DNA of 64,000 nucleotides from contig JALGYY010000047.1 in NCBI GenBank assembly GCA_025782575.1, positions 1-64,000 of the forward strand. Reading direction: 5' to 3'. Made by a program: the position numbers and the translations under genes. The first letter of the stretch is position 1, and each line of letters starts with the position of its first letter. This DNA is from a bacterium. GTDB lineage: Bacteria > Orphanbacterota > Orphanbacteria > Orphanbacterales > Orphanbacteraceae. Of this stretch, positions 1 through 64,000 are shown piece after piece. The notes under the pieces are model-generated. The model had not been told where the DNA came from and ran no database searches. It saw only the letters and a program-made list of their open reading frames with translations.

Positions 1-18
1 ACATTCCTCCTCACACAT

Positions 19-228
19 CTACCCTTGTCGATCCAAGCCCCATAAACATTCTAACACCCTCTTTTTCGGCTTCGAGAGAGGCGGCGCAAGATCGATCGCG
101 GTTGGATTCAGAAAACCGTCGAGAAGATCCCGTTCAATCGGTCCTCGATAACGAGACGTCTTCTGATGAGGATCCTGAGAGGAGTCTGCGCTGTTCGAGA
201 TCGGCAGGCTCCAGAACCTGTCAAGCAA
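19..228 (-). pseudogene. 5' fragment of an HNH-endonuclease-family gene copy (runs off left edge)
   Basis: The reading frame starts at a TTG (LLDRFWSLP) and stops after about 69 codons. It resembles the beginning of the HNH relic at 5702-6935: both start LLD.FW..P, both have G.I..DLL.. near residue 30, and both show a DR[QR] before the place where the DUF222-like helical region begins in the other copy. The DNA upstream of both starts is also alike, including 26 identical bases at 219-244 and 6926-6951. The conserved nuclease part would lie left of base 1, so I cannot tell whether the rest is intact, but the frame already ends at the point equivalent to the family's conserved start. Relationship to the second copy is seen directly; family assignment is by that relationship only. 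Confidence 0.4.
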
Positions 229-244
229 TATTTCTTGAAATCGA
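219..244. repeat. 26-bp identical leader repeat, copy 1
   Basis: Twenty-six bases here are identical to 6926-6951, inside a longer similar stretch (about 210-275 against 6917-6982). Each copy lies just upstream of, and across, the TTG start of an HNH-family relic, so it marks a duplicated gene 5' region. Confidence 0.8.
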
Positions 245-368
245 TAGAAAAATCAAAATAGTCGAGCAACTCGAGGCTAAAAGATGACCGGCACGGAGTA
301 GGAAACCACACACGTCTCCGGACAGCCCCCATTTTCGCCTCTCACGTCCACCAGTCGTTTCGATACAA

Positions 369-881
369 CTAACAGGCGTTCCTCTCTAACCTGATACGGA
401 GCGCATCTATGCTATAACAGTGCTCTCGCAATGCGCCCATAGGGATGCGATTGAGTTTGCGATTAACTTCATCGTGCGGGGCATTAAACAGGCCGCCACC
501 GGAATGGACTATCCATTCCAATTGGAATGCCAGATCGTTCATGGAACCGAGCACGCTTCGATTGTTTGTTTTGGCGAAGCCTATGGTCCGATATTCATCG
601 AGTACCGACTCAATCTGCTCCTGACTGAACCCCTCGAGTCTGAGATTACGAAACAGCTTCTGGCCGAACACACTAGCGAGGGCCTGAAAATCCGGTTTCT
701 TTAGCCCTGGTGCAAAAATCGAGAAGAGCGTCACGTCGTTCGTGAACAAAACGCATTTTCTGCGCTCGAACCGAAGGAGATTCGCATGCCATCCGCCTAG
801 ATTCCCTGGCGTCGGCTCCTCGTTTGTCGGTGGATTGCCGATCTCCTTCATCAGTTTTCTTGTACAGCGAATCAGTTGCAT
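369..881 (-). CDS. DUF6933-type protein of unknown function
   Basis: A 170-residue protein starting MQLIRCTRKL. Conserved blocks fit the DUF6933 family as I remember it: GGWHANLLRFERRKCVLFTN near residue 30, a K-x-D-F block, FAKTNNRSVLGSMNDLAFQ in the second half and a closing LNRIPMGAL. No catalytic motif is recognisable and the function is unknown. The open frame extends upstream to 1109, but that part is antisense-like sequence inside the previous gene. The ATG at 881 is preferred because it overlaps the last 10 nt of the upstream phosphotransferase gene, typical translational coupling here. It is the last gene of a leftward operon of five. Confidence 0.85.
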   Translation of the reverse strand: MQLIRCTRKLMKEIGNPPTNEEPTPGNLGGWHANLLRFERRKCVLFTNDVTLFSIFAPGLKKPDFQALASVFGQKLFRNLRLEGFSQEQIESVLDEYRTIGFAKTNNRSVLGSMNDLAFQLEWIVHSGGGLFNAPHDEVNRKLNRIPMGALREHCYSIDALRIRLERNAC

Positions 882-1789
882 GATCCAATTGTCCTGTCTA
901 TTACTTGAGGAGACGTTCCGGCAATTAACGGGTTCGTGTTCCGGTGTTCGGCAAGCACAATCAGAGCCTTCCATAGCGCCCAACCACGACCCCGTTCTCT
1001 GGTCGCGGCGTCGACTGGGAGGGCGGCGAAAAACGCCTCTCGGCTCTTCCTCGAGAAGAGCGTCCAGGCAATTGCCAGGTCGCACGCAGGATCGCCAACG
1101 CCAGAACACCCGAAGTCGATGACGGCGCTCAACCGACCCCCATCGATCAATAGGTTCGCCGCACAGATGTCTCCATGGAGACAGGCCGGTCTACCGTTCC
1201 ACGGTGCCGCTAGTGAAGCATCCCATACGGCGGTCACCGCTTCAGTATCAATGATGTCACGGAGGGCCGCAATCGAGTTCCGCGTTTCAGTGTCATAAAT
1301 AGACAGTGGCCCGCCGCGGAAGAAGTTGTGCTGCCCAGGTGGCGGGCCATCGGCCGGATCAATTTGCTGCAATGCCGCGAGGAATCCAGCCAATGTCACT
1401 GCAAACTGCTGCAGGTCGTCGATCCGCTCAATGGTCGCGCTCTCACCCTGCAGCCATCGGTAGACGGACCAGTTCCAGGGATAGTCGTCGGAGGGGAGAC
1501 CCATTGCCAGAGGGACGGGAATGGGAAGCGGCAGGAGCGGCGCAAGAACCGGTAACCACTGCTGTTCCTTTTTCACTTGAGTGGAGTAGCGCTCGGCGCT
1601 CGGCATTCGCACTGACATACCGGGGCCAAGACGAAGGGTTCTGTTATCCCACCCAAGGAACTCGATCGGGGTGATCGGAAGACCGGCCCACTCCGGGAAT
1701 TGGGCGGCCACCAATCGGCCGACAAGAGAAACGGTGATCTCGATTTTCGTGTCAGGCGTGTCACTTGGCGGCACTTGCGCTCTACACAT
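872..1789 (-). CDS. Aminoglycoside/macrolide phosphotransferase-like kinase
   Basis: A 305-residue protein kinase-like phosphotransferase (APH/choline kinase superfamily). The catalytic loop CLHGDICAANLL (HGD.x3.N) is followed about 20 residues later by VIDFGCSGVGDPACDLA, the Mg-binding aspartate and the usual D-x2-D-A stretch. The N-lobe has GWDNRTLRLG followed by SVRMPSAERY, typical of the subgroup with PYPWxWSVYRWLEGE (here DYPWNWSVYRWLQGE). Family members phosphorylate antibiotics, but many environmental ones have unknown substrates, so resistance should not be assumed. The ATG start overlaps the thioesterase stop by 8 nt, and the 3' end overlaps the DUF6933 gene. The residues after the final helix (about AEHRNTNPLIAG) are short, so the C-terminus may be slightly abbreviated. 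Confidence 0.9.
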   Translation of the reverse strand: MCRAQVPPSDTPDTKIEITVSLVGRLVAAQFPEWAGLPITPIEFLGWDNRTLRLGPGMSVRMPSAERYSTQVKKEQQWLPVLAPLLPLPIPVPLAMGLPSDDYPWNWSVYRWLQGESATIERIDDLQQFAVTLAGFLAALQQIDPADGPPPGQHNFFRGGPLSIYDTETRNSIAALRDIIDTEAVTAVWDASLAAPWNGRPACLHGDICAANLLIDGGRLSAVIDFGCSGVGDPACDLAIAWTLFSRKSREAFFAALPVDAATRERGRGWALWKALIVLAEHRNTNPLIAGTSPQVIDRTIGSCN

Positions 1790-2234
1790 CTTCTCGGTCG
1801 TAAACAGTCATGATCGTACAGACCATAGTAGCGAGTAGTTTCTCCCCGCCATCACCGTCGCCGAACACTTCACCTTCTGTGACAGTAATGTTTCTACCGG
1901 GCTTCCTCACAGTGCCGACCGCTCGGAACAGCTTTCCGTTCGCCGGGGAGAGCAGATTGATTTTGAACTCGATGCTGAGGACGGAAGCGCCCTTCGGCAT
2001 GAGCGAGAACGCTGCATATCCACAGGCGCTATCGAGTACGGTGGAGACAATTCCGGCATGAATGAACCCATGTTGTTGCGTCAGGCTGGTCTGATAAGGA
2101 AACTCAAGTACGACTTCACCGGGCTCGATGGACAGGATTGATGCGTTGACCGTTTTCATGATTTCCTGCCGGGCGAAGCTCGCCCGTATTCTCTTTTCGA
2201 AGCCTTCGTCTTTGGGTTTGAAGGCTCTATTCAT
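1782..2234 (-). CDS. PaaI-family hotdog thioesterase
   Basis: A 150-residue single hotdog-domain protein. The central helix with its catalytic-site region reads QHGFIHAGIVSTVLDSACGY, followed by VLSIEFKINLLSPA, the strand pattern of PaaI/YbgC-like acyl-CoA thioesterases; these hydrolyse aryl- or acyl-CoA in the cytoplasm. The frame is open further upstream to an ATG at 2276, but the ATG at 2234 has a GGCGAGGACA ribosome site directly before it and leaves 14 nt after the GNAT stop, so I choose it. Third gene of the operon; its stop overlaps the phosphotransferase start. Substrate unknown. Confidence 0.88.
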   Translation of the reverse strand: MNRAFKPKDEGFEKRIRASFARQEIMKTVNASILSIEPGEVVLEFPYQTSLTQQHGFIHAGIVSTVLDSACGYAAFSLMPKGASVLSIEFKINLLSPANGKLFRAVGTVRKPGRNITVTEGEVFGDGDGGEKLLATMVCTIMTVYDREDV

Positions 2235-2248
2235 TGTCCTCGCCGATT

Positions 2249-2716
2249 TCAAAGGTGCTTGATCATGATGAGGCATGGGTTGACCTCTCCCCAGAGTTTG
2301 TTCTCTTCCAGTGGCCGAAATCCAAGTGCAAAGTAGGAGCTACGAGTTCGTTCATAGTGCTCGTTCGGTCGGGATGGACCTAATGTCTTGACCTCAAGAT
2401 ACTCCACCGATCGCGATCGGAGCAACTGCTCCGCATGTTCCACCAATGCGCGGCCGAGTCCATGGCCATGGTGCTCTTTGCGGACAGCAATCACGTTGAT
2501 CTCAGCGGAAGATTCATTGTGCTGATTGAGCGTGATGAAACCGGCGATCTCCCCCGAAGTCTCCGCAACGTACGTATCCATCGTCCCGATGTCTCGGCGA
2601 TACTCAACTATGGCTTCGCCAATTCCGAACCATTCGGGCAGAGATCGCAGGATCTGTTCGCACCTGTCTGCCTCTCCATCGAGCATGGGGCGAATCGGGA
2701 TGTGAGTTTTCTTCAC
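2249..2716 (-). CDS. GNAT-family N-acetyltransferase
   Basis: A 155-residue GNAT domain. Motif A is visible as INVIAVRKEHHGHGLGRALV (the R-x2-H-G-x-G acetyl-CoA pyrophosphate loop), preceded by the AGFITL strand and followed by EYLEVKTLGPS and YERTRSSYFALGFRP, the usual C-terminal tyrosine-containing strand. The frame is open for another 69 codons upstream but that sequence belongs to the preceding gene on the same strand. The GTG at 2716 is 7 nt behind a GGAGG, which decides the start. It lies 28 nt after the carbonic-anhydrase-like gene. The acceptor (small molecule or protein N-terminus) cannot be read from sequence. Confidence 0.88.
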   Translation of the reverse strand: MKKTHIPIRPMLDGEADRCEQILRSLPEWFGIGEAIVEYRRDIGTMDTYVAETSGEIAGFITLNQHNESSAEINVIAVRKEHHGHGLGRALVEHAEQLLRSRSVEYLEVKTLGPSRPNEHYERTRSSYFALGFRPLEENKLWGEVNPCLIMIKHL

Positions 2717-2744
2717 CGGGCAGCCTCCGGGGGGCTCCAATTGT

Positions 2745-3158
2745 TCAGGCGTCCGGCTGATCAGCCCGAACGGCGGGCCCGCAATTGCAGATCTCCTCGA
2801 CTGACCATCGGTCGTTGACCCACAAGCCGAGCACGGGTGTTTCTGGAAATGTCGCCGCGATGGAGTCTGCCGACAGGGCGAGCTCACGCCGCTGATGCTC
2901 GTCGGTGGCAGGATTGCCCGCACAGTCTGTGTGAGCTACAACCGCAATGGCCGTGGATGCATGCGCCTCGAAGGACGTCCTCACCCGCCGCACGATCGAT
3001 CTTCTAGATTCGGAGTCCGACGGATCGGAGAGAATGCAAACCGGACCTGTCTCGGAGACTACGTCGACATAAAGAACGTTCAAACGCTCCTGCAGGTACC
3101 GGATGACCGGAATTTGAATTCTTCCGTCGATACAGTTGATGGCAGTGCAGTATGACAC
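2745..3158 (-). CDS. Small beta-carbonic-anhydrase-like protein
   Basis: A 137-residue protein with the zinc-ligand pattern of beta carbonic anhydrases: NCIDGR (Cys-x-Asp-x-Arg) near residue 9 and, about 70 residues later, AHTDC (His-x2-Cys). It is much shorter than typical enzymes (about 160-220 residues) and lacks the N-terminal arm, resembling the mini beta-CA group. Carbonic anhydrase activity is possible but unproven; some members are regulatory or have other substrates. The start is GTG at 3158, behind a GAGGAG about ten bases upstream. It heads the five-gene leftward operon. A cysteine pair (CNC) lies near the C-terminus. Confidence 0.7.
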   Translation of the reverse strand: MSYCTAINCIDGRIQIPVIRYLQERLNVLYVDVVSETGPVCILSDPSDSESRRSIVRRVRTSFEAHASTAIAVVAHTDCAGNPATDEHQRRELALSADSIAATFPETPVLGLWVNDRWSVEEICNCGPAVRADQPDA

Positions 3159-3587
3159 GCTTCCAGTCTCCTCAAATCAATCGAAACGTGACACGTGGCG
3201 AGATGTCGGCAGTGGTGGCACGCATACCTCTCGCCACCCACCGAGTCATTAATTATGTCTCCGGGGTGTCAGAAAAACCACCTATGTTTTCTGACACGTG
3301 ACAAGGTCTGAATTGAACCGAAATCGCCGCTCTGAGGAGTGTGGCGCCGGTTTAGACGCGTTCATCAATCGGTGAAGCCTCGAAGAGCATGACGAATTCT
3401 CAGTCATAGTTCTGGAACCTGACGCCGAGTCAGAACGCATGCTAATCATGATTTCGAGGCCGTCACAGTTTTAGGCGTCTCACCAGGCTGGCCTTGTCCC
3501 TAGTGAACGGCTTCATCTCTCTGACGGCTCGTCTGCGCGCGGAACCTCCCATCGGCAGTCCCGTACGTACACTCGCGTTGCCGACCG
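3159..3587. other. Intergenic region with an 11-bp perfect inverted repeat
   Basis: No open frame here looks like a gene. The only clear structure is a perfect inverted repeat, GTGTCAGAAAA at 3266-3276 and TTTTCTGACAC at 3287-3297, with a 10-nt loop. It lies about 110 bp upstream of the carbonic-anhydrase-like start and could be an operator, a REP-like element or a terminator-like hairpin; no second copy occurs in the window. The promoter of the leftward operon should lie between this repeat and 3158, but I cannot call a convincing box pair. Confidence 0.6.
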
Positions 3588-5660
3588 TTACTCCCCACTC
3601 CGGCCCAGGAAATCCGCTCGCAGCTCGCGTCGCATCAGTTTGTTCGAAGCGGTCCGTGGCAGCGAGTCGATCAGCGCGACTTCGTGAATCTTGAACAGTG
3701 GGTTGAGGCCGGTAGCAATCAGTTTGGCAAGTTCCTTGCGGAGTCGATCGTGGTCAGTCGCGTCCGCATTTACCTCCTCACCCACGCCGTCACTCATCAC
3801 CACATAAACAACCAATCTCTCGGGCCCTTCCCCGCCGACCTGCACGCCGATCGCCGCGCATTCGTGCACATCATCATGAACGCCCATCACCCGCTCGAGT
3901 TCGAGCGATCCTACTTTGATGCCGCCAAGATTCATGGTGTCGTCGGAGCGCCCCTGCGCCTTGAACCAACCCCCATGTAGCCGGGCGACCTGATCGCCAT
4001 GGCGACGGAGCAGCTCCCCGTCCGGCCCGGCGGGACAACCTTCGTGGTAAATCTCATGGTGATCTTTGTTGAGCAGTTCCTGCGAAAGACCGATAGATGG
4101 CGGAACGATATAGACCTCACCCATCTCTCCCTCACCGACGGCGCGCCCATCCTGATCGAGCAGTATCATTTCCATGCCGAGTGTCGGCGTGGTAAACGTG
4201 GCTGGTGACGCCGGCTGCATGACCGTTCCCGACAGATAGCCGCCGCCAATCTCCGTCCCGCCGCAATACTCGATGACCGGCGCGCGGTAACCGGCGAGGC
4301 TCATAAGCCAGAGATAGTCTCTTGAATTTGACGGCTCACCTGTGGAGCTGAACACTCGAATGCCGGACCAGTCGATGGAATTGAAGTCGGTTTTCTGCCA
4401 GGCCTTCACGAGGGAGGGGACCGTTCCGAGCATCGTGACCCCTGCGTTCTCGATGAACCGCGCGAACCCGGCACCGGCGGGAAGTCCTTCGTAGAGTGCG
4501 ATCGATGCTCGATTGATAAGTGAGGCATAGATGAGCCAGGGTCCCATCATCCAGCCGATGTTTGTCGGCCAGGCGACTGTGTCACCGGAGCGAATGTCCT
4601 GGTGATAGTGACCGTCCATGGCGCACTTGATGGGAGTCAGGTGGTTCCATGGAATCGCCTTCGGCTCGCCGGTCGTGCCTGATGAGAAAAGTAGGTTCGT
4701 TACATCGTAGGGAGAGGCGGCGATCGACTCGTACTCGGCTGAATCCGCCAACAGCTGTTTCCAGAGGAGATCGTCCTCTCGAAGAAGTGCCGGTTCGCCG
4801 GCTGATACAACAATCGCTTGCGGAGCACCTCCCCGTACCGCTCTCTCGTAGAGGGGAATTGACTTGCCCCCGCGGGAAAATGAATCGACTGTGACAACGA
4901 GCTTGGCCCGCCCGATTGTCAGCCGTTTCCGGACTTCAGAAGGGGAAAAGCTGTCGGGAATCGAGATGGCATAGCCCCCGGCCCGGATAATGCCTAGATA
5001 CGCAACCACGCATTCCAGATTCATCGGCATGTAGAGCGCTACGCCGTCTCCAGGGCCGATCCCGATTGTCTTCAGTCCCGCTGCGAATCGGTTGACCAGA
5101 TTCTCGAGCCTCTGATACGTCACCTCGGAGATTTCGGCCTTACCTTCCCGGCCAAGGCGGACGGCGACAGCCTCAGGATCCGCGGTAAAGCAGGAATCGA
5201 CGATATTGAGGGAAGCGCCGGGAAGCCAGACCGGATACTCAGGCCCGCGGGCATCGTCCATAATCCGATCGGGACCTTTCAGAAAACGAACGCCGAGTGC
5301 TCCGATCGCCTCCTCCCAGAACGCCTCCCGTTCACGGATGGTCCACGAATAAAGTTCTTCATAGCGCCTGATGGAAAGTTTCTTCATCAGCCGGCCGAGA
5401 TTCGATTTCGATCGAATTCGCCCGACGGGAACCCAGGCGGGAGGGGGGCCGGCCTCTGCGGAGCGACCGTCAAAGCACTCCCGGTAGAATGCCCATTGCT
5501 CATCGAAATTCGCCGGTGCAGCAGCCCCACTCCGCAGGTCGGCAACGAACGCAGCCCAACGGGCATTCTGATCACGATCTGCTTTGCGTTTCATCCTCTC
5601 ACTATACAATGGTGGGGGAGGGGCCGTCACTCCCATCAGGCTACGCAACTTTTGCATCAA
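3588..5660 (-). CDS. AMP-forming acyl-CoA synthetase, AAE17/18-like
   Basis: A roughly 690-residue ANL-superfamily enzyme that should activate a short or medium carboxylate to its acyl-CoA via an acyl-adenylate. The P-loop LLFSSGTTGEPKAIPW is near residue 325, followed by WPTNIGWMMGPWLIYASL, the A5 motif YCGGTEIGGGYL, the A8 hinge AQGRSDDTMNLGGIKV and PRTASNKLMRREL with the catalytic C-terminal lysine. Length and the PPPAWVP and IPDSFSPSEVRKRL blocks match plant AAE17/18 (peroxisomal) and their bacterial relatives rather than ordinary acetyl-CoA synthetase. The start is uncertain: ATGs exist at 5660, 5636 and 5594 and only the last has a purine-rich stretch (GAGAGG) close by. Transcribed alone, away from the operon to its left. 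Confidence 0.9.
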   Translation of the reverse strand: MMQKLRSLMGVTAPPPPLYSERMKRKADRDQNARWAAFVADLRSGAAAPANFDEQWAFYRECFDGRSAEAGPPPAWVPVGRIRSKSNLGRLMKKLSIRRYEELYSWTIREREAFWEEAIGALGVRFLKGPDRIMDDARGPEYPVWLPGASLNIVDSCFTADPEAVAVRLGREGKAEISEVTYQRLENLVNRFAAGLKTIGIGPGDGVALYMPMNLECVVAYLGIIRAGGYAISIPDSFSPSEVRKRLTIGRAKLVVTVDSFSRGGKSIPLYERAVRGGAPQAIVVSAGEPALLREDDLLWKQLLADSAEYESIAASPYDVTNLLFSSGTTGEPKAIPWNHLTPIKCAMDGHYHQDIRSGDTVAWPTNIGWMMGPWLIYASLINRASIALYEGLPAGAGFARFIENAGVTMLGTVPSLVKAWQKTDFNSIDWSGIRVFSSTGEPSNSRDYLWLMSLAGYRAPVIEYCGGTEIGGGYLSGTVMQPASPATFTTPTLGMEMILLDQDGRAVGEGEMGEVYIVPPSIGLSQELLNKDHHEIYHEGCPAGPDGELLRRHGDQVARLHGGWFKAQGRSDDTMNLGGIKVGSLELERVMGVHDDVHECAAIGVQVGGEGPERLVVYVVMSDGVGEEVNADATDHDRLRKELAKLIATGLNPLFKIHEVALIDSLPRTASNKLMRRELRADFLGRSGE

Positions 5661-5701
5661 ACGATGTCATCGCCCACACAGGCTGCACCTGTAACGATGG
5701 C

Positions 5702-6935
5702 TTATGATCCAGGGGGACCGTTCGTGATCTGCAGGGACTGTTCGACCTTTCGATCGGGTGGACCGAGCCCCACCCTATCCGCTTCCAGCCGGTTGTGGGG
5801 CCCGCAGAGGAGGCGCAGGTTTCCTGGTTCGTGTTCTCCGCCAAAGGCGAACGGGGTGATGTGATCGATCTGCAGGTGTCGGAATGTGGCGGGAACGGTG
5901 CTCATGGGGCTGTGCGCTACTCTTCATTTCAGCAAAGACAGGCCTGTCGGGTACACGATCTGCCGATCCAGAGCCTGCTCCAGGCTCCTCCGCGCCGCCC
6001 GCTTTGGCAGGGTCACCTACGCCGGCCAACGCTCGCTTCCTTTCCGTAGCTTTCTCTGCCCGCTCTTTTCGCTTTTCGCGACGCTCCTGCTTCTTCGCCG
6101 GATCGTGTCGTTCCAGATACTCGCGGAGCATCCTGCCGAAAACAGACTCAAGAGTCGAACTTCCCGGCGCGATCTTCCTAGCCTTCTCAAGCAACATCAT
6201 TACATCCTGATTCACAGAGAATCGCAGTTCGAATCGATCCCCGCGGTGTTCGGCCGGGCTCTTCAGCGGAGCAGGGGTGGTCAGAAATTTACCTCCGCGG
6301 CGGAGGTCAGTTTTCTTGCACTCGTTCGAATTGGTACGATCATCTGACAGATCGGGAAGGTCTTCGAGGCTCGGAAGACGAACCGGGCCAGTCAGGTCCG
6401 TCTGGTCCGATTGTTCCGCCGCCGGCTCTCCGATCGTTACCGGAGTGATCCGCTCACGCAGTTGCTTCCACCGTTTCAGGCGCCCGACAATCGCTTCCAC
6501 GTCTCGCCGCGACTTGCCTGATGCCTGTTTCAATAACTCAAAACTGTTCGCCCGATTCAAAACGCTCGAAAGAACACAGGCCGTGCTCAGGTTCAGACGG
6601 CCGTCGGAAATCATTTCGCGAATCTCCGGGTACTTCGCCATGGTCCGTGCCACGCAGATCCGTCTGCCCGCTGCTGATTCCGAGTAGCGGAGCCTTGAAA
6701 CGCAGTAGCTATGAAGTGATCGGAAACCGAGTTTCAGATGAATCTTTCGGCGATCCATCTCGGCGAGCTGATCAGTTGCTGGTCGGTCAGACAGGAGGGG
6801 ACCGGCAATGAATTTGAAAACTGAGCCGAGGAGATCACATCCAATTGATCCATGAAGAAGAGAGGCATTCCCAAGCGAGCCGGGCAAAGGATCTAAGACA
6901 ATCGAATCCGGTGAGGTCCAAAACGTGTCAAGCAA
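5702..6935 (-). pseudogene. Frameshifted DUF222-type HNH endonuclease
   Basis: The N-terminal helical part lies in one frame (6935-5775): LAEMDRRKIHLKLGFRSLH, YCVSRLRYSESAAGRRI and a basic linker rich in K, R and E match the DUF222/13E12-type HNH proteins. The nuclease motif is in another frame (from about 5905 downward): LQIDHITPFAFGGEHEPGN followed by LRLLCGPHNRLEADR, with the expected D-H, N and H-N residues. Between them (about 5890-5990) neither frame carries the usual Cys-containing stretch before the HNH, so at least one frameshift and probably some loss has happened. The family is often multicopy in bacterial genomes. The upstream region is shared with the relic at the left edge. Confidence 0.8.
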
Positions 6936-6951
6936 TATTTCTTGAAATCGA
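6926..6951. repeat. 26-bp identical leader repeat, copy 2
   Basis: Identical to 219-244. It spans the TTG start of the HNH relic on the minus strand. The TTGACA inside it looks like a -35 box, but no -10 box follows at 16-18 nt in either copy. Confidence 0.8.
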
Positions 6952-7101
6952 AAGACAATTCAAAATAATTGAGCGACACAGGGGCGGATCAGGGAATAAG
7001 GGTCATGAAGTGATTTGGGAATTCCAACGATGACGGGTCACGGCAGGGTGAATTGAGTATTGTGTCCCCAGAACTGATTTGCCCGGGGCCAGGCGCCTGA
7101 C

Positions 7102-7527
7102 TCAGCCGCGGGTTACGATCGAGTCGTTATAGGGGGATGGTTCGTCACCGTCGACGGGCTCGGTATCACCGACAGCCGCCTGAGGAGAGGACCCCGCCTT
7201 TCTCATCGAGAATCGATAGGCGGTTCCCTTGGAAAACTGGAGGATGATGCCGTAGCCGATGAGAATCACGCCACCCATGGCGATCAGGGGGAAACCATCT
7301 TTCCAGCCGGAGAGAAACGCAAGCAGGCCGAGAACGGCAACCAGAGCGCCGCCAAGCGGGCGACCGGTCAATGTGCTCTGTCTCGTGGCCCTCGTGAACC
7401 GTCGCGTCACGACCTCTCGCTCACCGGATCGGGCACCCCCATCAGCATCCGTGTCCGTCTCCGGCACCCGAAAGTAGTCAGACGTCACTCCTGGGGCGTT
7501 TCTTATGGAAACGATCTTTTTTGCCAT
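7102..7527 (-). CDS. Hypothetical small membrane protein
   Basis: A 141-residue protein of no family I recognise. The first 55 residues are hydrophilic and charged; two hydrophobic segments follow (about 57-75, LGGALVAVLGLLAFLSG, and 80-98, PLIAMGGVILIGYGIILQF), then an acidic cytoplasm- or periplasm-facing tail. No signal peptide, no cysteine. An AAAGG lies about 6 nt before the ATG. It stands alone between the HNH relic and the lipoprotein gene. Confidence 0.6.
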   Translation of the reverse strand: MAKKIVSIRNAPGVTSDYFRVPETDTDADGGARSGEREVVTRRFTRATRQSTLTGRPLGGALVAVLGLLAFLSGWKDGFPLIAMGGVILIGYGIILQFSKGTAYRFSMRKAGSSPQAAVGDTEPVDGDEPSPYNDSIVTRG

Positions 7528-7662
7528 CGGATGGCCTTTCAGGGGATCTGCTTGAATTTCAATAGCCAGTATACACCATAACTACATGGAAAGTCAATGA
7601 GTTAGGCGATTGGGGAGGTGGTTCGAAGGTCAGGGGCGGGCTGCCGAGTGCCTCATGAAACG

Positions 7663-7689
7663 AAAACGGGCGAGCCTGAGGCCCGCCCG
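7663..7689 (-). terminator. Hairpin terminator after the DUF6370-like lipoprotein gene
   Basis: CGGGCG.GCCT pairs with AGGC.CGCCCG (7667-7689) around a one-base loop, and read leftward it is followed by TTTTCG. It lies about 33 bp past the lipoprotein stop codon. Confidence 0.6.
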
Positions 7690-7721
7690 CATATCGTTAC
7701 CAGCTCCTATCTGCGTAGCGA

Positions 7722-8153
7722 TTACTCGCCGAAATCGACCATCGATGCGACAAAGACGCCGTCTTCGATCTTTCCTTCTACGTTGGCCATCTTCGGGGCC
7801 TTGCAGAGACCGATGCTGTGAGCGTCAATATCGACGCCGGTAAGCTTGTAAGCCTGGTCGCCGATTTTGACGGCAGGTCCGCAACCCTTGAAACCATCGA
7901 TGTGATAGGTGCAGCTTCCACAGCCGAGCTCGACCTGCTGCGCGTCGCCTACCGCAGCGGCGAGCCTCTCAACCGCATCCTCTGCCGTCTGCGCTACTTG
8001 TTCCGCCCCGTCAACCGCCTTCTTGTAGACCTCACCCGCTGTCTGTCCCGCGTTGTCGGCGGCCGTTTTCGCCGTATCTTCGGCATTTTGCCCGGATGAA
8101 CCGCATCCGACGACCAAAAGGCCGCAAAGTACGAGCGCTGCAAATCCCTTCAT
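7722..8153 (-). CDS. DUF6370-like lipoprotein
   Basis: A 143-residue lipoprotein. The signal peptide MKGFAALVLCGLLVVGC ends in a lipobox. An alanine-rich amphipathic helix of about 45 residues (AEDTAKTAADNAGQTAGEVY and onward) links to a C-terminal domain starting VELGCGSCTYHIDG and continuing GCGPAV, IDAHSIGLC and VEGKIEDGVFVAS. The four cysteines in CGxC, GC and LC positions resemble the DUF6370 family, possibly a metal-binding or disulfide-bonded module; function unknown. The ATG at 8153 is chosen over the open frame's 8204 because CAGGAGG precedes it and the signal peptide starts there. Confidence 0.75.
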   Translation of the reverse strand: MKGFAALVLCGLLVVGCGSSGQNAEDTAKTAADNAGQTAGEVYKKAVDGAEQVAQTAEDAVERLAAAVGDAQQVELGCGSCTYHIDGFKGCGPAVKIGDQAYKLTGVDIDAHSIGLCKAPKMANVEGKIEDGVFVASMVDFGE

Positions 8154-8351
8154 GGTAATAACCTCCTGCTGGGGAATCCTCGGGGGAATTGTCGCACTGT
8201 TCAATCGACCAATGCAACCAACATTCCCCCTGATCTTGCATCCGTGCTATAATAAACATCTCCCCCGATAGATCAGCTCCCAATCCGTTCTGCTCCCGAA
8301 ATACGGGGAAACTCCGGTTTCTCATTAACAACTCGGCCAGGAGGGTCATTC

Positions 8352-9689
8352 ATGCTATTTTTGCTACGCCGTTCCCTTGATCGGCTTCCCCTTTACTATT
8401 GTCTGGTTGCTCTGTCTCTGATCAGTCTCTCGTCGCCTGCTCTCGGGGATGAACCGTTGATCGAGTTTGATGGTATGTCGTTCGACACGTGGGCTGATTT
8501 CACCGCCTCCGAACTTTTTCGGGAACAAGGTCTCCGGTGTGGGTCGCGCTTCGACGAATTCGCCTCAGAGAAAAGTGCCGGCGATCCGAGCGATTGCACG
8601 ATGAACTTCACGAATCCCTCCGCTGAGTACGCACCCGGTTTTTCCTATCCTATCCAGGTAGTGGTTCATGTCATCACGAATGCAGCGGGCGGGCAGGGAA
8701 ATATTTCGGACGCCATGGTGCAGAGTCAGATCGACATTCTGAACGAGGACTTTCTGGCGCTTTCGGGATCGCTCGGTGAAAACGGAAATGACGCTGCCAT
8801 TCAGTTCGAACTCGCTTCTCTCGATCCGGGCGGGAGCCCGACGAATGGAATTACACGTTCAGCAAACAACACCTGGTTCAACGATGGTGGCGCATATTAC
8901 AACACCCTGGCCTGGGATCCGTCACGCTACCTGAACATCTATACGAACAAGGCAAGCGGTGCTCTCGGGTATGTCCCGTTTCTCCCGCAGGAGGGGAGCG
9001 TCGGTTCGAATTCGGATCGTGTTGTCATTCTCTGGTCTTCATTCGGACTGAACGGCCCGATCGGTCCCCCCTATAACAAGGGGCGCACGGTGACCCATGA
9101 AGTGGGGCACTATTTCGGGCTCTGGCATACGTTCGACAATGGTTGCGGCCAGGCGAACCTGCCAGGCTGTCAGACAACGGGCGACCGGGTTTGCGACACC
9201 AATCGGGAACAGACACCGCACTATGGTTGCAGCGCCTCTTCGACCTGCACCAGTTCCGACCCGATCGACAATTACATGAACTATACGGATGACCTCTGTA
9301 TGGAGCAGTTCACTCCCGATCAGGTAAGACGCATGCGTTGTACGCTCGAAAACTATCGGGCGGGGCTGATCGAAGTGTCGCTCGCCGTCAGTGAAGCGAC
9401 GCCGGTCGCGAGGAGCATCGTGCTCCGTCAGAACCGTCCCAACCCGTTCAATCCGACAACAGAAATCAGCTTCGACCTGACCGAATCGGGCCGTGTTTCT
9501 CTGCAGGTCATCGATGTGGCCGGCCGGCTCGTCCGGACCCTCACCGATGGTCAGACGGCAGCAGGTTCGCACAGCGTTCTCTGGGACGGTACTGACAACA
9601 ACTCCCACCAGGTACCGAGCGGAATCTATCTGTATCACCTGATAACTAAGGAAGGGAAAGCGACCAGACGAATGGTGCTGATGCGATAA
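8352..9689 (+). CDS. Secreted M43-type zinc metalloprotease with FlgD-like C-terminus
   Basis: A 445-residue exported protease. After a signal peptide (hydrophobic to about residue 32) comes a pappalysin/cytophagalysin (M43) domain with the zinc site HEVGHYFGLWH (His249, Glu250, His253, His259) and the downstream NYMNYTDDLCMEQF block that carries the Met-turn. Cysteine-rich stretches (CGQANLPGCQTTGDRVCDT) suggest disulfides. Residues about 355-445 form the FlgD-like beta domain: RQNRPNPFNPTTEISF, VIDVAGRLVRTLTDG, WDGTDNNSHQVPSGIYLY. In FCB bacteria this domain is often a sorting or anchoring tail. AGGAGGG precedes the ATG. It is monocistronic, with two strong hairpins downstream. Confidence 0.9.
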   Translation: MLFLLRRSLDRLPLYYCLVALSLISLSSPALGDEPLIEFDGMSFDTWADFTASELFREQGLRCGSRFDEFASEKSAGDPSDCTMNFTNPSAEYAPGFSYPIQVVVHVITNAAGGQGNISDAMVQSQIDILNEDFLALSGSLGENGNDAAIQFELASLDPGGSPTNGITRSANNTWFNDGGAYYNTLAWDPSRYLNIYTNKASGALGYVPFLPQEGSVGSNSDRVVILWSSFGLNGPIGPPYNKGRTVTHEVGHYFGLWHTFDNGCGQANLPGCQTTGDRVCDTNREQTPHYGCSASSTCTSSDPIDNYMNYTDDLCMEQFTPDQVRRMRCTLENYRAGLIEVSLAVSEATPVARSIVLRQNRPNPFNPTTEISFDLTESGRVSLQVIDVAGRLVRTLTDGQTAAGSHSVLWDGTDNNSHQVPSGIYLYHLITKEGKATRRMVLMR

Positions 9690-9719
9690 GCATCTCCCAC
9701 AGATTGAATAAGCTCCTCC

Positions 9720-9756
9720 CGGGCCGGGCGCCGACAGATCGATCGGTCCCGGCCCG
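9720..9756 (+). terminator. GC-rich hairpin after the M43 protease
   Basis: CGGGCCGGG (9720-9728) pairs with CCCGGCCCG (9748-9756) across a 19-nt loop. It lies 30 bp past the protease stop but has no U-tract, so termination is only suggested. Confidence 0.45.
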
Positions 9757-9837
9757 CTCTGCGACGTGGCCGGACAGTTGTGCATCGGTAAGTGTGAAGT
9801 CGCCGGCTATCTACGCCCGGAGTTGAAAATACTCGTA

Positions 9838-9878
9838 GCCGAGGCCGGCGAGACACATCTCGCCGGCCTCGGCCTTTC
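9838..9878 (+). terminator. 15-bp perfect hairpin terminator
   Basis: GCCGAGGCCGGCGAG (9838-9852) pairs perfectly with 9859-9873 around a 6-nt loop, followed by CTTTCC. It separates the protease gene from the TonB receptor operon. Confidence 0.65.
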
Positions 9879-9941
9879 CGGCCTTCCCGGAAATTCATTC
9901 TTCGCCTACTATAGAGATGTCCTTCAGTTCATCCCCTTGGA

Positions 9942-12224
9942 ATGCGGGAGAGTGTTTTCTTGGCGTCCTTCCTGCCTGACTCCGTGGCGATCAGAGTCCT
10001 CTCGTTAGTCCTGATGAGCGCTCTAGCGGGCCCGGCGTTCGCGTCGGAAATTCAAGGCACCGTCTCCGACAGGGAGAGCGGCGAAGTGCTTCCGCTTGCC
10101 GGCGTGGAAATCAAGGGGAGCAGCTTCTCGGGCGGTACTGTTTGTGACGCCCGTGGACATTACGTTTTGCGGGAGATCCCCGCCGGCGACTACACGATCA
10201 CGATCCGGTACATCGGTTACTTCGACCAGTCCACGCAAATCAAGACAGTTGGTGACTCGACTTATCTGCTCGACGCGGCTCTGATCCCGGACGTTCTCGA
10301 GATCGAGGAAGTAATCGTACGAGCGGACGCCGTTTCGGGAGAGAAAGAAACGCAGCCCGGCATCATGTCTTTTTCGACAGATGAATTGATGCAGGCGCCG
10401 GGAATCGCCGAGCCCGATCCGATCCGGGTGCTCCCCCTTCTGCCCGGCGTTCAATCGGCGTCTGATCTGTCGAGCGGGCTCTACATCCGCGGTGGTGGGC
10501 CGGATCAGACGCTGGTACTCCTCGACGAGGTCACTCTCTACAACCCGACCCACGCGTTCGGATTTTTCTCTACGTTCAATGCCGATGCCATCGATCATGT
10601 CACACTCTACAAGGGGGCTTATCCGGCAGAATATGGCGGGCGACTCGGCGCCGTTCTCGACGTTCGAAATAGAGAGGGCGTTCGAAGCGGATTCGAGGGG
10701 AACGGCGGAATCAGCACGATCTCCGGGCGGATGCTGCTGGAAGGTCCGTTTCAGAACGGATCCTGGCTGGTCAGTCTCCGGCGGACCTATCTCGAGCCGA
10801 TCCTCAGCTCCATTCGAAACGAAGACAACCAGATTCCTGCATATTACTTCTATGATCTGAACGGAAAACTCGCATGGAATACCCAGACCGGTGATCGTGT
10901 GGAGGTGAGCGGGTATGCCGGCCGGGATGTGCTCGACTTCGATCTGGACGAGGATAGTTATATCGGGATTCGATGGGGCAATCGAACTTTCTCCTCCAAG
11001 TACACTCATCTCTACAATTCATCGCTGGCAGGAGCGTTCGGTTTTTCCGCGAGTGAATACGAAAGCCTCACGGATGCGACGATATTCACGACGCCGCTCA
11101 GCTACACCAACGAGCTGCGCGATTATTCGATACGCGCTGATCTCACATGGGAAGCGCACGCGAAGCACACGATCACGACAGGAATCCTGGCGACATCATA
11201 CCGATTTCGTTTCCATCAGGAATTCAATAACGAGGAACAGCTTGAATACGATGAGTCGCCGGCTGACGTCTCCTACTATATTGAAGACGATTGGCGGCCG
11301 GCTCGTGGTACTCAGATGAAGAGCGGGGTCCGGTTTCGCTATTTTTCCGAGGGGAGCCGCCTGCTTGTTGAGCCGAGGCTCTCCGCCAGCACCCAGCTGG
11401 CGCCCGGGTTCCGCGTCAAAGTCGGTGGCGGGCTCTACAACCAGTACCTGCAACTCGTTTCGACCGAAGGGTTCTCTGCCGGCGACTTCTACATACCGAT
11501 CGATGAGTCGACAGAGCCGGGAAAATCCTGGCAGGCGGTGATGGGAGTGATCTGGTTGCCGTCGAGAAAGTACGAACTTTCGATCGAGACCTACTATACC
11601 GGTCTTGACAATCTTGTTCTGTTCGACAATAACGTCTCGGCCGATCAGGCGAGTGTCGACGCGGAAGATATTTTTATTACCGGAGGCGAGGGATTCGCTA
11701 CCGGAGTTGAACTTTTTGCTCAGAAACGGACCGGACGATTGACCGGCTGGATCGGTTACACGCTTGCGTGGACGAGACGAAGGTTTGACGAACTGAATAG
11801 GGGGGAGAGCTTTCCTCCCAAGTACGATCGCCGAAACGACCTCAGTGTGGTCGCCAGCTGGGGGCAAGGAAAATGGAAGTACGGCGGGGCTTTCGTTTTC
11901 GGTACGGGGCAGGCGTTCACTCCCGCCTCGGCCCGCTACAGTATTCGGAATCCCGCAACCGGCGAATATTCCGGGTCGGGTGAAGTGCTTCCCGCCGCAC
12001 GAAACAGTGCGCGGCTGCTTCCCTACCACAGGCTCGACGTGAGCGTCGGCCGGCAGTTCACTCTGTTTGACTGGGAAGCGGAATGGGTCTTCCAGGTTTT
12101 CAATCTTTATAGCCGTCGGAACGAATGGTTCGTTCAATTCGATACTGGGAACATCGAGAACGAGCCTGAGGTGGTCAAGATGCTCCCCCTCATTCCAAGC
12201 CTGGGGGTGAACTTTGCATTTTAG
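9942..12224 (+). CDS. TonB-dependent outer-membrane receptor with carboxypeptidase-like N-domain
   Basis: A 760-residue receptor. The signal sequence ends near AGPAFAS (about residue 34). A CarboxypepD_reg-like beta-sandwich follows (IQGTVSDRESGEVLPLAGVE ... GDYTITIRYIGY), then the plug domain with LPLLPGVQSASDLSSGLYIR, GGGPDQTLVLLDEVTLYNP and VTLYKGAYPAEYGGRLGAVL, and a barrel ending with an aromatic residue (GVNFAF). It should import a ligand across the outer membrane with TonB energy; the ligand is not readable. It leads an operon with a DUF4249 lipoprotein (11-nt overlap) and sugar enzymes, so a saccharide is the best guess. The start is uncertain: the ATG at 9942 has no good ribosome site. 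Confidence 0.9.
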   Translation: MRESVFLASFLPDSVAIRVLSLVLMSALAGPAFASEIQGTVSDRESGEVLPLAGVEIKGSSFSGGTVCDARGHYVLREIPAGDYTITIRYIGYFDQSTQIKTVGDSTYLLDAALIPDVLEIEEVIVRADAVSGEKETQPGIMSFSTDELMQAPGIAEPDPIRVLPLLPGVQSASDLSSGLYIRGGGPDQTLVLLDEVTLYNPTHAFGFFSTFNADAIDHVTLYKGAYPAEYGGRLGAVLDVRNREGVRSGFEGNGGISTISGRMLLEGPFQNGSWLVSLRRTYLEPILSSIRNEDNQIPAYYFYDLNGKLAWNTQTGDRVEVSGYAGRDVLDFDLDEDSYIGIRWGNRTFSSKYTHLYNSSLAGAFGFSASEYESLTDATIFTTPLSYTNELRDYSIRADLTWEAHAKHTITTGILATSYRFRFHQEFNNEEQLEYDESPADVSYYIEDDWRPARGTQMKSGVRFRYFSEGSRLLVEPRLSASTQLAPGFRVKVGGGLYNQYLQLVSTEGFSAGDFYIPIDESTEPGKSWQAVMGVIWLPSRKYELSIETYYTGLDNLVLFDNNVSADQASVDAEDIFITGGEGFATGVELFAQKRTGRLTGWIGYTLAWTRRRFDELNRGESFPPKYDRRNDLSVVASWGQGKWKYGGAFVFGTGQAFTPASARYSIRNPATGEYSGSGEVLPAARNSARLLPYHRLDVSVGRQFTLFDWEAEWVFQVFNLYSRRNEWFVQFDTGNIENEPEVVKMLPLIPSLGVNFAF

Positions 12225-13182
12225 ATTCCTGTGGTTAGTTGCCGCGCTTGTCAGTGCTCTTCTCTCCGGTTGCTCGGCTGATCGTGAGCCGGGAGAGCTG
12301 TTCGGGCCGGCGGAGGATGACGTAGTGGTGGTCGATGCCGTTCTCCTGGTGGGGAAGCCCTACCCGCCGGTTTTCCTGGGACGGACCGTTAACCCTGACG
12401 CCCCTTTCTCGCGTGAGAATCTGGCGGAGACCGGCGCCACTGTTACGATTCGCGGGTATTTTGGCACCGAGGATGATGAGCCGTCCTTCGAGATCACGTA
12501 CGTCGAACACGATAGCCTGGCCGGAGTCTATATTCCGGACCTGCCGTTTCAATCTGTTGCTCCCGGTGTCTATCATGAGTTGGAAGTGATCACTACCCGT
12601 GAGGAAATCGTCTCTGCATCCACGACAACCCCGCCTCCGTTCAAAGTAAGGGAGTGGGTGCTTTTGAACAGTGATGGGCAATCGGTAAATCATAAATTGA
12701 TCACATACGAAGAGGTGGCGTCGGGTGTATATACAGCGCCGGAGAACCAGCTCCGGTATGCCACCGGTATACTGGAGGCGAGGTTTGAGCGTCCCGATGT
12801 TCTCTCGTTTCAGGTGGGGGTTTTCAGCCTCGATTCAGAGGCCGGTTTCGTAGTCGATCCTGATTTTTTCGACGACGAGGATTTCGCGGACCTGGACCGG
12901 GTAAGTAGCTCCCCGCCGTTTGACGCCATCGACGGCACTCTTCGTCTCCCGTGGTTCGTCATCTATTATGAAGGTCGCCACAAGGTCTATATTCACGCCG
13001 TGGAACGAAACTGGTACGACCTGATTCGATCCTCCCCGTCATTGATCGGCGGAGTCGGAGGATTCGGCGGTACGGCAGGCGACGATTTCGAGCGACCCAT
13101 TTTCCATGTAAACGGCGGAATCGGACTGTTCGGCGCAGCCACACCCGATTCGATCGGATTCTACGTTCACCCGGGAGAATGA
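12214..13182 (+). CDS. DUF4249-type outer-membrane lipoprotein
   Basis: A 322-residue lipoprotein with the signal peptide LWLVAALVSALLSGC. The beta-rich body (VVVDAVLLVGKPYPPVFLGR, then an acidic middle and a glycine-rich GGVGGFGG near residue 285) resembles DUF4249, a family that in Bacteroidota is regularly coded next to a TonB receptor of the type found here. It is presumably the surface partner of the receptor. The start is a TTG inside the receptor's last codons, 11 nt overlapping, with GGGGGTG placed correctly upstream. The last three coding residues PGE run into the next gene's ribosome site. Confidence 0.75.
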   Translation: MHFRFLWLVAALVSALLSGCSADREPGELFGPAEDDVVVVDAVLLVGKPYPPVFLGRTVNPDAPFSRENLAETGATVTIRGYFGTEDDEPSFEITYVEHDSLAGVYIPDLPFQSVAPGVYHELEVITTREEIVSASTTTPPPFKVREWVLLNSDGQSVNHKLITYEEVASGVYTAPENQLRYATGILEARFERPDVLSFQVGVFSLDSEAGFVVDPDFFDDEDFADLDRVSSSPPFDAIDGTLRLPWFVIYYEGRHKVYIHAVERNWYDLIRSSPSLIGGVGGFGGTAGDDFERPIFHVNGGIGLFGAATPDSIGFYVHPGE

Positions 13183-13186
13183 TCCG

Positions 13187-14404
13187 TTGAACCCTGCGGC
13201 GCTGATGGAAGAGCTGCTCCTTGAAAACGTGCTGCCGTTCTGGGAGAAGAACGCTCTGGATCCGGAGCATGGCGGCTATCATCTGAATCATGACAAGCGA
13301 GGTCGGAATCGGGGGCCGGCGAACAAGAGGGCGGTCGCGCAGTTTCGCACCCTCTGGTTCTTTTCGGCGATGGCCCGGTCCCCTTACGGCAAATGGTTCC
13401 ATCGGGAGGCGGCCGATCATGGGTTTGCCTATATAAGGGAGCACCTGGTTGATCGTGAGTTCGGAGGCGTGTACTGGGAGGTCCATGCCCGCGGCGGCGA
13501 ACCTGCTGATGCCGGGAAGCACCTTTATGCTCAAGCACAGGCGGTGTTCGCGCTCGCGGAGTACGCCCGTCTCAGCCAGTCGAGTGAAGCAAAAGCGACA
13601 CTGGTCGATCTTATCGCCTGCATTGAAAACCATGGACGTGACACGGTGCATGGAGGATTCATCGAAGCGTTCGGGAGGGACTGGACTCCTGTTCAGGATG
13701 GGAAGACCACCGTGCTCGGAAGCCTGGCAGGAACCAAGCTCATGAACACTCACTTACATCTGCTGGAAGCCTGGCTCTCCCTCGATGGATTGATCCCGGA
13801 TGAAGACCGTCGTCGCTCCGTGACCGACCTGCTGGATCTGTTCGTGAGGGTCATTGTGCGCGATGATTCGGTCTCGTGCCGGCGCCGATTTACGCAGGAC
13901 TGGGTAGAGACGGGGGAGATTCAGAATCGACAGGTTTCGTACGGTCACGATCTGGAAGCAGCATGGTTGATAATCGAAGCCAGGCGAGTGCTCGAAGGGG
14001 TTGACGACGACTCCCTTCGAGTTCCTGGTGAAATCGTCGGCAACGCTCTTCAACACGGGTGGGACGAGAGGAGAGGAGGCTTCTATTCGTCCGGGCCTGT
14101 CGGCCGGCCGGCGAGCGACCGGTCGAAGATCTGGTGGGTTCAGGCTGAGGCACTCGTCGCTTTTCACACTCTGGCCGCAGTTCCTCATGCAGATCGAAAT
14201 TACCGCACGGAAATTGAAAAAACATTGAGCTGGATTCTGCGTCATCAGGCAGACCGGCGGCATGGAGAGTGGTATGATCGGATCAGACCGTTTCGAGGGC
14301 CCACGGGGATCAAGGCCGGGCCCTGGAAAGGGCCATACCACACGGGGCGCGCTCTGCTTCGGTGTCTATCCATTTTGTCCGGCGAGCGAAGGGGGATCCA
14401 ATGA
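13187..14404 (+). CDS. AGE-family sugar 2-epimerase
   Basis: A 405-residue (alpha/alpha)6-barrel protein of the N-acylglucosamine / cellobiose 2-epimerase family. Typical blocks are ENVLPFWEKNALDPEHGGYH, KHLYAQAQAVFALAEY, NTHLHLLEAW, YGHDLEAAWLIIEA, WWVQAEALVAF and GPWKGPYHTGRALLR; the conserved histidines in HLHLLEAW, GHDLEAAW and PYHTGR are the family's general acid/base residues. Members interconvert C2 epimers of free or oligomeric sugars in the cytoplasm. The start is TTG at 13187, 4 nt after the lipoprotein stop with GGGAG upstream. Sharing an operon with a receptor suggests it acts on the imported sugar. Which sugar cannot be told. Confidence 0.88.
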   Translation: MNPAALMEELLLENVLPFWEKNALDPEHGGYHLNHDKRGRNRGPANKRAVAQFRTLWFFSAMARSPYGKWFHREAADHGFAYIREHLVDREFGGVYWEVHARGGEPADAGKHLYAQAQAVFALAEYARLSQSSEAKATLVDLIACIENHGRDTVHGGFIEAFGRDWTPVQDGKTTVLGSLAGTKLMNTHLHLLEAWLSLDGLIPDEDRRRSVTDLLDLFVRVIVRDDSVSCRRRFTQDWVETGEIQNRQVSYGHDLEAAWLIIEARRVLEGVDDDSLRVPGEIVGNALQHGWDERRGGFYSSGPVGRPASDRSKIWWVQAEALVAFHTLAAVPHADRNYRTEIEKTLSWILRHQADRRHGEWYDRIRPFRGPTGIKAGPWKGPYHTGRALLRCLSILSGERRGIQ

Positions 14405-15168
14405 GTCCCGTTGCCCAGACCATTCTTCAACTTTACCGGCAACTGCTCGATCTCGAATACCCGGAAGAGGATCTGGTAACGGTTCGGCGCGCGTATGAAG
14501 TAGGATCGGAGCTCTTCTCCGCGGTTTATCACACCTCAACAAAGACCCTCCTCGCTCACGGAATCGGTACGGCAAGCGTGCTCGCCAGGCTGAAGATGCC
14601 GGCTGAGGTTGTTGCGGCCGGCATCATTCATAACGTCTATTGGAACGGTGATTTCGGTGACGGGCACAGGGGGATCTCTCCCCGAAAGGTGAAGGAACTA
14701 CGCCGCCGATTGAGTGAGGGTGTCGAGCAGTATGTTGCCGGCTTTGCGCTTCTGAAGTGGGGGGAGGATACACTCCCCGGCTTGCTGGATCGTCTGGACG
14801 AGATGAAGGGGGTCGAGAGAATGATCATGGTGATCCGTCTCGCCGATCAGATCGATCATCTGCTTGACTACGCCATCGCAGTATCCCCGAATAGCAAGAA
14901 CCGCCATGCCATGACCGGGAGGATGCTCGAATCGATGGACCCGATCGCCCGGCGATTGGGGTATCCTGAAATCGCGGACGAAATGCGAGAACTTCTGGAC
15001 GAATCGCTGGCGGCGAATCCACCTGACTGTATCTGTCGCAAAACCGATTCACATTTTGCTTTTCGGGTCATGCCACGATCGGGACCGATGCGATGGACAA
15101 TCAAATTGCGCGAACGGATTTATCTCGGATTCGGCATCCGAAAGACCCTCCGCAAATGGTTCGCTTGA
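14401..15168 (+). CDS. HD-domain-like protein (DUF6817-like)
   Basis: A 255-residue all-helical protein. AHGIGTASVLARLKMPAEVV followed by AAGIIHNVYWNGDFG resembles the start of HD phosphohydrolases of the SpoT/DUF6817 type, but the hallmark His-Asp pair is His-Asn here, and the later LADQIDHLLDY resembles the distal metal aspartate helix. Activity is therefore uncertain: possibly a nucleotide or (p)ppGpp-related hydrolase, possibly a binding-only relative. The start overlaps the epimerase stop (ATGA), with AGGGGG upstream. Its presence in a sugar uptake operon is unexplained. Confidence 0.6.
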   Translation: MSPVAQTILQLYRQLLDLEYPEEDLVTVRRAYEVGSELFSAVYHTSTKTLLAHGIGTASVLARLKMPAEVVAAGIIHNVYWNGDFGDGHRGISPRKVKELRRRLSEGVEQYVAGFALLKWGEDTLPGLLDRLDEMKGVERMIMVIRLADQIDHLLDYAIAVSPNSKNRHAMTGRMLESMDPIARRLGYPEIADEMRELLDESLAANPPDCICRKTDSHFAFRVMPRSGPMRWTIKLRERIYLGFGIRKTLRKWFA

Positions 15169-15216
15169 AGTAAACGATTGGCGTAGCGGAACTCACTGAG
15201 GCAGGAGACGTTGCAC

Positions 15217-15996
15217 ATGAGAAAACTTCTCTCCGGAAAAAGCGTGCTTGTCACCGGCGCCGGGCGGAACATCGGGCGGGCCATTGCGATAGAGATGGCG
15301 AAAGAGGGGGCGAACGTACTCTTCGCGGAGATCGATAAACGCCGGGCCGCGAGCCTCGAGAAAGAGCTGCGCGATTATTCTGTAGCATCCAAAGGGTTCA
15401 TAGCCGACATTTCTCGGCAGGAAGAAGTGGACGCGCTTGCGGAATCGCTCGCCAAGTATGGAACGGCCATCGATATTCTAGTGAACAACGTGGGCATCCA
15501 GTCCGGCCCCGACGATGGGAAACAGAAGTTCAGGTTTCGAAGCTGGCAGTCCGTGTTCGAGGCTAATCTGTTCGGACCGCTCACTCTGACCGGTCAGGTG
15601 GCTTCGATGATGGAGGCGGAGGCGCTCGGGGGATCGATCCTCTTCATTACATCGATTCATCAATGGGTTGTTCGGCGCCGTCCGAGCTACAGTGCATCGA
15701 AGGCGGCGCTCGGAATGCTCGTCAAGGAGATGGCGCTCGAATTCGCGCCTAAGCAGATTCGGGTTAACGGGATCGCTCCCGGTTACGTTGAGGAAGACGA
15801 CGAGGGAGCACCGCTCCCTCATCCATACACACCGCTCCATCAAAGCTCGATCAATCCAGCCTACATCGGAAGAGCGGCGGTCTTTCTCGCCTCCGAATAC
15901 CACTCCAGATTCACGACGGGAACCGTGTTGAAGGTGGATGCCGGTCTATCCCTCTACAACCATATTCTCGCCCAGGAAGGTTTTCCCCCCTCGTAG
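15217..15996 (+). CDS. Short-chain dehydrogenase/reductase (SDR)
   Basis: A 259-residue classical SDR. The Rossmann glycine motif VLVTGAGRNIGRAIA is at the N-terminus, NNVG follows strand 4, the catalytic serine is in ILFITSIHQW and the YSASKAALGM motif supplies Tyr and Lys. FAEIDKRR after strand 2 has an acidic residue, which favours NAD(H). It probably oxidises a sugar or sugar alcohol; the substrate is not readable. A TTG six bases upstream (15211) is also open, but the ATG at 15217 has the better spacing to AGGAG. It is the last gene of the receptor operon, 48 nt after the HD-like gene, and ends 2 bp from the convergent pullulanase. Confidence 0.85.
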   Translation: MRKLLSGKSVLVTGAGRNIGRAIAIEMAKEGANVLFAEIDKRRAASLEKELRDYSVASKGFIADISRQEEVDALAESLAKYGTAIDILVNNVGIQSGPDDGKQKFRFRSWQSVFEANLFGPLTLTGQVASMMEAEALGGSILFITSIHQWVVRRRPSYSASKAALGMLVKEMALEFAPKQIRVNGIAPGYVEEDDEGAPLPHPYTPLHQSSINPAYIGRAAVFLASEYHSRFTTGTVLKVDAGLSLYNHILAQEGFPPS

Positions 15997-15998
15997 AT

Positions 15999-18900
15999 CT
16001 AATTCTTCGATACGAATACCGTTGTCGTGCGAGCCGGGACGCAGATGGTCTCATTCTCCTTGTTGTAGTGGGCACCCCGAACGACCGAATCGTGTGAATC
16101 TCGAAGAACGGGGTGGAGTACGAGATCTCGGCCCGGCACACGCCCCTCGGCATCGAAGCACTGCTCCTCCCCCGTGGCGTTGAACAGCACCCAGATCTGG
16201 CGCCACTGATCGTCAAGCGACGGTAGATTGCCTGCGTTGTCGGAGATCGACATTACGATCAGGCCGGGAATCTGATCGCGACCGGTGTTGTGGAAGAAGA
16301 GTCTCGCGCCCATTTCGTCCGCACTCCGGAGGCGGAAGAGGGGAGAGCTTTTCCTGATCATCAGCATCTCTCGGAAATGATTCACCGCCCGCAAGATCTG
16401 CTCTTTACCCGGCATGTTCTTTTCGTCGGTGAGCTTGGGCCGGATGACATCCCATCGATCGAAGTTCTTCGCCGCGACCGGGAGACCAACGCCGAAGTTG
16501 TTCGATTCATATGTGAAGTCAAGACGGTTGAACCAGTCCCCGGAATTGTAGCTGTCCGCATCCATGGACTTGGAGCGGAGCATATCCACTCCCGCGTGGA
16601 AAAAGGGCACGCCCTGGCCGAGGGCAACGAGACTGACCGCCATATTCTGCATACGAACGCGATCATCGAGGCCGATCTCGTCAGAAACGGAATAGGCGAT
16701 CTTGTCCCAGAAGGTCTCGTTGTCATGCGCGGAGATATAGTTGATTGACTCGTGGGGCTCACTGGTATAGCCGGCGTAGCTCATGTCGCCACCCTTGATG
16801 GGCTGGCCGTTCGATGCGACAAACTTGAAATCCCGCAGGTTTCCGGTTAGCCCGATACGAATGCGGTCGACCGCTTCCATCGATCCCCGGCTCCCCTTCG
16901 ACCAGGAGCTTGTCGCAAAACCCTGGTCCCCGCGATCACTGAAGGGATTCCCGCCGCGGACGGCATCACGCATCCGGTCGTTGAACGTGCCGATCCCTGT
17001 TCCCGCCATTGGTAGCTGGGAAGCGTTAGCGCCACGCGCACCGCCTGCTACCTCCCCGAAATCCCACCCTTCGCCGTAAAGATAGATCGACGATCCGTCC
17101 ACGCCGTCATGTTCGGGTGTGAGCGCGTGAAGCGATTCGGCTGCAGCTACCATGTTCCGTTTCATATGATGACCCATGAGATCGAACCGGAACCCATCTA
17201 CTTTATAGTCGCGCGCCCAGTGGATGAGATCGTCAATCATGAGCCGTTCCATCATGGCATGCTCGGTGGCTGTATTCTGGCAGCATGTGCTCGACTCGAC
17301 GATGCCGTCGGCGTTCAATCTGTGGTAGTAGCCGGGAACGACCCGGTCGAGTACCGACTTTTCACTCAGTCCGCTCGCGTTGGTGTGGTTATAGACGACG
17401 TCCATGACGACCCGAAGGCCGAGGTCAGCGAGACTCTGCACCATGCGCCGGAACTCGTAGATTCGTGCGGTGCCGTCGGGGTCTGTGGAATAGCTCCCCT
17501 CGGGAACACCGTAATGAAACGGATCATATCCCCAGTTGAACCCGTCCTGGCCGGACATGGCACTCACTCGTTTCTGTTGCCACTCCGAGTCCGCCGGGCG
17601 GCCCGACAGATCACCCGGCTGGGCCTGCAGGCTACGGTTTTCTTCTATTGTGGCGATGTCGAATGCCGGCAGCAGGTGAAGGTGACTCAGTCCCGCATCG
17701 GCAATTGCCCGAAGGTGGCGTGAACCGTTTGACTCCACAGTGAACGCCTCGAACGTGCCGCGAAGCCCTTCCGGTACTTCAGGATCAAACGCGCTGAAGT
17801 CGCGGATGTGAAGCTCGTACAGTGTGATGTCGTTCGGCGCTTCCAGAGCGGGCTTCGCGAGGTCGTTCCAGCCCGGAGGGGCCAGGTCGGGGTCGGCAAG
17901 ATCGACCACCAGGCTTCTAAGGCTGTTCATCGAAAGGCCGCGCGAGTAGGGATCGGTCGCCGTGTGATGGGAAATCTCGCCGAGTGAGGGTACATACACC
18001 TCCAGGTCGTAGAGGTACTGCATCCCCTTCCAGGAGGCGTTACCCTTCGCGCTCCAGACGCCATTCGATTCGGTCATCGCGACAGTCTGCTTCGCTTCCG
18101 TCTGAGCCGTATTCTCGAAGAGAAGAAGGTCGACCCGCCGCGCGGTAGGTGCCCAGACACGAATCGTCGGTATGCCGTCATTCCATTCGATGCCGAGAGG
18201 TCCATCATACGTAAACAGGTCGTCCAGTACGCCGGGGATCTGAATGCCGGTAGCGTCCTGCAGCTGGCCGGATTCATCTGTGATCGAAACGGCGAGTGCC
18301 CCTTTCAGTAGTTCGGCTGCCCGGCCCACTGACTTCTGAGGAATGGAGAAAACCTTGTGCCCGGCAAGATGGGGGAATTTCGCGCGGGTCTCTTTGGAGA
18401 GGCCGTTCTCATCGGCAGCCAGTTCGAATGATTCGCCTCCGGTAATTTCCTCTTTCGTTAACTCGAGACCGCCATCGGGGGCGAAGTGGAGGCGGACGAT
18501 GTCACCCTCTCCAGGTGAGACCGGCCATGCGATCGAGGCTGCCGCCACCCAGAACGCGCGCTGTCTGGAGAGATCGCCCAGGTCAAGAGTTCCTAGGTCG
18601 GGCACTTCCGTAAATATTGTCGCGCTCCCCGAAGCGAGCCAGACTTCACACCCATGGTCTCCGATGAGGAGTGTCATGTCCGGACCGGGGTCTTTCTGAT
18701 CACCCTTGTGAACGATGAATCCGATCTTGGATGCTCCGTCGTTCAGACGAAAATCCCAGTAAATCCCGTACTCATCTTCGCCGGCCGACTGCCACGGTGA
18801 TCCCCATTCCACGGACTCCGGCGTATCCTCCCAGAGATGAAGTCCCCAGCCGCCGTACTGTCCATCGGGCCGGTGATAGTGAATCCGCGCGTAGCCATCT

Positions 18901-19328
18901 ACCAGCTCAGGCGCCGGTGCCAGGTCCCGCTTTTCGACCGGCTTCGCTTTTGCACTCGCTGGTGCGCCGTCGCCACCGATATTCCGGACAGCATTCTGCC
19001 CGCCGTGATCATCGTCCACGTAACCCTCCGTATCGGCATCGATCGGACCGCCGTCTCGCTCTGTCTCCATATTTTTCGGCCACTGGCCATTGATAAAATA
19101 CTTATACCGCACTTCGCCCGGATCGAGGGGGATCGTGATCGCCCATGATCCATCGGGTTGCAGCTCAAGGTCGGTTTCGCCCCAGTTGTTCAGCGATCCA
19201 CGTACGGATACGCTCTTCACCTCTTCCCCTTCGACAGGAACATAGGTGAATGTAACCTGCTCGGCTCCGGCGAGGGCCGGGATGAGAAAGAGGGAGGTCA
19301 GGAGGGCGAGGCGGATTCTGGGACGCAT
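15999..19328 (-). CDS. pulA: Secreted pullulanase-type alpha-1,6-glucosidase
   Basis: An 1109-residue exported debranching enzyme. Order: signal peptide (to about AGAEQ, residue 22); an AMPK/CBM48-like starch-binding sandwich (VKSVSVRGSLNNWGETDLEL ... VRYKYFINGQW); a CBM41/PUD domain (ARIHYHRPDGQYGGWGLHLW); a pullulanase N2-like linker domain; CBM48; the GH13 barrel. Barrel signatures are VVMDVVYNHT, DGFRFDLMGHHMK (nucleophile Asp), YLYGEGWDFGEV (acid/base Glu) and YISAHDNET. It should cleave alpha-1,6 links in pullulan or amylopectin outside the cytoplasm. Length fits the family. The gene is convergent with the SDR and close to the sugar operon; the amylase at 46.9-49.4 kb could complement it. 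Confidence 0.93.
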   Translation of the reverse strand: MRPRIRLALLTSLFLIPALAGAEQVTFTYVPVEGEEVKSVSVRGSLNNWGETDLELQPDGSWAITIPLDPGEVRYKYFINGQWPKNMETERDGGPIDADTEGYVDDDHGGQNAVRNIGGDGAPASAKAKPVEKRDLAPAPELVDGYARIHYHRPDGQYGGWGLHLWEDTPESVEWGSPWQSAGEDEYGIYWDFRLNDGASKIGFIVHKGDQKDPGPDMTLLIGDHGCEVWLASGSATIFTEVPDLGTLDLGDLSRQRAFWVAAASIAWPVSPGEGDIVRLHFAPDGGLELTKEEITGGESFELAADENGLSKETRAKFPHLAGHKVFSIPQKSVGRAAELLKGALAVSITDESGQLQDATGIQIPGVLDDLFTYDGPLGIEWNDGIPTIRVWAPTARRVDLLLFENTAQTEAKQTVAMTESNGVWSAKGNASWKGMQYLYDLEVYVPSLGEISHHTATDPYSRGLSMNSLRSLVVDLADPDLAPPGWNDLAKPALEAPNDITLYELHIRDFSAFDPEVPEGLRGTFEAFTVESNGSRHLRAIADAGLSHLHLLPAFDIATIEENRSLQAQPGDLSGRPADSEWQQKRVSAMSGQDGFNWGYDPFHYGVPEGSYSTDPDGTARIYEFRRMVQSLADLGLRVVMDVVYNHTNASGLSEKSVLDRVVPGYYHRLNADGIVESSTCCQNTATEHAMMERLMIDDLIHWARDYKVDGFRFDLMGHHMKRNMVAAAESLHALTPEHDGVDGSSIYLYGEGWDFGEVAGGARGANASQLPMAGTGIGTFNDRMRDAVRGGNPFSDRGDQGFATSSWSKGSRGSMEAVDRIRIGLTGNLRDFKFVASNGQPIKGGDMSYAGYTSEPHESINYISAHDNETFWDKIAYSVSDEIGLDDRVRMQNMAVSLVALGQGVPFFHAGVDMLRSKSMDADSYNSGDWFNRLDFTYESNNFGVGLPVAAKNFDRWDVIRPKLTDEKNMPGKEQILRAVNHFREMLMIRKSSPLFRLRSADEMGARLFFHNTGRDQIPGLIVMSISDNAGNLPSLDDQWRQIWVLFNATGEEQCFDAEGRVPGRDLVLHPVLRDSHDSVVRGAHYNKENETICVPARTTTVFVSKN

Positions 19329-19411
19329 ATCGACTATCTCCTTATAGATGGCTTCCTATAAGCAGATTGTACGCTATCCCTGCGATGGGGCAATGCCAAA
19401 GCAGGGTGGGC

Positions 19412-19978
19412 TCACAGGCTGTCCGGCAGGCCGCGCCCCGGAGATTCAACTGTGATTCCGCTCGAAACCGGTCTGGTAACAAATGTCGGTATTGCCAGGG
19501 GAGTAACGGCCTGAAAGGCGAGTTGAGGCGCCTTGGGAAGAGGCCGACGGATCGACGCCCCGACGGTGCCGCCGCTGTTCAGGGCAGTCAGTGAATTCAA
19601 GCGACCGCTCAAAAAACCGGCTACGAAGACGACGGCGATAACGGCGGCGGCAGGTACAACGCGCGCGAAACGTCTGAAAGCCGGTGTTTTTCTGAGCGTC
19701 CGCCTGGAGGAGCGATTTCCCGGAGCGGGGTCAACGGCCGAGCTGGCTGCAGAATGTCGACCCTGTGCTTCGAGAAGCTCCAGCAGGATAGGTACGGGAG
19801 CGGCCGCCCGGGGTGAATCCCGGACCTCTTCGACGGCACGCATCAACGGATTGATCGCGGCCCGGCAATCCGGGCAAGCCGCCAGATGGCGTGCGACTTC
19901 TTCATATTCATCCGCAGGCAGATCGCTCAAAACAAAGGCGAGCAGCTTTTTTTCATCGGTGTGGATCGCGTCGCTCAT
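19412..19978 (-). CDS. Anti-sigma factor with ZAS zinc-finger
   Basis: A 188-residue protein. The N-terminal zf-HC2/ZAS module has the H-x3-C-x2-C signature in ARHLAACPDC, which binds the sigma factor. A transmembrane segment follows near residues 108-128 (VVPAAAVIAVVFVAGFLSG), with a proline-rich extracytoplasmic tail. It should hold the adjacent ECF sigma factor inactive until an envelope signal arrives. Its ATG overlaps the sigma stop by 4 nt (ATGA), a tightly coupled pair. Confidence 0.88.
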   Translation of the reverse strand: MSDAIHTDEKKLLAFVLSDLPADEYEEVARHLAACPDCRAAINPLMRAVEEVRDSPRAAAPVPILLELLEAQGRHSAASSAVDPAPGNRSSRRTLRKTPAFRRFARVVPAAAVIAVVFVAGFLSGRLNSLTALNSGGTVGASIRRPLPKAPQLAFQAVTPLAIPTFVTRPVSSGITVESPGRGLPDSL

Positions 19979-20577
19979 CGGTTTTCTCCATTCTTCAGAT
20001 TGTTTTGCTCCGGCCGTTCTTCGCTCAAGAGAGCGGTACGAATTCGCCGGAGGGTATGATGGACGCGAGATCGAATCGTCCCTTCCGGTTCGCTTCGAAT
20101 AGCGGCGATCTCCTTATAGCTCAGTGATTCGCGTACGCGAAGATGGAACGCTGCCGAATAGGCCTCAGGCAAATCGGAGAGCGCGGATTCGACACGCTGG
20201 AGAAGCTGATCGCGCTGCAGATCGTCGGCCGGCCCGGAGAGGGAAGAGGGAAGGAGATCGGCGCCCGCGTCGAGTAGAAGTTCAGCGTGCCTCCTCTTCA
20301 ATCTCCCACGGTCGCGCAGAATCCTCGTGCCGATGGTATAGAGCCACGCCCGGAAGCGGTCCCGGCCTTCATACGTTCCCCGTCCTTCGAATATGCGAAG
20401 AAAGGAATCGTGCATCACGTCTTCCGCCTCCGCTCGATCACCCGAGACGCGATGCAGATACTCGAGTAGCGCCGGAGCATGGCGCCGGTAGAGAAGGGCC
20501 ACCGCGCCGGCGTCTCTCTTCCGTGCCCGACGTGCCAGCTCGTCATCATGTTCGATCCCCTGTTCGGGACGACTCAT
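19975..20577 (-). CDS. ECF-type RNA polymerase sigma factor
   Basis: A 200-residue sigma-70 family ECF factor. Region 2: LYRRHAPALLEYLHRVSGDR, AEAEDVMHDSFLRIFEG and RFRAWLYTIGTRILRDRGR; region 4: LPEAYSAAFHLRVRESLSYK and EIAAIRSEPEGTIRSRVHHT. The frame is open far upstream (to 20985), but that sequence is antisense to other frames of the TPR gene; the ATG at 20577, 14 nt after the TPR gene's stop, fits. Its target promoters are unknown; ECF factors often activate their own operon. Confidence 0.92.
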   Translation of the reverse strand: MSRPEQGIEHDDELARRARKRDAGAVALLYRRHAPALLEYLHRVSGDRAEAEDVMHDSFLRIFEGRGTYEGRDRFRAWLYTIGTRILRDRGRLKRRHAELLLDAGADLLPSSLSGPADDLQRDQLLQRVESALSDLPEAYSAAFHLRVRESLSYKEIAAIRSEPEGTIRSRVHHTLRRIRTALLSEERPEQNNLKNGENR

Positions 20578-20591
20578 CCACTCACCACTAT

Positions 20592-21926
20592 TTACTTTCG
20601 TGTCAGCCAGCGGTCCGGTTCGGCATTCTCCGGATCCAGCTCTTTCCAGTATTCGGCCATCTCCACCACCCGTTCTTTCTCGCCGTGAAACTCGAGCAGG
20701 CGAATCGCCTCCCGTAGAGCGTACCGCGCCCCTTCGAGATCGCCCTCCTCGGCGGATCCTTCCGCTGCCTGGGAGAGGAGAGCGGGGTAGTTCTTCACAA
20801 TCATGCGAACGGCGCTCGTCGGCGTCCACCGGAAACCCAGATCGGTGGCGCTGTCCATCCTGAATTTCGATTGATAGAGACGGAGAGTGCGAGGCCCGTC
20901 GATCCCTCGTATGGAATCCCCCGGGCCGGCCGCTCGATCTGTAACACGCCACAAGAGGCCTTCGAGTTCGACCTTGCAACCACAATTATCCAGGTGGGAG
21001 GGGGTAACGGTCAGGGCGAAACTGACCGGCCCGGCGTATTCCCCTTGCCGGAGTTTTTCGAGCAGGGCTTCGACAATCTGCCCGGCACGAAATCTTCCAG
21101 TCTCTTTATAAACTGTGTTCGAGTTCTTCTCGATCCTCTCCAGCTCATCTTTGGAAAACGGCGACTCGTCTCCCAGGCTCTCAGGAAAAACTTCGATGGC
21201 ATATTCAGGAATGTTGAGGAGTGACAGATTAATGATGGAAACGTCAGGTCGAATTCCGGCCGCCGCCTGCAATGCGAGCGGAGGATAGGTATCGTTGTCG
21301 CCGTTCGTAAACACGATCGCGTTCGGCGCAGCGCTCATCAGCATGTTGTAACCGAAATCGAGAAGAGGCGGAGGGAACGCACCCTTTTCGATCAGCGCCC
21401 TCAGGTGATCCTCCGCCTGATCGACTCTGCCAAGAAGAACGCAGGCACTCCATAGGCCGAAGTGTGGTACCGGCCATCGGGGGGCACTCTTGACGGCGCG
21501 TTCCAGAAGGGTGACTACCCTGTCGTTCTTGTCGGCCGTCGTTCCCTCATTTTCGTTGCGTACGATGCCTGTAAATTCGTCGAGCGCCTCAGGGCATTCC
21601 GGGTCGATCGCGAGCGCCTCACGGATGAGTTCCTTCCGCTCCTCGCTATCCCATCCTCTGCCATAACGGATGGCCCGGGCGATCTCGACTCTGGCGATTG
21701 CGGATTCAGGGTTCAGGGCGAGGTATTCCCGCCACGCTTTTTCGACTGAAACATAGCCGTCCCCTCCCAGAATTTCATCCCGCAGGGATTCAACGTGGGC
21801 GGGCATGTCGTCCTGATGGGATGGAGTGGTCGAAGCCCCGGCACCCGTGTAGATCAGGATGCAGGCCAGCATCGCGAGGAGGGCCGTACGCCCTGGAGTT
21901 GTCATCAGATGATTCTTCTGCAGCAT
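20592..21926 (-). CDS. Exported TPR protein with a DUF2723 C-terminal-like domain
   Basis: A 444-residue protein. A signal peptide (ALLAMLACILIYTGAGAS) is followed by TPR-like helices (about 60-210). The middle block NAIVFTNGDNDTYPPLALQA, then GIRPDVSIINLSLLNIPEY, is the signature I know from the soluble end of DUF2723 membrane proteins, here without the membrane part. The last 60 residues again look TPR-like. No enzymatic function is known for that block. It is the first gene of an operon with an ECF sigma factor and anti-sigma factor, suggesting a role in envelope sensing or as a sigma-regulated product. GGGAGA precedes the ATG. Confidence 0.7.
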   Translation of the reverse strand: MLQKNHLMTTPGRTALLAMLACILIYTGAGASTTPSHQDDMPAHVESLRDEILGGDGYVSVEKAWREYLALNPESAIARVEIARAIRYGRGWDSEERKELIREALAIDPECPEALDEFTGIVRNENEGTTADKNDRVVTLLERAVKSAPRWPVPHFGLWSACVLLGRVDQAEDHLRALIEKGAFPPPLLDFGYNMLMSAAPNAIVFTNGDNDTYPPLALQAAAGIRPDVSIINLSLLNIPEYAIEVFPESLGDESPFSKDELERIEKNSNTVYKETGRFRAGQIVEALLEKLRQGEYAGPVSFALTVTPSHLDNCGCKVELEGLLWRVTDRAAGPGDSIRGIDGPRTLRLYQSKFRMDSATDLGFRWTPTSAVRMIVKNYPALLSQAAEGSAEEGDLEGARYALREAIRLLEFHGEKERVVEMAEYWKELDPENAEPDRWLTRK

Positions 21927-22010
21927 GATTTTCTCCCTGATTGGTTGTGATCAGACTTCCAATCCATAAACGATCGGGAGGGGGTTTTCGTTGAGGAACG
22001 GGAGAAAAAA

Positions 22011-23381
22011 TCAGATTCCGGTCGTAATCGTGGGCGTAATCAGGAGGGCTGTTTCGGCACCAAAACCGGACGGCCTGGGCCACGACGTATCACCCCCCGT
22101 GACGGTCGTTCCCCAATCGTTCTGCTCCAGCCCGCTGGCGGGATCTAACCACTGGAGATCGTAGATTCCCGTGGCGAGCATTTTGACGCCCAGGCTGACT
22201 GCCGACGTCGATGAGTAGAGTACGTACGACGCTCCGGGCAGATCAGCGAGTACGTACGCCGTGCCTGCAAATGAGAGATCGTCCCGGGGTTCCATCCCGG
22301 AGAGGGGAACGCGCTCCATGAATCGAACAAGCCGTCCGGCGTCTACCATGTCGAGCGAGTCGGTGGACGCGATATCCCAGCCGAGAACCATTACGCTGGC
22401 GCCCCCCATCGCCGCTGCCCAGCTCTTCTGCCTCGCCACGACCCCGGTCCCCCAGGCGGCGCTTTCCGCCAGGTTCAGATTGTATCGACCGGCCGCGTCC
22501 CCAAACGCCTGCACGACCCCGGCGTGGATCGCAGCAGCGGTCGTTACATTGTATTGAATGGCGAACTGGTCGATATTCGGGTCGTTTTCTAACTCCGCAA
22601 ATGAGAGCCCGCTCAATTTGTGAACGGAGATCACATGGTCGTGGTCATCCACCGTTCGAATGAGCGACGCGAGGGCCGATACCCGCTGAGCGCTGAACTC
22701 TTCCTGATACTCTTCCGCGATCACCCAGATCAGGTTCTCGTGGTGCTCGAAGCGGTCGATAATCCGGGTGACAAACGTGGACTCTTCTGCGGGGACAAAA
22801 TGATCGTTCAGAGGATCGCAATCCCAGATGCACGCGTCATCATCGTAGAGAATGAAGAATGCGGCGATTCCGGCGACATCCATGGCGCTGATCCAGATCT
22901 CCCATTGATCGAGGATGTCGGCATCGAGCTCCCCGAGAGCAGGATCGGAGTCGATGAAAGGATTATGATCGGGTGGACCATCACCGCCGTGGGACCGGAC
23001 GGCCTGGAAGTAGATGCAATTGGCTCCGGTTCCTGCGAGCTTGCCGATCAAAGCGAGCTGGTCACCGTTTCTGGTACCGTCGGCGTTTCGGGAACCCCGG
23101 TAGAGGAAGCCTTCCGGGTCGCCCGGTCCGGCCATGAAAAACCGGGACCCGTCAGCCCGTCTGAGATAGGCAGGATCGGCCGGATCGACTACGATCTGCA
23201 AGGGACCGGCCGGCGGATCGAGAAGGGGAGCATTGCTCCGTCGATCGAGGGCGTCTCGCCTGTTCCCGGCCCCCTCGCGGGAGTCGGGAGACAATGGGAA
23301 TTCCCCGGCGCACGCCAATGTGAGCCCAAGCATCACAAGGGGGAACAGGGGAGATTGCCTGGAGAATCTTTCAGGTTGCAT
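22011..23381 (-). CDS. DUF4038-like putative glycoside hydrolase lipoprotein
   Basis: A 456-residue lipoprotein (signal LFPLVMLGLTLACAG). After a short linker, DPADPAYLRRADGSRFFMAG resembles the start of DUF4038/apiosidase-like TIM barrels, and FEHHENLIWVIAEEYQEE could hold an acid/base glutamate at the end of a barrel strand. The C-terminal 90 residues (VLYSSTSAVSLGVKMLATG ... YDLQWLDPASG) resemble the putative collagen-binding-like sandwich often following that barrel. Substrate unknown. An open frame reaches a TTG at 23399; the ATG at 23381 is placed correctly for the signal peptide. Divergent from the polysaccharide cluster. Confidence 0.6.
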   Translation of the reverse strand: MQPERFSRQSPLFPLVMLGLTLACAGEFPLSPDSREGAGNRRDALDRRSNAPLLDPPAGPLQIVVDPADPAYLRRADGSRFFMAGPGDPEGFLYRGSRNADGTRNGDQLALIGKLAGTGANCIYFQAVRSHGGDGPPDHNPFIDSDPALGELDADILDQWEIWISAMDVAGIAAFFILYDDDACIWDCDPLNDHFVPAEESTFVTRIIDRFEHHENLIWVIAEEYQEEFSAQRVSALASLIRTVDDHDHVISVHKLSGLSFAELENDPNIDQFAIQYNVTTAAAIHAGVVQAFGDAAGRYNLNLAESAAWGTGVVARQKSWAAAMGGASVMVLGWDIASTDSLDMVDAGRLVRFMERVPLSGMEPRDDLSFAGTAYVLADLPGASYVLYSSTSAVSLGVKMLATGIYDLQWLDPASGLEQNDWGTTVTGGDTSWPRPSGFGAETALLITPTITTGI

Positions 23382-23504
23382 CACTATTCGCCGGGACAAT
23401 AGTGCCTAAGGGGTATCGAGCGGCAGGCTGGAGCCGGGCGTCGCTCGCGAATTTTGTTTAGTTGATTTAATATGGTATCAGAAAACAGAGGGTAACGCCA
23501 GTAA

Positions 23505-24662
23505 ATGAAGCGTTTTACACTGATTATCCTATTGTCTGTTCTTGCTGCGGGACTCATCTATAAGCGGGAAGGGCTGAAAGAGCGGCTGCTCGGGATGCTG
23601 CCGGAAACAGCAAACACGGTCTGGGTAACGGCTGATCCGGCGGATGAAGGGCTGGATGGGCGGGCGCTCGACGCCCTCTGTGAGGACCTGGCAGAATTCG
23701 AGACGACTGCGCTGCTCGTCGTCCGGGGCGGGCGGCTTGTGCATGAATACTATTCCGATGGACATGGCCCGAATGACCGGCAGGGGATGGCCGCCATGAC
23801 CAAGGCGATCGTCGCTGTTCCGGCGCTTCTGGTCTGCGTGTCAGACGGGAGGCTCTCCTTCGACGATCGAATCACTCAGTTCGTACCGTCTCTCATGAGC
23901 GATTCCGTTCGATCCCGAATCCTGGTGCGCCATCTTGCGTTTCACTCGTCCGGGATCGAGAATGTGAGCTTCTCCGCCGCCCGGACCGGAAATGTCGAAG
24001 GATGGAAGATCGACTACTACGAAATGCCGGAAAACCGGTTCCGGATGGCCCTTCACGAAGCCCCGATTCTCTTTCCGCCCGGATCGGAGTCGAGCTACAG
24101 CGGGGTCGGTTACTACGCACTTGCCTACGTTTTGACCCGATCGCTCCGTGGGACGCCTGAAAGCGACATCCGCTCCCTCTATTCCGGTCGAATCATGACT
24201 CCTCTCGAGATTCCTGATTCCGACTGGACCATAAGCTATGGGGAATCCTACGAGCAGGATGGTCTCACGCTCTACGCATGCGGGAGCGGCGCCAGCCTGA
24301 CCCCCCGGGCGGCCGCCCGTGTGGCGGAACTCATGCTTCATCGCGGCGAATGGAGGGGGGAGGCACTTCTGGATTCCGTGCAGGTCGCTAGCGTCTTCGG
24401 TCCGGATAGTACCTCGGAATCGGGAGAGAAAATCTACATATCCGACAATCGGGGATGGCATATCAACCGGAATGGCCGGTGGCCTTCTCTTCCGGAAGAC
24501 GCTGCATGCGGGTTAGGCGGACAGCACCAGGTGGCGCTCATCGTGCCGAGTCTCGATCTGGTGGTAATCCGTTTCGGAAAGTCCCTGCTCCGGGAGGGGG
24601 AGACGTTTGACGGCGCACTTGACCGACGACTTTTTTTGCCCGTCGCGAAGGCGTTCCGATGA
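23505..24662 (+). CDS. Class C beta-lactamase-like protein lacking the catalytic serine
   Basis: A 385-residue protein with an N-terminal membrane anchor or signal (about 5-18). The fold blocks of the class C / serine-hydrolase family are present, but the SxxK nucleophile motif reads A97-M-T-K100 (DRQGMAAMTKAIV), the Tyr motif reads YSG instead of YSN, and the third motif region is GLGGQHQVALIVPSLDLVVI. The serine codon is a clear GCC. It is thus probably a non-hydrolytic homologue, or uses another residue. GAGGG lies upstream. It opens the polysaccharide cluster; its stop overlaps the GT2 start (ATGA). A role in modifying or binding an exported glycan is only inferred from location. Confidence 0.8.
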   Translation: MKRFTLIILLSVLAAGLIYKREGLKERLLGMLPETANTVWVTADPADEGLDGRALDALCEDLAEFETTALLVVRGGRLVHEYYSDGHGPNDRQGMAAMTKAIVAVPALLVCVSDGRLSFDDRITQFVPSLMSDSVRSRILVRHLAFHSSGIENVSFSAARTGNVEGWKIDYYEMPENRFRMALHEAPILFPPGSESSYSGVGYYALAYVLTRSLRGTPESDIRSLYSGRIMTPLEIPDSDWTISYGESYEQDGLTLYACGSGASLTPRAAARVAELMLHRGEWRGEALLDSVQVASVFGPDSTSESGEKIYISDNRGWHINRNGRWPSLPEDAACGLGGQHQVALIVPSLDLVVIRFGKSLLREGETFDGALDRRLFLPVAKAFR

Positions 24663-25774
24663 GCGAGCGAGATCCGTCGGGGGATGCTCTCCAGCAGGCT
24701 GATTCTCGTATGCCGAGTCTTTGTATTATCAATTTCAACGGGGCGTCCTTCCTCGACGAGACCATACGGGCTGCAAAGACGGCGGGGGGAGTCAGTGAGA
24801 TCCTGCTGATCGATAATGGGTCAGAAGATGAGAGTATCGCGATCGCCCGGCGGATCGATCCTGCGATCCATATCCGGGAACTCGGTGATAACCGGGGACC
24901 TGCCCGGGCAAGGAACGAGGGATTTCGCGAGGCGGGAAACAATCGAATCGCCTTCATCGACAACGACGTCTCTATCGAGTCGGGCTGCATCGAGCGATTG
25001 AACGAGGCCCTCGACCGGGATCCGGAAGCTGTGATCGCCATGCCGAGAGTTCTCTATGACGATCGATCCGACACGATTCAATATGACGGTGCCGGATGCC
25101 ACTTTCTGGGGCTCATGACCCTGGAGAACGCCAACCGCCCGGCCGCTGATGTCTCCCGGGACATCAGAAAAATCGACGCGCCCGTAACCGCCGCATTCCT
25201 GATGGATCGTTCCCGCTGGCGGGGGGGAGATCCGTTTGACGAAAGCTTCTTCATCTATCTGGAGGATCTGGAATTCGGGCTCCGGGCGCGAACGATGGGG
25301 CATTCTATTTTGAGCGTACCCTCTGCTGTCGTTACTCATCGGGAGGGAACAGCCGGACTCGCGCTTCGCCGTACCGGTCGTTACGCGAGTCGTCGGATCT
25401 TCAGCAATATCAGAAACCGCTGGCAGATCATTCTCATTCATTTTCAATGGCGCACTCTATTGGCGCTCGCGCCGGCGCTCGCCCTTTTCGAGGTGTTCCA
25501 ACTGGTGGGCGTCCTGGTCAAAGGTTGGTGGGGGGAGTGGTGGCGGGCTGTCTGCTGGATTGCGGGACATGCGGGAGAGATCAGTCACAAACGGAATGTC
25601 GCCGGTAACTCGAGGCGCGTACCAGACGGTGAAATCCTCCGGGGGGGTGCAGTCCCGTTCGCCGAGGAACTTGCCACAAGTCCCCTGGAGAGACTGGGCC
25701 GCCGGATTCTCGACAGCCTCACCGCCGTCTGGTGGACTATTGCACGTCCCGTTCTCGCGAGGAGGCGACCATGA
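24659..25774 (+). CDS. Family 2 glycosyltransferase
   Basis: A 371-residue GT-A transferase. LCIINFNGASFLDETIRA and ILLIDNGSEDESIAIA are the usual N-terminal strands; FIDNDV is the DxD-like metal/nucleotide site; DESFFIYLEDLEFGLRAR carries the ED of the rhamnosyltransferase-like GT2 group. A hydrophobic segment near residues 262-290 suggests membrane attachment, followed by a basic C-terminal tail. It likely adds a sugar to a lipid-linked glycan. Start and stop both overlap neighbours by 4 nt. Confidence 0.88.
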   Translation: MSERDPSGDALQQADSRMPSLCIINFNGASFLDETIRAAKTAGGVSEILLIDNGSEDESIAIARRIDPAIHIRELGDNRGPARARNEGFREAGNNRIAFIDNDVSIESGCIERLNEALDRDPEAVIAMPRVLYDDRSDTIQYDGAGCHFLGLMTLENANRPAADVSRDIRKIDAPVTAAFLMDRSRWRGGDPFDESFFIYLEDLEFGLRARTMGHSILSVPSAVVTHREGTAGLALRRTGRYASRRIFSNIRNRWQIILIHFQWRTLLALAPALALFEVFQLVGVLVKGWWGEWWRAVCWIAGHAGEISHKRNVAGNSRRVPDGEILRGGAVPFAEELATSPLERLGRRILDSLTAVWWTIARPVLARRRP

Positions 25775-27219
25775 CCGCACGCCGCACGGCCTGGATTCTC
25801 GCGCTCATCCTGCTGATCAGTTTCGCACTCCGCATTTATCAGCTGGGAAAGGAGAGTTTCTGGATCGATGAAATGAATACGGTGGAGCTTGCCCGCCTCC
25901 CTCTCAGTGAAGTCTCCGCCCAAATCATGGATCACATGCCATTGCATTTCTATCTTATTCACTTTCAGTTCAAGCTGTTCAGGGAATCGGAGTTCTCGGC
26001 GCGGTTTCCCTCGGTCTGGATCGGCGTGGTCGCCGTATTCCTGGTATTTCTGGCCGGGAAGCGATACTTCGATCGGGAGACCGGTCTGCTCGCCGCCCTT
26101 CTCGTCGGCGTTTCGCTGTTTCATGTTCATTACTCTCAGGAGGCAAGGCCGTACGCCCTTCTCTCGCTCGCGGCGATCGGTTCCATGCTCGCCTATACGC
26201 GGCTCAAGGAAAAGCCGACCCCCTTTTCGTTCGCACTCTATTTCGTGGCAACGATCACCCTCATGTATACGCACGCCTTCGGACTTTTCCTGATCGCCGT
26301 TCAGAACCTGGACTACATATGGCGGTGGCTGGGCAAGAAGAGCCGTCCCAATCTCAAGCTGACACACTGGTTCGTACTACAGGCAGCAATGGCCCTCGCG
26401 TTTTTCCCCTGGGCAGCGGTTCTTGCGGAGCATCTGTCGTCTCGGGAGGCCAGGACGATCGACCGTCCGCCGCCGCCGCTTACCAAGCTCATCGGTCCAT
26501 TCATTGCGTACTCGGGATCGCTGGTGCAATTCCTGATTTACGGTGCGCTGGCCGGAGTGGCTGTTCTTCTGCGGCGGGGCAAGGAAAACGCCTTTCTGCT
26601 TCTCTGGCTGATTGTCCCTCTCGTTCTCCCATTCGTAATCTCATACCTGTACATGCCGATTCACATTACGCGTTACATGATCGGATCATCATTTCCGTTC
26701 TATCTTCTCGCTGCAGCCGGCATCCGATGTATCCCCCGCCCCCGGCTAGTACAGAGTGCAATAGTCATCGTCCTTCTCTTGGCAGCCTGGAACATCCGGG
26801 AATACTCCCGCGCGACGAACAAAGAACCCTGGAGGGAAGTAGCGGCTCATGTGGATGGACTAGCCAGGGAGGGGGACGTTCTTTTCGTCCATGTCCCCTT
26901 CGTTCAGGGCGTGTTTGACTACTACTCGTCGGCGAGCGGGGGGCTGCCGCGATTGCGATATCCGGCGATGTCGGAAGGTGTCGATCGAACCGATCTGGAT
27001 TCGCTTCGCCTGGGAATCGGTCCGTTCGATCGGGTCTGGGTGGTCAAGTCATACAGCGAGGATGAGGATAATAAGATCAGAGAGATCGTCTCATCAGGTC
27101 GCAGGATTGAATACGATAGATCCTGGCATATCAAGAATGTCGCTACCGGAAAGCGAGTCTCGATTGAAGCCTACCTGGCGAGCCGGGTCGAACCGGCAAG
27201 TGGAACGACGGAGCGCTAG
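25771..27219 (+). CDS. GT39/ArnT-like integral-membrane glycosyltransferase
   Basis: A 482-residue polytopic protein of the PMT/ArnT clan, using polyprenyl-phosphate sugars on the outer face of the inner membrane. The first loop ESFWIDEMNTVELAR holds the acidic catalytic motif typical of the group and HYSQEARPYALLSLA the conserved second motif. About ten hydrophobic segments run to residue 360, then a soluble domain of about 110 residues (HVPFVQGVFDYY ... IEAYLASRV). GAGGAGG precedes the ATG at 25771, which overlaps the GT2 stop. Confidence 0.85.
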   Translation: MTARRTAWILALILLISFALRIYQLGKESFWIDEMNTVELARLPLSEVSAQIMDHMPLHFYLIHFQFKLFRESEFSARFPSVWIGVVAVFLVFLAGKRYFDRETGLLAALLVGVSLFHVHYSQEARPYALLSLAAIGSMLAYTRLKEKPTPFSFALYFVATITLMYTHAFGLFLIAVQNLDYIWRWLGKKSRPNLKLTHWFVLQAAMALAFFPWAAVLAEHLSSREARTIDRPPPPLTKLIGPFIAYSGSLVQFLIYGALAGVAVLLRRGKENAFLLLWLIVPLVLPFVISYLYMPIHITRYMIGSSFPFYLLAAAGIRCIPRPRLVQSAIVIVLLLAAWNIREYSRATNKEPWREVAAHVDGLAREGDVLFVHVPFVQGVFDYYSSASGGLPRLRYPAMSEGVDRTDLDSLRLGIGPFDRVWVVKSYSEDEDNKIREIVSSGRRIEYDRSWHIKNVATGKRVSIEAYLASRVEPASGTTER

Positions 27220-27220
27220 G

Positions 27221-28501
27221 ATGAACTGGCGAAAGATCATCAGAGACCTGCTGCTCGCTCTCTCCTCACAGGCGTTCTACAAGCTTGCGGGATTTCTAGT
27301 GCTTCTGATACTCACGCGGTATCTCCCGAAAGAGCAGATGGGTATCGTATTCTTCGCCGCCACACTATCGACGATGGCTGCTCTATTTACCGAGCTCGGC
27401 ACATCGAGCCACCTTGTTCGCGGCGTTGCCGCCGAACCGGACATGGCGCTTGCGCACTTCGCGAGTGTTCTGTCGATTCGTATTCCCCTGCTTGCTCTGT
27501 ATCTTGTCCTGTTGAACGGTGTTGTCTGGCTGTGGAGGCCGGACATTATAACCGTTCTTGCGCTTACATCGTTCTATGTCCTGCTGGAAGAACTCTATCG
27601 AATAGCCGGCGCCCTCTTTCTCGGACTCCAGAAAGTGCTCTACAACGTCATCTGCGGCGTCAGCACTCGGCTACTTCTTGTGGGGTTCATCTTTCTCGTC
27701 GTACGTATGAACGGGGATGTCCACGCGGTGCTCGGATGCTACATCGTCGCGAATATCCTGCTCGTCCTCTTCGCATATGGATTGGTGATCAGCCGCCTGG
27801 GAAGAATTCCCGATTTGTCCGACTGCTTGCCCCGGCGGGAAATTCTACGCGAATCGTTCCACCTCTTTCTGCTCGCACTTCTCAGTATGCTCCATTTTAA
27901 AGTCGATTCGGCCATGCTCGGATTTATCGGACCCTACACAGAGGTGGCAACGTACGAAGCGGCATTCCGTCTGCTGGAGGCATCCCGATTCGTAATTCTC
28001 CCGGTAAGCATGATATTCTATCCCCAGTTCGCCGAGATCGTGGCCAGGCGCGACTGGCCTCTCCTCCGCTCACTCACGCGGCGGCTTCTCGGATACGCTT
28101 CGGGAATCGGCATTGCGGTGGCCGCCGGAGTGATGCTATTCGCCGCCAACATCATCCCGATCGTATTCGGGGATCGTTACGACGATTCGATCGGAGTACT
28201 CCGTATTCTCTATATTTGCGTGCCCATGCTGTACGTCGCCAACCTGCTCGGTATTCTGGCCCGAGTGGCTCGGCGAGAGAAGGAGGCCGTCTGGGTGTTG
28301 TTCGGCTGCCTCTCTCTGAATGTCGCTCTGAATGCCTACGTGATTCCCCGTTGGGGGGCGGTCGGTGCGGCGGCGACGACCGTGGCGACGGAAACTCTTC
28401 GCACGCTTTTCCTTCTCTATCTTGGATACCTGATTCTCCGAAATCCGGGAAAGCGGGTCGGAGCCTCTCTCCGGGAAGTAGAGATTTCTCGTGCAGGCTG
28501 A
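27221..28501 (+). CDS. Wzx/MATE-type polysaccharide flippase
   Basis: A 426-residue protein with about 12 hydrophobic segments. The start QAFYKLAGFLVLLILTRYLP and EQMGIVFFAATLSTMAALFT are typical of the oligosaccharide flippase superfamily, as is the middle FKVDSAMLGFIGPYTEVATY and AAFRLLEASRF. It should move a lipid-linked glycan across the inner membrane. One base separates its ATG from the previous stop. Its last codons overlap the HprK-like gene by 11 nt. Confidence 0.9.
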   Translation: MNWRKIIRDLLLALSSQAFYKLAGFLVLLILTRYLPKEQMGIVFFAATLSTMAALFTELGTSSHLVRGVAAEPDMALAHFASVLSIRIPLLALYLVLLNGVVWLWRPDIITVLALTSFYVLLEELYRIAGALFLGLQKVLYNVICGVSTRLLLVGFIFLVVRMNGDVHAVLGCYIVANILLVLFAYGLVISRLGRIPDLSDCLPRREILRESFHLFLLALLSMLHFKVDSAMLGFIGPYTEVATYEAAFRLLEASRFVILPVSMIFYPQFAEIVARRDWPLLRSLTRRLLGYASGIGIAVAAGVMLFAANIIPIVFGDRYDDSIGVLRILYICVPMLYVANLLGILARVARREKEAVWVLFGCLSLNVALNAYVIPRWGAVGAAATTVATETLRTLFLLYLGYLILRNPGKRVGASLREVEISRAG

Positions 28502-29534
28502 TTCGATTCTCTTCGATTTTCACGGTGTGCTTGTCCGCGTAACATCCGCGGACGGTGATGCGCTCCGCTTCGTTCAATCCGATTTCTCGTCGTTCCCGTC
28601 GCAGGCGGCTGGGGAACCGGCAGTGGAAATCAAACTCTACCGGGGTGATCCGCCCTGGGAGCGGATCCCGGATGGAGCACCCGCAGTGGTACACACGAAG
28701 GACGCCGTGGTTTACAAGCATGAGAAGAAACTCTTTTACGATTCATTCGGACGGGCGCTCGTGATTTACGATCCGAAAAAGAACAGAGCAGAGATTCATA
28801 CACCTGATCTGGATCTGCTCTTCGAAAAGGCGTATCTCATGATCGTGAGCCGGGTCGGTGAGCTTCTCGATCGGCGAGGTATTCATCGGATTCACGCGAT
28901 GGGAGTCGTCTACAAAGGGCGGGCGGTTATCTGCCTTCTCCCGATGGGAGGGGGCAAGACAACACTCACGTTATCACTTCTCGAGAAGGACGACTTCGAG
29001 CTTCTTTCAGAAGAGATTCCTCTGGTTATCAGGGACGGCACACTCCGTCCCATGCCGATCAGGATGGGAATTACGGAAGGAACGAAAACTTCCATCCCGG
29101 ACGAGTTTCTGAAGCCGTTCCGGAGAACCCACTATGGGCCGAAAGTTCTGATCGATGCGCGCTACTTCGAAGATCGAATCGCCACGTCAGCGGTTCCTGG
29201 TATTCTGTTCATCGGCAGAAGGATCCATTCCTCCCGGCCGGCAATTGAACGAATTTCGAAACGAAAGGCGTTTCGCGCACTCCTCAGTGCCTGTGTGATG
29301 GGTGTCGGACTGCCGCAGTTGCTGGAATACCTTCTCCGGTTCGACTGGAGCGATCTTTTCAGGCAGGCGCCGATCCACTGGTCTCGACTGATCGCCTCGC
29401 TTGCGCTTCTCCGGAGGAGCGATACATATCTTCTATCGCTCGGAACGGATATCGAGGCTAACGCGACACTGGTCGAGAGCTTCATTCGAGAGAAATATTC
29501 GAGCAGGCCGGACGGGCAAGAAGGAGAACGGTGA
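28491..29534 (+). CDS. HPr kinase-like (HprK-related) P-loop protein
   Basis: A 347-residue soluble protein with an N-terminal domain of unknown type (1-125) and a kinase-like P-loop domain: IHRIHAMGVVYKGRAVICLL, then LPMGGGKTTLTLSLL, then FELLSEEIPLVIRDG. This arrangement (small beta-strand cap, P-loop, DD/EE site) fits HprK-related proteins found in exopolysaccharide and exosortase loci, whose substrates are unknown. Start is GTG, overlapping the flippase end. It and the next genes (GT4, nucleotidyltransferase-fold) form a gene order reminiscent of those loci. Confidence 0.72.
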   Translation: MQADSILFDFHGVLVRVTSADGDALRFVQSDFSSFPSQAAGEPAVEIKLYRGDPPWERIPDGAPAVVHTKDAVVYKHEKKLFYDSFGRALVIYDPKKNRAEIHTPDLDLLFEKAYLMIVSRVGELLDRRGIHRIHAMGVVYKGRAVICLLPMGGGKTTLTLSLLEKDDFELLSEEIPLVIRDGTLRPMPIRMGITEGTKTSIPDEFLKPFRRTHYGPKVLIDARYFEDRIATSAVPGILFIGRRIHSSRPAIERISKRKAFRALLSACVMGVGLPQLLEYLLRFDWSDLFRQAPIHWSRLIASLALLRRSDTYLLSLGTDIEANATLVESFIREKYSSRPDGQEGER

Positions 29535-30712
29535 GCCGCAAGTATCGAATCGCCATGGTCGCCGCCTGCCCGTTTCCTTATCCTCGGGGGACGCCGGTCA
29601 GGGTGCATCGGATGGCCGAGGCGCTGGCCCACCGTGGTCACGAAGTTCATGTCGTGACGTATCACCATGGTGATCGAATCGAAGACGCTCCGTTTTACAT
29701 CCGCCGGATTCGGGAGGTCAGCTCGTACAGAAAGCTGTCGCCCGGGCCGACATATCAAAAACTACTGGTTCTCGACCCTCTCCTGACGGCCAAGCTGAAT
29801 AGTGTTGTGAAGGAGATTGACGCGGATGTAATCCATGCTCATCACTATGAAGGTCTGATCGCATCGGTTCTTGTGAGGCGATTCACTTCAGTACCTGTTG
29901 TTTATGATGCTCACACGCTGCTTGAATCGGAGTTACCCTTCTACCGAATGGGGCTCCCGCAAAAATGGCTACGCGCGCTGGGGACACGTATTGATCGATT
30001 CATGCCATCCCGGGCCGAGCATATTATTGCAGTGACTGAACGAATTCGATCACGGATCGTCGAAGCGGGAGGCGTGGACCGGTCGAAAACCAGCGTGATC
30101 CAGAACGGTGTCGAAGCGGACTTTTTCAAGGCGGCGGCAGAGGGGCGGAAGATCAGAAGGGACGCCGTTCCGCGTATCATCTATGCGGGCAATCTATCCG
30201 CCTATCAGGGAATCGAATTGCTTCTTCATGCGTTCTGCGAGGTCGCGAAGAGTCGGAGCGCCACACGGCTGGTGCTTGTGACCGGCTCCCGTTTTGATCC
30301 GTATGAGGCTCTTGCGAACGAACTCGGCATACGCCGGAAGATCGATATCGTCAATTCAGAGTTCGATCGATTGCCGGAATATCTGGCGGAAGCCGATGTG
30401 GCGGCCAATCCGCGTACCGAGTGCGACGGGATTCCCCAGAAGCTGCTGAACTATATGGCGGCTGGATTGCCGGTTGTCTCCTTCGCCGGGTCGGCCAAGA
30501 ATATAAAGGACGGTCGGAACGGACTCGTGGTCGAAGATAAAAACATCGCGGCGTTTGCGTCGGCAGTGAACACTCTCCTCGACGACAGGGACCAGGCGGA
30601 AAGAATCGGCAGGAACGGACGTGATTATGTCGTAGCCAATCACACATGGGAAGGGACGGCCGAGAAGACGGAAGAGGTCTACGCGAAAGTGTATGAGGAG
30701 AGAGGCGCTTGA
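29531..30712 (+). CDS. Family 4 glycosyltransferase
   Basis: A 393-residue GT-B enzyme. The N-domain begins RIAMVAACPFPYPRGTPVRV with the acceptor-side RGTPVR loop; the linker has SVIQNGVEADFF; the C-domain carries RIIYAGNLSAYQGIELLLHA and the E-x7-E donor region, here TECDGIPQKLLNYMAAGLPV (Glu ... Lys-Leu-Leu). It should use a nucleotide-sugar donor on the cytoplasmic face. GTG start overlapping the previous stop by 4 nt. Confidence 0.9.
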   Translation: MSRKYRIAMVAACPFPYPRGTPVRVHRMAEALAHRGHEVHVVTYHHGDRIEDAPFYIRRIREVSSYRKLSPGPTYQKLLVLDPLLTAKLNSVVKEIDADVIHAHHYEGLIASVLVRRFTSVPVVYDAHTLLESELPFYRMGLPQKWLRALGTRIDRFMPSRAEHIIAVTERIRSRIVEAGGVDRSKTSVIQNGVEADFFKAAAEGRKIRRDAVPRIIYAGNLSAYQGIELLLHAFCEVAKSRSATRLVLVTGSRFDPYEALANELGIRRKIDIVNSEFDRLPEYLAEADVAANPRTECDGIPQKLLNYMAAGLPVVSFAGSAKNIKDGRNGLVVEDKNIAAFASAVNTLLDDRDQAERIGRNGRDYVVANHTWEGTAEKTEEVYAKVYEERGA

Positions 30713-32319
30713 ACCGCGAATCCATCAAACTCCTCATCCGGCGATTCGTACTGGCCACATCATTCCCGCCGTTTCTCGGCGTCTATCGATGGGGGTATCG
30801 CCTCGTGACAGGGTTGGCGGTCCGTATTTTCAGGCGCTATCCGGGAGTTCGGGCCGTATATCTGCGCCGGGGAGGGGCGAAGGGAGCCATAACGCCACTC
30901 GTAAGTGATATCGATTTCGCGGTCATCATCGATTCCCTCACCGAAGACGAAAGTCGTGAGCTTCACGATTCCTACGACCGACTCGCTCGGGTAACCACTC
31001 TGCTCGACCGATCGCTCGAGATATACAGCGAAGCACAAATGAAGCATCTGTATGAAACGAACGACTATTTTCGCTACCGGTTTGTGGAAGGAAAAGAGAC
31101 CTGGAAGCTCCTTTATGGGCAGAACGTACTGGAGTGCCTTCCTGAATGCTCGATGGAGGAGTTGCATGGAGGGTTCGTCAATGAGACCAAAGTCTGGTGG
31201 TCTCTTTTTGCGTGGAGATTCTATCACGATAGGAAATACAACGACGAAGGGGTGACGAGAAACAGCTTTTGCTTCAAAACAGTGAGCGAGATATTGAAGA
31301 TGAACCTCGCTCTGAATCACGGCCGGCTGACTTTCGATCGAAGTGAGGCGATGCGCGATGCCCTGCCTGACCTTGACCAGGAAGACAGCAGGCTGGTAGA
31401 GGACCTTCTCACAATTGAACGGTCGGGCTTTCGGAAGAATGACTCCGGGATTCTGGAACGAACCAATCGGTTTCTCATTCGTTACCTGGATCGTTTTTTC
31501 AGAGTGCTTCAGGATCACCCCATAGCCGCGTCACGAAACGGTGTCACCCAGGTTGTAAGCGGTGCGGGAGACCCGATCTTTCAGTCAAGTGCTGAAAAGG
31601 ATCATCTGGACCGACTTCGATCTTTCATTCGCGATCGGTGGGGGGTGAAGGGTTCTGCCACACACGTATCTTCCGGGGCGTTCTTCAATCTGGATGAAAT
31701 ACTCTTTCTGGTCGAAATCGATGCCCGAACGCCGCCGAGTGTTACAGAGATCGCCGCGCTGAATCGATATCACCAATCGATGGGCGGGGAGCTTTGTTCG
31801 AGAGTGAAAATATTTCTACTCACATCGGGTGCTGCGTTTCAAATCGATACCGAGGATCTTTCTCAAAGCTGGCAGTCCGTTCTGATCCCCGCCTCCAATC
31901 CGGACGTATTCGAAATCATTCACAGTCATGCGAGCGAGGCGGGCATGGGGATGACATCAAGCCGCCGTGTGGTGGCCTGGTCATCACTGGTAGAGCACTT
32001 CTTCCGGGAAGAAAAATCGCTCTTCTACGAGCTGATCGATCAGCCGTCGATTTACAAGCTCGGAGGACGGGATTTCCTGCGGATCTTCTGGAAGACCGCC
32101 CAGCTCGTCGTTCTGAACCGGAGCGCGGCGAGAGGAACTGTTGTCTATGCGTTGGCTCCGGACCAGGTGGCGGCGGCACTTGCCGATGAGGGGATCCCCC
32201 TTCCGGATCGGCTGGGACGCCTGCAAACCGCCTACGCGATCGAGCTGAAGGGGGAGGACGGGGGAGTGGCCCCGCTCGTACCCGAAGCGCTGCGCTGGCT
32301 CAAAGAGATTGAATCATGA
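30709..32319 (+). CDS. Large nucleotidyltransferase-fold protein of unknown function
   Basis: A 536-residue soluble protein. Near residue 50, VYLRRGGAKGAITPLVSDID followed by FAVII matches the nucleotidyltransferase superfamily pattern (G-G/S ... D-x-D). The remainder is helical; a second region (VKGSATHVSSGAFFNLDEIL then FLVEIDA) could be a degenerate second copy of the fold. No antitoxin-like HEPN partner is adjacent. Start is TTG behind GAGGAGAGAGGCG, overlapping the GT4 stop. Its association with HprK-like and glycosyltransferase genes suggests a role in glycan assembly, but no substrate is indicated. Confidence 0.6.
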   Translation: MNRESIKLLIRRFVLATSFPPFLGVYRWGYRLVTGLAVRIFRRYPGVRAVYLRRGGAKGAITPLVSDIDFAVIIDSLTEDESRELHDSYDRLARVTTLLDRSLEIYSEAQMKHLYETNDYFRYRFVEGKETWKLLYGQNVLECLPECSMEELHGGFVNETKVWWSLFAWRFYHDRKYNDEGVTRNSFCFKTVSEILKMNLALNHGRLTFDRSEAMRDALPDLDQEDSRLVEDLLTIERSGFRKNDSGILERTNRFLIRYLDRFFRVLQDHPIAASRNGVTQVVSGAGDPIFQSSAEKDHLDRLRSFIRDRWGVKGSATHVSSGAFFNLDEILFLVEIDARTPPSVTEIAALNRYHQSMGGELCSRVKIFLLTSGAAFQIDTEDLSQSWQSVLIPASNPDVFEIIHSHASEAGMGMTSSRRVVAWSSLVEHFFREEKSLFYELIDQPSIYKLGGRDFLRIFWKTAQLVVLNRSAARGTVVYALAPDQVAAALADEGIPLPDRLGRLQTAYAIELKGEDGGVAPLVPEALRWLKEIES

Positions 32320-32774
32320 GCAATCAGGCGCTTACCACATCTGTGGTCATCGTAACGAAAGACCGGCCTGAGCTTCTGGCGAAGGTACTCGAATCCCTCG
32401 TCCCGCAGACCTTGATGCCTGACGAAGTGCTCGTGGTTGACAACAACTCCAGCCTGTCCTACGGGGATGTAATCGAGCGTTTTGCCCCGAAGCTTCCTCT
32501 GCGGATCGTCGTCGAAATGAAGCCGGGGATTCCCCACGCCAGGAATCGGGGCATTCGAGAAGCGAGTGGGGAGATCATCCTGTTTACAGATGACGATTGT
32601 GTGGCGGAAAGAGAATGGGTGGAGAACATGGTAGCGCCGTTCTTGATGAATCCTCATATCGGCGCGGTGGGAGGCGAGATCCTTTCGACCGAGCGTACAG
32701 GAAGCCTGGTTGAGGAATTCTGTGCGGCGGAGACCCTGATGCGAATGGGCCGGCCGGAGGAAGGCGGAGCATGA
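32316..32774 (+). CDS. Family 2 glycosyltransferase, N-terminal half (split gene)
   Basis: A 152-residue peptide holding the donor-binding half of a GT-A fold: SVVIVTKDRPELLAKVLESL, EVLVVDNNSS, the acceptor-side HARNRGIREASGEIILFTDD with DDD metal motif, then AVGGEILS. It stops at TGA (32772-32774), exactly where the ATG of the second half begins (ATGA), just before the strand that leads to the ED motif. Together the two ORFs make a normal-sized GT2 of about 385 residues. Either a real two-polypeptide enzyme or a one-base frameshift in gene or assembly. Confidence 0.8.
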   Translation: MSNQALTTSVVIVTKDRPELLAKVLESLVPQTLMPDEVLVVDNNSSLSYGDVIERFAPKLPLRIVVEMKPGIPHARNRGIREASGEIILFTDDDCVAEREWVENMVAPFLMNPHIGAVGGEILSTERTGSLVEEFCAAETLMRMGRPEEGGA

Positions 32775-33478
32775 TAATCGATATTACCAAGAGCGGATAT
32801 CGGAAGGGGTACCTGCCGAAGACCGGAGTCGGCGTCTTTCATCCTTTTTTTGCGACCGCCAATGCCGCGTTCCGGAAGAAGACGCTGGAAGAAGTGGGCG
32901 GCTTCGACACGAATTGCGAAACCGGAGAGGACGTGGACCTCTCGATTCGGGTGGCTCACGCCGGCTATGAGCTCTGGTTCGAGCCGAAGGCGAGAATCGC
33001 ACACCACCACCGCTATACATTGCGCGGACTTCTTCGCCAATGGTTCGACTACGGCTTCGGGCACGCCTATCTCTTTCGGAAACACGATCCCCGGAGGAGG
33101 CTCCAGTTTTTTCGGTACGATCTTTCAGACCGCAATCCGAATCCATTCGGGATCGCCCGAGTTGCCGACATTCCCTGTCCCGTGCCGGGGATGATCTTCT
33201 TCAGTAGCTTCCACTTCATGCATGGGTCGATTCTGGCCGCCATCGTCGGCGCGACTCTTGGTTGGGACAGTTTTGTCGTATGCGCCGCCGCCGGATTTCT
33301 GTTGAGCGCCGGCTGGTATTTCGGAATCCGTTTCGACTGGAAGACACCCGCCCGATCCGTCCTCTTTTCCGGGATCCGCTACGTGGCGGATGCCGCATAT
33401 GTACTCGGCGGTTTGCTCGGAGGAATCCGGCACGGCATGATCTATCTGGAAGCGACTCGAACAAGGAAACGGTCGTGA
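32771..33478 (+). CDS. Family 2 glycosyltransferase, C-terminal half (split gene)
   Basis: A 235-residue peptide continuing the GT2: FFATANAAFRKKTLEEVGGF, then ETGEDVDLSIRVAHAGYELW with the ED catalytic motif, then HRYTLRGLLRQWFDYGFGHA. Two hydrophobic segments near the end (about 148-185) anchor it to the membrane. GGAGGAAGGCGGAG precedes its ATG, so separate initiation is possible. The GTG of the next gene overlaps its stop by 4 nt. Confidence 0.8.
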   Translation: MIIDITKSGYRKGYLPKTGVGVFHPFFATANAAFRKKTLEEVGGFDTNCETGEDVDLSIRVAHAGYELWFEPKARIAHHHRYTLRGLLRQWFDYGFGHAYLFRKHDPRRRLQFFRYDLSDRNPNPFGIARVADIPCPVPGMIFFSSFHFMHGSILAAIVGATLGWDSFVVCAAAGFLLSAGWYFGIRFDWKTPARSVLFSGIRYVADAAYVLGGLLGGIRHGMIYLEATRTRKRS

Positions 33479-34671
33479 GCCGGATTCGATACGGGGTAGT
33501 GGGGCTTCGCGGTATCGGAAGTCAGCATTGCCGGTTTGCCGGCCGGAATCCGAAGGTGGAACTGGTCGCCGTAGCGGATGTCGACCGCCGCCTGTCATAC
33601 GAAGTGGCCGCCCAATTCGGGGCAAAGGCGTTCACGGACTACAGAGAAATGATTCGGGAGGCCCGTCTCGATGCCGTCTCCATCGCCGTACCGAATCATC
33701 TGCATCACTCCATTGCGATCGAGTGTATGGAACTGGGCGTGCATGTCTTTCTCGAGAAACCGATCGCACTGACACTCGAGGACGCCGACCGGGTGATCGA
33801 AACAGCCCGCGCCACAGGACGAAAGCTTTGCATCAGCTATCAGTATCGGTTGTTCCGGGTGCATCGAACCATAAAGGAACTGATCGAGTCGGATGCCATC
33901 GGGAAACTTCGCCGCATCCTCTGGACATGGACCCAGCTTCGAACGACCGGTTACTTTGATCACTTTGATTGGCGGAGGAAGTGGCCTGTTGCCGGCGGCG
34001 GAGTGCTGATGCACAACCTGAGCCACGACCTGAACGTGCTCAGCTGGCTCGCCGGGCCGGTGGCCGAGGTAACCGGCCTGGCTCTCAATCAGATTCAGGA
34101 AACGGATACCGAAGACATGTTTTCCGGTTCCATTCTCTTTCGGAGCGGGGCGATTGCCACGCTTCAGGCCACACTCAACCAGCCCCAGGCACATGTCGTT
34201 CGACAGCTCGCCGGTGACAAGGGCATGATCTCGATCCAGGAGGCAGCGAGTGTCGTATTCGATTACAAGGATCACGTCATGCTCGGGAGTTTCAGCGCTC
34301 CTGTCGGAGAGCTTCGCAGCAAACTGAGCAAGTCGGTGAAGCAGCCTTCCGTCTCCTGGAAGAATGTGCCCCTTCGGGGGGATCCCCCGAAATGGAAGAA
34401 GCTGCTCGAGCGATTCGGCCTTGTCCCCGATTTGAAACCTAATTGTCTTGCCGTATTGCTGGACAGTTTTGCCGATTCGATTCAGGGAGATGGTGAGCCG
34501 ATCGTAACTGGAGAGGATGGCCGGGATACGCTCGAGCTGGTAAACGCGTTCTATCTTTCCATATTCCGAAAAAAGACTGTGGTGCTCCCGGTAGACCGGG
34601 AAGAAGACAGAGAGATGCATCAGTCCTGGGTTACGGGAAGCTCAACCCTGGAGCGAGTCCCAAGAGGATAA
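33475..34671 (+). CDS. Gfo/Idh/MocA-family oxidoreductase
   Basis: A 398-residue NAD(P)-dependent sugar dehydrogenase-type protein. RIRYGVVGLRGIGSQHCRFA is the Rossmann start, VAVADVDRR the acidic end of strand 2, VFLEKPIALTLEDADRV holds the EKP motif lysine, and GGGVLMHNLSHDLNVLSWL is the conserved H-x3-D catalytic stretch. It probably oxidises or reduces a sugar or nucleotide sugar (for example at C3). Open frame begins at 33262, but GTG at 33475 overlaps the GT2 stop and matches the family start. Confidence 0.9.
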   Translation: MSRIRYGVVGLRGIGSQHCRFAGRNPKVELVAVADVDRRLSYEVAAQFGAKAFTDYREMIREARLDAVSIAVPNHLHHSIAIECMELGVHVFLEKPIALTLEDADRVIETARATGRKLCISYQYRLFRVHRTIKELIESDAIGKLRRILWTWTQLRTTGYFDHFDWRRKWPVAGGGVLMHNLSHDLNVLSWLAGPVAEVTGLALNQIQETDTEDMFSGSILFRSGAIATLQATLNQPQAHVVRQLAGDKGMISIQEAASVVFDYKDHVMLGSFSAPVGELRSKLSKSVKQPSVSWKNVPLRGDPPKWKKLLERFGLVPDLKPNCLAVLLDSFADSIQGDGEPIVTGEDGRDTLELVNAFYLSIFRKKTVVLPVDREEDREMHQSWVTGSSTLERVPRG

Positions 34672-34676
34672 CGAAC

Positions 34677-35609
34677 GTGGCGGGTATACGGCGTAAGATC
34701 CGGAGGTGGATGCGGAGGAATGGCCGTCTCGACGCTCACAGCTCCGGATTTCACAATCTGTTTCCGAATGGTGCTCGCCTGGAGCGACTGGCGACAGGAT
34801 TTCGCTTCACCGAGGGGCCGGTCTGGCTGCCCCGGGAAGAAGCATTGCTCTTCAGTGATATCCCGGGAAATCGCATCTACCGCATCTCTCGGAATGACAA
34901 CCTTTCTGTATTTCGCGAGCCGAGCGGCCACGCGAACGGCCTTACACTCGATCACGCCGGCCGGCTCATTGCATGCGAACAGGGAAACAGGCGGGTCACC
35001 GCGACGAACGAAGACGGTCATCCGGATGTTGTTGCGGGATCTTATGAGAATCGGAAGCTGAACAGTCCCAACGACGTCGTAGTCAAATCTGACGGTTCGA
35101 TCTGGTTTACCGACCCTCCCTACGGTATCGAATTGACTGAGCAGGAACAGCCCGCGCAGGGGGTTTATCGGGTTCCGCCCGGCGGAGGTGCCCCTGAACT
35201 GGTGGCTGCCGATTTCTCGATGCCGAACGGCCTGGCGTTCTCACCTGACGAGGCGGTTCTCTACATCGACGATTCGTCACAGGAGAAACGGCACATTCGC
35301 CGATTCCAGGTGATCGACGGCGTGCGGCTCGAAGGGGGAGAGGTCTTCCACGACATGAACGTTCGAGAACCGGGAGCGCCGGACGGCATGAAAGTCGATG
35401 AGCAAGGGCGTGTCTGGTGCACAGGGGCCGGAGGTGTCTGGGTACTCTCCCATGAGGGCGAACACCTCGGGACGCTGATCATGCCGGAGAAGCCGTCCAA
35501 TTGTGCCTGGGCAGGTCCGGTTCGATCCACTCTCGTGATTACGGCTGAAACATCGGTCTACAGCATCGAAACGTCCGTCTGCGGCATCGCCTCCCCTATC
35601 CTTTCCTAA
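34677..35609 (+). CDS. SMP-30/gluconolactonase-type beta-propeller hydrolase
   Basis: A 310-residue six-bladed propeller. Metal-site blocks are present: FTEGPVWLPREEALLFSDIP (Glu), NSPNDVVVKSDGSIWFTDPP (Asn), MPNGLAFSPDEAVLYIDDSS (Asn) and PGAPDGMKVDEQGRVWCTGA (Asp). These enzymes hydrolyse sugar lactones such as gluconolactone. GTG start, 5 nt after the oxidoreductase stop, so the oxidoreductase could make the lactone that this enzyme opens. Last gene of the cluster on this strand. Confidence 0.9.
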   Translation: MAGIRRKIRRWMRRNGRLDAHSSGFHNLFPNGARLERLATGFRFTEGPVWLPREEALLFSDIPGNRIYRISRNDNLSVFREPSGHANGLTLDHAGRLIACEQGNRRVTATNEDGHPDVVAGSYENRKLNSPNDVVVKSDGSIWFTDPPYGIELTEQEQPAQGVYRVPPGGGAPELVAADFSMPNGLAFSPDEAVLYIDDSSQEKRHIRRFQVIDGVRLEGGEVFHDMNVREPGAPDGMKVDEQGRVWCTGAGGVWVLSHEGEHLGTLIMPEKPSNCAWAGPVRSTLVITAETSVYSIETSVCGIASPILS

Positions 35610-35690
35610 TTCGGTCGCCCGTTCAATCGGGATCGGCTAAACTGGTCACAACATTATGTATTGCAGAAACGAACTCAAGGAGAGAAGTAC

Positions 35691-36479
35691 GTGAAATGCC
35701 ATGAGGTGGAATATGAGATTTTCGGGGACGACATGCAGGTGGTGGAGGTCGAGCTCGACCCCAACGAATCAGTAATCGCTGAAGCGGGCGCTATGAACTG
35801 GATGGAGGAGCAGATTACGTTCGAGGCGCGCATGGGAGATGGTTCGAAACAGGACGAAGGCGTAATCAGCAAGCTCCTCAGTGCCGGGAAAAGAGTGCTC
35901 ACAGGTGAATCAATTTTCATGACCCATTTCATGAATGCCGGTTCAGGGAAAAAGCGCGTTGCGTTTGCCGCGCCTTACCCCGGAAAAATCATCCCGATCG
36001 ACATGGCGGCGGTAGGCAATGAGCTGATCTGCCAGAAGGATTCATTTCTCTGCGCCGCGCTCGGAACGGAAGTGAGCATTGCCTTCGCCAAACGACTCGG
36101 CACCGGTTTCTTCGGCGGCGAAGGGTTCATTCTGCAGCGACTCCGCGGTGATGGCATGGCATTCGTCCATGCGGGGGGGACCGTGATCAAGAGGGAGCTG
36201 ACAGGAGAAACGCTTCGCGTTGATACGGGTTGTATCGTAGCGTTTTCGCCCGGTATCGATTACGACATTCAGCGGGCGGGTGGGCTCAAATCGATGTTCT
36301 TCGGCGGCGAGGGTCTGTTCCTGGCAACTCTTCGTGGTACAGGTACGATCTATCTGCAGAGCCTGCCGTTTTCGCGGCTCGCCGACCGCGTGTTGGCGCA
36401 TGCCCCCCGTGCGGGGGGAAGCAGGAAGGGTGAAGGGTCCGTCCTCGGCAAACTCGGCAATCTGCTGGACGGAGATTAG
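35691..36479 (+). CDS. TIGR00266/AIM24-family protein
   Basis: A 262-residue beta-rich protein. The family signatures are [53 protein letters not shown], and the repeat [20 protein letters not shown]. Bacterial members are of unknown biochemical function; a mitochondrial homologue (Aim24) affects inner-membrane organisation. The open frame begins at a TTG at 35661, but GTG at 35691 lies behind AAGGAG and fits the family start. It is 14 nt upstream of the selenoprotein gene and probably in the same transcript. Confidence 0.9.
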
Positions 36480-36493
36480 TCCGGAGATCAGTA

Positions 36494-37084
36494 ATGAGAG
36501 GGTCAATAGTCATGAGAGTCGGGAAAATGCAGGTCGCTGCCATCGCTATCTTTGCGCTTCTCTTCGCGTTCGGGTGCGGTGACGACGAGTCCCCTGTCGG
36601 TGCGAACGGCAACGGTATTCCCACCGGAAACCAGGCGCCGGATTTCGCACTGGCCGATGTCAACTCCTCGTCGGCAACCAATGGTGAAATGGTCTCGCCG
36701 CGGGATTACGAAGGAAAAGTATCGGCATGGTACTTCGGTCGCTCCACCTGAGGTTACTGTCTTAGCCAGTTTGGCTATCTCAACCAGATCCAATCTGAGA
36801 TCAACGAATCAAAGACGGGCCTCGAAATCCACATCCTGGGTCTGAACGGCGCAGGCCACGAAGGGGGAAACGGAACAGTCCCCGATTTCGGAACTCTTCC
36901 CTGGCTTCAGGATACGGACGAGCAACATGTATGGGAGACCTGGTCGGTGACGTACAGAGATGTCGTCATTCTTGATTCTGATAACGAGCCGTTTGCCGTA
37001 TACAATTTAACGGAAAACGATCTTTCCAGGTCGGAGTATCGCGATGCTCTTCGGGCGCTCCTTGATCAGGCAGCCGGAGATTGA
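36494..37084 (+). CDS. Probable selenocysteine-containing thioredoxin-like lipoprotein (TGA read through at 36749-36751)
   Basis: Ordinary translation stops after 85 codons at TGA (36749-36751), but the same frame continues for 110 sense codons to a TGA at 37082-37084. The residues around the TGA are KVSAWYFGRST-U-GYCLSQFGYLN, so U86 takes the place of the first cysteine in a thioredoxin-type C-x2-C motif (UGYC). Before it: signal peptide with lipobox (LLFAFGC), a spacer, and PDFALADVN, the redoxin start; after it: LEIHILGLNG, LPWLQDTDEQ and YRDVVILDSDNEPFAVYNL, typical TlpA/redoxin strands. A SECIS-like hairpin follows directly. GGAG lies 6 nt before the ATG; an ATG at 36512 is also possible. 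The alternative is a Cys-to-stop point mutation in a pseudogene. The protein would be a periplasmic thiol/selenol oxidoreductase. No sel genes are in the window. Confidence 0.8.
36749..36785 (+). promoter_or_regulatory. Candidate bacterial SECIS element
   Basis: After the TGA come 11 nt, then TAGCCA (36763-36768), loop GTT, and TGGCTA (36772-36777): a perfect 6-bp stem. GGTT (36752-36755) can also pair with AACC (36782-36785) as a lower stem with an internal loop. The 11-nt spacing and a loop containing G-U match the known E. coli fdhF SECIS upper stem-loop that SelB binds; the first loop G is 17 nt past the TGA. Confidence 0.65.
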
Positions 37085-37106
37085 GCATTCGGGAGAAGAC
37101 TCAGAA

Positions 37107-38861
37107 ATGCCCCGTATGAGTACCGCTTGGCGCCGCTCTATCGTTTTGCTCTCCATTCTTTCAGTTGCCGCTCTCTTCGGAGGGTGCGGATCTGACGATG
37201 ACGGTGTGGTCGGTCCCGGAGGATCCGAACTCGCCCTTTTCATCAACGAGTTGCTCGCGAACAATTCCACAGGACTTGCTGATCCCGACTTTGGTGAGAA
37301 GAGCGATTGGATCGAGATTTATAACGGCGAAGGTGAAGCGGTCGATATGGGCGGATTCGGGTTGACGGATGATCGTTCCCAACCATTTAAGTGGGTTTTT
37401 CCTGCCGGCACGATGATCCCGGCCGGCGGGTTCCTGATCGTATGGGCAGATGACGGCGACACGACGGCGATCGCCCATCACGCCAACTTCAAGCTGAGTT
37501 CCGGCGGAGAAAAAGCAGTGCTGTTCGATGCCGATGGTAACGTCGTGGATCTCGTTGAATTCGGCGCGCAGGTGGAAGACATCTCCTACGGACGAACGGC
37601 GGACGGCGGAGGCCAGTTCGGCACGTTCACCGTTCCCACGCCGGGAGTGACGAATGGTGCCGCCGTGACACCGGCCGCGATTCATATCAACGAGTTCCTA
37701 GCGGACAATGAAAACGGAATCGTCGATCCGGATTTCGGTGAAACGGGTGACTGGGTGGAGCTCTATAACAGTGGAGACCTGTCGGCCAATATCGGGGGTT
37801 GGACGATGACGGATGATCTCGAGGATCCGGGGCAGTGGACCTTTCCGCCGGGAACTTCAATCGACGGCGGGGGCTTCCTTCTCGTATGGGCCGACAAAAA
37901 CGACACGTCGGCCGTAGCGCATCACACGAATTTCAAGCTGAGCTCCGGGGGCGAATCGATCGGACTTTTCGATGGGGCAGGGAAAGTGGTGGACAGCCTC
38001 ACCTACGGCGAGCAGCAACCAGATGTCTCGTACGGCCGGATCGAGGATGGCGAATCGGAGTTTGCGGGTTTCGGAAGCCCGACGCCCGGGGAAAGTAACG
38101 AGAATTCCACGCCGGACGCGCCCCCCGTCATCCATGCGGTGTGGATCTCGCCGGCATTCCCGACCGCAGAAGATAGCGTCAGGATCACGGCGATCGTTAC
38201 GGACGATATGTCACTCGGTCTGGTCAGGCTTTTTCACAATATCGGCGGCCAGACCGTGGTCGGAATGACCGAGACGGGGGCCGATACATTCTTTGTAGTG
38301 TTACCGCCCCAACCATCCGAAACAGTGGTCGAATACTATATGGAGGCGACGGACGAAGCCCTGCAGGTTACGAGCGCCCCATCAGACGCTCCAGCATCTC
38401 TGTTCAGTTATCTGGTTGCTTCCGCACCTCCGATGGTGGTGATCAACGAGTTTCTCGCGAGCAACGACAGCACCAATATCGATCCCGATTTCGCGGACTA
38501 CGGAGACTGGCTGGAGCTATACAACGCCGGCGCATCTCCGGTCGATCTCGGCGGGTGGTATCTGACTGATGACCTTGCTGATCCGACATTATGGGAGATT
38601 CCTTCAAGTACTTCGCTCGCCGTCGGTGCTCATCTGCTGATCTGGGCGGATGACGGGGACACCACGGGCATCGCTCTTCACACCAATTTCAAGTTGAAGA
38701 GTGGTGGGGAGGAGATCGGGCTCTTCACGGCCGGCCAGGTACCCATGGATACGCTCACCTACGGTGTCCAGGCGACTGACGTATCGTACGGACGATCAAC
38801 CGATGGCGGTTCGGAGTGGGAGTTCTTCGACATACCGACGCCGGGCGAATCGAACGAATAG
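37107..38861 (+). CDS. Lipoprotein with three lamin-tail (LTD) domains
   Basis: A 584-residue lipoprotein (signal IVLLSILSVAALFGGC). Three LTD beta-sandwiches lie at about residues 42-175, 185-320 and 440-580; each has the pattern INE.LA.N, DPDFG/A..(G/S)DW.E(L/I)YN, GG(F/W).(L/M)TDD, (G)FL(L/I)VWAD and FKL.SGGE.(I/A).LF. Between the second and third lies a bacterial Ig-like stretch (VWISPAFPTAEDSVRITAIV). LTD domains in bacteria are extracellular binding modules, often near nucleases or CotH-type proteins; the ligand is unknown. It starts 22 nt after the selenoprotein gene, probably in the same operon. Confidence 0.85.
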   Translation: MPRMSTAWRRSIVLLSILSVAALFGGCGSDDDGVVGPGGSELALFINELLANNSTGLADPDFGEKSDWIEIYNGEGEAVDMGGFGLTDDRSQPFKWVFPAGTMIPAGGFLIVWADDGDTTAIAHHANFKLSSGGEKAVLFDADGNVVDLVEFGAQVEDISYGRTADGGGQFGTFTVPTPGVTNGAAVTPAAIHINEFLADNENGIVDPDFGETGDWVELYNSGDLSANIGGWTMTDDLEDPGQWTFPPGTSIDGGGFLLVWADKNDTSAVAHHTNFKLSSGGESIGLFDGAGKVVDSLTYGEQQPDVSYGRIEDGESEFAGFGSPTPGESNENSTPDAPPVIHAVWISPAFPTAEDSVRITAIVTDDMSLGLVRLFHNIGGQTVVGMTETGADTFFVVLPPQPSETVVEYYMEATDEALQVTSAPSDAPASLFSYLVASAPPMVVINEFLASNDSTNIDPDFADYGDWLELYNAGASPVDLGGWYLTDDLADPTLWEIPSSTSLAVGAHLLIWADDGDTTGIALHTNFKLKSGGEEIGLFTAGQVPMDTLTYGVQATDVSYGRSTDGGSEWEFFDIPTPGESNE

Positions 38862-38869
38862 TCCGGGAT

Positions 38870-38936
38870 AGCCCCCACCCGACCGTGTGAGTTTTCCTCC
38901 CGGGAGGAAGACTCACACAGTCGGGTGGTTGGGGCT
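38870..38936. terminator. Long palindromic hairpin between convergent genes
   Basis: A 67-nt near-perfect palindrome: AGCCCC, ACCCGAC, GTGTGAGT and TTCCTCC on the left pair with GGAGGAA, ACTCACAC, GTCGGGT and GGGGCT on the right, with few mismatches. It starts 8 bp after the LTD stop and reaches the stop codon of the oligopeptidase gene, so it probably ends transcription from both sides. Neither side has a U-tract. Confidence 0.7.
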
Positions 38937-41053
38937 CAATTCAATAGTCCGGCCAGGTCGAGAATGAAGGCGTATTCGAACGCTGTCTCCTCGTGGCGGG
39001 CGAATCGTCCCATCGTGCCGTGATGCCCCGCTTCCATGTTTGTTTTCAAAAGAATCCGGTTGTCGCTTGTGTTGTAAGCTCTGAGCTTCGCCACCCATTT
39101 GGCCGGCTCCCAGTACTGAACCTGACTGTCATGCAGTCCGGTTGTGACAAGCAGGTTGGGGTAATCACGGGCTGAAACATTATCGTAGGGCGAATAGGAC
39201 AGCATGTAGTCGTAGTCTTCTTTTATGTTGGGGTTGCCCCACTCGTCGTATTCGGATGTGGTGAGGGGTATGGATGAATCGAACATAGTGGTAACCACAT
39301 CCACAAACGGCATGGATGCGATGGCGCCATGAAAGAGGTCGGGCCGATCGTTGATGACCACACCGACCAGCAGTCCTCCCGCGCTTCCGCCTACAGCGTA
39401 TAGGCGATCGCTACTGGTATAACCCTCTGCAATGAGATGCTCCGCGCAATCGATGAAATCCCTGAACGTGTTCTTCTTCGCATGTTGCCGTCCATCTTCG
39501 TACCAGGCCCGGCCCAGTTCCGCACCTCCGCGGACGTGGGCGATGGCGAACGTCACACCACGATCGATCAGGCTGAGACGGTACGACCGGAAAGAGGCGG
39601 TCATGTTGCCGCCGTACGAGCCATAAGCGTAGAGATAAAGCGGGCTCGAGCCGTCTCTCTTCATTCCCTTCCTGTAGACGATGGAGATCGGGACGGCCGT
39701 TCCGTCTCGTGCCTCCGCCCAGAGCCGTTCGGTAACGTAATTATCCCGATCAAAACCGCCGAGTATCTCTGTCTGCTTCAGAAGTTCTTTCGACCGTGTG
39801 GTCATGTCGTAGCGAAAGACCGACTCAGGTGTATTGAGCGATGTGTAGCCGATTCGGAGAAGCTCCGTATCCTGCCCCGGGTTTTCATCAAACCAGGCGT
39901 TGTACGCCGGCTCGCCGAAATTGATGAAGTGATGTTCACCACCATCCAGCGGAACGATTCGCATTCGAATCAACCCCTCTTTCCACTCCTTGATTACCAG
40001 ATGTTTTTCGAAAGCAAGCATGTCTTCCAGGAGAACATCTTCGTAGTGAGGAATGACCTCCTTCCAGTTCTCTTCACCCGTTCGACCGACCGGCGTTTCC
40101 ATAATGCGAAAATTCTTCGCATCTCGATTGGAGAGAATGAAGAAGCGATCTCCCAGATGCTCGATTGAGTATTCATGGCCCATTTCGCGCGTCTGAAAGA
40201 TGCGGAACTCGCCGAACGGATCGTCGGCGTCGAGATAACGGATTTCCGTGCTGAGCGTATGTCCCAAATGAATGATGATGTACCTCTCCGATCGGGTCTT
40301 ACCGATCGATGCCCAGAACGTATCATCCTTCTCCTCGTAGACGAGGACGTCCGGCGTCTCGCTTCCCACTTCATGCCGCCAGATTTGATACCACCGTAAG
40401 GTCGAGGGCTCCTGCCTGCTGTAAAAGACATGCCGGTTGTCATTCGACCAGACGACCTGGCCTGTCACATCGGGAATAAGATCGGGAAGAGACTCGCCGG
40501 TGACGAGATCCTTGAAGTGAATGGTGTAGAATCGGCGCCCCTTGGTATCGATACCATAGGCGGCTATGTGACCATCCGGACTGACCGAAGCGCTGCGGGC
40601 TCGAAAAAAGTGGTGTCCTTCGGCGAGCGCGTTCTCGTCGATTACGATCTGTTCGGGCGCGTCGAGAGATCCCTTCTTGCGGCACTGAAACGCAAACTCC
40701 AGATCTTGCTCGAAACGTTCGTAGTAGAAGTATTCATTGTCCAAATAAGGAACAGAGGAGTCGTCCTTCTTGTACCGTTCTTTGATCTCCTCGAAGATCA
40801 CCTTCTGCATGGCGGTCGTGTGGCTCATCACATTTTCTGCATACTCGTTCTCCCGCGTGAGGTAATCGATCACCTCTTCACTTTCTCTCTCCTTCAGCCA
40901 GTAGTAGTTGTCCGTTCGAGTTCCCCCGTGCTCCTGAAACTCGTGCGGAATAATCTCGGCGCGAGGCGGGCTTCCCTCGCTCGCCACCCCGCGGCGAACA
41001 AATACCATTCCGATAATAAGGGAGACAGCAATCAGCAGCAGAACCATACGCAT
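38936..41053 (-). CDS. Oligopeptidase B-like S9A serine peptidase
   Basis: A 705-residue prolyl-oligopeptidase family enzyme with a hydrophobic N-terminus that is a signal peptide or anchor (about 3-24). The propeller covers about 60-410. The catalytic alpha/beta hydrolase has YAVGGSAGGLLVG (Ser557), HDSQVQYWEPAKW (Asp642) and AGHHGTMGR (His677); the Ser-Asp-His spacing of 85 and 35 residues equals that of E. coli oligopeptidase B. It should cleave small peptides after basic residues, here probably in the periplasm. It follows the ZIP gene by 22 nt in the same direction. GAGGG lies 8 nt before the ATG. Confidence 0.92.
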   Translation of the reverse strand: MRMVLLLIAVSLIIGMVFVRRGVASEGSPPRAEIIPHEFQEHGGTRTDNYYWLKERESEEVIDYLTRENEYAENVMSHTTAMQKVIFEEIKERYKKDDSSVPYLDNEYFYYERFEQDLEFAFQCRKKGSLDAPEQIVIDENALAEGHHFFRARSASVSPDGHIAAYGIDTKGRRFYTIHFKDLVTGESLPDLIPDVTGQVVWSNDNRHVFYSRQEPSTLRWYQIWRHEVGSETPDVLVYEEKDDTFWASIGKTRSERYIIIHLGHTLSTEIRYLDADDPFGEFRIFQTREMGHEYSIEHLGDRFFILSNRDAKNFRIMETPVGRTGEENWKEVIPHYEDVLLEDMLAFEKHLVIKEWKEGLIRMRIVPLDGGEHHFINFGEPAYNAWFDENPGQDTELLRIGYTSLNTPESVFRYDMTTRSKELLKQTEILGGFDRDNYVTERLWAEARDGTAVPISIVYRKGMKRDGSSPLYLYAYGSYGGNMTASFRSYRLSLIDRGVTFAIAHVRGGAELGRAWYEDGRQHAKKNTFRDFIDCAEHLIAEGYTSSDRLYAVGGSAGGLLVGVVINDRPDLFHGAIASMPFVDVVTTMFDSSIPLTTSEYDEWGNPNIKEDYDYMLSYSPYDNVSARDYPNLLVTTGLHDSQVQYWEPAKWVAKLRAYNTSDNRILLKTNMEAGHHGTMGRFARHEETAFEYAFILDLAGLLN

Positions 41054-41075
41054 GGAGATACCCTCTGTGAGTGGC

Positions 41076-41837
41076 CTAAATCACAACCTGAACCAGAAGC
41101 ATCAGGCAGAATCCGAACATGAACACCCAGGCGAATCGGGCGTGGGAGATTTCGCTCTTTACGGCGGCGGGGATCATTTCGAGCAGTACCAGATACATCA
41201 TCGCTCCCGCGGCGAAACCGAAGCTCGGAATGAGAAGGGGCTTGAAGAATGATACCATGAGGGCGGCGGGAACGGCTGCGATCGGTTGGGGGATGTTGGA
41301 GAGGACGGCAAGCCAGAAGCACTTCGAAATCGATGCCCCCTCAGCTCGGTAGGGGATGGCGATGGCCAGTCCCTCAGGGATATTGTGGATCGCGATCGCC
41401 ACTGCGATATAGGTGCCGAAATTTTCGATGCCGGACGCATATCCCACGCCTACCGCTACCCCCTCTGGGAAGGAATGCAGGAACATGGCGATCAGGATGA
41501 GAAGCGATCGCTTCGATCCTGTCCCTAGAAAGCCGGATTCTGCGAAACGGCGATTGGCCAGAAATTTGTCCGTTCCGTAGAGAAAGAAGCAACCGAGAAA
41601 GATGCCGAGCAGCAGGAGCAGGATCGTGCTTACATTGTCGGAACGAAGGTGGGGACCGATCAGGTTGAAGACGGAGGCTGAGTACATGAGGCCACCGGCG
41701 AAGGCGTAGCCGAGAGGAACATGCTTCTTCAGGTCGACCCGTCCGAGGGCGACCGGAAGGGCGCCGAGACCGCAGGCGAGCGTGGCGATAAGGCTGGCGG
41801 CACCAGCCATGAAAACGACTTGGGACGTTGAATGCAC
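41076..41837 (-). CDS. ZIP-family divalent metal transporter
   Basis: A 253-residue protein with about eight hydrophobic segments. TM4 has MFLHSFPEGVAVGVGYASG and TM5 AIAIHNIPEGLAIAIPYR, the two H-x2-P-E-G metal-site motifs of ZIP transporters (zinc, iron or manganese uptake). The loop between TM3 and TM4 is short. The open frame reaches 41894, but GTG at 41837 has GGAGG six bases upstream, so it is the better start. First gene of a two-gene leftward unit with the S9A peptidase. Confidence 0.9.
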   Translation of the reverse strand: MHSTSQVVFMAGAASLIATLACGLGALPVALGRVDLKKHVPLGYAFAGGLMYSASVFNLIGPHLRSDNVSTILLLLLGIFLGCFFLYGTDKFLANRRFAESGFLGTGSKRSLLILIAMFLHSFPEGVAVGVGYASGIENFGTYIAVAIAIHNIPEGLAIAIPYRAEGASISKCFWLAVLSNIPQPIAAVPAALMVSFFKPLLIPSFGFAAGAMMYLVLLEMIPAAVKSEISHARFAWVFMFGFCLMLLVQVVI

Positions 41838-41966
41838 GATTCCTCCCGGTCCAATCGCTCCCCTCTTCTTACCCGTTCTCAGCCTCCGGCACAAGCCTGT
41901 TGGAGCCCGCCCGGATCGATGTAATAAAGGCTATCCCCCAATCCTCACTGGTAGTATGGTTGGAGC

Positions 41967-43403
41967 ATGTCATCTACTGAGGAACTCCCCGAGATTCGTC
42001 TCGAAGATCTATCGGAAGCCACGCAGAAGGCGGTCCGCGACATAGGATGGGAAGAGCTGATGCCGGTACAGGCGAAGGCGATTCCTTACATGCTCGCCGG
42101 ACGGGATGTAATGGTCCAATCCAGGACCGGGAGCGGGAAGACGGGAGCGTTTCTGATCCCGGCTTTCGAGCGGATCGATCCGGAGATCGACCATTGCCAG
42201 GTGATCATCATGGTTCCCACCAGGGAACTGGCCCGGCAGGTGGCGGCTGACGCCGAAAAACTGGCCCGGGGGCGCGGCCTCCGGTCGGCTGCGGTGTATG
42301 GCGGCGTGGGGTATGGCGAGCAATTGAGGGTACTCAAAGAAGGTGCTCATCTAGTCGTCGGCACACCCGGTCGGATTCTCGATCACCTCATGCGGCGGTC
42401 ATTTCACCTCGACAAAGTACGGGTCCTCATTTTCGATGAAGCGGACAGGATGCTTTCGATGGGATTCTACCCCGACATGAAGGCGCTGGCCCGGTACCTC
42501 CCGAAAAAGCGAAGCGGTTATATGTTTTCGGCGACCTTCCCGCCGCTCGTATTGTCGTTGTCTAGGCAGTTCCTGAACGAGCCCGAAATGCTCAGTTTGT
42601 CGGCCGGATCCGAGCATGTCGCGGAAACCACGCAGGTCTATTATGAAGTAAACTCGATGGAAAAGGATCGGGGACTGATTCGCATTATCGAAGTAGAGAA
42701 CCCCGATTCCGCGATCATATTCTGCAATACAAAAGCACAGACTCACTATGTAATGAAGGTGCTCCAGCGTTTCGGCTATGACGCGGATGAACTGAGCGCT
42801 GACCTTTCCCAGAGTGCTCGTGAACAGGTGTTAGCCAAGGTATACGGAAAGAAGCTGCGGTTTCTGGTCGCTACCGATGTGGCGGCACGCGGGATCGACA
42901 TCGACAATCTCTCGCATGTCATTCTGTATGACTTCCCTGAGGACCATGAGTCGTACATCCACCGAACCGGCAGGACAGGCCGTGCGGGTGCAGGGGGAGA
43001 GGCGATTTCCCTCGTGGGTGTGCTGGAAAAACTAGAGCTGAAAGCGGTAGCCAAGCGTTATGGCATCGATATGGAACGGCGTGAACTGCCGACGGACGAG
43101 GATGTGCAGGCTGTCGTGACGGAGCGTGTGACGGCTCTGCTCGAAGCGAAACTCCGTGGCCTGGACAACCTGGTCCGGGAGCGCATGGAGCGCATGATGC
43201 CGCTCGCCCGGAATCTGGGTAAGAGTGATGATGAGCTTGCTGTGATCGCCATGCTGATCGACGAGTACTATCAGGAGTCGTTACATGCGGCGCCCACTCC
43301 GGACGGCGAAAAGAAGTCTTCGGGGGACTCCAGTCGTCAGTCGACAGGGTATCGCCCCAAACACCAATCCCAAGGCGGCCGGGGCCGGGGACGGCGCCGC
43401 TAA
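41967..43403 (+). CDS. DEAD-box ATP-dependent RNA helicase
   Basis: A 478-residue superfamily 2 helicase. Motifs in order: Q motif (IGWEELMPVQAKAIPY), I (SRTGSGKTGAF), Ia (PTRELARQ), II (DEAD in VLIFDEADRML), III (SAT in MFSATFPP), IV (AIIFCNTK), V (FLVATDVAARGIDID) and VI (YIHRTGRTGRAG). The last 90 residues are charged and end in an RG/RR-rich tail (GGRGRGRRR) that binds RNA. Probable roles are ribosome assembly, RNA decay or cold adaptation. It is not in an operon. Confidence 0.94.
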   Translation: MSSTEELPEIRLEDLSEATQKAVRDIGWEELMPVQAKAIPYMLAGRDVMVQSRTGSGKTGAFLIPAFERIDPEIDHCQVIIMVPTRELARQVAADAEKLARGRGLRSAAVYGGVGYGEQLRVLKEGAHLVVGTPGRILDHLMRRSFHLDKVRVLIFDEADRMLSMGFYPDMKALARYLPKKRSGYMFSATFPPLVLSLSRQFLNEPEMLSLSAGSEHVAETTQVYYEVNSMEKDRGLIRIIEVENPDSAIIFCNTKAQTHYVMKVLQRFGYDADELSADLSQSAREQVLAKVYGKKLRFLVATDVAARGIDIDNLSHVILYDFPEDHESYIHRTGRTGRAGAGGEAISLVGVLEKLELKAVAKRYGIDMERRELPTDEDVQAVVTERVTALLEAKLRGLDNLVRERMERMMPLARNLGKSDDELAVIAMLIDEYYQESLHAAPTPDGEKKSSGDSSRQSTGYRPKHQSQGGRGRGRRR

Positions 43404-43782
43404 TCAGACAAGGCCCGGCCGGAATACGATAGAAAAGCGGCCCGGTCGACCCATTCAGCGAAGTAATCCCCACACCAGCAAAAGCCCCGTCAGCCTCAAT
43501 GCCGAAGTGCGTGGTTCCCGCTATGTGCCAACCGAGCCACCGGTCTCATCTGCAATGCAAGTGAGATGCCCGACCGACATGGATTGCCTCTCTTAATTAA
43601 ATGTTTCTTTCATATGATGTTATGGCGATTGGTGCGGGGTGGCCGCGGGGAGTCCTTGCAGTGCCTGGGTCGAATCGGACCAATTTGACGGGCGACCGAA
43701 ATCAAAACGCACCAGTAGATAAACAGAGGCTCCCCCGGACGACCCGGAGGAGCCTGCATCTTTGCAATCGAACGGCGAGGGA
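43404..43782. other. Intergenic region between helicase and OmpA genes
   Basis: No credible gene. Around 43590-43625 there is an AT-rich patch (TCTTAATTAAATG ... CATATGATGTTATGG) unlike the rest. The only clear structure is the hairpin at 43727-43755, listed separately. Confidence 0.6.
43727..43755 (-). terminator. Hairpin terminator after the OmpA-type gene
   Basis: AGGCTCC.CCCGG pairs with CCGG.GGAGCCT around a short loop (43727-43755), and CTGTTTAT follows when read leftward. It lies about 27 bp past the OmpA stop. Confidence 0.55.
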
Positions 43783-44445
43783 TCAGCCCTGAGCTGCCTT
43801 CTCCTCGGCGGTCTTCTTCAGCTCTTCGTTCGCCATGATCCCCACTTCTACCCGGCGATTCTGAGCCTTCCCTTCGGGGGAGTCATTGAGGGTGGCCGGC
43901 TTCGACTCCCCGAGCCCCTCGACGGTCATCCGGGAACGGGTCACATTCTGGGAGATCAGGTAAAGAGCGACCGCCTCGGCCCGCTTCTCGGAGAGGGTTT
44001 GATTGTATGTCTCCGATCCGTCCGAATCGGTATGGCCCTGCACCAGGATGTTGGTGTCATCGTACTTCTTGAGCACCGCAGCAAGTTTTTCGATGTTGGC
44101 TTTGGCCTCCGGCTGAAGCTCTGATTGATTCACCTCGAACAGAATGCCCGAATCAAACGTAACCTGGATCCCTTCACCGACCCGCTCGACTTCGGCTCCC
44201 TCGAGATCCGCTTCCAGTTCTTCCGCCTGCTCGTCCATGTAGTGACCGATGTAAGCACCGGCGGCACCCCCCATGACCCCTCCAGCAAGAACACCGGCAG
44301 TCGTGTTACCGCTTGCCTTGCCGATGAGACCGCCGATCAGGGCGCCGGTACCACTTCCGATCACGCCCCCCTTCTGAGTGCTCGTGCAGCCGAACACCGC
44401 CAGGCTGAGTGCCGCAACGAGAACAAGAATGAACATTCTACGCAT
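43783..44445 (-). CDS. OmpA-family lipoprotein with glycine-zipper
   Basis: A 220-residue lipoprotein (signal FILVLVAALSLAVFGC). A glycine-zipper segment (GVIGSGTGALIGGLIGKASG ... VLAGGVMGGAAGAYIG) is followed by a coiled acidic linker and the OmpA_C peptidoglycan-binding domain: VTFDSGILFEVNQSELQPEA, ILVQGHTDSDGSETYNQTLS, EKRAEAVALYL and QNRRVEV. It resembles YiaD/Pal-type proteins and should tie outer membrane to the wall. The open frame reaches 44550, but ATG at 44445 fits the signal peptide and has GGAGG upstream. Confidence 0.92.
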   Translation of the reverse strand: MRRMFILVLVAALSLAVFGCTSTQKGGVIGSGTGALIGGLIGKASGNTTAGVLAGGVMGGAAGAYIGHYMDEQAEELEADLEGAEVERVGEGIQVTFDSGILFEVNQSELQPEAKANIEKLAAVLKKYDDTNILVQGHTDSDGSETYNQTLSEKRAEAVALYLISQNVTRSRMTVEGLGESKPATLNDSPEGKAQNRRVEVGIMANEELKKTAEEKAAQG

Positions 44446-44677
44446 TTTGATCCAATCCTCCTTTGGCTTGCGGATCCCGCTATTGGCAGTGCTCTTCCGA
44501 TTGGCCGGAAGATCCGCCTGGGGATCCCGAGCCGATAGCCCTTGGTCCACCCGAGGGCCCGATTTTACACGGACGGTCCAAGGTTCGCAACAGGTGAGCG
44601 TTGCCTCCCTAACGCCACCTCAGCTAATTGCCGAACCTATATAAGTAGGAAACCGTGATTTCAGGGGGAGAATTTCC

Positions 44678-45544
44678 GTGCATCTCGTAGCCTGTCCGGC
44701 CTGTCATCTTCAATTCGACGTCTCCGGGCATGACCAGGAGGAGATCAAGTGTCGGTGCGGGGCAACCATCCCTGTCGAACACCACGACCCGATAGATATC
44801 GAAATCCGGAGGTGCGGATCGTGCGGCGCGTCGGTCGAGCCCGATTCCGAGCAGTGCGGGTACTGCCGTTCCACGGTTAAGCGGGACGCCGACCACCTGA
44901 GCCTCATCTGTCCCGAGTGTTATGGCCGGAACGCGGAACGGTCCCGATTCTGTACCGGATGTGGAGTCCGCTTCGCGCCCCAGTCGCTGGAGAGCATAGA
45001 GGACGACCTCACTTGCCCCTGTTGCGAAGAGAAATTGCTCGCGAGATCGGTCGCCGGATTCCCGGTGCATGAGTGTGGAAAGTGTCACGGCCTCTGGGCG
45101 CCGGAAGAGAGTTTCGATGCGCTTGTGGGGCGAGCCGTTTCCGCGCAGGAAGTCTCGGCGGGCGATGGCCTCGGCAAGGGAGGAAGCGGGAAAAAGAAGA
45201 CGCCGTTCCAGTCCAGGATCGTCTACAGGTCGTGCCCCGTTTGCAGCGGAATGATGCAGCGCAAGAATTTCGGAATACGGTCGGGCGTGATCGTCGACTG
45301 GTGCGGCAAGCACGGGACATGGCTCGACGCGGATGAACTCGAAGACATTGCCGCTTTCATCGCTCGTGGCGGACTTGGCAGAATGGGGCGGGACGCCGAG
45401 TTCGATCGTGTTCGAGAGACAATGAAAGTAGAGCGATTACAGATGAAACGGAGAGCGGAAAAGAAGAGATCAGGAGCCGGGTTTGTCACCGAGGACGACC
45501 AATCGTTTTCGCTCCTTGAACTGTTAAAGGGTGTATTCGACTAG
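44678..45544 (+). CDS. Zinc-ribbon protein with two zf-TFIIB domains
   Basis: A 288-residue cysteine-rich protein. Four small zinc ribbons come first (CPACHLQF ... CRCG; CGSCGA ... CGYC; CPECYG ... CTGCG). Two zf-TFIIB domains follow: CPCCEEKLL ... CGKCHGLWAPEESF (about 110-150) and CPVCSGMMQRKNFG ... WCGKHGTWLDADEL (about 185-230). The C-terminus is a basic helix. No enzymatic function is known. GTG start behind GGGGGAGAA. It is followed 48 nt later by the SPFH gene, so the two probably act together. Confidence 0.82.
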   Translation: MHLVACPACHLQFDVSGHDQEEIKCRCGATIPVEHHDPIDIEIRRCGSCGASVEPDSEQCGYCRSTVKRDADHLSLICPECYGRNAERSRFCTGCGVRFAPQSLESIEDDLTCPCCEEKLLARSVAGFPVHECGKCHGLWAPEESFDALVGRAVSAQEVSAGDGLGKGGSGKKKTPFQSRIVYRSCPVCSGMMQRKNFGIRSGVIVDWCGKHGTWLDADELEDIAAFIARGGLGRMGRDAEFDRVRETMKVERLQMKRRAEKKRSGAGFVTEDDQSFSLLELLKGVFD

Positions 45545-45592
45545 ACGGGCCGACCCGGCGAGGAGCTGCCGGCATAAGAGATGGAGGAATCG

Positions 45593-46684
45593 ATGAGTTT
45601 CGTGGACAAGCTGCGTGGAGAGTTAATTGACATTGTCGAATGGGTAGATGACAGCAGGCACACGCTCGTCTGGCGCTTCCCCCGCTATCACAATCAGATC
45701 AAGAACGGTGCCCGGCTGATCGTGCGCCCCGGGCAGATGGCTATCTTCGTGCACAACGGCAAAGTGGCCGACGTGTTCGAGCCGGGCACCCATAAGCTCA
45801 CAACGAGCAATCTCCCGGTGCTCAGCACACTTCAGGGATGGGCCCACGGGTTCGACAGCCCGTTTCGATCAGAGATCTATTTCATTGCCAGCCGGCAGGT
45901 CACCGAGCTCAAGTGGGGAACACCCAATCCGGTGATCATGCGTGATCCCGATTTCGGTGCCATCCGTGTGCGGGCTTTCGGCACTTATACGTTGAAGGCC
46001 CACGATCCGCGGGCGCTCCTGAACGAATTGGTCGGCACGGATTCGGAGTTCGAAGCCGAAGAGATCAGCGTGCACATGCGGTCGATCATCAACAATTGTT
46101 TTGCCGATGTAGTGGCGAATTCGGGAATCTCGATTATCGACCTCGCTTCGCGATACGGAGACCTCTCGGAGGAGCTACGCGTAGCGGTCATGCAGAAAGT
46201 GGACGATGAATACGGCCTGCATATTCCCCAGCTCTGGATCGTGAACATATCCCTTCCTGAAGAAGTCGAAAAGGCGATCGACTCCAAGTCGAGTATGGGG
46301 GTTCTCGGCGATCTCGCGCAGTATCAGCAGTACCAGCTCGGTCTCTCGATGCCCGTTGCGGCGGAGAACCCGGCGGGTGGGCTGGCCGGTGCCGGAGTCG
46401 GTCTCGGGATGGGGATGGCCTACACAAGGAACCTGTTCGATGGATCAGGTGGTGGAGTGGCCTCGCCTCCAGCGCCTCCCGGTGCGCGTGCTGTCTGGCA
46501 CGTCGCCGAAAACGGTCAATCCACTGGGCCCTGGTCCCAGACTCAGATTGCCGAATTGATCAGTTCGGGACGAATAGGCGCAAAGACTCTCGTCTGGACA
46601 ACCGGCATGGCAGCCTGGCTACCGGCCGAGCAGACATCACAGTTCGCCACCTACTTCAACCCGAGCCCGCCGCCATTGCCATAG
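45593..46684 (+). CDS. SPFH (virion-core-like) protein with C-terminal GYF_2 domain
   Basis: A 363-residue protein. Residues about 15-240 form an SPFH/band-7 domain of the YdjI/virion-core type (LIVRPGQMAIFVHNGKVADV, EPGTHKLTTSNLPVLSTL, FGTYTLKAHDP, then VSLPEEVEKAID-like end). A glycine-rich stretch (ENPAGGLAGAGVGLGMGM) leads to a GYF_2-like domain (VWHVAENGQSTGPWSQTQIA, GAKTLVWTTGMAAWLPAEQ). Such proteins bind membranes or partners and often accompany zinc-ribbon proteins. ATG at 45593 is chosen because the GGAGG that serves it overlaps an earlier ATG. Its stop lies in the inverted repeat. Confidence 0.88.
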   Translation: MSFVDKLRGELIDIVEWVDDSRHTLVWRFPRYHNQIKNGARLIVRPGQMAIFVHNGKVADVFEPGTHKLTTSNLPVLSTLQGWAHGFDSPFRSEIYFIASRQVTELKWGTPNPVIMRDPDFGAIRVRAFGTYTLKAHDPRALLNELVGTDSEFEAEEISVHMRSIINNCFADVVANSGISIIDLASRYGDLSEELRVAVMQKVDDEYGLHIPQLWIVNISLPEEVEKAIDSKSSMGVLGDLAQYQQYQLGLSMPVAAENPAGGLAGAGVGLGMGMAYTRNLFDGSGGGVASPPAPPGARAVWHVAENGQSTGPWSQTQIAELISSGRIGAKTLVWTTGMAAWLPAEQTSQFATYFNPSPPPLP

Positions 46685-46934
46685 GCGCCGCTCCTCACCG
46701 AGGCGCCGCTCCTCACCGAGGCGAACGGTCCTTCTCCCGGGGGCCGTCTCCGGGGCTCCTGATCGTCGCCCCTCGCCTACTCGCTCGGCCGGCCCGTAGA
46801 ATCTTCGCACGAAAATGGGCAGGGTCTTGACTAACCCTGCCCATTTTCAATGCTCTCATTCAACGGGGCCGCCGGCCTCGTCTCGTTAATCCCCCCGGGA
46901 GAAGGACCGTTCGCCTCGGTGAGGAGCGGCGCCT
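46683..46934. repeat. Perfect 43-bp inverted repeat flanking a 148-bp spacer
   Basis: Arm 46701-46743 is the exact reverse complement of 46892-46934. An extra 18-bp direct copy of the arm's end (AGGCGCCGCTCCTCACCG) stands at 46683-46700. The element begins inside the SPFH stop codon TAG (46682-46684) and its right end lies within the amylase stop codon (46933-46935). It could be a MITE-like insertion or a duplicated terminator region. It contains a separate hairpin at 46811-46848. Confidence 0.9.
46811..46848. terminator. Bidirectional intrinsic terminator
   Basis: GAAAATGGGCAGGGT (46811-46825) pairs perfectly with ACCCTGCCCATTTTC (46834-46848) around an 8-nt loop, giving A/T runs on both sides. 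It sits in the middle of the inverted repeat between convergent genes. Confidence 0.8.
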
Positions 46935-49410
46935 AGCGGAGCAGTACTATCTTCTGTGTGACAGTTTCGCCGCCTGTTTCGAGGCGTAGAAAGTAGATCC
47001 CCGCCGCCACACGACCGTTACCGGAACCCAGGCCGTTCCATGTAGCCGTATGGCGTCCGGCGGACTGAACGCCGGTTACGAGGCGCGAAACGAGCCGGCC
47101 TCGTATGTCGTATACGACAAGACTGACATCGGACGTGGCGGGCAGATTGTAGACGACGGTCGACTGCGACCGGACCGGGTTCGGACGGATGCTTTCGAAG
47201 CGGAGCGGACCGCCACCCAGAGGGGGCGCGTCAGGCGTGCCGGTCGAGGTCCCCTGCTTCAGCACCAGGAGGCCCATCTGGGGAATGGTGAGAAGAGTAG
47301 ATTGAGTGAAACCATCGGCCGATATCGCATCGACCGTAATCGAAGGATTGGTCAGCCCGTTCCCTTCATATTGCGTCGCCTGGCTGTTAATGATCTCTGT
47401 CCAGGTGCCTCCGGCCGGGAGGCCGACGCGATAGTTATTCCAGTTTCCGTTGTTGAAATTCGCGATGATGACGAAGACGTTGCCGGCGTTGTCCCAGCGT
47501 TGCCACGCGATCACATTCCCGCTCTCGTTCTGATGAAATACCTGATGAGATGCGTCTGCCCGGAGCGCGGGGTTCGTGGTGCGCCACGAGATCATTTCTT
47601 TGTAGTATTGGAAGATCCCCGCGTAGGTCGTCTTCTTTGACCAGTCGATCCTGTTCGCCGGGTCGGTGCCGAAGTCAGTATCCTCGAGCCATTCGGATCC
47701 CATGAGCATGGCCGGCACACCGGGCGAAAACATCACGATGCCCTGAGCCAGCTTCGATCGCCCCTTCGCCCACATATCGTCGTGGGGAAAAGTAGTATCG
47801 ATTGTCTTAACCAGTCGCTGTCCGCCGCTCGACGGCCATGCCTCGTCATGAAGTTCCACATAGTTCGTAACCTTGACGCCGCTGAGATCTACACCGCCGC
47901 CGTTGATAATGTTACGAATCTTCCAGATTTCCGGGTCGCCCAGCGCGGCGTCGAAGATCTCCTCGCGAAGACGATCCGTGAAGTTGTCGTAGTATTGGGA
48001 ATCGAACCCGGCGCCTCCGGTACCGGTTGACCGCGTGACCCAGCTGTCATCGGGTAACTGCTCTGCGATCGAAACCTTGTTTGCCCATCGCCAGTCGATC
48101 AGATCGTTGAACTCCTGCATGAGTGACCAACCTGACGCGTCCTGAGGCGGGATATTCATGAAATCGGTCGCATCCATTCGGAACCCGTCGACATGGTATT
48201 CCTCGAGCCAGTGAAGGGCACTGTGCAGAAAATAGTCGCGCACATTCTGGTTGTCGAAATCTGCCTGATCACCCCAGGGGGTACCCACGGCCGGATTGTC
48301 GAAGTAGATCTGGTTGCCGTCGTAGAACCAGAGGAAGTTGTCGGTCGATGAAAAGTGATTCCAGAGAATATCAAGTAACACCGCGATCCCGTGATTGTGA
48401 AACGAATCGATCATCGCCTTGCACTCGTCCGGTGTCCCGTAAACCCAATCGGGGGCGAACTCGGTGACCGGGTTATACCCGGCGGAGAGATCGCCCGCAA
48501 ACTCGGTGATCGGGTTGAGCATCACAGCGTTGACACCGAGATCGGCAAGCTGATAAACGCGATTCGCGACGTCGAGATAACCGGACGGGTGAGCGACTGT
48601 TCCTTGTGGATCATTCCGCCCTGCAAACGATCCGACGTGAAGCTGGTAAATCACCATTTCTTCAAGGTCGGGCGTGTCGAAATCCGCGAGTGCCCATGAA
48701 TACGCAAAGGGATCCTGGATGATCGAATTCTGATTGGCGGCAGGGTTCAGCCCGCGGGCACGAGGGTCCGGTTTCCAGAGATTGTTGTCGAAATAATACT
48801 TGTATTCATCGAGAGGTGACGCGCCCGTCACATGCGCAATGTAGTGTTCCCCCACTTTGAATAAGGGATTCGTTGTCGCCCACGCGTTGAACTTTCCCCG
48901 CACGCGGGCGGACGTAGGGTTCGGCGCCCATACTTTGAAAACGACGCCGCTGCTGGTCGGCGTCGCACCGAGCGGCGCATGGTCGAGAGTGAGGAAGTTG
49001 ACCACATAGCCGCTGTCTAGCGGGACGGCATCAGACATTCCGTTGATGCTGTTGTAGTCGGTATCGGTTCCGTCGGTCAGTTCGAAGTAATACTTTGCGA
49101 TTCCCGATCCGGTCAGCGGCACCTGGGCCGACCAGATGTCGTAAGGGCCCCGGCCCCCTGCGAGTGATCCTGAAAGAGTGTCGAGAAGGCCGCCGTCATC
49201 TACGAAAACCTGCAGAGCCGTGATGTCATTGGCCCACGTCTGGATTCGCACTTCGAACGATTCGGACGAAATCGGTGCGAGTGGCCTCCGGTCCTGCCAG
49301 GGAATGTGCGAGACACCGTTCCACTCGACATTGTTGTCTGGAGCGGCTGCAAACAGGGTCGTGGCACCCACACAGGCGGCCAGACAGAACAGAAAGGACT
49401 TTCGTAGCAT
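46933..49410 (-). CDS. Secreted alpha-amylase/branching-type GH13 enzyme with FlgD-like C-terminus
   Basis: An 825-residue exported enzyme: signal peptide (to about AAAPDN), a carbohydrate-binding sandwich, a CBM48-like domain (FKVWAPNPTSARVRGKFNAW), the GH13 barrel with VLLDILWNHF, DGFRMDATDFM (nucleophile Asp), VSIAEQLPDDSW (Glu) and YVELHDEAW, a beta C-domain, then the FlgD-like tail (RPNPVRSQSTVVYNLP, VVYDIRGRLVSRLVTG, GLGSGNGRVAAGIYFLR). The arrangement resembles branching-enzyme-like extracellular amylases. It may act with the pullulanase on starch or glycogen. The stop lies in the inverted repeat; GGAG lies about ten bases before the ATG. Confidence 0.9.
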   Translation of the reverse strand: MLRKSFLFCLAACVGATTLFAAAPDNNVEWNGVSHIPWQDRRPLAPISSESFEVRIQTWANDITALQVFVDDGGLLDTLSGSLAGGRGPYDIWSAQVPLTGSGIAKYYFELTDGTDTDYNSINGMSDAVPLDSGYVVNFLTLDHAPLGATPTSSGVVFKVWAPNPTSARVRGKFNAWATTNPLFKVGEHYIAHVTGASPLDEYKYYFDNNLWKPDPRARGLNPAANQNSIIQDPFAYSWALADFDTPDLEEMVIYQLHVGSFAGRNDPQGTVAHPSGYLDVANRVYQLADLGVNAVMLNPITEFAGDLSAGYNPVTEFAPDWVYGTPDECKAMIDSFHNHGIAVLLDILWNHFSSTDNFLWFYDGNQIYFDNPAVGTPWGDQADFDNQNVRDYFLHSALHWLEEYHVDGFRMDATDFMNIPPQDASGWSLMQEFNDLIDWRWANKVSIAEQLPDDSWVTRSTGTGGAGFDSQYYDNFTDRLREEIFDAALGDPEIWKIRNIINGGGVDLSGVKVTNYVELHDEAWPSSGGQRLVKTIDTTFPHDDMWAKGRSKLAQGIVMFSPGVPAMLMGSEWLEDTDFGTDPANRIDWSKKTTYAGIFQYYKEMISWRTTNPALRADASHQVFHQNESGNVIAWQRWDNAGNVFVIIANFNNGNWNNYRVGLPAGGTWTEIINSQATQYEGNGLTNPSITVDAISADGFTQSTLLTIPQMGLLVLKQGTSTGTPDAPPLGGGPLRFESIRPNPVRSQSTVVYNLPATSDVSLVVYDIRGRLVSRLVTGVQSAGRHTATWNGLGSGNGRVAAGIYFLRLETGGETVTQKIVLLR

Positions 49411-49522
49411 AACTCAATGACTCCGTTGTCAGAAATGACCGGCTGATGGCATCTGGGGGAGGGTAAGTACGCCTATTATACCATATTGGCGGCATGAGAG
49501 TGAGCGGAAGAGGGGGGGGAGG

Positions 49523-50641
49523 CTATCTGAGTCGATCGAGCCTCTCCGAGACCTGGTGGGCGACGAGAGGCTTTCGAAGATGGGCACGGATGCCCGCTTT
49601 TTCGATGGCAATCCGGGATACCGGGTTTCGGTAGTCTGTAACAAGGACGATCGTGAGATCGGGATGGACATTTCGAAGTTGCCGGGCATGATCGAGCCCG
49701 TTCCAATCCGGCATCTGGTGATCGCAGATCACAATGTCGAATCGGCCGGGGTTCTCGTCGACCGCACCCATCGCTCTTGAAAGGCTCGATTTCGTAGCGA
49801 CATCGTAGCCAAGTCCCCGGAACAGTTCCTGAAACTCACTGGTTGTCTTCGGTTCGCCCGAAAGAATCAGGATCTCCCTGGCAAGGCTTTCAACATCCCC
49901 ACGCGTTTCGTTCGCCTCAATCGGGAGGGAGTATGGAAAGAAGACCTGAATCCGCGTTCCGTGGCCCGGGTCGCTATTGATCGTGACCGCGCCGCCTGCG
50001 TCGCTTGTAAGCCGATTCACGAGGGGCAGGCCGAGAACTGATAGCTGAGGGGAAAACGCTTCACGGATCTGATCGCCATCCCAGACATCGACTCCAATGG
50101 CCACGGTGAGGTGAGCATACGGCCCTGCTTCCAGGTCAGGATGAGGGCGATCATTATCCTGAGCAACCTGCAGTTGCCCCAGATTCAATTCGATCGGTGC
50201 GCAATCGGTTCCGGAAGAGAGTTGAGCCGCATGCCGGATCAGATGAGTGAGAACGAGCGAAAACCGGCGGATGTCGATGATAACGACCTGGCTCGGAAAG
50301 TCGCCCCGCTGTTCAATTGAAGCGGACCACTCAGGAGCCCCCGAGCCGGAATATTCGCAGAGGGCAGTGTCGAAGAGGTCCTGGAGGAATGCTCGCTCAC
50401 GGGCGGCCTGCCGGGACGGCAGGAGAAGGGGGATTGGGGCACTACAATCTCTGGCTTGCCGTGCAGCCGCATCAATTCCCCGGAGAGCGTCCCTTTCCTG
50501 ATCTCGATCCAGGTTGCCGGTACGGAGCTCGGCCGACAGAGACTCGATTCGGGAGAGGGCACGCTCCAGCTCGGCAACGAGACCATCCGTCAATGCCGCC
50601 GGTGTGACGATAGGGTCTTCAGGCTGTTTTTTCTCATTCAC
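49523..50641 (-). CDS. Degenerate histidine-kinase-like / receiver hybrid
   Basis: A 372-residue protein. Residues about 1-95 are coiled; 95-245 resemble an ATPase domain of histidine kinases but lack clear N and G1 boxes (only SDAGGAVTINSDPGHGTRIQ, the G2-type strand, is visible). Residues 250-372 form a receiver: phosphoacceptor Asp in FDIVICDHQMPDWNG, Lys in HLRKPL, but the acidic pair after strand 1 is ILSGEP instead of DD. It probably does not bind ATP normally and may act as a signalling scaffold. Divergent from the sensor kinase 222 bp away. Confidence 0.7.
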   Translation of the reverse strand: MNEKKQPEDPIVTPAALTDGLVAELERALSRIESLSAELRTGNLDRDQERDALRGIDAAARQARDCSAPIPLLLPSRQAARERAFLQDLFDTALCEYSGSGAPEWSASIEQRGDFPSQVVIIDIRRFSLVLTHLIRHAAQLSSGTDCAPIELNLGQLQVAQDNDRPHPDLEAGPYAHLTVAIGVDVWDGDQIREAFSPQLSVLGLPLVNRLTSDAGGAVTINSDPGHGTRIQVFFPYSLPIEANETRGDVESLAREILILSGEPKTTSEFQELFRGLGYDVATKSSLSRAMGAVDENPGRFDIVICDHQMPDWNGLDHARQLRNVHPDLTIVLVTDYRNPVSRIAIEKAGIRAHLRKPLVAHQVSERLDRLR

Positions 50642-50863
50642 GACAGATCACTCCATATAATATGACTCATCTTGTATCAGATGCTGGATTTAGTTCAACA
50701 AGAGCGACCAAGATACAGTGTAAGTATCAGTCGAAATTCGCTGTAGGAAATAGGCCTACGTCACAATGGTCATGCTGAGCCTCGAGCCTAAGGTGCTGGA
50801 TCTTAGCGACCAGATCCAATAGCATAATTAAACTTGGATTTCTTATCGCCTGGGAGTGAATCC
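50642..50863. other. Divergent intergenic region of the two-component genes
   Basis: The 222 bp between the hybrid gene (left) and the PAS kinase (right) must hold both promoters. An AT-rich patch lies at each end (TATAATATGA near 50657, GCATAATTAAACTTGG near 50822). TATAAT near 50657 is a possible -10 box for one direction; no -35 partner is convincing. Confidence 0.35.
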
Positions 50864-53800
50864 ATGAAAATCAGTGAGTCCCACGCGGTCGGCATCGCCG
50901 AGAAACAGGGTGACTCTGACTATGGGGCCTTCATTCTCCTTGATAGCGAGGGCCGCCACCTCAAGGTAGACAGGAAATTCGTTCGGCTTGTCGGTATCGG
51001 CGAAGAAGATCTCCTCGGCAACGGTCACCCCTATCCGTACTGGCCGTTCGACTCCCCATCACTTGATTCCCTTTTTGAAGCAGCCAGGGGCGGGATACCC
51101 GCTGAGGTCGCAATCTCCATTCGCTCGAATGACGGAACAGACCACCCGGTTCGAGTCATTCTGACGGCGATCGGGAGTGAGGGAGAATCGGCCCTCGCCT
51201 ACACCGCGGAGTTCAGAGCGATCCAGGCGGGGGGAAGAGGGGGGCAGCGGCAACGGTTGAGACAGGAGGAGAGCCAGGCGTTTCGAATTCTGGAAGCGGT
51301 GAGCCGGACCATATCCGGTTTGCTCGGGCGCTCCGGACGGATGGCAGGTACGGGAGAGAGCGGCGCATTCGAGTCCGAGCCACTTAGTGGCGCCCAATAT
51401 CCCCCGCTCGGTCTCATCGGAGAAGCGGCACGGGTCAGCCGGGTTTATGTGTTTGAGAACCACCTCTCCGCCGACGGCACGCTCCTGACAAGCCAGCGTG
51501 CCGAGTGGGTCGCCGAGGGGGTCGACGCCGAGCCGGACCTCATCAACATTCCACTGTTGGAGGCCGGCTTCAGTCGCTGGATCGATACACTCTCTGAGGG
51601 GGGAATCATTTCGGGGAACATCGACGGCTTTCCTGAGGCCGAGCGCGCGTTTCTGGAACCCCAGGGAATCGTCTCCATTATCATCGTTCCAGTTTTCATC
51701 GATGGAGAGTGGTGGGGGTTCATGGGGTTCGATGAATGTACACGCCCCCGGGTCTGGCTTCATTCTGAAACCGAAGCGTTACGGGTCGCGTCCGAGACTA
51801 TCTCTGCCGCGGTACGTGGCGATCGCGCGGATCGGGAGATCCGAGAAGCCGACCGAAGCCACCGACTCATCATGGACTCCCTTCCTGCGATGATTGCCTA
51901 CGTCGGAGCTGATCTCCGAGTTCGATTCAACAACGCTCTCTATGCCGAGCGGTACGGAATGGCGCCGGAAGAGATGATCGGCATGCATGTGAGCGAGATC
52001 CTCAGCGAAGAGGCGGTAAAGGAGGTGACTCCCCACATCGAGGCGGTTCTACAGGGGGAGCGGCGTACATTCCAACGGAACTACTTTGCTGAAGACGGGT
52101 CTCGAACATGCCTCTCGGTAACGTACATCCCTGATCGTCTGGGAACCGGCGAGATCGCCGGGTTCTATATTCATGTGTTCGACATTACCGATCGGATTCT
52201 GGCAGAGGAGTCCCTCCGAGAGTCAGAGGAGCGGTGGCGATCCGCACTCGAGAACATTTCCGATTTTCTGCTCATCCTCGACCGGAAGGGGAAGATTCTG
52301 GAAGCGAATCGACTTCGACCGGACCAGCGGGATGAAGACGTCATCGGGAAGGACAGCGCCGACTACTACGCCACCGACCATCGCGATGATTGGCTCCGGA
52401 TGATTCAGAAGGTCTTCGAAACAGGCGAGTCTCAATCGTTCGAGCTACCTGCAGAAGGACCATTCGCGATGGAGTCATGGTACTCCGGTGAACTCATCCC
52501 TATCCGCCGGTCAGGTGATGTAAAAAAAATCATGCTGATCGCATCCGATATTACCGAGCGGAAATGGGGGGAACAGGCACTTCGAGAGAGCGAAGAAAGG
52601 CTGAAGCTGGCTCTTGAAGGTGCGCAGGACGGTATCTGGGACTGGAACGTGGAGACCGGCCAGCTGATCTTCAACCGGCGATGGGCCACCATGCTCGGCT
52701 ACTCCCTCACCGAGATCGCGCCGCACGTGGAGAGTTGGAACAGGTTCATTCACCCCGACGATTTACCAGGAGTAATGAAGAGGCTGAATGAACACCTGGA
52801 AGGGAAGACGGAACTTTACGTTTCAGAGCATCGTCTCCGCACTAAATCCGGAAATTGGCGCTGGATCCTTGATCGCGGCAAAGTGGTGACGAGAGACGAA
52901 CAGGGGAAAGCGCTCCGCGTAACCGGGACGCACAAAGACATCGGTGAAAGGAAAATCGCCGAGGAAGAGCTGCGAAAAAGCGAAACCAGTCTCGCGAGGT
53001 CGCAGCGTATCGCGCGGCTCGGCAGCTTTGAGTGGGACATGGCTACGGACGAAGTGATCTGGTCAGATGAGCTCTACCGGATCATGGGGCATATCCCTCA
53101 GGATTTCACTCCCGGATATGCATCATTCATAGATCTGACACATCCTGAAGATCGGAAGGGGCTCGAAGATGCGATTCGAGAAACGATCGAGCAGGGCCTT
53201 CCGTTACGAGTAAATCATCGGATCATTCTCTCAGATGGTTCGACGCGGTATCTCCATTGCGAGGGTGAACTCCAGAGGGATGAGGAGGGAAGGGCGATTC
53301 GACTCGTTGGTGTCGCCCAGGATGTGACGGACCGTTACGAAGCGGAACAGGAGATTCGAAAATCCCGTAGCCAGCTGCGTGCCCTGGCAGAGAAACTCCA
53401 GACCATTCGGGAAGAAGAGAAGTCGAGTATCGCCCGTGAGATTCACGATGAACTCGGGCAGATCCTTACTGTATTAAAAATGGATCTTTCGTGGATCAAA
53501 CGTCGAGTAGAGAAGGAGACGAGAGAGATCGACCGGGAGGTATTGGAGAGGCTTTCTACCATGTCGGACGAAATCGACGAGACAATCGGTACTGTCCGCC
53601 GGATTTCGACTCAGCTGCGGCCGCGTGTTCTCGACGATCTTGATCTGGCAGGTGCGATCGAATGGCAGGCGGGCGATTTCGAGAGACATACGGGGATTGT
53701 CTGCAGGCTGCGGGCCAGCGTGGACGATCTCGATCTCGATCCCGATCGAACGACAGCCGTCTTCCGAATCTTTCAGGAGACTTTGACGAATGTGGCCCGC

Positions 53801-54052
53801 CATTCCGGGGCCGGCCGGGTCGACATCGATTTCTATCTTGACGGAGACGAATTGCGGCTTCGCGTTCGTGATAACGGACGGGGTATCCTTATGCGCGAGT
53901 TGAAGAGCGACCGCACACTCGGTATCCTTGGAATGAGAGAGAGAGCCCACGTATTCGGAGGCGATGTACTGATCAAGGGCAAGCGGGGAAGAGGAACCGA
54001 GGTGAGCATTCGGGTGCCACTTGAACCGACGCCAGGGGAGGGCAAGCGGTGA
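50864..54052 (+). CDS. PAS/GAF multi-sensor histidine kinase (HisKA_3)
   Basis: A 1062-residue soluble-looking sensor: PAS-like (about 15-120), GAF (about 175-325, with VYVFENHLSADGTLLTSQ and WWGFMGFDECTRPRVW), then four PAS/PAC units (about 335-840; each ends with a DITDR/DITERK/DIGERK/DVTDRY motif), a dimerisation helix of HisKA_3 type (SIAREIHDELGQILTVLKMD, phospho-His) and an HATPase domain (FQETLTNVARHSGAGRVD, RVRDNGRGI, LGILGMRERA). No membrane segment, so signals are cytoplasmic, perhaps redox, gas or small molecule. ATG at 50864 is preferred (GGGAG upstream). The response regulator gene overlaps its stop. Confidence 0.93.
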   Translation: MKISESHAVGIAEKQGDSDYGAFILLDSEGRHLKVDRKFVRLVGIGEEDLLGNGHPYPYWPFDSPSLDSLFEAARGGIPAEVAISIRSNDGTDHPVRVILTAIGSEGESALAYTAEFRAIQAGGRGGQRQRLRQEESQAFRILEAVSRTISGLLGRSGRMAGTGESGAFESEPLSGAQYPPLGLIGEAARVSRVYVFENHLSADGTLLTSQRAEWVAEGVDAEPDLINIPLLEAGFSRWIDTLSEGGIISGNIDGFPEAERAFLEPQGIVSIIIVPVFIDGEWWGFMGFDECTRPRVWLHSETEALRVASETISAAVRGDRADREIREADRSHRLIMDSLPAMIAYVGADLRVRFNNALYAERYGMAPEEMIGMHVSEILSEEAVKEVTPHIEAVLQGERRTFQRNYFAEDGSRTCLSVTYIPDRLGTGEIAGFYIHVFDITDRILAEESLRESEERWRSALENISDFLLILDRKGKILEANRLRPDQRDEDVIGKDSADYYATDHRDDWLRMIQKVFETGESQSFELPAEGPFAMESWYSGELIPIRRSGDVKKIMLIASDITERKWGEQALRESEERLKLALEGAQDGIWDWNVETGQLIFNRRWATMLGYSLTEIAPHVESWNRFIHPDDLPGVMKRLNEHLEGKTELYVSEHRLRTKSGNWRWILDRGKVVTRDEQGKALRVTGTHKDIGERKIAEEELRKSETSLARSQRIARLGSFEWDMATDEVIWSDELYRIMGHIPQDFTPGYASFIDLTHPEDRKGLEDAIRETIEQGLPLRVNHRIILSDGSTRYLHCEGELQRDEEGRAIRLVGVAQDVTDRYEAEQEIRKSRSQLRALAEKLQTIREEEKSSIAREIHDELGQILTVLKMDLSWIKRRVEKETREIDREVLERLSTMSDEIDETIGTVRRISTQLRPRVLDDLDLAGAIEWQAGDFERHTGIVCRLRASVDDLDLDPDRTTAVFRIFQETLTNVARHSGAGRVDIDFYLDGDELRLRVRDNGRGILMRELKSDRTLGILGMRERAHVFGGDVLIKGKRGRGTEVSIRVPLEPTPGEGKR

Positions 54053-54681
54053 AGGTACTGATAGCCGATGACCATGCGATTGTGAGGCGGGGATTACAGC
54101 AGATCCTGTCCGATGAATACGACGACATCGAGTTCGGCGAGACGGGAAGCGCGCAGGAGACGGTCGATGCCGTATGGCGGGAGAAGTGGGATGTGCTTGT
54201 TCTTGACATCACCATGCCGGGGAGAAGCGGGCTCGAGGCGTTGAAGGATATTCATAAGGAATGCCCCGAGCTCCCGGTCCTCGTTCTCAGCATGCATCCG
54301 GAGGATCAGTTCGCGCGGCGGGCCTTGAAGGCCGGTGCGTCGGGTTACATGACAAAAGAAACGGCGCCTGAAAAACTGGTCAACGCCATCGACAAGATCA
54401 TGAGTGGCGGGAAGTACGTGAGCGAAACTCTTGCCGAGCAACTTGCCGAGGACCTCGGGAAGGACGACGCTTCAGGAGCGGATCATGATCGGCTTTCCGA
54501 TAGGGAATTCGAGGTATTGCGAGAAATGGCGTCCGGTCTGACAGGTACGGAAATCGGTGACAAGTTGAAACTCAGTCCGAAGACCATCAGTACATATCGT
54601 GCCCGTATTCTTCAAAAGATGGGACTCAGGACAAACGCGGAACTCACACTCTATGCGGTCAAGCACGGGCTCGTCGACTGA
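54049..54681 (+). CDS. NarL/FixJ-type response regulator
   Basis: A 210-residue regulator. Receiver: VLIADDHAIVRRGL, phosphoacceptor Asp53 in VLVLDITMPGRSG, Thr/Ser in VLSMHPED, Lys in GYMTKETAPEKL. DNA-binding LuxR domain: LSDREFEVLREMASGLTGTE and IGDKLKLSPKTISTYRARIL, then KMGLRTNAELTLYA. GTG start overlapping the kinase stop by 4 nt, so the two form a standard pair. The targets are not readable. Confidence 0.94.
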   Translation: MKVLIADDHAIVRRGLQQILSDEYDDIEFGETGSAQETVDAVWREKWDVLVLDITMPGRSGLEALKDIHKECPELPVLVLSMHPEDQFARRALKAGASGYMTKETAPEKLVNAIDKIMSGGKYVSETLAEQLAEDLGKDDASGADHDRLSDREFEVLREMASGLTGTEIGDKLKLSPKTISTYRARILQKMGLRTNAELTLYAVKHGLVD

Positions 54682-54727
54682 AGTCAGGCCCGTTTCCTCG
54701 GCTACGAGCTCTCGCCGAAAATCCGGC

Positions 54728-56272
54728 TTAGTGTTTGTGCAGATCCTTGTGCATGAGTCGGCGGCTCTCTGTAAGACGCTCGGCTGCTGGCAAGGATCGC
54801 AACTTGTCGTTCAGCCCCGAATCCGCTTCCGCTTCCAGCTTTCGGATCACACCATCGATCAGCTTCGGACCGAATCCCCTGTTCTCGAAAAACGATCGCC
54901 GATCCCGTAGCTTCGCTGCGGCGTCAACAGCCGAGACGGGTAGAGTTTCGAGACCTGCTCCCGACTCTTCGTGAGAGGAGATATCAATGCTCACCTCGAG
55001 TTCACGGGCCTTTCGGCTCGACTCTTCCCGATCGAGACCCTCGGCTGCACATATGGTGACAGCCGCAAGGAGCAAGAGCGGGAAAGCACTCCCGTCCGGG
55101 CTCCGGTATTCAATCGTCGGTCTCGATAGAGTCTCGGGGAATTCCCCTTTCTCGTCCGGATTCATGAGTTGATCCACTCGTTTATCGGTCCGGAAGTTCA
55201 GAGGGATACGGATCAGGCTTGAACGGTTGCTCTTTCCCCAGCAGATGCGGGTGGGCGCCTCGTGGCCGGGGACGAGCCGGAGGTAGCTGGCCGCCACAGT
55301 GTTTCCGAAGGCGGTCAGTTCCTGGGCGTGCTCCAGCAGGCCGCCGATCAGGCGGAGCGCCTCGTCGGAGAGCTCCCCGTCGGAATCAATCATGATGTTC
55401 CGGCCGCCCCGTTCGAGAGCCAGGTGAAGATGCATGCCGCTCCCGGCCATGCCCTGGTCGAGCTTTGGCAGATAGGTCACTGATGCGCCGTGCCTGTCGG
55501 CGATGACGCGAACGAGCCAGCGCGCAACGGTGAGCCAGCAGCCGAGATCCTCGCACGGCATGAGGTCGAACTCGAGCTCGCATTGCTCGACCCGCCGACC
55601 GTCGATTTCAGGGTCCGGTGATTCGATGCGATCGATGTACCCCACTTCGCTGTGGCAGTACTTCACCTGGCCGGTTACGCTGCCGACAACGCGCAGGATT
55701 TCGTCCGCGATTTCCCCGCCGTGAAGATAGGGGCTGCTCTGGTGGTAGTTCCGCTGCGCCTTACCGGTAAATCGGTCATCGTGTCTTTCCAGAATGAGAT
55801 AAAACTCCAGCTCCGCGAGGGCAAGAAGCCGGGCACCGCCTTTTGACCGGAGCGATCGGGCGGACGCCGCCAGAAGATTGTCGGGGGTCGGAGCCGGTTC
55901 TCCATGGGAGTCAGCGAATCGGCAGACGATATCGAGTTCGTCCGGCTTCCATGGGTTCCGGAACGCCCAGCGATAGACCGGTAACACGTAAAGGTCGCTC
56001 TCAGCGGCACCGAAGAGTCCGGGAAAGAGACTCGATCCGTCCACTCGCTCGCCACCGGCCAGGATGCGTTCCAGATAGGCGCGATTATTCACAGGAAGGC
56101 GAAGCTCCTTCAGCTTCCCGTCGAGCGCAGGATAACGGAAGTTGATCGTCCTGATCCCTTCCTTCATGCAAAAAGAGACGAGGTCGGAGCGGGTCCATTC
56201 AGAAGGAGGCTTGTCCAGAGCGCGTACCAGGGGGCGGATATCATCACCATGACTTGATTGGTTGTTGCTCAA
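54728..56272 (-). CDS. Glutamine synthetase-like (GS type I fold) enzyme
   Basis: A 514-residue protein of the glutamine synthetase superfamily: N-terminal beta-grasp (INFRYPALDGKLKELRLPV), then the catalytic domain with LAELEFYLILE, the metal-binding VEQCELEFDLMP, GSGMHLHLAL, the APTRICWGKSNRSSLIRIP block and IEYRSPDGSAFPLLLLAAV. The usual regulatory adenylylation loop is not recognisable. Alternatives are gamma-glutamyl-amide or polyamine ligases. Start is TTG 5-6 nt after GGAGGA. Divergent from an ArsR-type regulator 195 bp away, which may control it. Confidence 0.85.
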   Translation of the reverse strand: MSNNQSSHGDDIRPLVRALDKPPSEWTRSDLVSFCMKEGIRTINFRYPALDGKLKELRLPVNNRAYLERILAGGERVDGSSLFPGLFGAAESDLYVLPVYRWAFRNPWKPDELDIVCRFADSHGEPAPTPDNLLAASARSLRSKGGARLLALAELEFYLILERHDDRFTGKAQRNYHQSSPYLHGGEIADEILRVVGSVTGQVKYCHSEVGYIDRIESPDPEIDGRRVEQCELEFDLMPCEDLGCWLTVARWLVRVIADRHGASVTYLPKLDQGMAGSGMHLHLALERGGRNIMIDSDGELSDEALRLIGGLLEHAQELTAFGNTVAASYLRLVPGHEAPTRICWGKSNRSSLIRIPLNFRTDKRVDQLMNPDEKGEFPETLSRPTIEYRSPDGSAFPLLLLAAVTICAAEGLDREESSRKARELEVSIDISSHEESGAGLETLPVSAVDAAAKLRDRRSFFENRGFGPKLIDGVIRKLEAEADSGLNDKLRSLPAAERLTESRRLMHKDLHKH

Positions 56273-56312
56273 TAGATCCTCCTCCCCGCGGTCGGTCCTG
56301 GCGGCCGATTCT

Positions 56313-56322
56313 CCCTATAGGG
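56313..56322. promoter_or_regulatory. 10-bp palindrome in the divergent regulator/glutamine-synthetase region
   Basis: CCCTATAGGG is a perfect palindrome midway between the two divergent starts, 41 bp from the synthetase start. It could be an operator for the ArsR-type regulator next to it. Confidence 0.35.
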
Positions 56323-56466
56323 TAGGGGCCATTCCACCGCCGCACAACCGCAAGGATGCCGCTTCCTTAATAAATTCGTCGGCAAGCCGGATTCGGCTTG
56401 ACAGTAATCTTTGTCGGATGCGACTTTCAGCCGGACCTAATCAATGAAAATGGGGAGGAGGGGTCG

Positions 56467-57045
56467 ATGAAGCCGCTTTTATCTGTAGAAGTAATCAGGA
56501 ATCTGGAACAGGCGGCGGTTCTCTTTCATCCGCTGCGTATCCGCATTCTGGGCGGGCTTTCCGAGGCGGCTTCCGCCGCCAAGCTGGCACGGGAGCTGGG
56601 TATTCCACGGCAGAAGGTGAACTACCACTTGAGAGAGCTCGAAAAGCAGAGGCTCGTGCGGGAAGTGGAAGTGAAGAGGCGGGGGAACTGTGTGGAGCGA
56701 ACCATGATCGCCACGGCGAGGTCCTACGTGATCAGCCCGGAAGCGCTCGGAGGAGTGGGCGCGGAGCCGGAACAGGTGAAGGAGGAGGGACCGTCGGCCT
56801 ATCTGGTGGCGCTGGCTGCCGATGCGATTCGAGGGGCTACGGAGGGGGCGAGCGGAGGGGAGCGGACCATTGCCCACCGCGCCGAAGTGTCGCTGGCATC
56901 AGAGGAAGACGCCAGCGATTTCGCGGACGAACTCGCCCATCTCGTTCAGGAGCTGGCAGGGAATTACAACAACGGCGATCCCAGTGAAGAGAAGTACACC
57001 TTTATCACCGGAGTATACCCGGCAGGAAAAGCTACCGGGAGATAG
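56467..57045 (+). CDS. ArsR-type helix-turn-helix transcriptional regulator
   Basis: A 192-residue regulator. A winged helix-turn-helix lies at about 15-85: LFHPLRIRILGGLSEAASAA, KLARELGIPRQKVNYHLREL, EKQRLVREVEVKRRGNCVER. The rest (about 95-185) is an acidic domain with no family I know that might bind an effector or dimerise. The frame is open to 56398, but ATG at 56467 is preceded by GGGGAGGAGGGG. Divergent from glutamine synthetase-like gene; its 3' end overlaps the D-aldolase-like gene's 3' end by 14 bp. Confidence 0.85.
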   Translation: MKPLLSVEVIRNLEQAAVLFHPLRIRILGGLSEAASAAKLARELGIPRQKVNYHLRELEKQRLVREVEVKRRGNCVERTMIATARSYVISPEALGGVGAEPEQVKEEGPSAYLVALAADAIRGATEGASGGERTIAHRAEVSLASEEDASDFADELAHLVQELAGNYNNGDPSEEKYTFITGVYPAGKATGR

Positions 57046-58249
57046 GCGGATCGAATACCGATCGTGCCGGATGGCGCGATCCTGTTCCGCTCACTCGGAT
57101 CAGTTCGTGGCCCCGGGCCCTGACCGGGACGACTTCCCATGAACCGTCTTCCTCGATCAGGACAGCTTTGTCTGCCAGGTTGATCGTCGGGCAGACATGC
57201 CGTGGCACAAGAAAGAACATCTCGCCGCGCCGTGGATCCTCACCCCGCGTTACCATGGTGGGGAGGTGTTCTTCAGACGGCACAGCGGGAACGAGTTCCG
57301 GCCGGCCCACAACGAAGGCACAGGGGTGACCCGCTTCGGCGGCGATCGATTTGGACCCGCAATCCATCGTTACGATGCCCGGCTCCGGGCAACTGATTAC
57401 ACGGCTCGCCATGACAGCGGCCGGAACGAGATCAAGATCGGGAATGGTCTCTTCGCTTCGCAGGTCGTGGAATACAACTGTACCAGGCGAAACGCGGTGG
57501 ACCATTTCACCCGGGAGATCGGCAAACGGTTTGTATGCCAGCGCGTCCAGAAAGACGGGAGTACCGCTGGTTATGATCTCGACAGGCGGAATGTCTTTAA
57601 TCATCAATTGATCGATGATTCCCATCAGATCGTCGTAACCTTTGAAGGCGCGAGCGCGACGTGCCTTTCGATCGATTTCGAGAATCTGCCCCTCATAGTA
57701 ATGAAGTCCGTGAAATCGCTCACCCGCTTCGATCGCGATCGCCGGTATGTCCGCCTGTCTTTCCCGGGAGATGCCCGTACGATTCATGCCCGGGTTGATG
57801 TCGATATATATGCCGAGCCCGGGTGGAATCGCGCGAACGCCATCCAGGTCTTCGCAGATGACGGAAATGGAGGCGGTAGGGTACTCACCGGCGATGGAAG
57901 CGATTTGATCGAGTGCCGGCATCACATGGGGGTAGGCGATCAGGAGGTCCACCCCCCTTGACTCATTATCTCCCATCGTTTCGAGAAGTACGATCGCTTC
58001 CCTTGTGGTGGCACACTTGAAGTAGCGCACACCGGCCGACGCCATTTCTCGCATCACCTGCGGAATCTTGACCGTTTTGATATGTGGCCGCCACCGCCCG
58101 ACTGTTCCTCCTAGATAGTGCGTCATTCGCCGAAGATTCTCTCTCACGGAGGGGAGGTGAATGATGAGCGCGGGAGTCTGCATGACGCGTGCAAGATCTT
58201 CGGGGAGACGAAACTTGTCAGGATCGATGAGTTCGAATCGAGAATTCAT
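57032..58249 (-). CDS. D-threonine aldolase/DSD1-like PLP enzyme
   Basis: A 405-residue fold type III (alanine racemase-like) PLP protein. The PLP-binding lysine is in WRPHIKTVKIPQVMREM, followed by GVRYFKCATTREAIVL; the C-terminal domain has MDCGSKSIAAEAGHP and VPRHVCPTINLADKAVLI, whose His-x-Cys matches the metal site of D-threonine aldolases and D-serine dehydratases. It likely cleaves or dehydrates a beta-hydroxy D-amino acid. The start is uncertain: ATG at 58249 has no good ribosome site, and upstream sequence includes the terminator hairpin, which argues against longer starts. Neighbours: regulator and glutamine synthetase-like gene. Confidence 0.85.
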   Translation of the reverse strand: MNSRFELIDPDKFRLPEDLARVMQTPALIIHLPSVRENLRRMTHYLGGTVGRWRPHIKTVKIPQVMREMASAGVRYFKCATTREAIVLLETMGDNESRGVDLLIAYPHVMPALDQIASIAGEYPTASISVICEDLDGVRAIPPGLGIYIDINPGMNRTGISRERQADIPAIAIEAGERFHGLHYYEGQILEIDRKARRARAFKGYDDLMGIIDQLMIKDIPPVEIITSGTPVFLDALAYKPFADLPGEMVHRVSPGTVVFHDLRSEETIPDLDLVPAAVMASRVISCPEPGIVTMDCGSKSIAAEAGHPCAFVVGRPELVPAVPSEEHLPTMVTRGEDPRRGEMFFLVPRHVCPTINLADKAVLIEEDGSWEVVPVRARGHELIRVSGTGSRHPARSVFDPPISR

Positions 58250-58278
58250 GGACACAGCATAGCACAGAAAAACAGAAA

Positions 58279-58307
58279 GGCCCCGCATGCTCGTGACATG
58301 CGGGACC
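58279..58307 (-). terminator. Intrinsic terminator after the M36-like protease gene
   Basis: CCCGCATG (58282-58289) pairs with CATGCGGG (58297-58304) around a 7-nt loop; read leftward, CCTTTCTGTTTTT follows. It lies about 47 bp past the protease stop. Confidence 0.8.
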
Positions 58308-58353
58308 CTTGTTGTCTTGTATTGTTGCGGCAACCGTCGCGCCGAAAACGATC

Positions 58354-60354
58354 CTAGCGGAAGTGCACGACCCGTCCTTTTCGTTCATCGTTTCCGACGG
58401 CGACACGCCAGAAGTAGACACCAGACCGGACTTCAGCGCCACTGTCATCGCGGCCGTCCCATGTGGTTTCATAGGCGCCGGGTGACTTCGATTCGTTCAC
58501 GAGGTTTCGAACGCGCCGGCCGGCTACATTGTAAATCGCCACTTCCACCGATGCGCTCGACACGCCGCTGACGGAGTAGGCGAGACGGGTGCTCTCACGG
58601 AACGGGTTGGGTGCGGCGCCGAACAGCGTTGATATCGGCCGACCCGCGGTTCCCTCAGTAATGCCGGTGGCAGGGCCCGTTACTGAATAGCCTCTCTCCG
58701 TGAACCGGTCAATCATTGCAGTGATATCCGAACCGGAGTAATTCATATTGATAGCCGCCTGAAGCATAGCCTGCGCGGCGTCTTCCTGGTTCGTCGATGA
58801 GTTCGTCATTGCGAGCCCTTCCAGGCAGGCTTTGTCGGTCAGCTCGCGGCCGATGTCATTCCAGATTCTCATGAGACCGGTCGACCAGATCTGGCCGTCC
58901 GTATGAATCTGGTTGATCAGGCCACCCGGATAAATAGCCCCGTAGTTTGTCTTACGCCCGCCCCAGAACGGATTGTGCCCGTCCCAGCTGAAGACCCACT
59001 GGTATTCCGGCGTGCCGGGCACCCACTGGCCGAGGCTCCGGCTGTAGGAAGCGGCCATGTAGTCGCCGAAGCCTTCGCTCAGCCCGTTCACCTGAGAGAG
59101 GCTCCCCCCTGTCAACCAGTCGTGAATGCCGTGGCCCAGTTCGTGGATCACCACATCGGCATCCTCGGAATCATCGACCCCTCCTTCGCCGAACGAGATT
59201 CGGCCGGATCCGCTCAAATAGTACGAGTTGTCGGAGCCGCTCAGCCCATGCGGATCGAACTGGACGCCGCCGCCGTACTGGTAGGGAGAAAGGGTCAGCC
59301 CAAGTGTAGTGTTGATGTAGCGCATGATGTTATCGATATGCCAGTAACAGAGCACTGCCTCAAACCCGTTGTCCTGCCGATTGAAAAGAAAGTCAGGGCC
59401 GGCCTGCGCGAAAAGCCCGCGGAAAGGATTCTCGAAATCGATGACCTCCGCGTAGGGCCCCTCGAGCTTGTACTGCCCGCCTGAAAACAGTATGTCGGGG
59501 AGATTCTTCAGAAACCGCTCGGCATCGAGCTGGGCATTTGTGGAGTCGCTGTTATCCGCGTAGTTTCCGCCGTAGGAAACCTGGGCGCTTGATAGCGGAT
59601 CGGGATCCCAAAGATAGCCCGTTCCGGTTGCGTAAAACGCCTTATCCTCCGCACGAAAAATCTCTCCCGTATGGGCGTCAAAAAGTATTTCCCACTCGCC
59701 GATCGGTCCGTCAACCGCGTGGAGAGTCATCTTCCACGCTAGTCGGGGAGCATCACCGTTCGGATAGACGACCAGCTCGGTTTTTTCGTAAGAGAGTGCA
59801 CCTTGAATTTCCAGGTATTCCAGCGCGGCGGTGCGTGCCACGGCAGCGGAAAGGGAAGGGTGGGTGGAAGGAAGAAGAGCGGCGTCTACCGATTCCACGC
59901 CGTTCATCACGAAGACCACTGAATTGTCATGGTCTATCGTAATGGCGACATCGGCGCCGTAAACCGGGACGCCGCCTGCGTGTTGCACGAATCGCACGAC
60001 CGTGCCTGCCTGACCGGCGCGTGTCATCCTGTGGACCATCTCGTCGAGTGCGCGCTCGCTGATGTGCAGGGTTTCCCTCGCCTCGCGTAGATATTGACGT
60101 GCCATCTCGCGGGGTGATTCCCCGGTTACCTCGTGATCGAGGTTGTAGAGCGTGATCGGTCTGCCCGTCTCAGTGTTTACTCTCGCGTTTCCGTCCAGGT
60201 GAGTCGGTGCCATCCTCTCGGACAGGGGGATTCGCTCGAGCATGTCCATCTTGAGGGACGCTGTTTTCGGTCGTTTTGCCTCGGATTCTCCAGGCAATAA
60301 GAGAGCTGCGGCGAACAGGGCGGCCGCGCACATCAGGATGCGACGTTTCATCAT
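58354..60354 (-). CDS. Secreted fungalysin/M36-like metalloprotease with FlgD-like C-terminus
   Basis: A 666-residue exported protease. Signal peptide (MCAAALFAAALLLPGES), an FTP-type propeptide (about 75-190, VHRMTRAGQAGTVVRFVQHA, GGVPVYGADVAITIDHDNSV), then the catalytic domain with DVVIHELGHGIHDWL (HExxH) and GLSEGFGDYMAASYS, whose glutamate is the third zinc ligand. The last 90 residues are the FlgD-like tail (AAPNPFRESTRLAYSVSG, IYNVAGRRVRNLVN, WDGRDDSGAEVRSGVYFW). The upstream open frame is non-coding; an ATG-ATG pair at 60354/60351 lies behind GAGGGAA. Monocistronic with a good terminator. Confidence 0.9.
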   Translation of the reverse strand: MMKRRILMCAAALFAAALLLPGESEAKRPKTASLKMDMLERIPLSERMAPTHLDGNARVNTETGRPITLYNLDHEVTGESPREMARQYLREARETLHISERALDEMVHRMTRAGQAGTVVRFVQHAGGVPVYGADVAITIDHDNSVVFVMNGVESVDAALLPSTHPSLSAAVARTAALEYLEIQGALSYEKTELVVYPNGDAPRLAWKMTLHAVDGPIGEWEILFDAHTGEIFRAEDKAFYATGTGYLWDPDPLSSAQVSYGGNYADNSDSTNAQLDAERFLKNLPDILFSGGQYKLEGPYAEVIDFENPFRGLFAQAGPDFLFNRQDNGFEAVLCYWHIDNIMRYINTTLGLTLSPYQYGGGVQFDPHGLSGSDNSYYLSGSGRISFGEGGVDDSEDADVVIHELGHGIHDWLTGGSLSQVNGLSEGFGDYMAASYSRSLGQWVPGTPEYQWVFSWDGHNPFWGGRKTNYGAIYPGGLINQIHTDGQIWSTGLMRIWNDIGRELTDKACLEGLAMTNSSTNQEDAAQAMLQAAINMNYSGSDITAMIDRFTERGYSVTGPATGITEGTAGRPISTLFGAAPNPFRESTRLAYSVSGVSSASVEVAIYNVAGRRVRNLVNESKSPGAYETTWDGRDDSGAEVRSGVYFWRVAVGNDERKGRVVHFR

Positions 60355-60521
60355 TAGAATATTCCCTCGGGAGCGGGTTTTCGAAATCAGGCAGAACCGG
60401 TCTGGTACTGGGAGGCCCTCATTATAGAGGAAAAGGGCGCGGAAATCCACAAGAAGAAAAACGGGACAAATAGAGATCGCCGGTCTGCGGAACGGGCGGG
60501 CCGTCTGGTCCTACTGATTTT

Positions 60522-60935
60522 CTACACGCCCAGTACGTTCGCCGCTTCAGAGAATTGATCGGGGCGGACATAAACCAGGTAACCGTATCCTCCCGATCCA
60601 TTGGTGACGCCATGTGACGCGTAGACATTAATTTTGGCACCCGACAGTTTCCGATGGATGCCGGCAAGAGCGCCCAGGCGGTCATCCCCCTGGATGAGAA
60701 ACGCGTGTTGCGGTCCTGTAAGGGAGATACCCGCCTGCTCGGCTACTTCAGCAAGACGGGCTACATCATCGGGGAACAGCATGAGCTGTGTATGCTCGGG
60801 GCCGAGCGGCATCGCATTGAAAGCGAGCAGATTCACCTCGGCTGCGGCGAGCTGCGAGAGCAACTGGTAGGCATGGCCCGGCGCATCTTTAATGGTGGCA
60901 TAGTAGTAATCGGCTCTGGAGATTCTGGCTGCCAT
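60522..60935 (-). CDS. Tandem ACT-domain protein
   Basis: A 137-residue protein of two ACT-like domains: ISRADYYYATIKDAPGHAYQ, then QLAAAEVNLLAFNAMPLG; second, FLIQGDDRLGALAGIHRKLS and AKINVYASHGVTNGSGGYGY. ACT domains bind amino acids or nucleotides; a stand-alone tandem copy is probably regulatory, with unknown partner. AGGAGG is well placed upstream. It is transcribed alone, with no obvious partner gene. Confidence 0.8.
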   Translation of the reverse strand: MAARISRADYYYATIKDAPGHAYQLLSQLAAAEVNLLAFNAMPLGPEHTQLMLFPDDVARLAEVAEQAGISLTGPQHAFLIQGDDRLGALAGIHRKLSGAKINVYASHGVTNGSGGYGYLVYVRPDQFSEAANVLGV

Positions 60936-61044
60936 CCGGACGTCCTCCTTAATGCCAGGGAGAGTGAGGGCGAATTAAGAGAGCATGTACAATCAATATA
61001 GATTGTGAGGAGATAACTGCCCAGAGGGGGAACGGGAGAACCGA

Positions 61045-62094
61045 TTACCGCCAGTTCTCCGGCAGTTCGACGACGAATGCCACACCTGTCTCGTCTGCAT
61101 CGGCCTCATGGACGAGCACGAGGGAGCGCCCCGCTTCGAACCAATCCATCCCTTCCCAGTTCTCGCCCGCCAGTTCGGGGGGAAAGACTTTGTCCAGGTC
61201 GAGAGGCTTGCCTACCGGCCGGCCTTCGCGATCGAACTGTTGCAGCCACTTGAAGCAGTACCGAATCGGTCGGCTTTCGCTGTCGGATCCACAATCTTCG
61301 GGCGAGCCGGGGGCCGGCGGCAGGGAATAGCCGGAGCTCAAGAGGACGATGAAGCCCCAGGATTCGCTATCCCCGGAGTTAATTTCGTGCCATACGAAAT
61401 CAGGTGCTCGGAAGCGTTGAGCCTGAGGCTCTTCACCTGGGGGGTTCGGTACGCGGAGCCGGATCTCGTCATGTGTACCGGGGCGGAACACCCCCTGCCC
61501 GACAACGTCCGGATCGAGATCGTGAACCACGATGACAGGAGAGAGAGACGTCCTGCCCACATCGTCACGAATCTCCCCGGGCACCATGCCGAAGACCGGG
61601 TAACCGCCTTCCCAAAGCACCGCTACGCGGGAGTGTCCGTTCAGCATCTCTCTGACCGCTACGCCTTCGAGGCCACGATTGCCAAAGTCACTCAGCTTTC
61701 CGTGGTATTCGGAGACGACTCCCTCTTCCGCAAAGAGACCGCGAAGTCGCTCGGACAGAATGACGACTCTGCCATCGGCGAGCACTTCGATGGACTCCTG
61801 ATCAATCGCGAGGTGAACATCGCGCCACACCACTTTTTCAAGTGACTCAGGGGTGAGCCGGTAAGCCGGGCCTTCCTCTTCGGGAAGAGTGTACAGATAG
61901 TATGTCCCGGCATCTTCATCGCCGACGATCAGTAACTGATTCCCCCGGCGGACAACCCCCGAAGCTTCCTGAATGCCTGTAAGAGTCGGTTCGGCACGGG
62001 ATACCGTTCCTCCCGACCGTGCTCCACAGCCGGTGAAAACGACGAAGAGCATGGCTGCCGACAGTGCCTTCATAAGTATGGTGGCGTTTGTCAT
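61045..62094 (-). CDS. Phytase-like (esterase-like activity of phytase) lipoprotein
   Basis: A 349-residue lipoprotein (signal ALSAAMLFVVFTGC). The body has propeller-type blocks: IQEASGVVRRGNQLLIVGDE, FGNRGLEGVAVREMLNGH and WEGMDWFEAGRSLVLVHEAD, resembling the esterase-like phytase or SdiA-regulated lipoprotein group. Two cysteines near residues 270-282 could form a disulfide (CGSDSESRPIRYC). Function unknown. The first ATG is used; an internal ATG at 62073 would shorten the signal region. Confidence 0.65.
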   Translation of the reverse strand: MTNATILMKALSAAMLFVVFTGCGARSGGTVSRAEPTLTGIQEASGVVRRGNQLLIVGDEDAGTYYLYTLPEEEGPAYRLTPESLEKVVWRDVHLAIDQESIEVLADGRVVILSERLRGLFAEEGVVSEYHGKLSDFGNRGLEGVAVREMLNGHSRVAVLWEGGYPVFGMVPGEIRDDVGRTSLSPVIVVHDLDPDVVGQGVFRPGTHDEIRLRVPNPPGEEPQAQRFRAPDFVWHEINSGDSESWGFIVLLSSGYSLPPAPGSPEDCGSDSESRPIRYCFKWLQQFDREGRPVGKPLDLDKVFPPELAGENWEGMDWFEAGRSLVLVHEADADETGVAFVVELPENWR

Positions 62095-62275
62095 GATCCC
62101 TTTTCAACTTGGAACGAGAACCGTTCAGAGTCAGTTTCATACAGCAGGAAAGCGTTGTCAAAGGAGAAGGACTTTCACACCAAGCCTTCATCCTGTGGTA
62201 AAATATGGGCCAGCCCATCCCCCAAGGCAGACAGTCTCCCGGATAACCAATTTGACCCTATGAAGGAGTCTATCC

Positions 62276-64000
62276 ATGCGTCTCCGTTTGAAGAGTTCAG
62301 CTGGACACCTGACGACAATTGCTCTCGGATTTCTGTTCCTGCTTGCCTGGGGCGGTTCGGCCGCGGCCGGCACCGATGCTTGGCGGGACAAGATCCAGGC
62401 GGGCCTCCTGGAAGAGGCTACGACTCTGGAGACCGAGTTTCTCGTCTTTCTCGGCGAGCAGGCTGATCTTTCGGCGGCGGCCCTGATGGGGACGAAATTA
62501 GAGAAAGGTCGCTACGTTTTCGAAACGCTGAGCCGTACGGCCGATCTTACACAGGCCTCTCTTCTGAATGTACTCGAGGGGGAAGGGGTGCCACATCGAC
62601 CCTACTGGGTGGCCAATATGGTCTGGGTCAAAGGGGACGCTACGCTCGTAGAACGAATGGCGGAGCGAGCGGATGTGCGGGGCGTTTACGCGAATCCGAT
62701 CGTCCAGTTTGAACAGCCTGTGGCGATCGAGGCGGGCGCACCGAAGGTGGCGGGAATCGAATGGAACATCTCCCAGGTGAACGGCCCGAACGTCTGGGCC
62801 ATGGGGAACACCGGACAGGGGACGGTGGTCGGGGGAATCGACACGGGCTATGACTGGGATCACCCGGCCGTTATCGATCAGTATCGTGGTTGGGACGGTG
62901 TCTCGGCCGATCATAATTACAATTGGCACGACGCGATTCACTCGGGGAGCGGCGGGTCGTGCGGGCTTGACTCGGCTGTTCCTTGCGATGACCACGGACA
63001 TGGTACTCACACGATGGGGACCATGGTGGGAGATGACGGCGGCAGCAATCAGATCGGCCTCGCTCCGGGCGCGAAGTGGGTCGGTTGCCGTTGCATGGAT
63101 GTGGGCTTCGGTACGCCTGCGCGCTACACGGAGTGTCTCGAGTGGATGATCGCCCCCACCGATCTGAACGACATGTTCCCCGACCCGTCGAAAGCACCCG
63201 ACGTGATCAATAATTCGTGGAGCTGCCCCCCTAGCGAGGGGTGCACCGATCCACTCGTCATGCAGACAGTGGTTGAGAATGTGAAGGCGGCGGGAATCGT
63301 CGTTGTAGTGAGTGCGGGGAATTCGGGATCGGCTTGCAGCACGGTCGAAGATCCGATCGCTATTTATGAAGCATCGTTTTCAGTCGGTGCGACTGACGAC
63401 AATGACGACATTGCAGGCTTCAGCAGCCGCGGTCCTGTCACTTCGGACGGCAGCAATCGTATGAAACCTCAGGTGAGCGCGCCGGGAGTGATCGTCCGTT
63501 CCTGCGTTCCGGGTACCGGTTATACCAGCCTGAGCGGGACGAGCATGGCAGGGCCACACGTGGCCGCGGCGGCTGCGCTTGTGATCGCCGCGAATCCCGT
63601 TCTCCAGGGGCAGGTCGACAATGTCGAAAGCATTCTCGAGCAGACGGCGCTTGCCCGTACCACTACCCAGACTTGTGGCGGTGTTCCGGGAACGAGCATT
63701 CCGAATAACACATACGGCTGGGGGCGGATTGACGCGCTGGCCGCTGTAAATGAAGCAATCAGCCAGGCGGTTTCGGTGGATGGCGCAAACGCCGTTCCCG
63801 CCCGCTATTCTCTCTCCGCAGCCATGCCGAATCCCTTCAACCCGCGCACTACCATTCGATTCGACATCCCGGAGCGTAGCGATGTTTCGATCCGTGTGTT
63901 TGATGTGGTCGGCCGTGAAGTGCGCCCCCTGATCAGCAGAACGAACCTCGAGGCAGGTCGGCACTCCGTCGATTGGAACGGTCTCGACAGTCGTGGCGAC
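62276..64000 (+). CDS. Secreted subtilisin-like S8 serine protease with FlgD-like tail (partial, runs off right edge)
   Basis: At least 575 residues, open at base 64000. Signal peptide (ALGFLFLLAWGGSAAA), a propeptide of about 100 residues, then the S8 domain with catalytic Asp189 (VVGGIDTGYDWDHP), His242 (DDHGHGTHTMG), oxyanion Asn349 (VVVVSAGNSG) and Ser423 (LSGTSMAGPHVAA). Many cysteines suggest disulfides. The FlgD-like domain begins at about 505 (AAMPNPFNPRTTIRFDIP, VFDVVGREVRPL) and is cut in its WNGLDSRGD strand, so about 20-25 residues are missing. AAGGAG lies upstream of the ATG. Confidence 0.92.
   Translation, partial: MRLRLKSSAGHLTTIALGFLFLLAWGGSAAAGTDAWRDKIQAGLLEEATTLETEFLVFLGEQADLSAAALMGTKLEKGRYVFETLSRTADLTQASLLNVLEGEGVPHRPYWVANMVWVKGDATLVERMAERADVRGVYANPIVQFEQPVAIEAGAPKVAGIEWNISQVNGPNVWAMGNTGQGTVVGGIDTGYDWDHPAVIDQYRGWDGVSADHNYNWHDAIHSGSGGSCGLDSAVPCDDHGHGTHTMGTMVGDDGGSNQIGLAPGAKWVGCRCMDVGFGTPARYTECLEWMIAPTDLNDMFPDPSKAPDVINNSWSCPPSEGCTDPLVMQTVVENVKAAGIVVVVSAGNSGSACSTVEDPIAIYEASFSVGATDDNDDIAGFSSRGPVTSDGSNRMKPQVSAPGVIVRSCVPGTGYTSLSGTSMAGPHVAAAAALVIAANPVLQGQVDNVESILEQTALARTTTQTCGGVPGTSIPNNTYGWGRIDALAAVNEAISQAVSVDGANAVPARYSLSAAMPNPFNPRTTIRFDIPERSDVSIRVFDVVGREVRPLISRTNLEAGRHSVDWNGLDSRGD

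Follow-up and report, generated by a model that had tools for sequence, protein, structure and literature searches.

Evidence for a TUGYCR-type thioredoxin-fold selenoprotein with a Sec codon kept between two genera of Orphanbacterota

Results and discussion

The window analyzed here is the whole stretch of 64,000 nucleotides at the start of contig JALGYY010000047.1 (assembly GCA_025782575.1, Orphanbacterota). Within it, a forward-strand reading frame is interrupted by a TGA at the first position of a thioredoxin-like U-G-Y-C motif. Does this codon end a short exported protein, or does it encode selenocysteine (Sec) in a longer one? The evidence makes it highly probable that the gene encodes a selenoprotein of NCBIfam family NF053656, with Sec inserted at UGA 86 through SelB, tRNA-Sec and a hairpin, and that the exported product carries a Sec86/Cys89 redox couple.

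Reading frame and internal TGA

The candidate selenoprotein gene occupies 36494-37084 (+) and contains a single internal TGA, codon 86 at 36749-36751 (+), across which it translates as ...FGRST-U-GYCLSQFGYL.... The second, presumably resolving, Cys of U-G-Y-C is encoded by TGT at 36758-36760 (+). Past the internal TGA, 110 sense codons lead to the terminal TGA at 37082-37084. The original prediction had given the same coordinates, TUGYC motif and codon count, and all were exact on re-reading. It had also held that any standard annotation would miss the active site: standard ORF calling did return an 85-aa stub (36494-36751), but the statement may fail where the NF053656 model is used.

Codon-usage log-odds were positive in the redoxin frame both upstream (0.06) and downstream (0.12) of the TGA, and negative in both shifted frames downstream. 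The open frame by itself is not significant, and its length is no proof, because 106 of the window's 2091 TGA triplets have 110 or more open codons after them. The weight of the case lies instead in NF053656 homology across the TGA and in the presence of the same TGA in a second genome (G004). A statistical scan of the window produced five other TGA read-through candidates (41679, 44122, 55481, 55619 and 59482, all +), which showed coding-like composition on both sides and had no redox motif nearby; they are perhaps shadow frames of opposite-strand genes.

Family assignment

With Sec read as Cys, the translation matched NF053656 ('redoxin_TUGYCR: TUGYCR motif thioredoxin fold (seleno)protein') at 1.5e-61 and 206.6 bits, about twice the curated cut-off of 100 bits. 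The match covered profile positions 2-145 of 146, spanned the TGA and was also recovered by a genome search. The window protein shares with the family the full-length domain and the T-U-G-Y-C part of the motif; the family name has Arg as the sixth residue, which the G004 homologue also has, whereas the window protein has Leu. Membership in NF053656 is well supported. The original prediction had named the gene a candidate new selenoprotein. Sec at the first UxxC position is strongly supported by the Sec machinery, the G004 TGA, the Cys paralogues and the hairpin, but the family is not new, because NCBIfam already holds a curated model named for the TUGYCR motif.

In the literature collection searched, no relevant paper mentioned TUGYC or NF053656, the sole text match being a zoology paper. 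In the 2026 prokaryotic selenoprotein catalogue (PMC13188914), searched as text, TUGYC and NF05x accessions were both absent; NF0499xx rows do occur, and the catalogue includes a generic UxxC 'Redoxin family protein'. Compared by catalogue text only, its redoxin-family selenoproteins and Prx-like thiol:disulfide oxidoreductases with UxxC, placed under PF08534 and PF00578, resemble the window protein in the UxxC motif and a redoxin-like domain. The window protein did not reach the Pfam gathering thresholds for AhpC-TSA (21.8 vs 26 bits) or Redoxin (21.4 vs 26.6 bits). No match was obtained from plasmids by tblastn and no relative from viral contigs; Rfam matches within the gene region were attributable to chance. 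In a single scan of genome contigs, the one match was a distant Cys-containing protein from Chryseomicrobium (28%).

Conservation of the TGA

Among the seven phylum genomes examined, the gene was present in one genome besides the source, G004, which belongs to the same family but another genus. The G004 homologue, too, is interrupted by a single TGA, which falls at codon 86 in the alignment. Identity between the two proteins was 36/77 (47%) before the TGA and 57/110 (52%) after it. After the TGA, dN was 0.44 and dS was saturated; this comparison indicates that purifying selection acts on the post-TGA part, which an ordinary stop would leave untranslated. The original prediction had looked to homologues for Cys or TGA at position 86, and both were observed: TGA in G004, and Cys aligned to the TGA in three TlpA/ResA-like CxxC proteins, two of them paralogues from the source genome and the third from Chryseomicrobium aureum. 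A sparsely sampled phylum gains a well-supported selenoprotein, with Sec codon, hairpin and neighborhood kept between genera. A weak TGA-containing match on contig C19 was ruled out as a selenoprotein, with stops of all kinds lying nearby.

Selenocysteine machinery

The source genome (4.88 Mb, 95% complete) contained selA, selB, selD and tRNA-Sec, the four components that the original prediction had pointed to. The tRNA-Sec lies at C21:332467-332560 (72.7 bits against a gathering threshold of 47) and was called tRNA-SeC with anticodon tca by ARAGORN. selB was found at C2:55856-57718 (378.6 bits), selA at C2:461564-462925 (524.6 bits) and selD at C46:271946-272869 (379.1 bits). The selD gene has an in-frame TGA of its own, in KAGUAAK, and is likely to encode a selenoprotein as well; this TGA stands at the customary Sec position of SelD, with the motif UxxK (PMC13188914).

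Among the seven phylum genomes, selB was present in 7/7 and selA in 5/7, so the absence of the redoxin from the others is not due to a missing Sec pathway. The two genomes in which selB was found and selA was not, G001 and G006, are fragmented assemblies (830 and 340 contigs, respectively), and the absence of selA there may be an assembly gap. In G004, selA was recovered in two overlapping pieces (C12:38616-39982, profile positions 1-313 and 306-453), a split that could reflect a frameshift, an assembly error or a real break.

These results bear on the other ways of reading the TGA. Only two sequences were recovered from the phylum, and the Cys codons TGC and TGT are one step from TGA; a mutation or miscall of such a codon would make the gene a pseudogene or a sequencing error. 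This is very improbable, since a homologue of about 50% protein identity in another genus has the same TGA, purifying selection acts on either side of it, the NCBIfam family is named for U at the site, and the Sec machinery is complete. The original prediction had taken absence of selB and selC, together with relatives showing other stops or frameshifts, as the mark of a pseudogene; selB and tRNA-Sec are present, and G004 keeps its one TGA.

Sec insertion in general competes with termination, and the 85-residue stub includes the export signal. The stub might then be the main product, with read-through minor or selenium-dependent, but we give this just as little credence: the stub stops short of the active site and the conserved fold, which are located from the TGA onward, and sequence conservation downstream is on a par with that upstream (52% after, 47% before). 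Reassignment of TGA in this organism, for example to Trp or Gly, would likewise leave the frame open but is scarcely credible, because TGA still works as a stop, closing the redoxin frame itself shortly ahead of the downstream gene, the genome encodes a canonical tRNA-Sec and the CxxC relatives have Cys at the position.

Hairpin downstream of the TGA

A bSECIS-like hairpin, UAGCC-AGUUU-GGCUA, is predicted at 36763-36777 (+). The fold UAGCC-AGUUY-GGCUA is possible in the window gene and the G004 gene alike, with G in the second loop position and the loop lying 16 nt past the UGA. The G004 stem has an extra G-C pair where the window sequence has U-U. The bSECIS model specifies a loop of 3-9 nt with G in the first two positions, a stem of 4-16 bp, a position 16-37 nt after the UGA and MFE <= -7.5 (PMC13188914). 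With a loop of AGUUU (or GUU), a stem of 5-6 bp and a spacing of 16-17 nt, the window hairpin clearly agrees with the model in loop and spacing. Its fold energy, -7.4 to -12.8 kcal/mol according to the stretch folded, is borderline against the MFE limit, and its z was only -1.2. The bare stem has an energy of -5.8 kcal/mol, and about 12% of random window TGAs reach -5. Because hairpins of similar strength follow about one in eight random TGAs, the predicted structure supports Sec insertion without proving it and is weak as independent evidence. No hairpin was recovered downstream of the selD TGA by the same simple search, whose sensitivity is therefore limited.

Predicted export and redox chemistry

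The true start is probably the ATG at 36512 (codon 7), because AGAGGG lies nine bases upstream and the resulting leader, MRVGKMQVAAIAIFALLFAFGC, is close in length to that of G004, MRFRSIIPILISWAALFAGC. The leader forms a predicted signal peptide (36512-36577, +) with a lipobox-like end, A-F-G-C, whose Cys is residue 28 in the numbering of the original prediction. The corresponding end in G004 is F-A-G-C, and the usual pattern is [LVI][ASTVI][GAS]C. Because the lipobox is imperfect, lipid attachment at Cys28 and a periplasmic location are putative.

We propose that SelB and tRNA-Sec insert selenocysteine at UGA 86 under the direction of the hairpin that closely follows it. An N-terminal signal would export the precursor, Cys28 would probably carry a lipid anchor, and Sec86-Gly-Tyr-Cys89 would act as a selenol/thiol redox couple. 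As suggested by the TlpA/ResA-like relatives, the selenolate may attack a disulfide or peroxide substrate, with Cys89 resolving the mixed selenylsulfide.

The window protein resembles the ResA/TlpA oxidoreductases (PF00578/PF08534, NF002854) in predicted export, in the position of the CxxC motif and in the order of elements, and the source-genome paralogues align with it. It differs from them in falling below the curated cut-offs and in having Sec in place of the first Cys. Where TlpA-type proteins have the cis-Pro (P-T-T), the window protein has Y-R-D; the pairing could shift by one residue, and no proline is near. TlpA function is not to be assumed, because the cis-proline is missing. The AlphaFold model, built from two sequences, was of low confidence (mean pLDDT 41.9), so the fold assignment rests on sequence. 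A search of solved structures gave insignificant matches only (a glutathione peroxidase and ResA).

Gene neighborhood

The redoxin gene is preceded by an AIM24 / TIGR00266 family gene (35661-36479, +) and followed by a gene for a lipoprotein-like protein with three Lamin Tail Domain matches (37107-38861, +; PF00932, 1e-61), toward which an oligopeptidase B-like S9 peptidase gene converges (38936-41053, -). The lamin-tail and peptidase genes are in the G004 cluster too. In G001, G002 and G003, AIM24 is kept, and no redoxin, lamin-tail or oligopeptidase-B match was found within the 5.5-7 kb around it.

Tyr-Arg-Asp in place of the cis-proline, a possible membrane anchor and the lamin-tail / S9 peptidase neighborhood together raise the idea that TUGYCR proteins are not TlpA-like disulfide oxidoreductases but a separate type of envelope selenoenzyme, targeting a specific partner or a peroxide; we consider this rather unlikely. 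For the reading preferred here, an exported NF053656 selenoprotein with a Sec86/Cys89 couple, the AIM24 / lamin-tail / oligopeptidase B context offers a modest lead on the function of a named family.

The neighborhood is common to both genomes except that the redoxin and lamin-tail genes are swapped: the order is AIM24, redoxin, lamin-tail protein and opposite-strand oligopeptidase B in the window (35661-41053), and AIM24, lamin-tail protein, redoxin and opposite-strand oligopeptidase B in G004 (L035:7876-10557).
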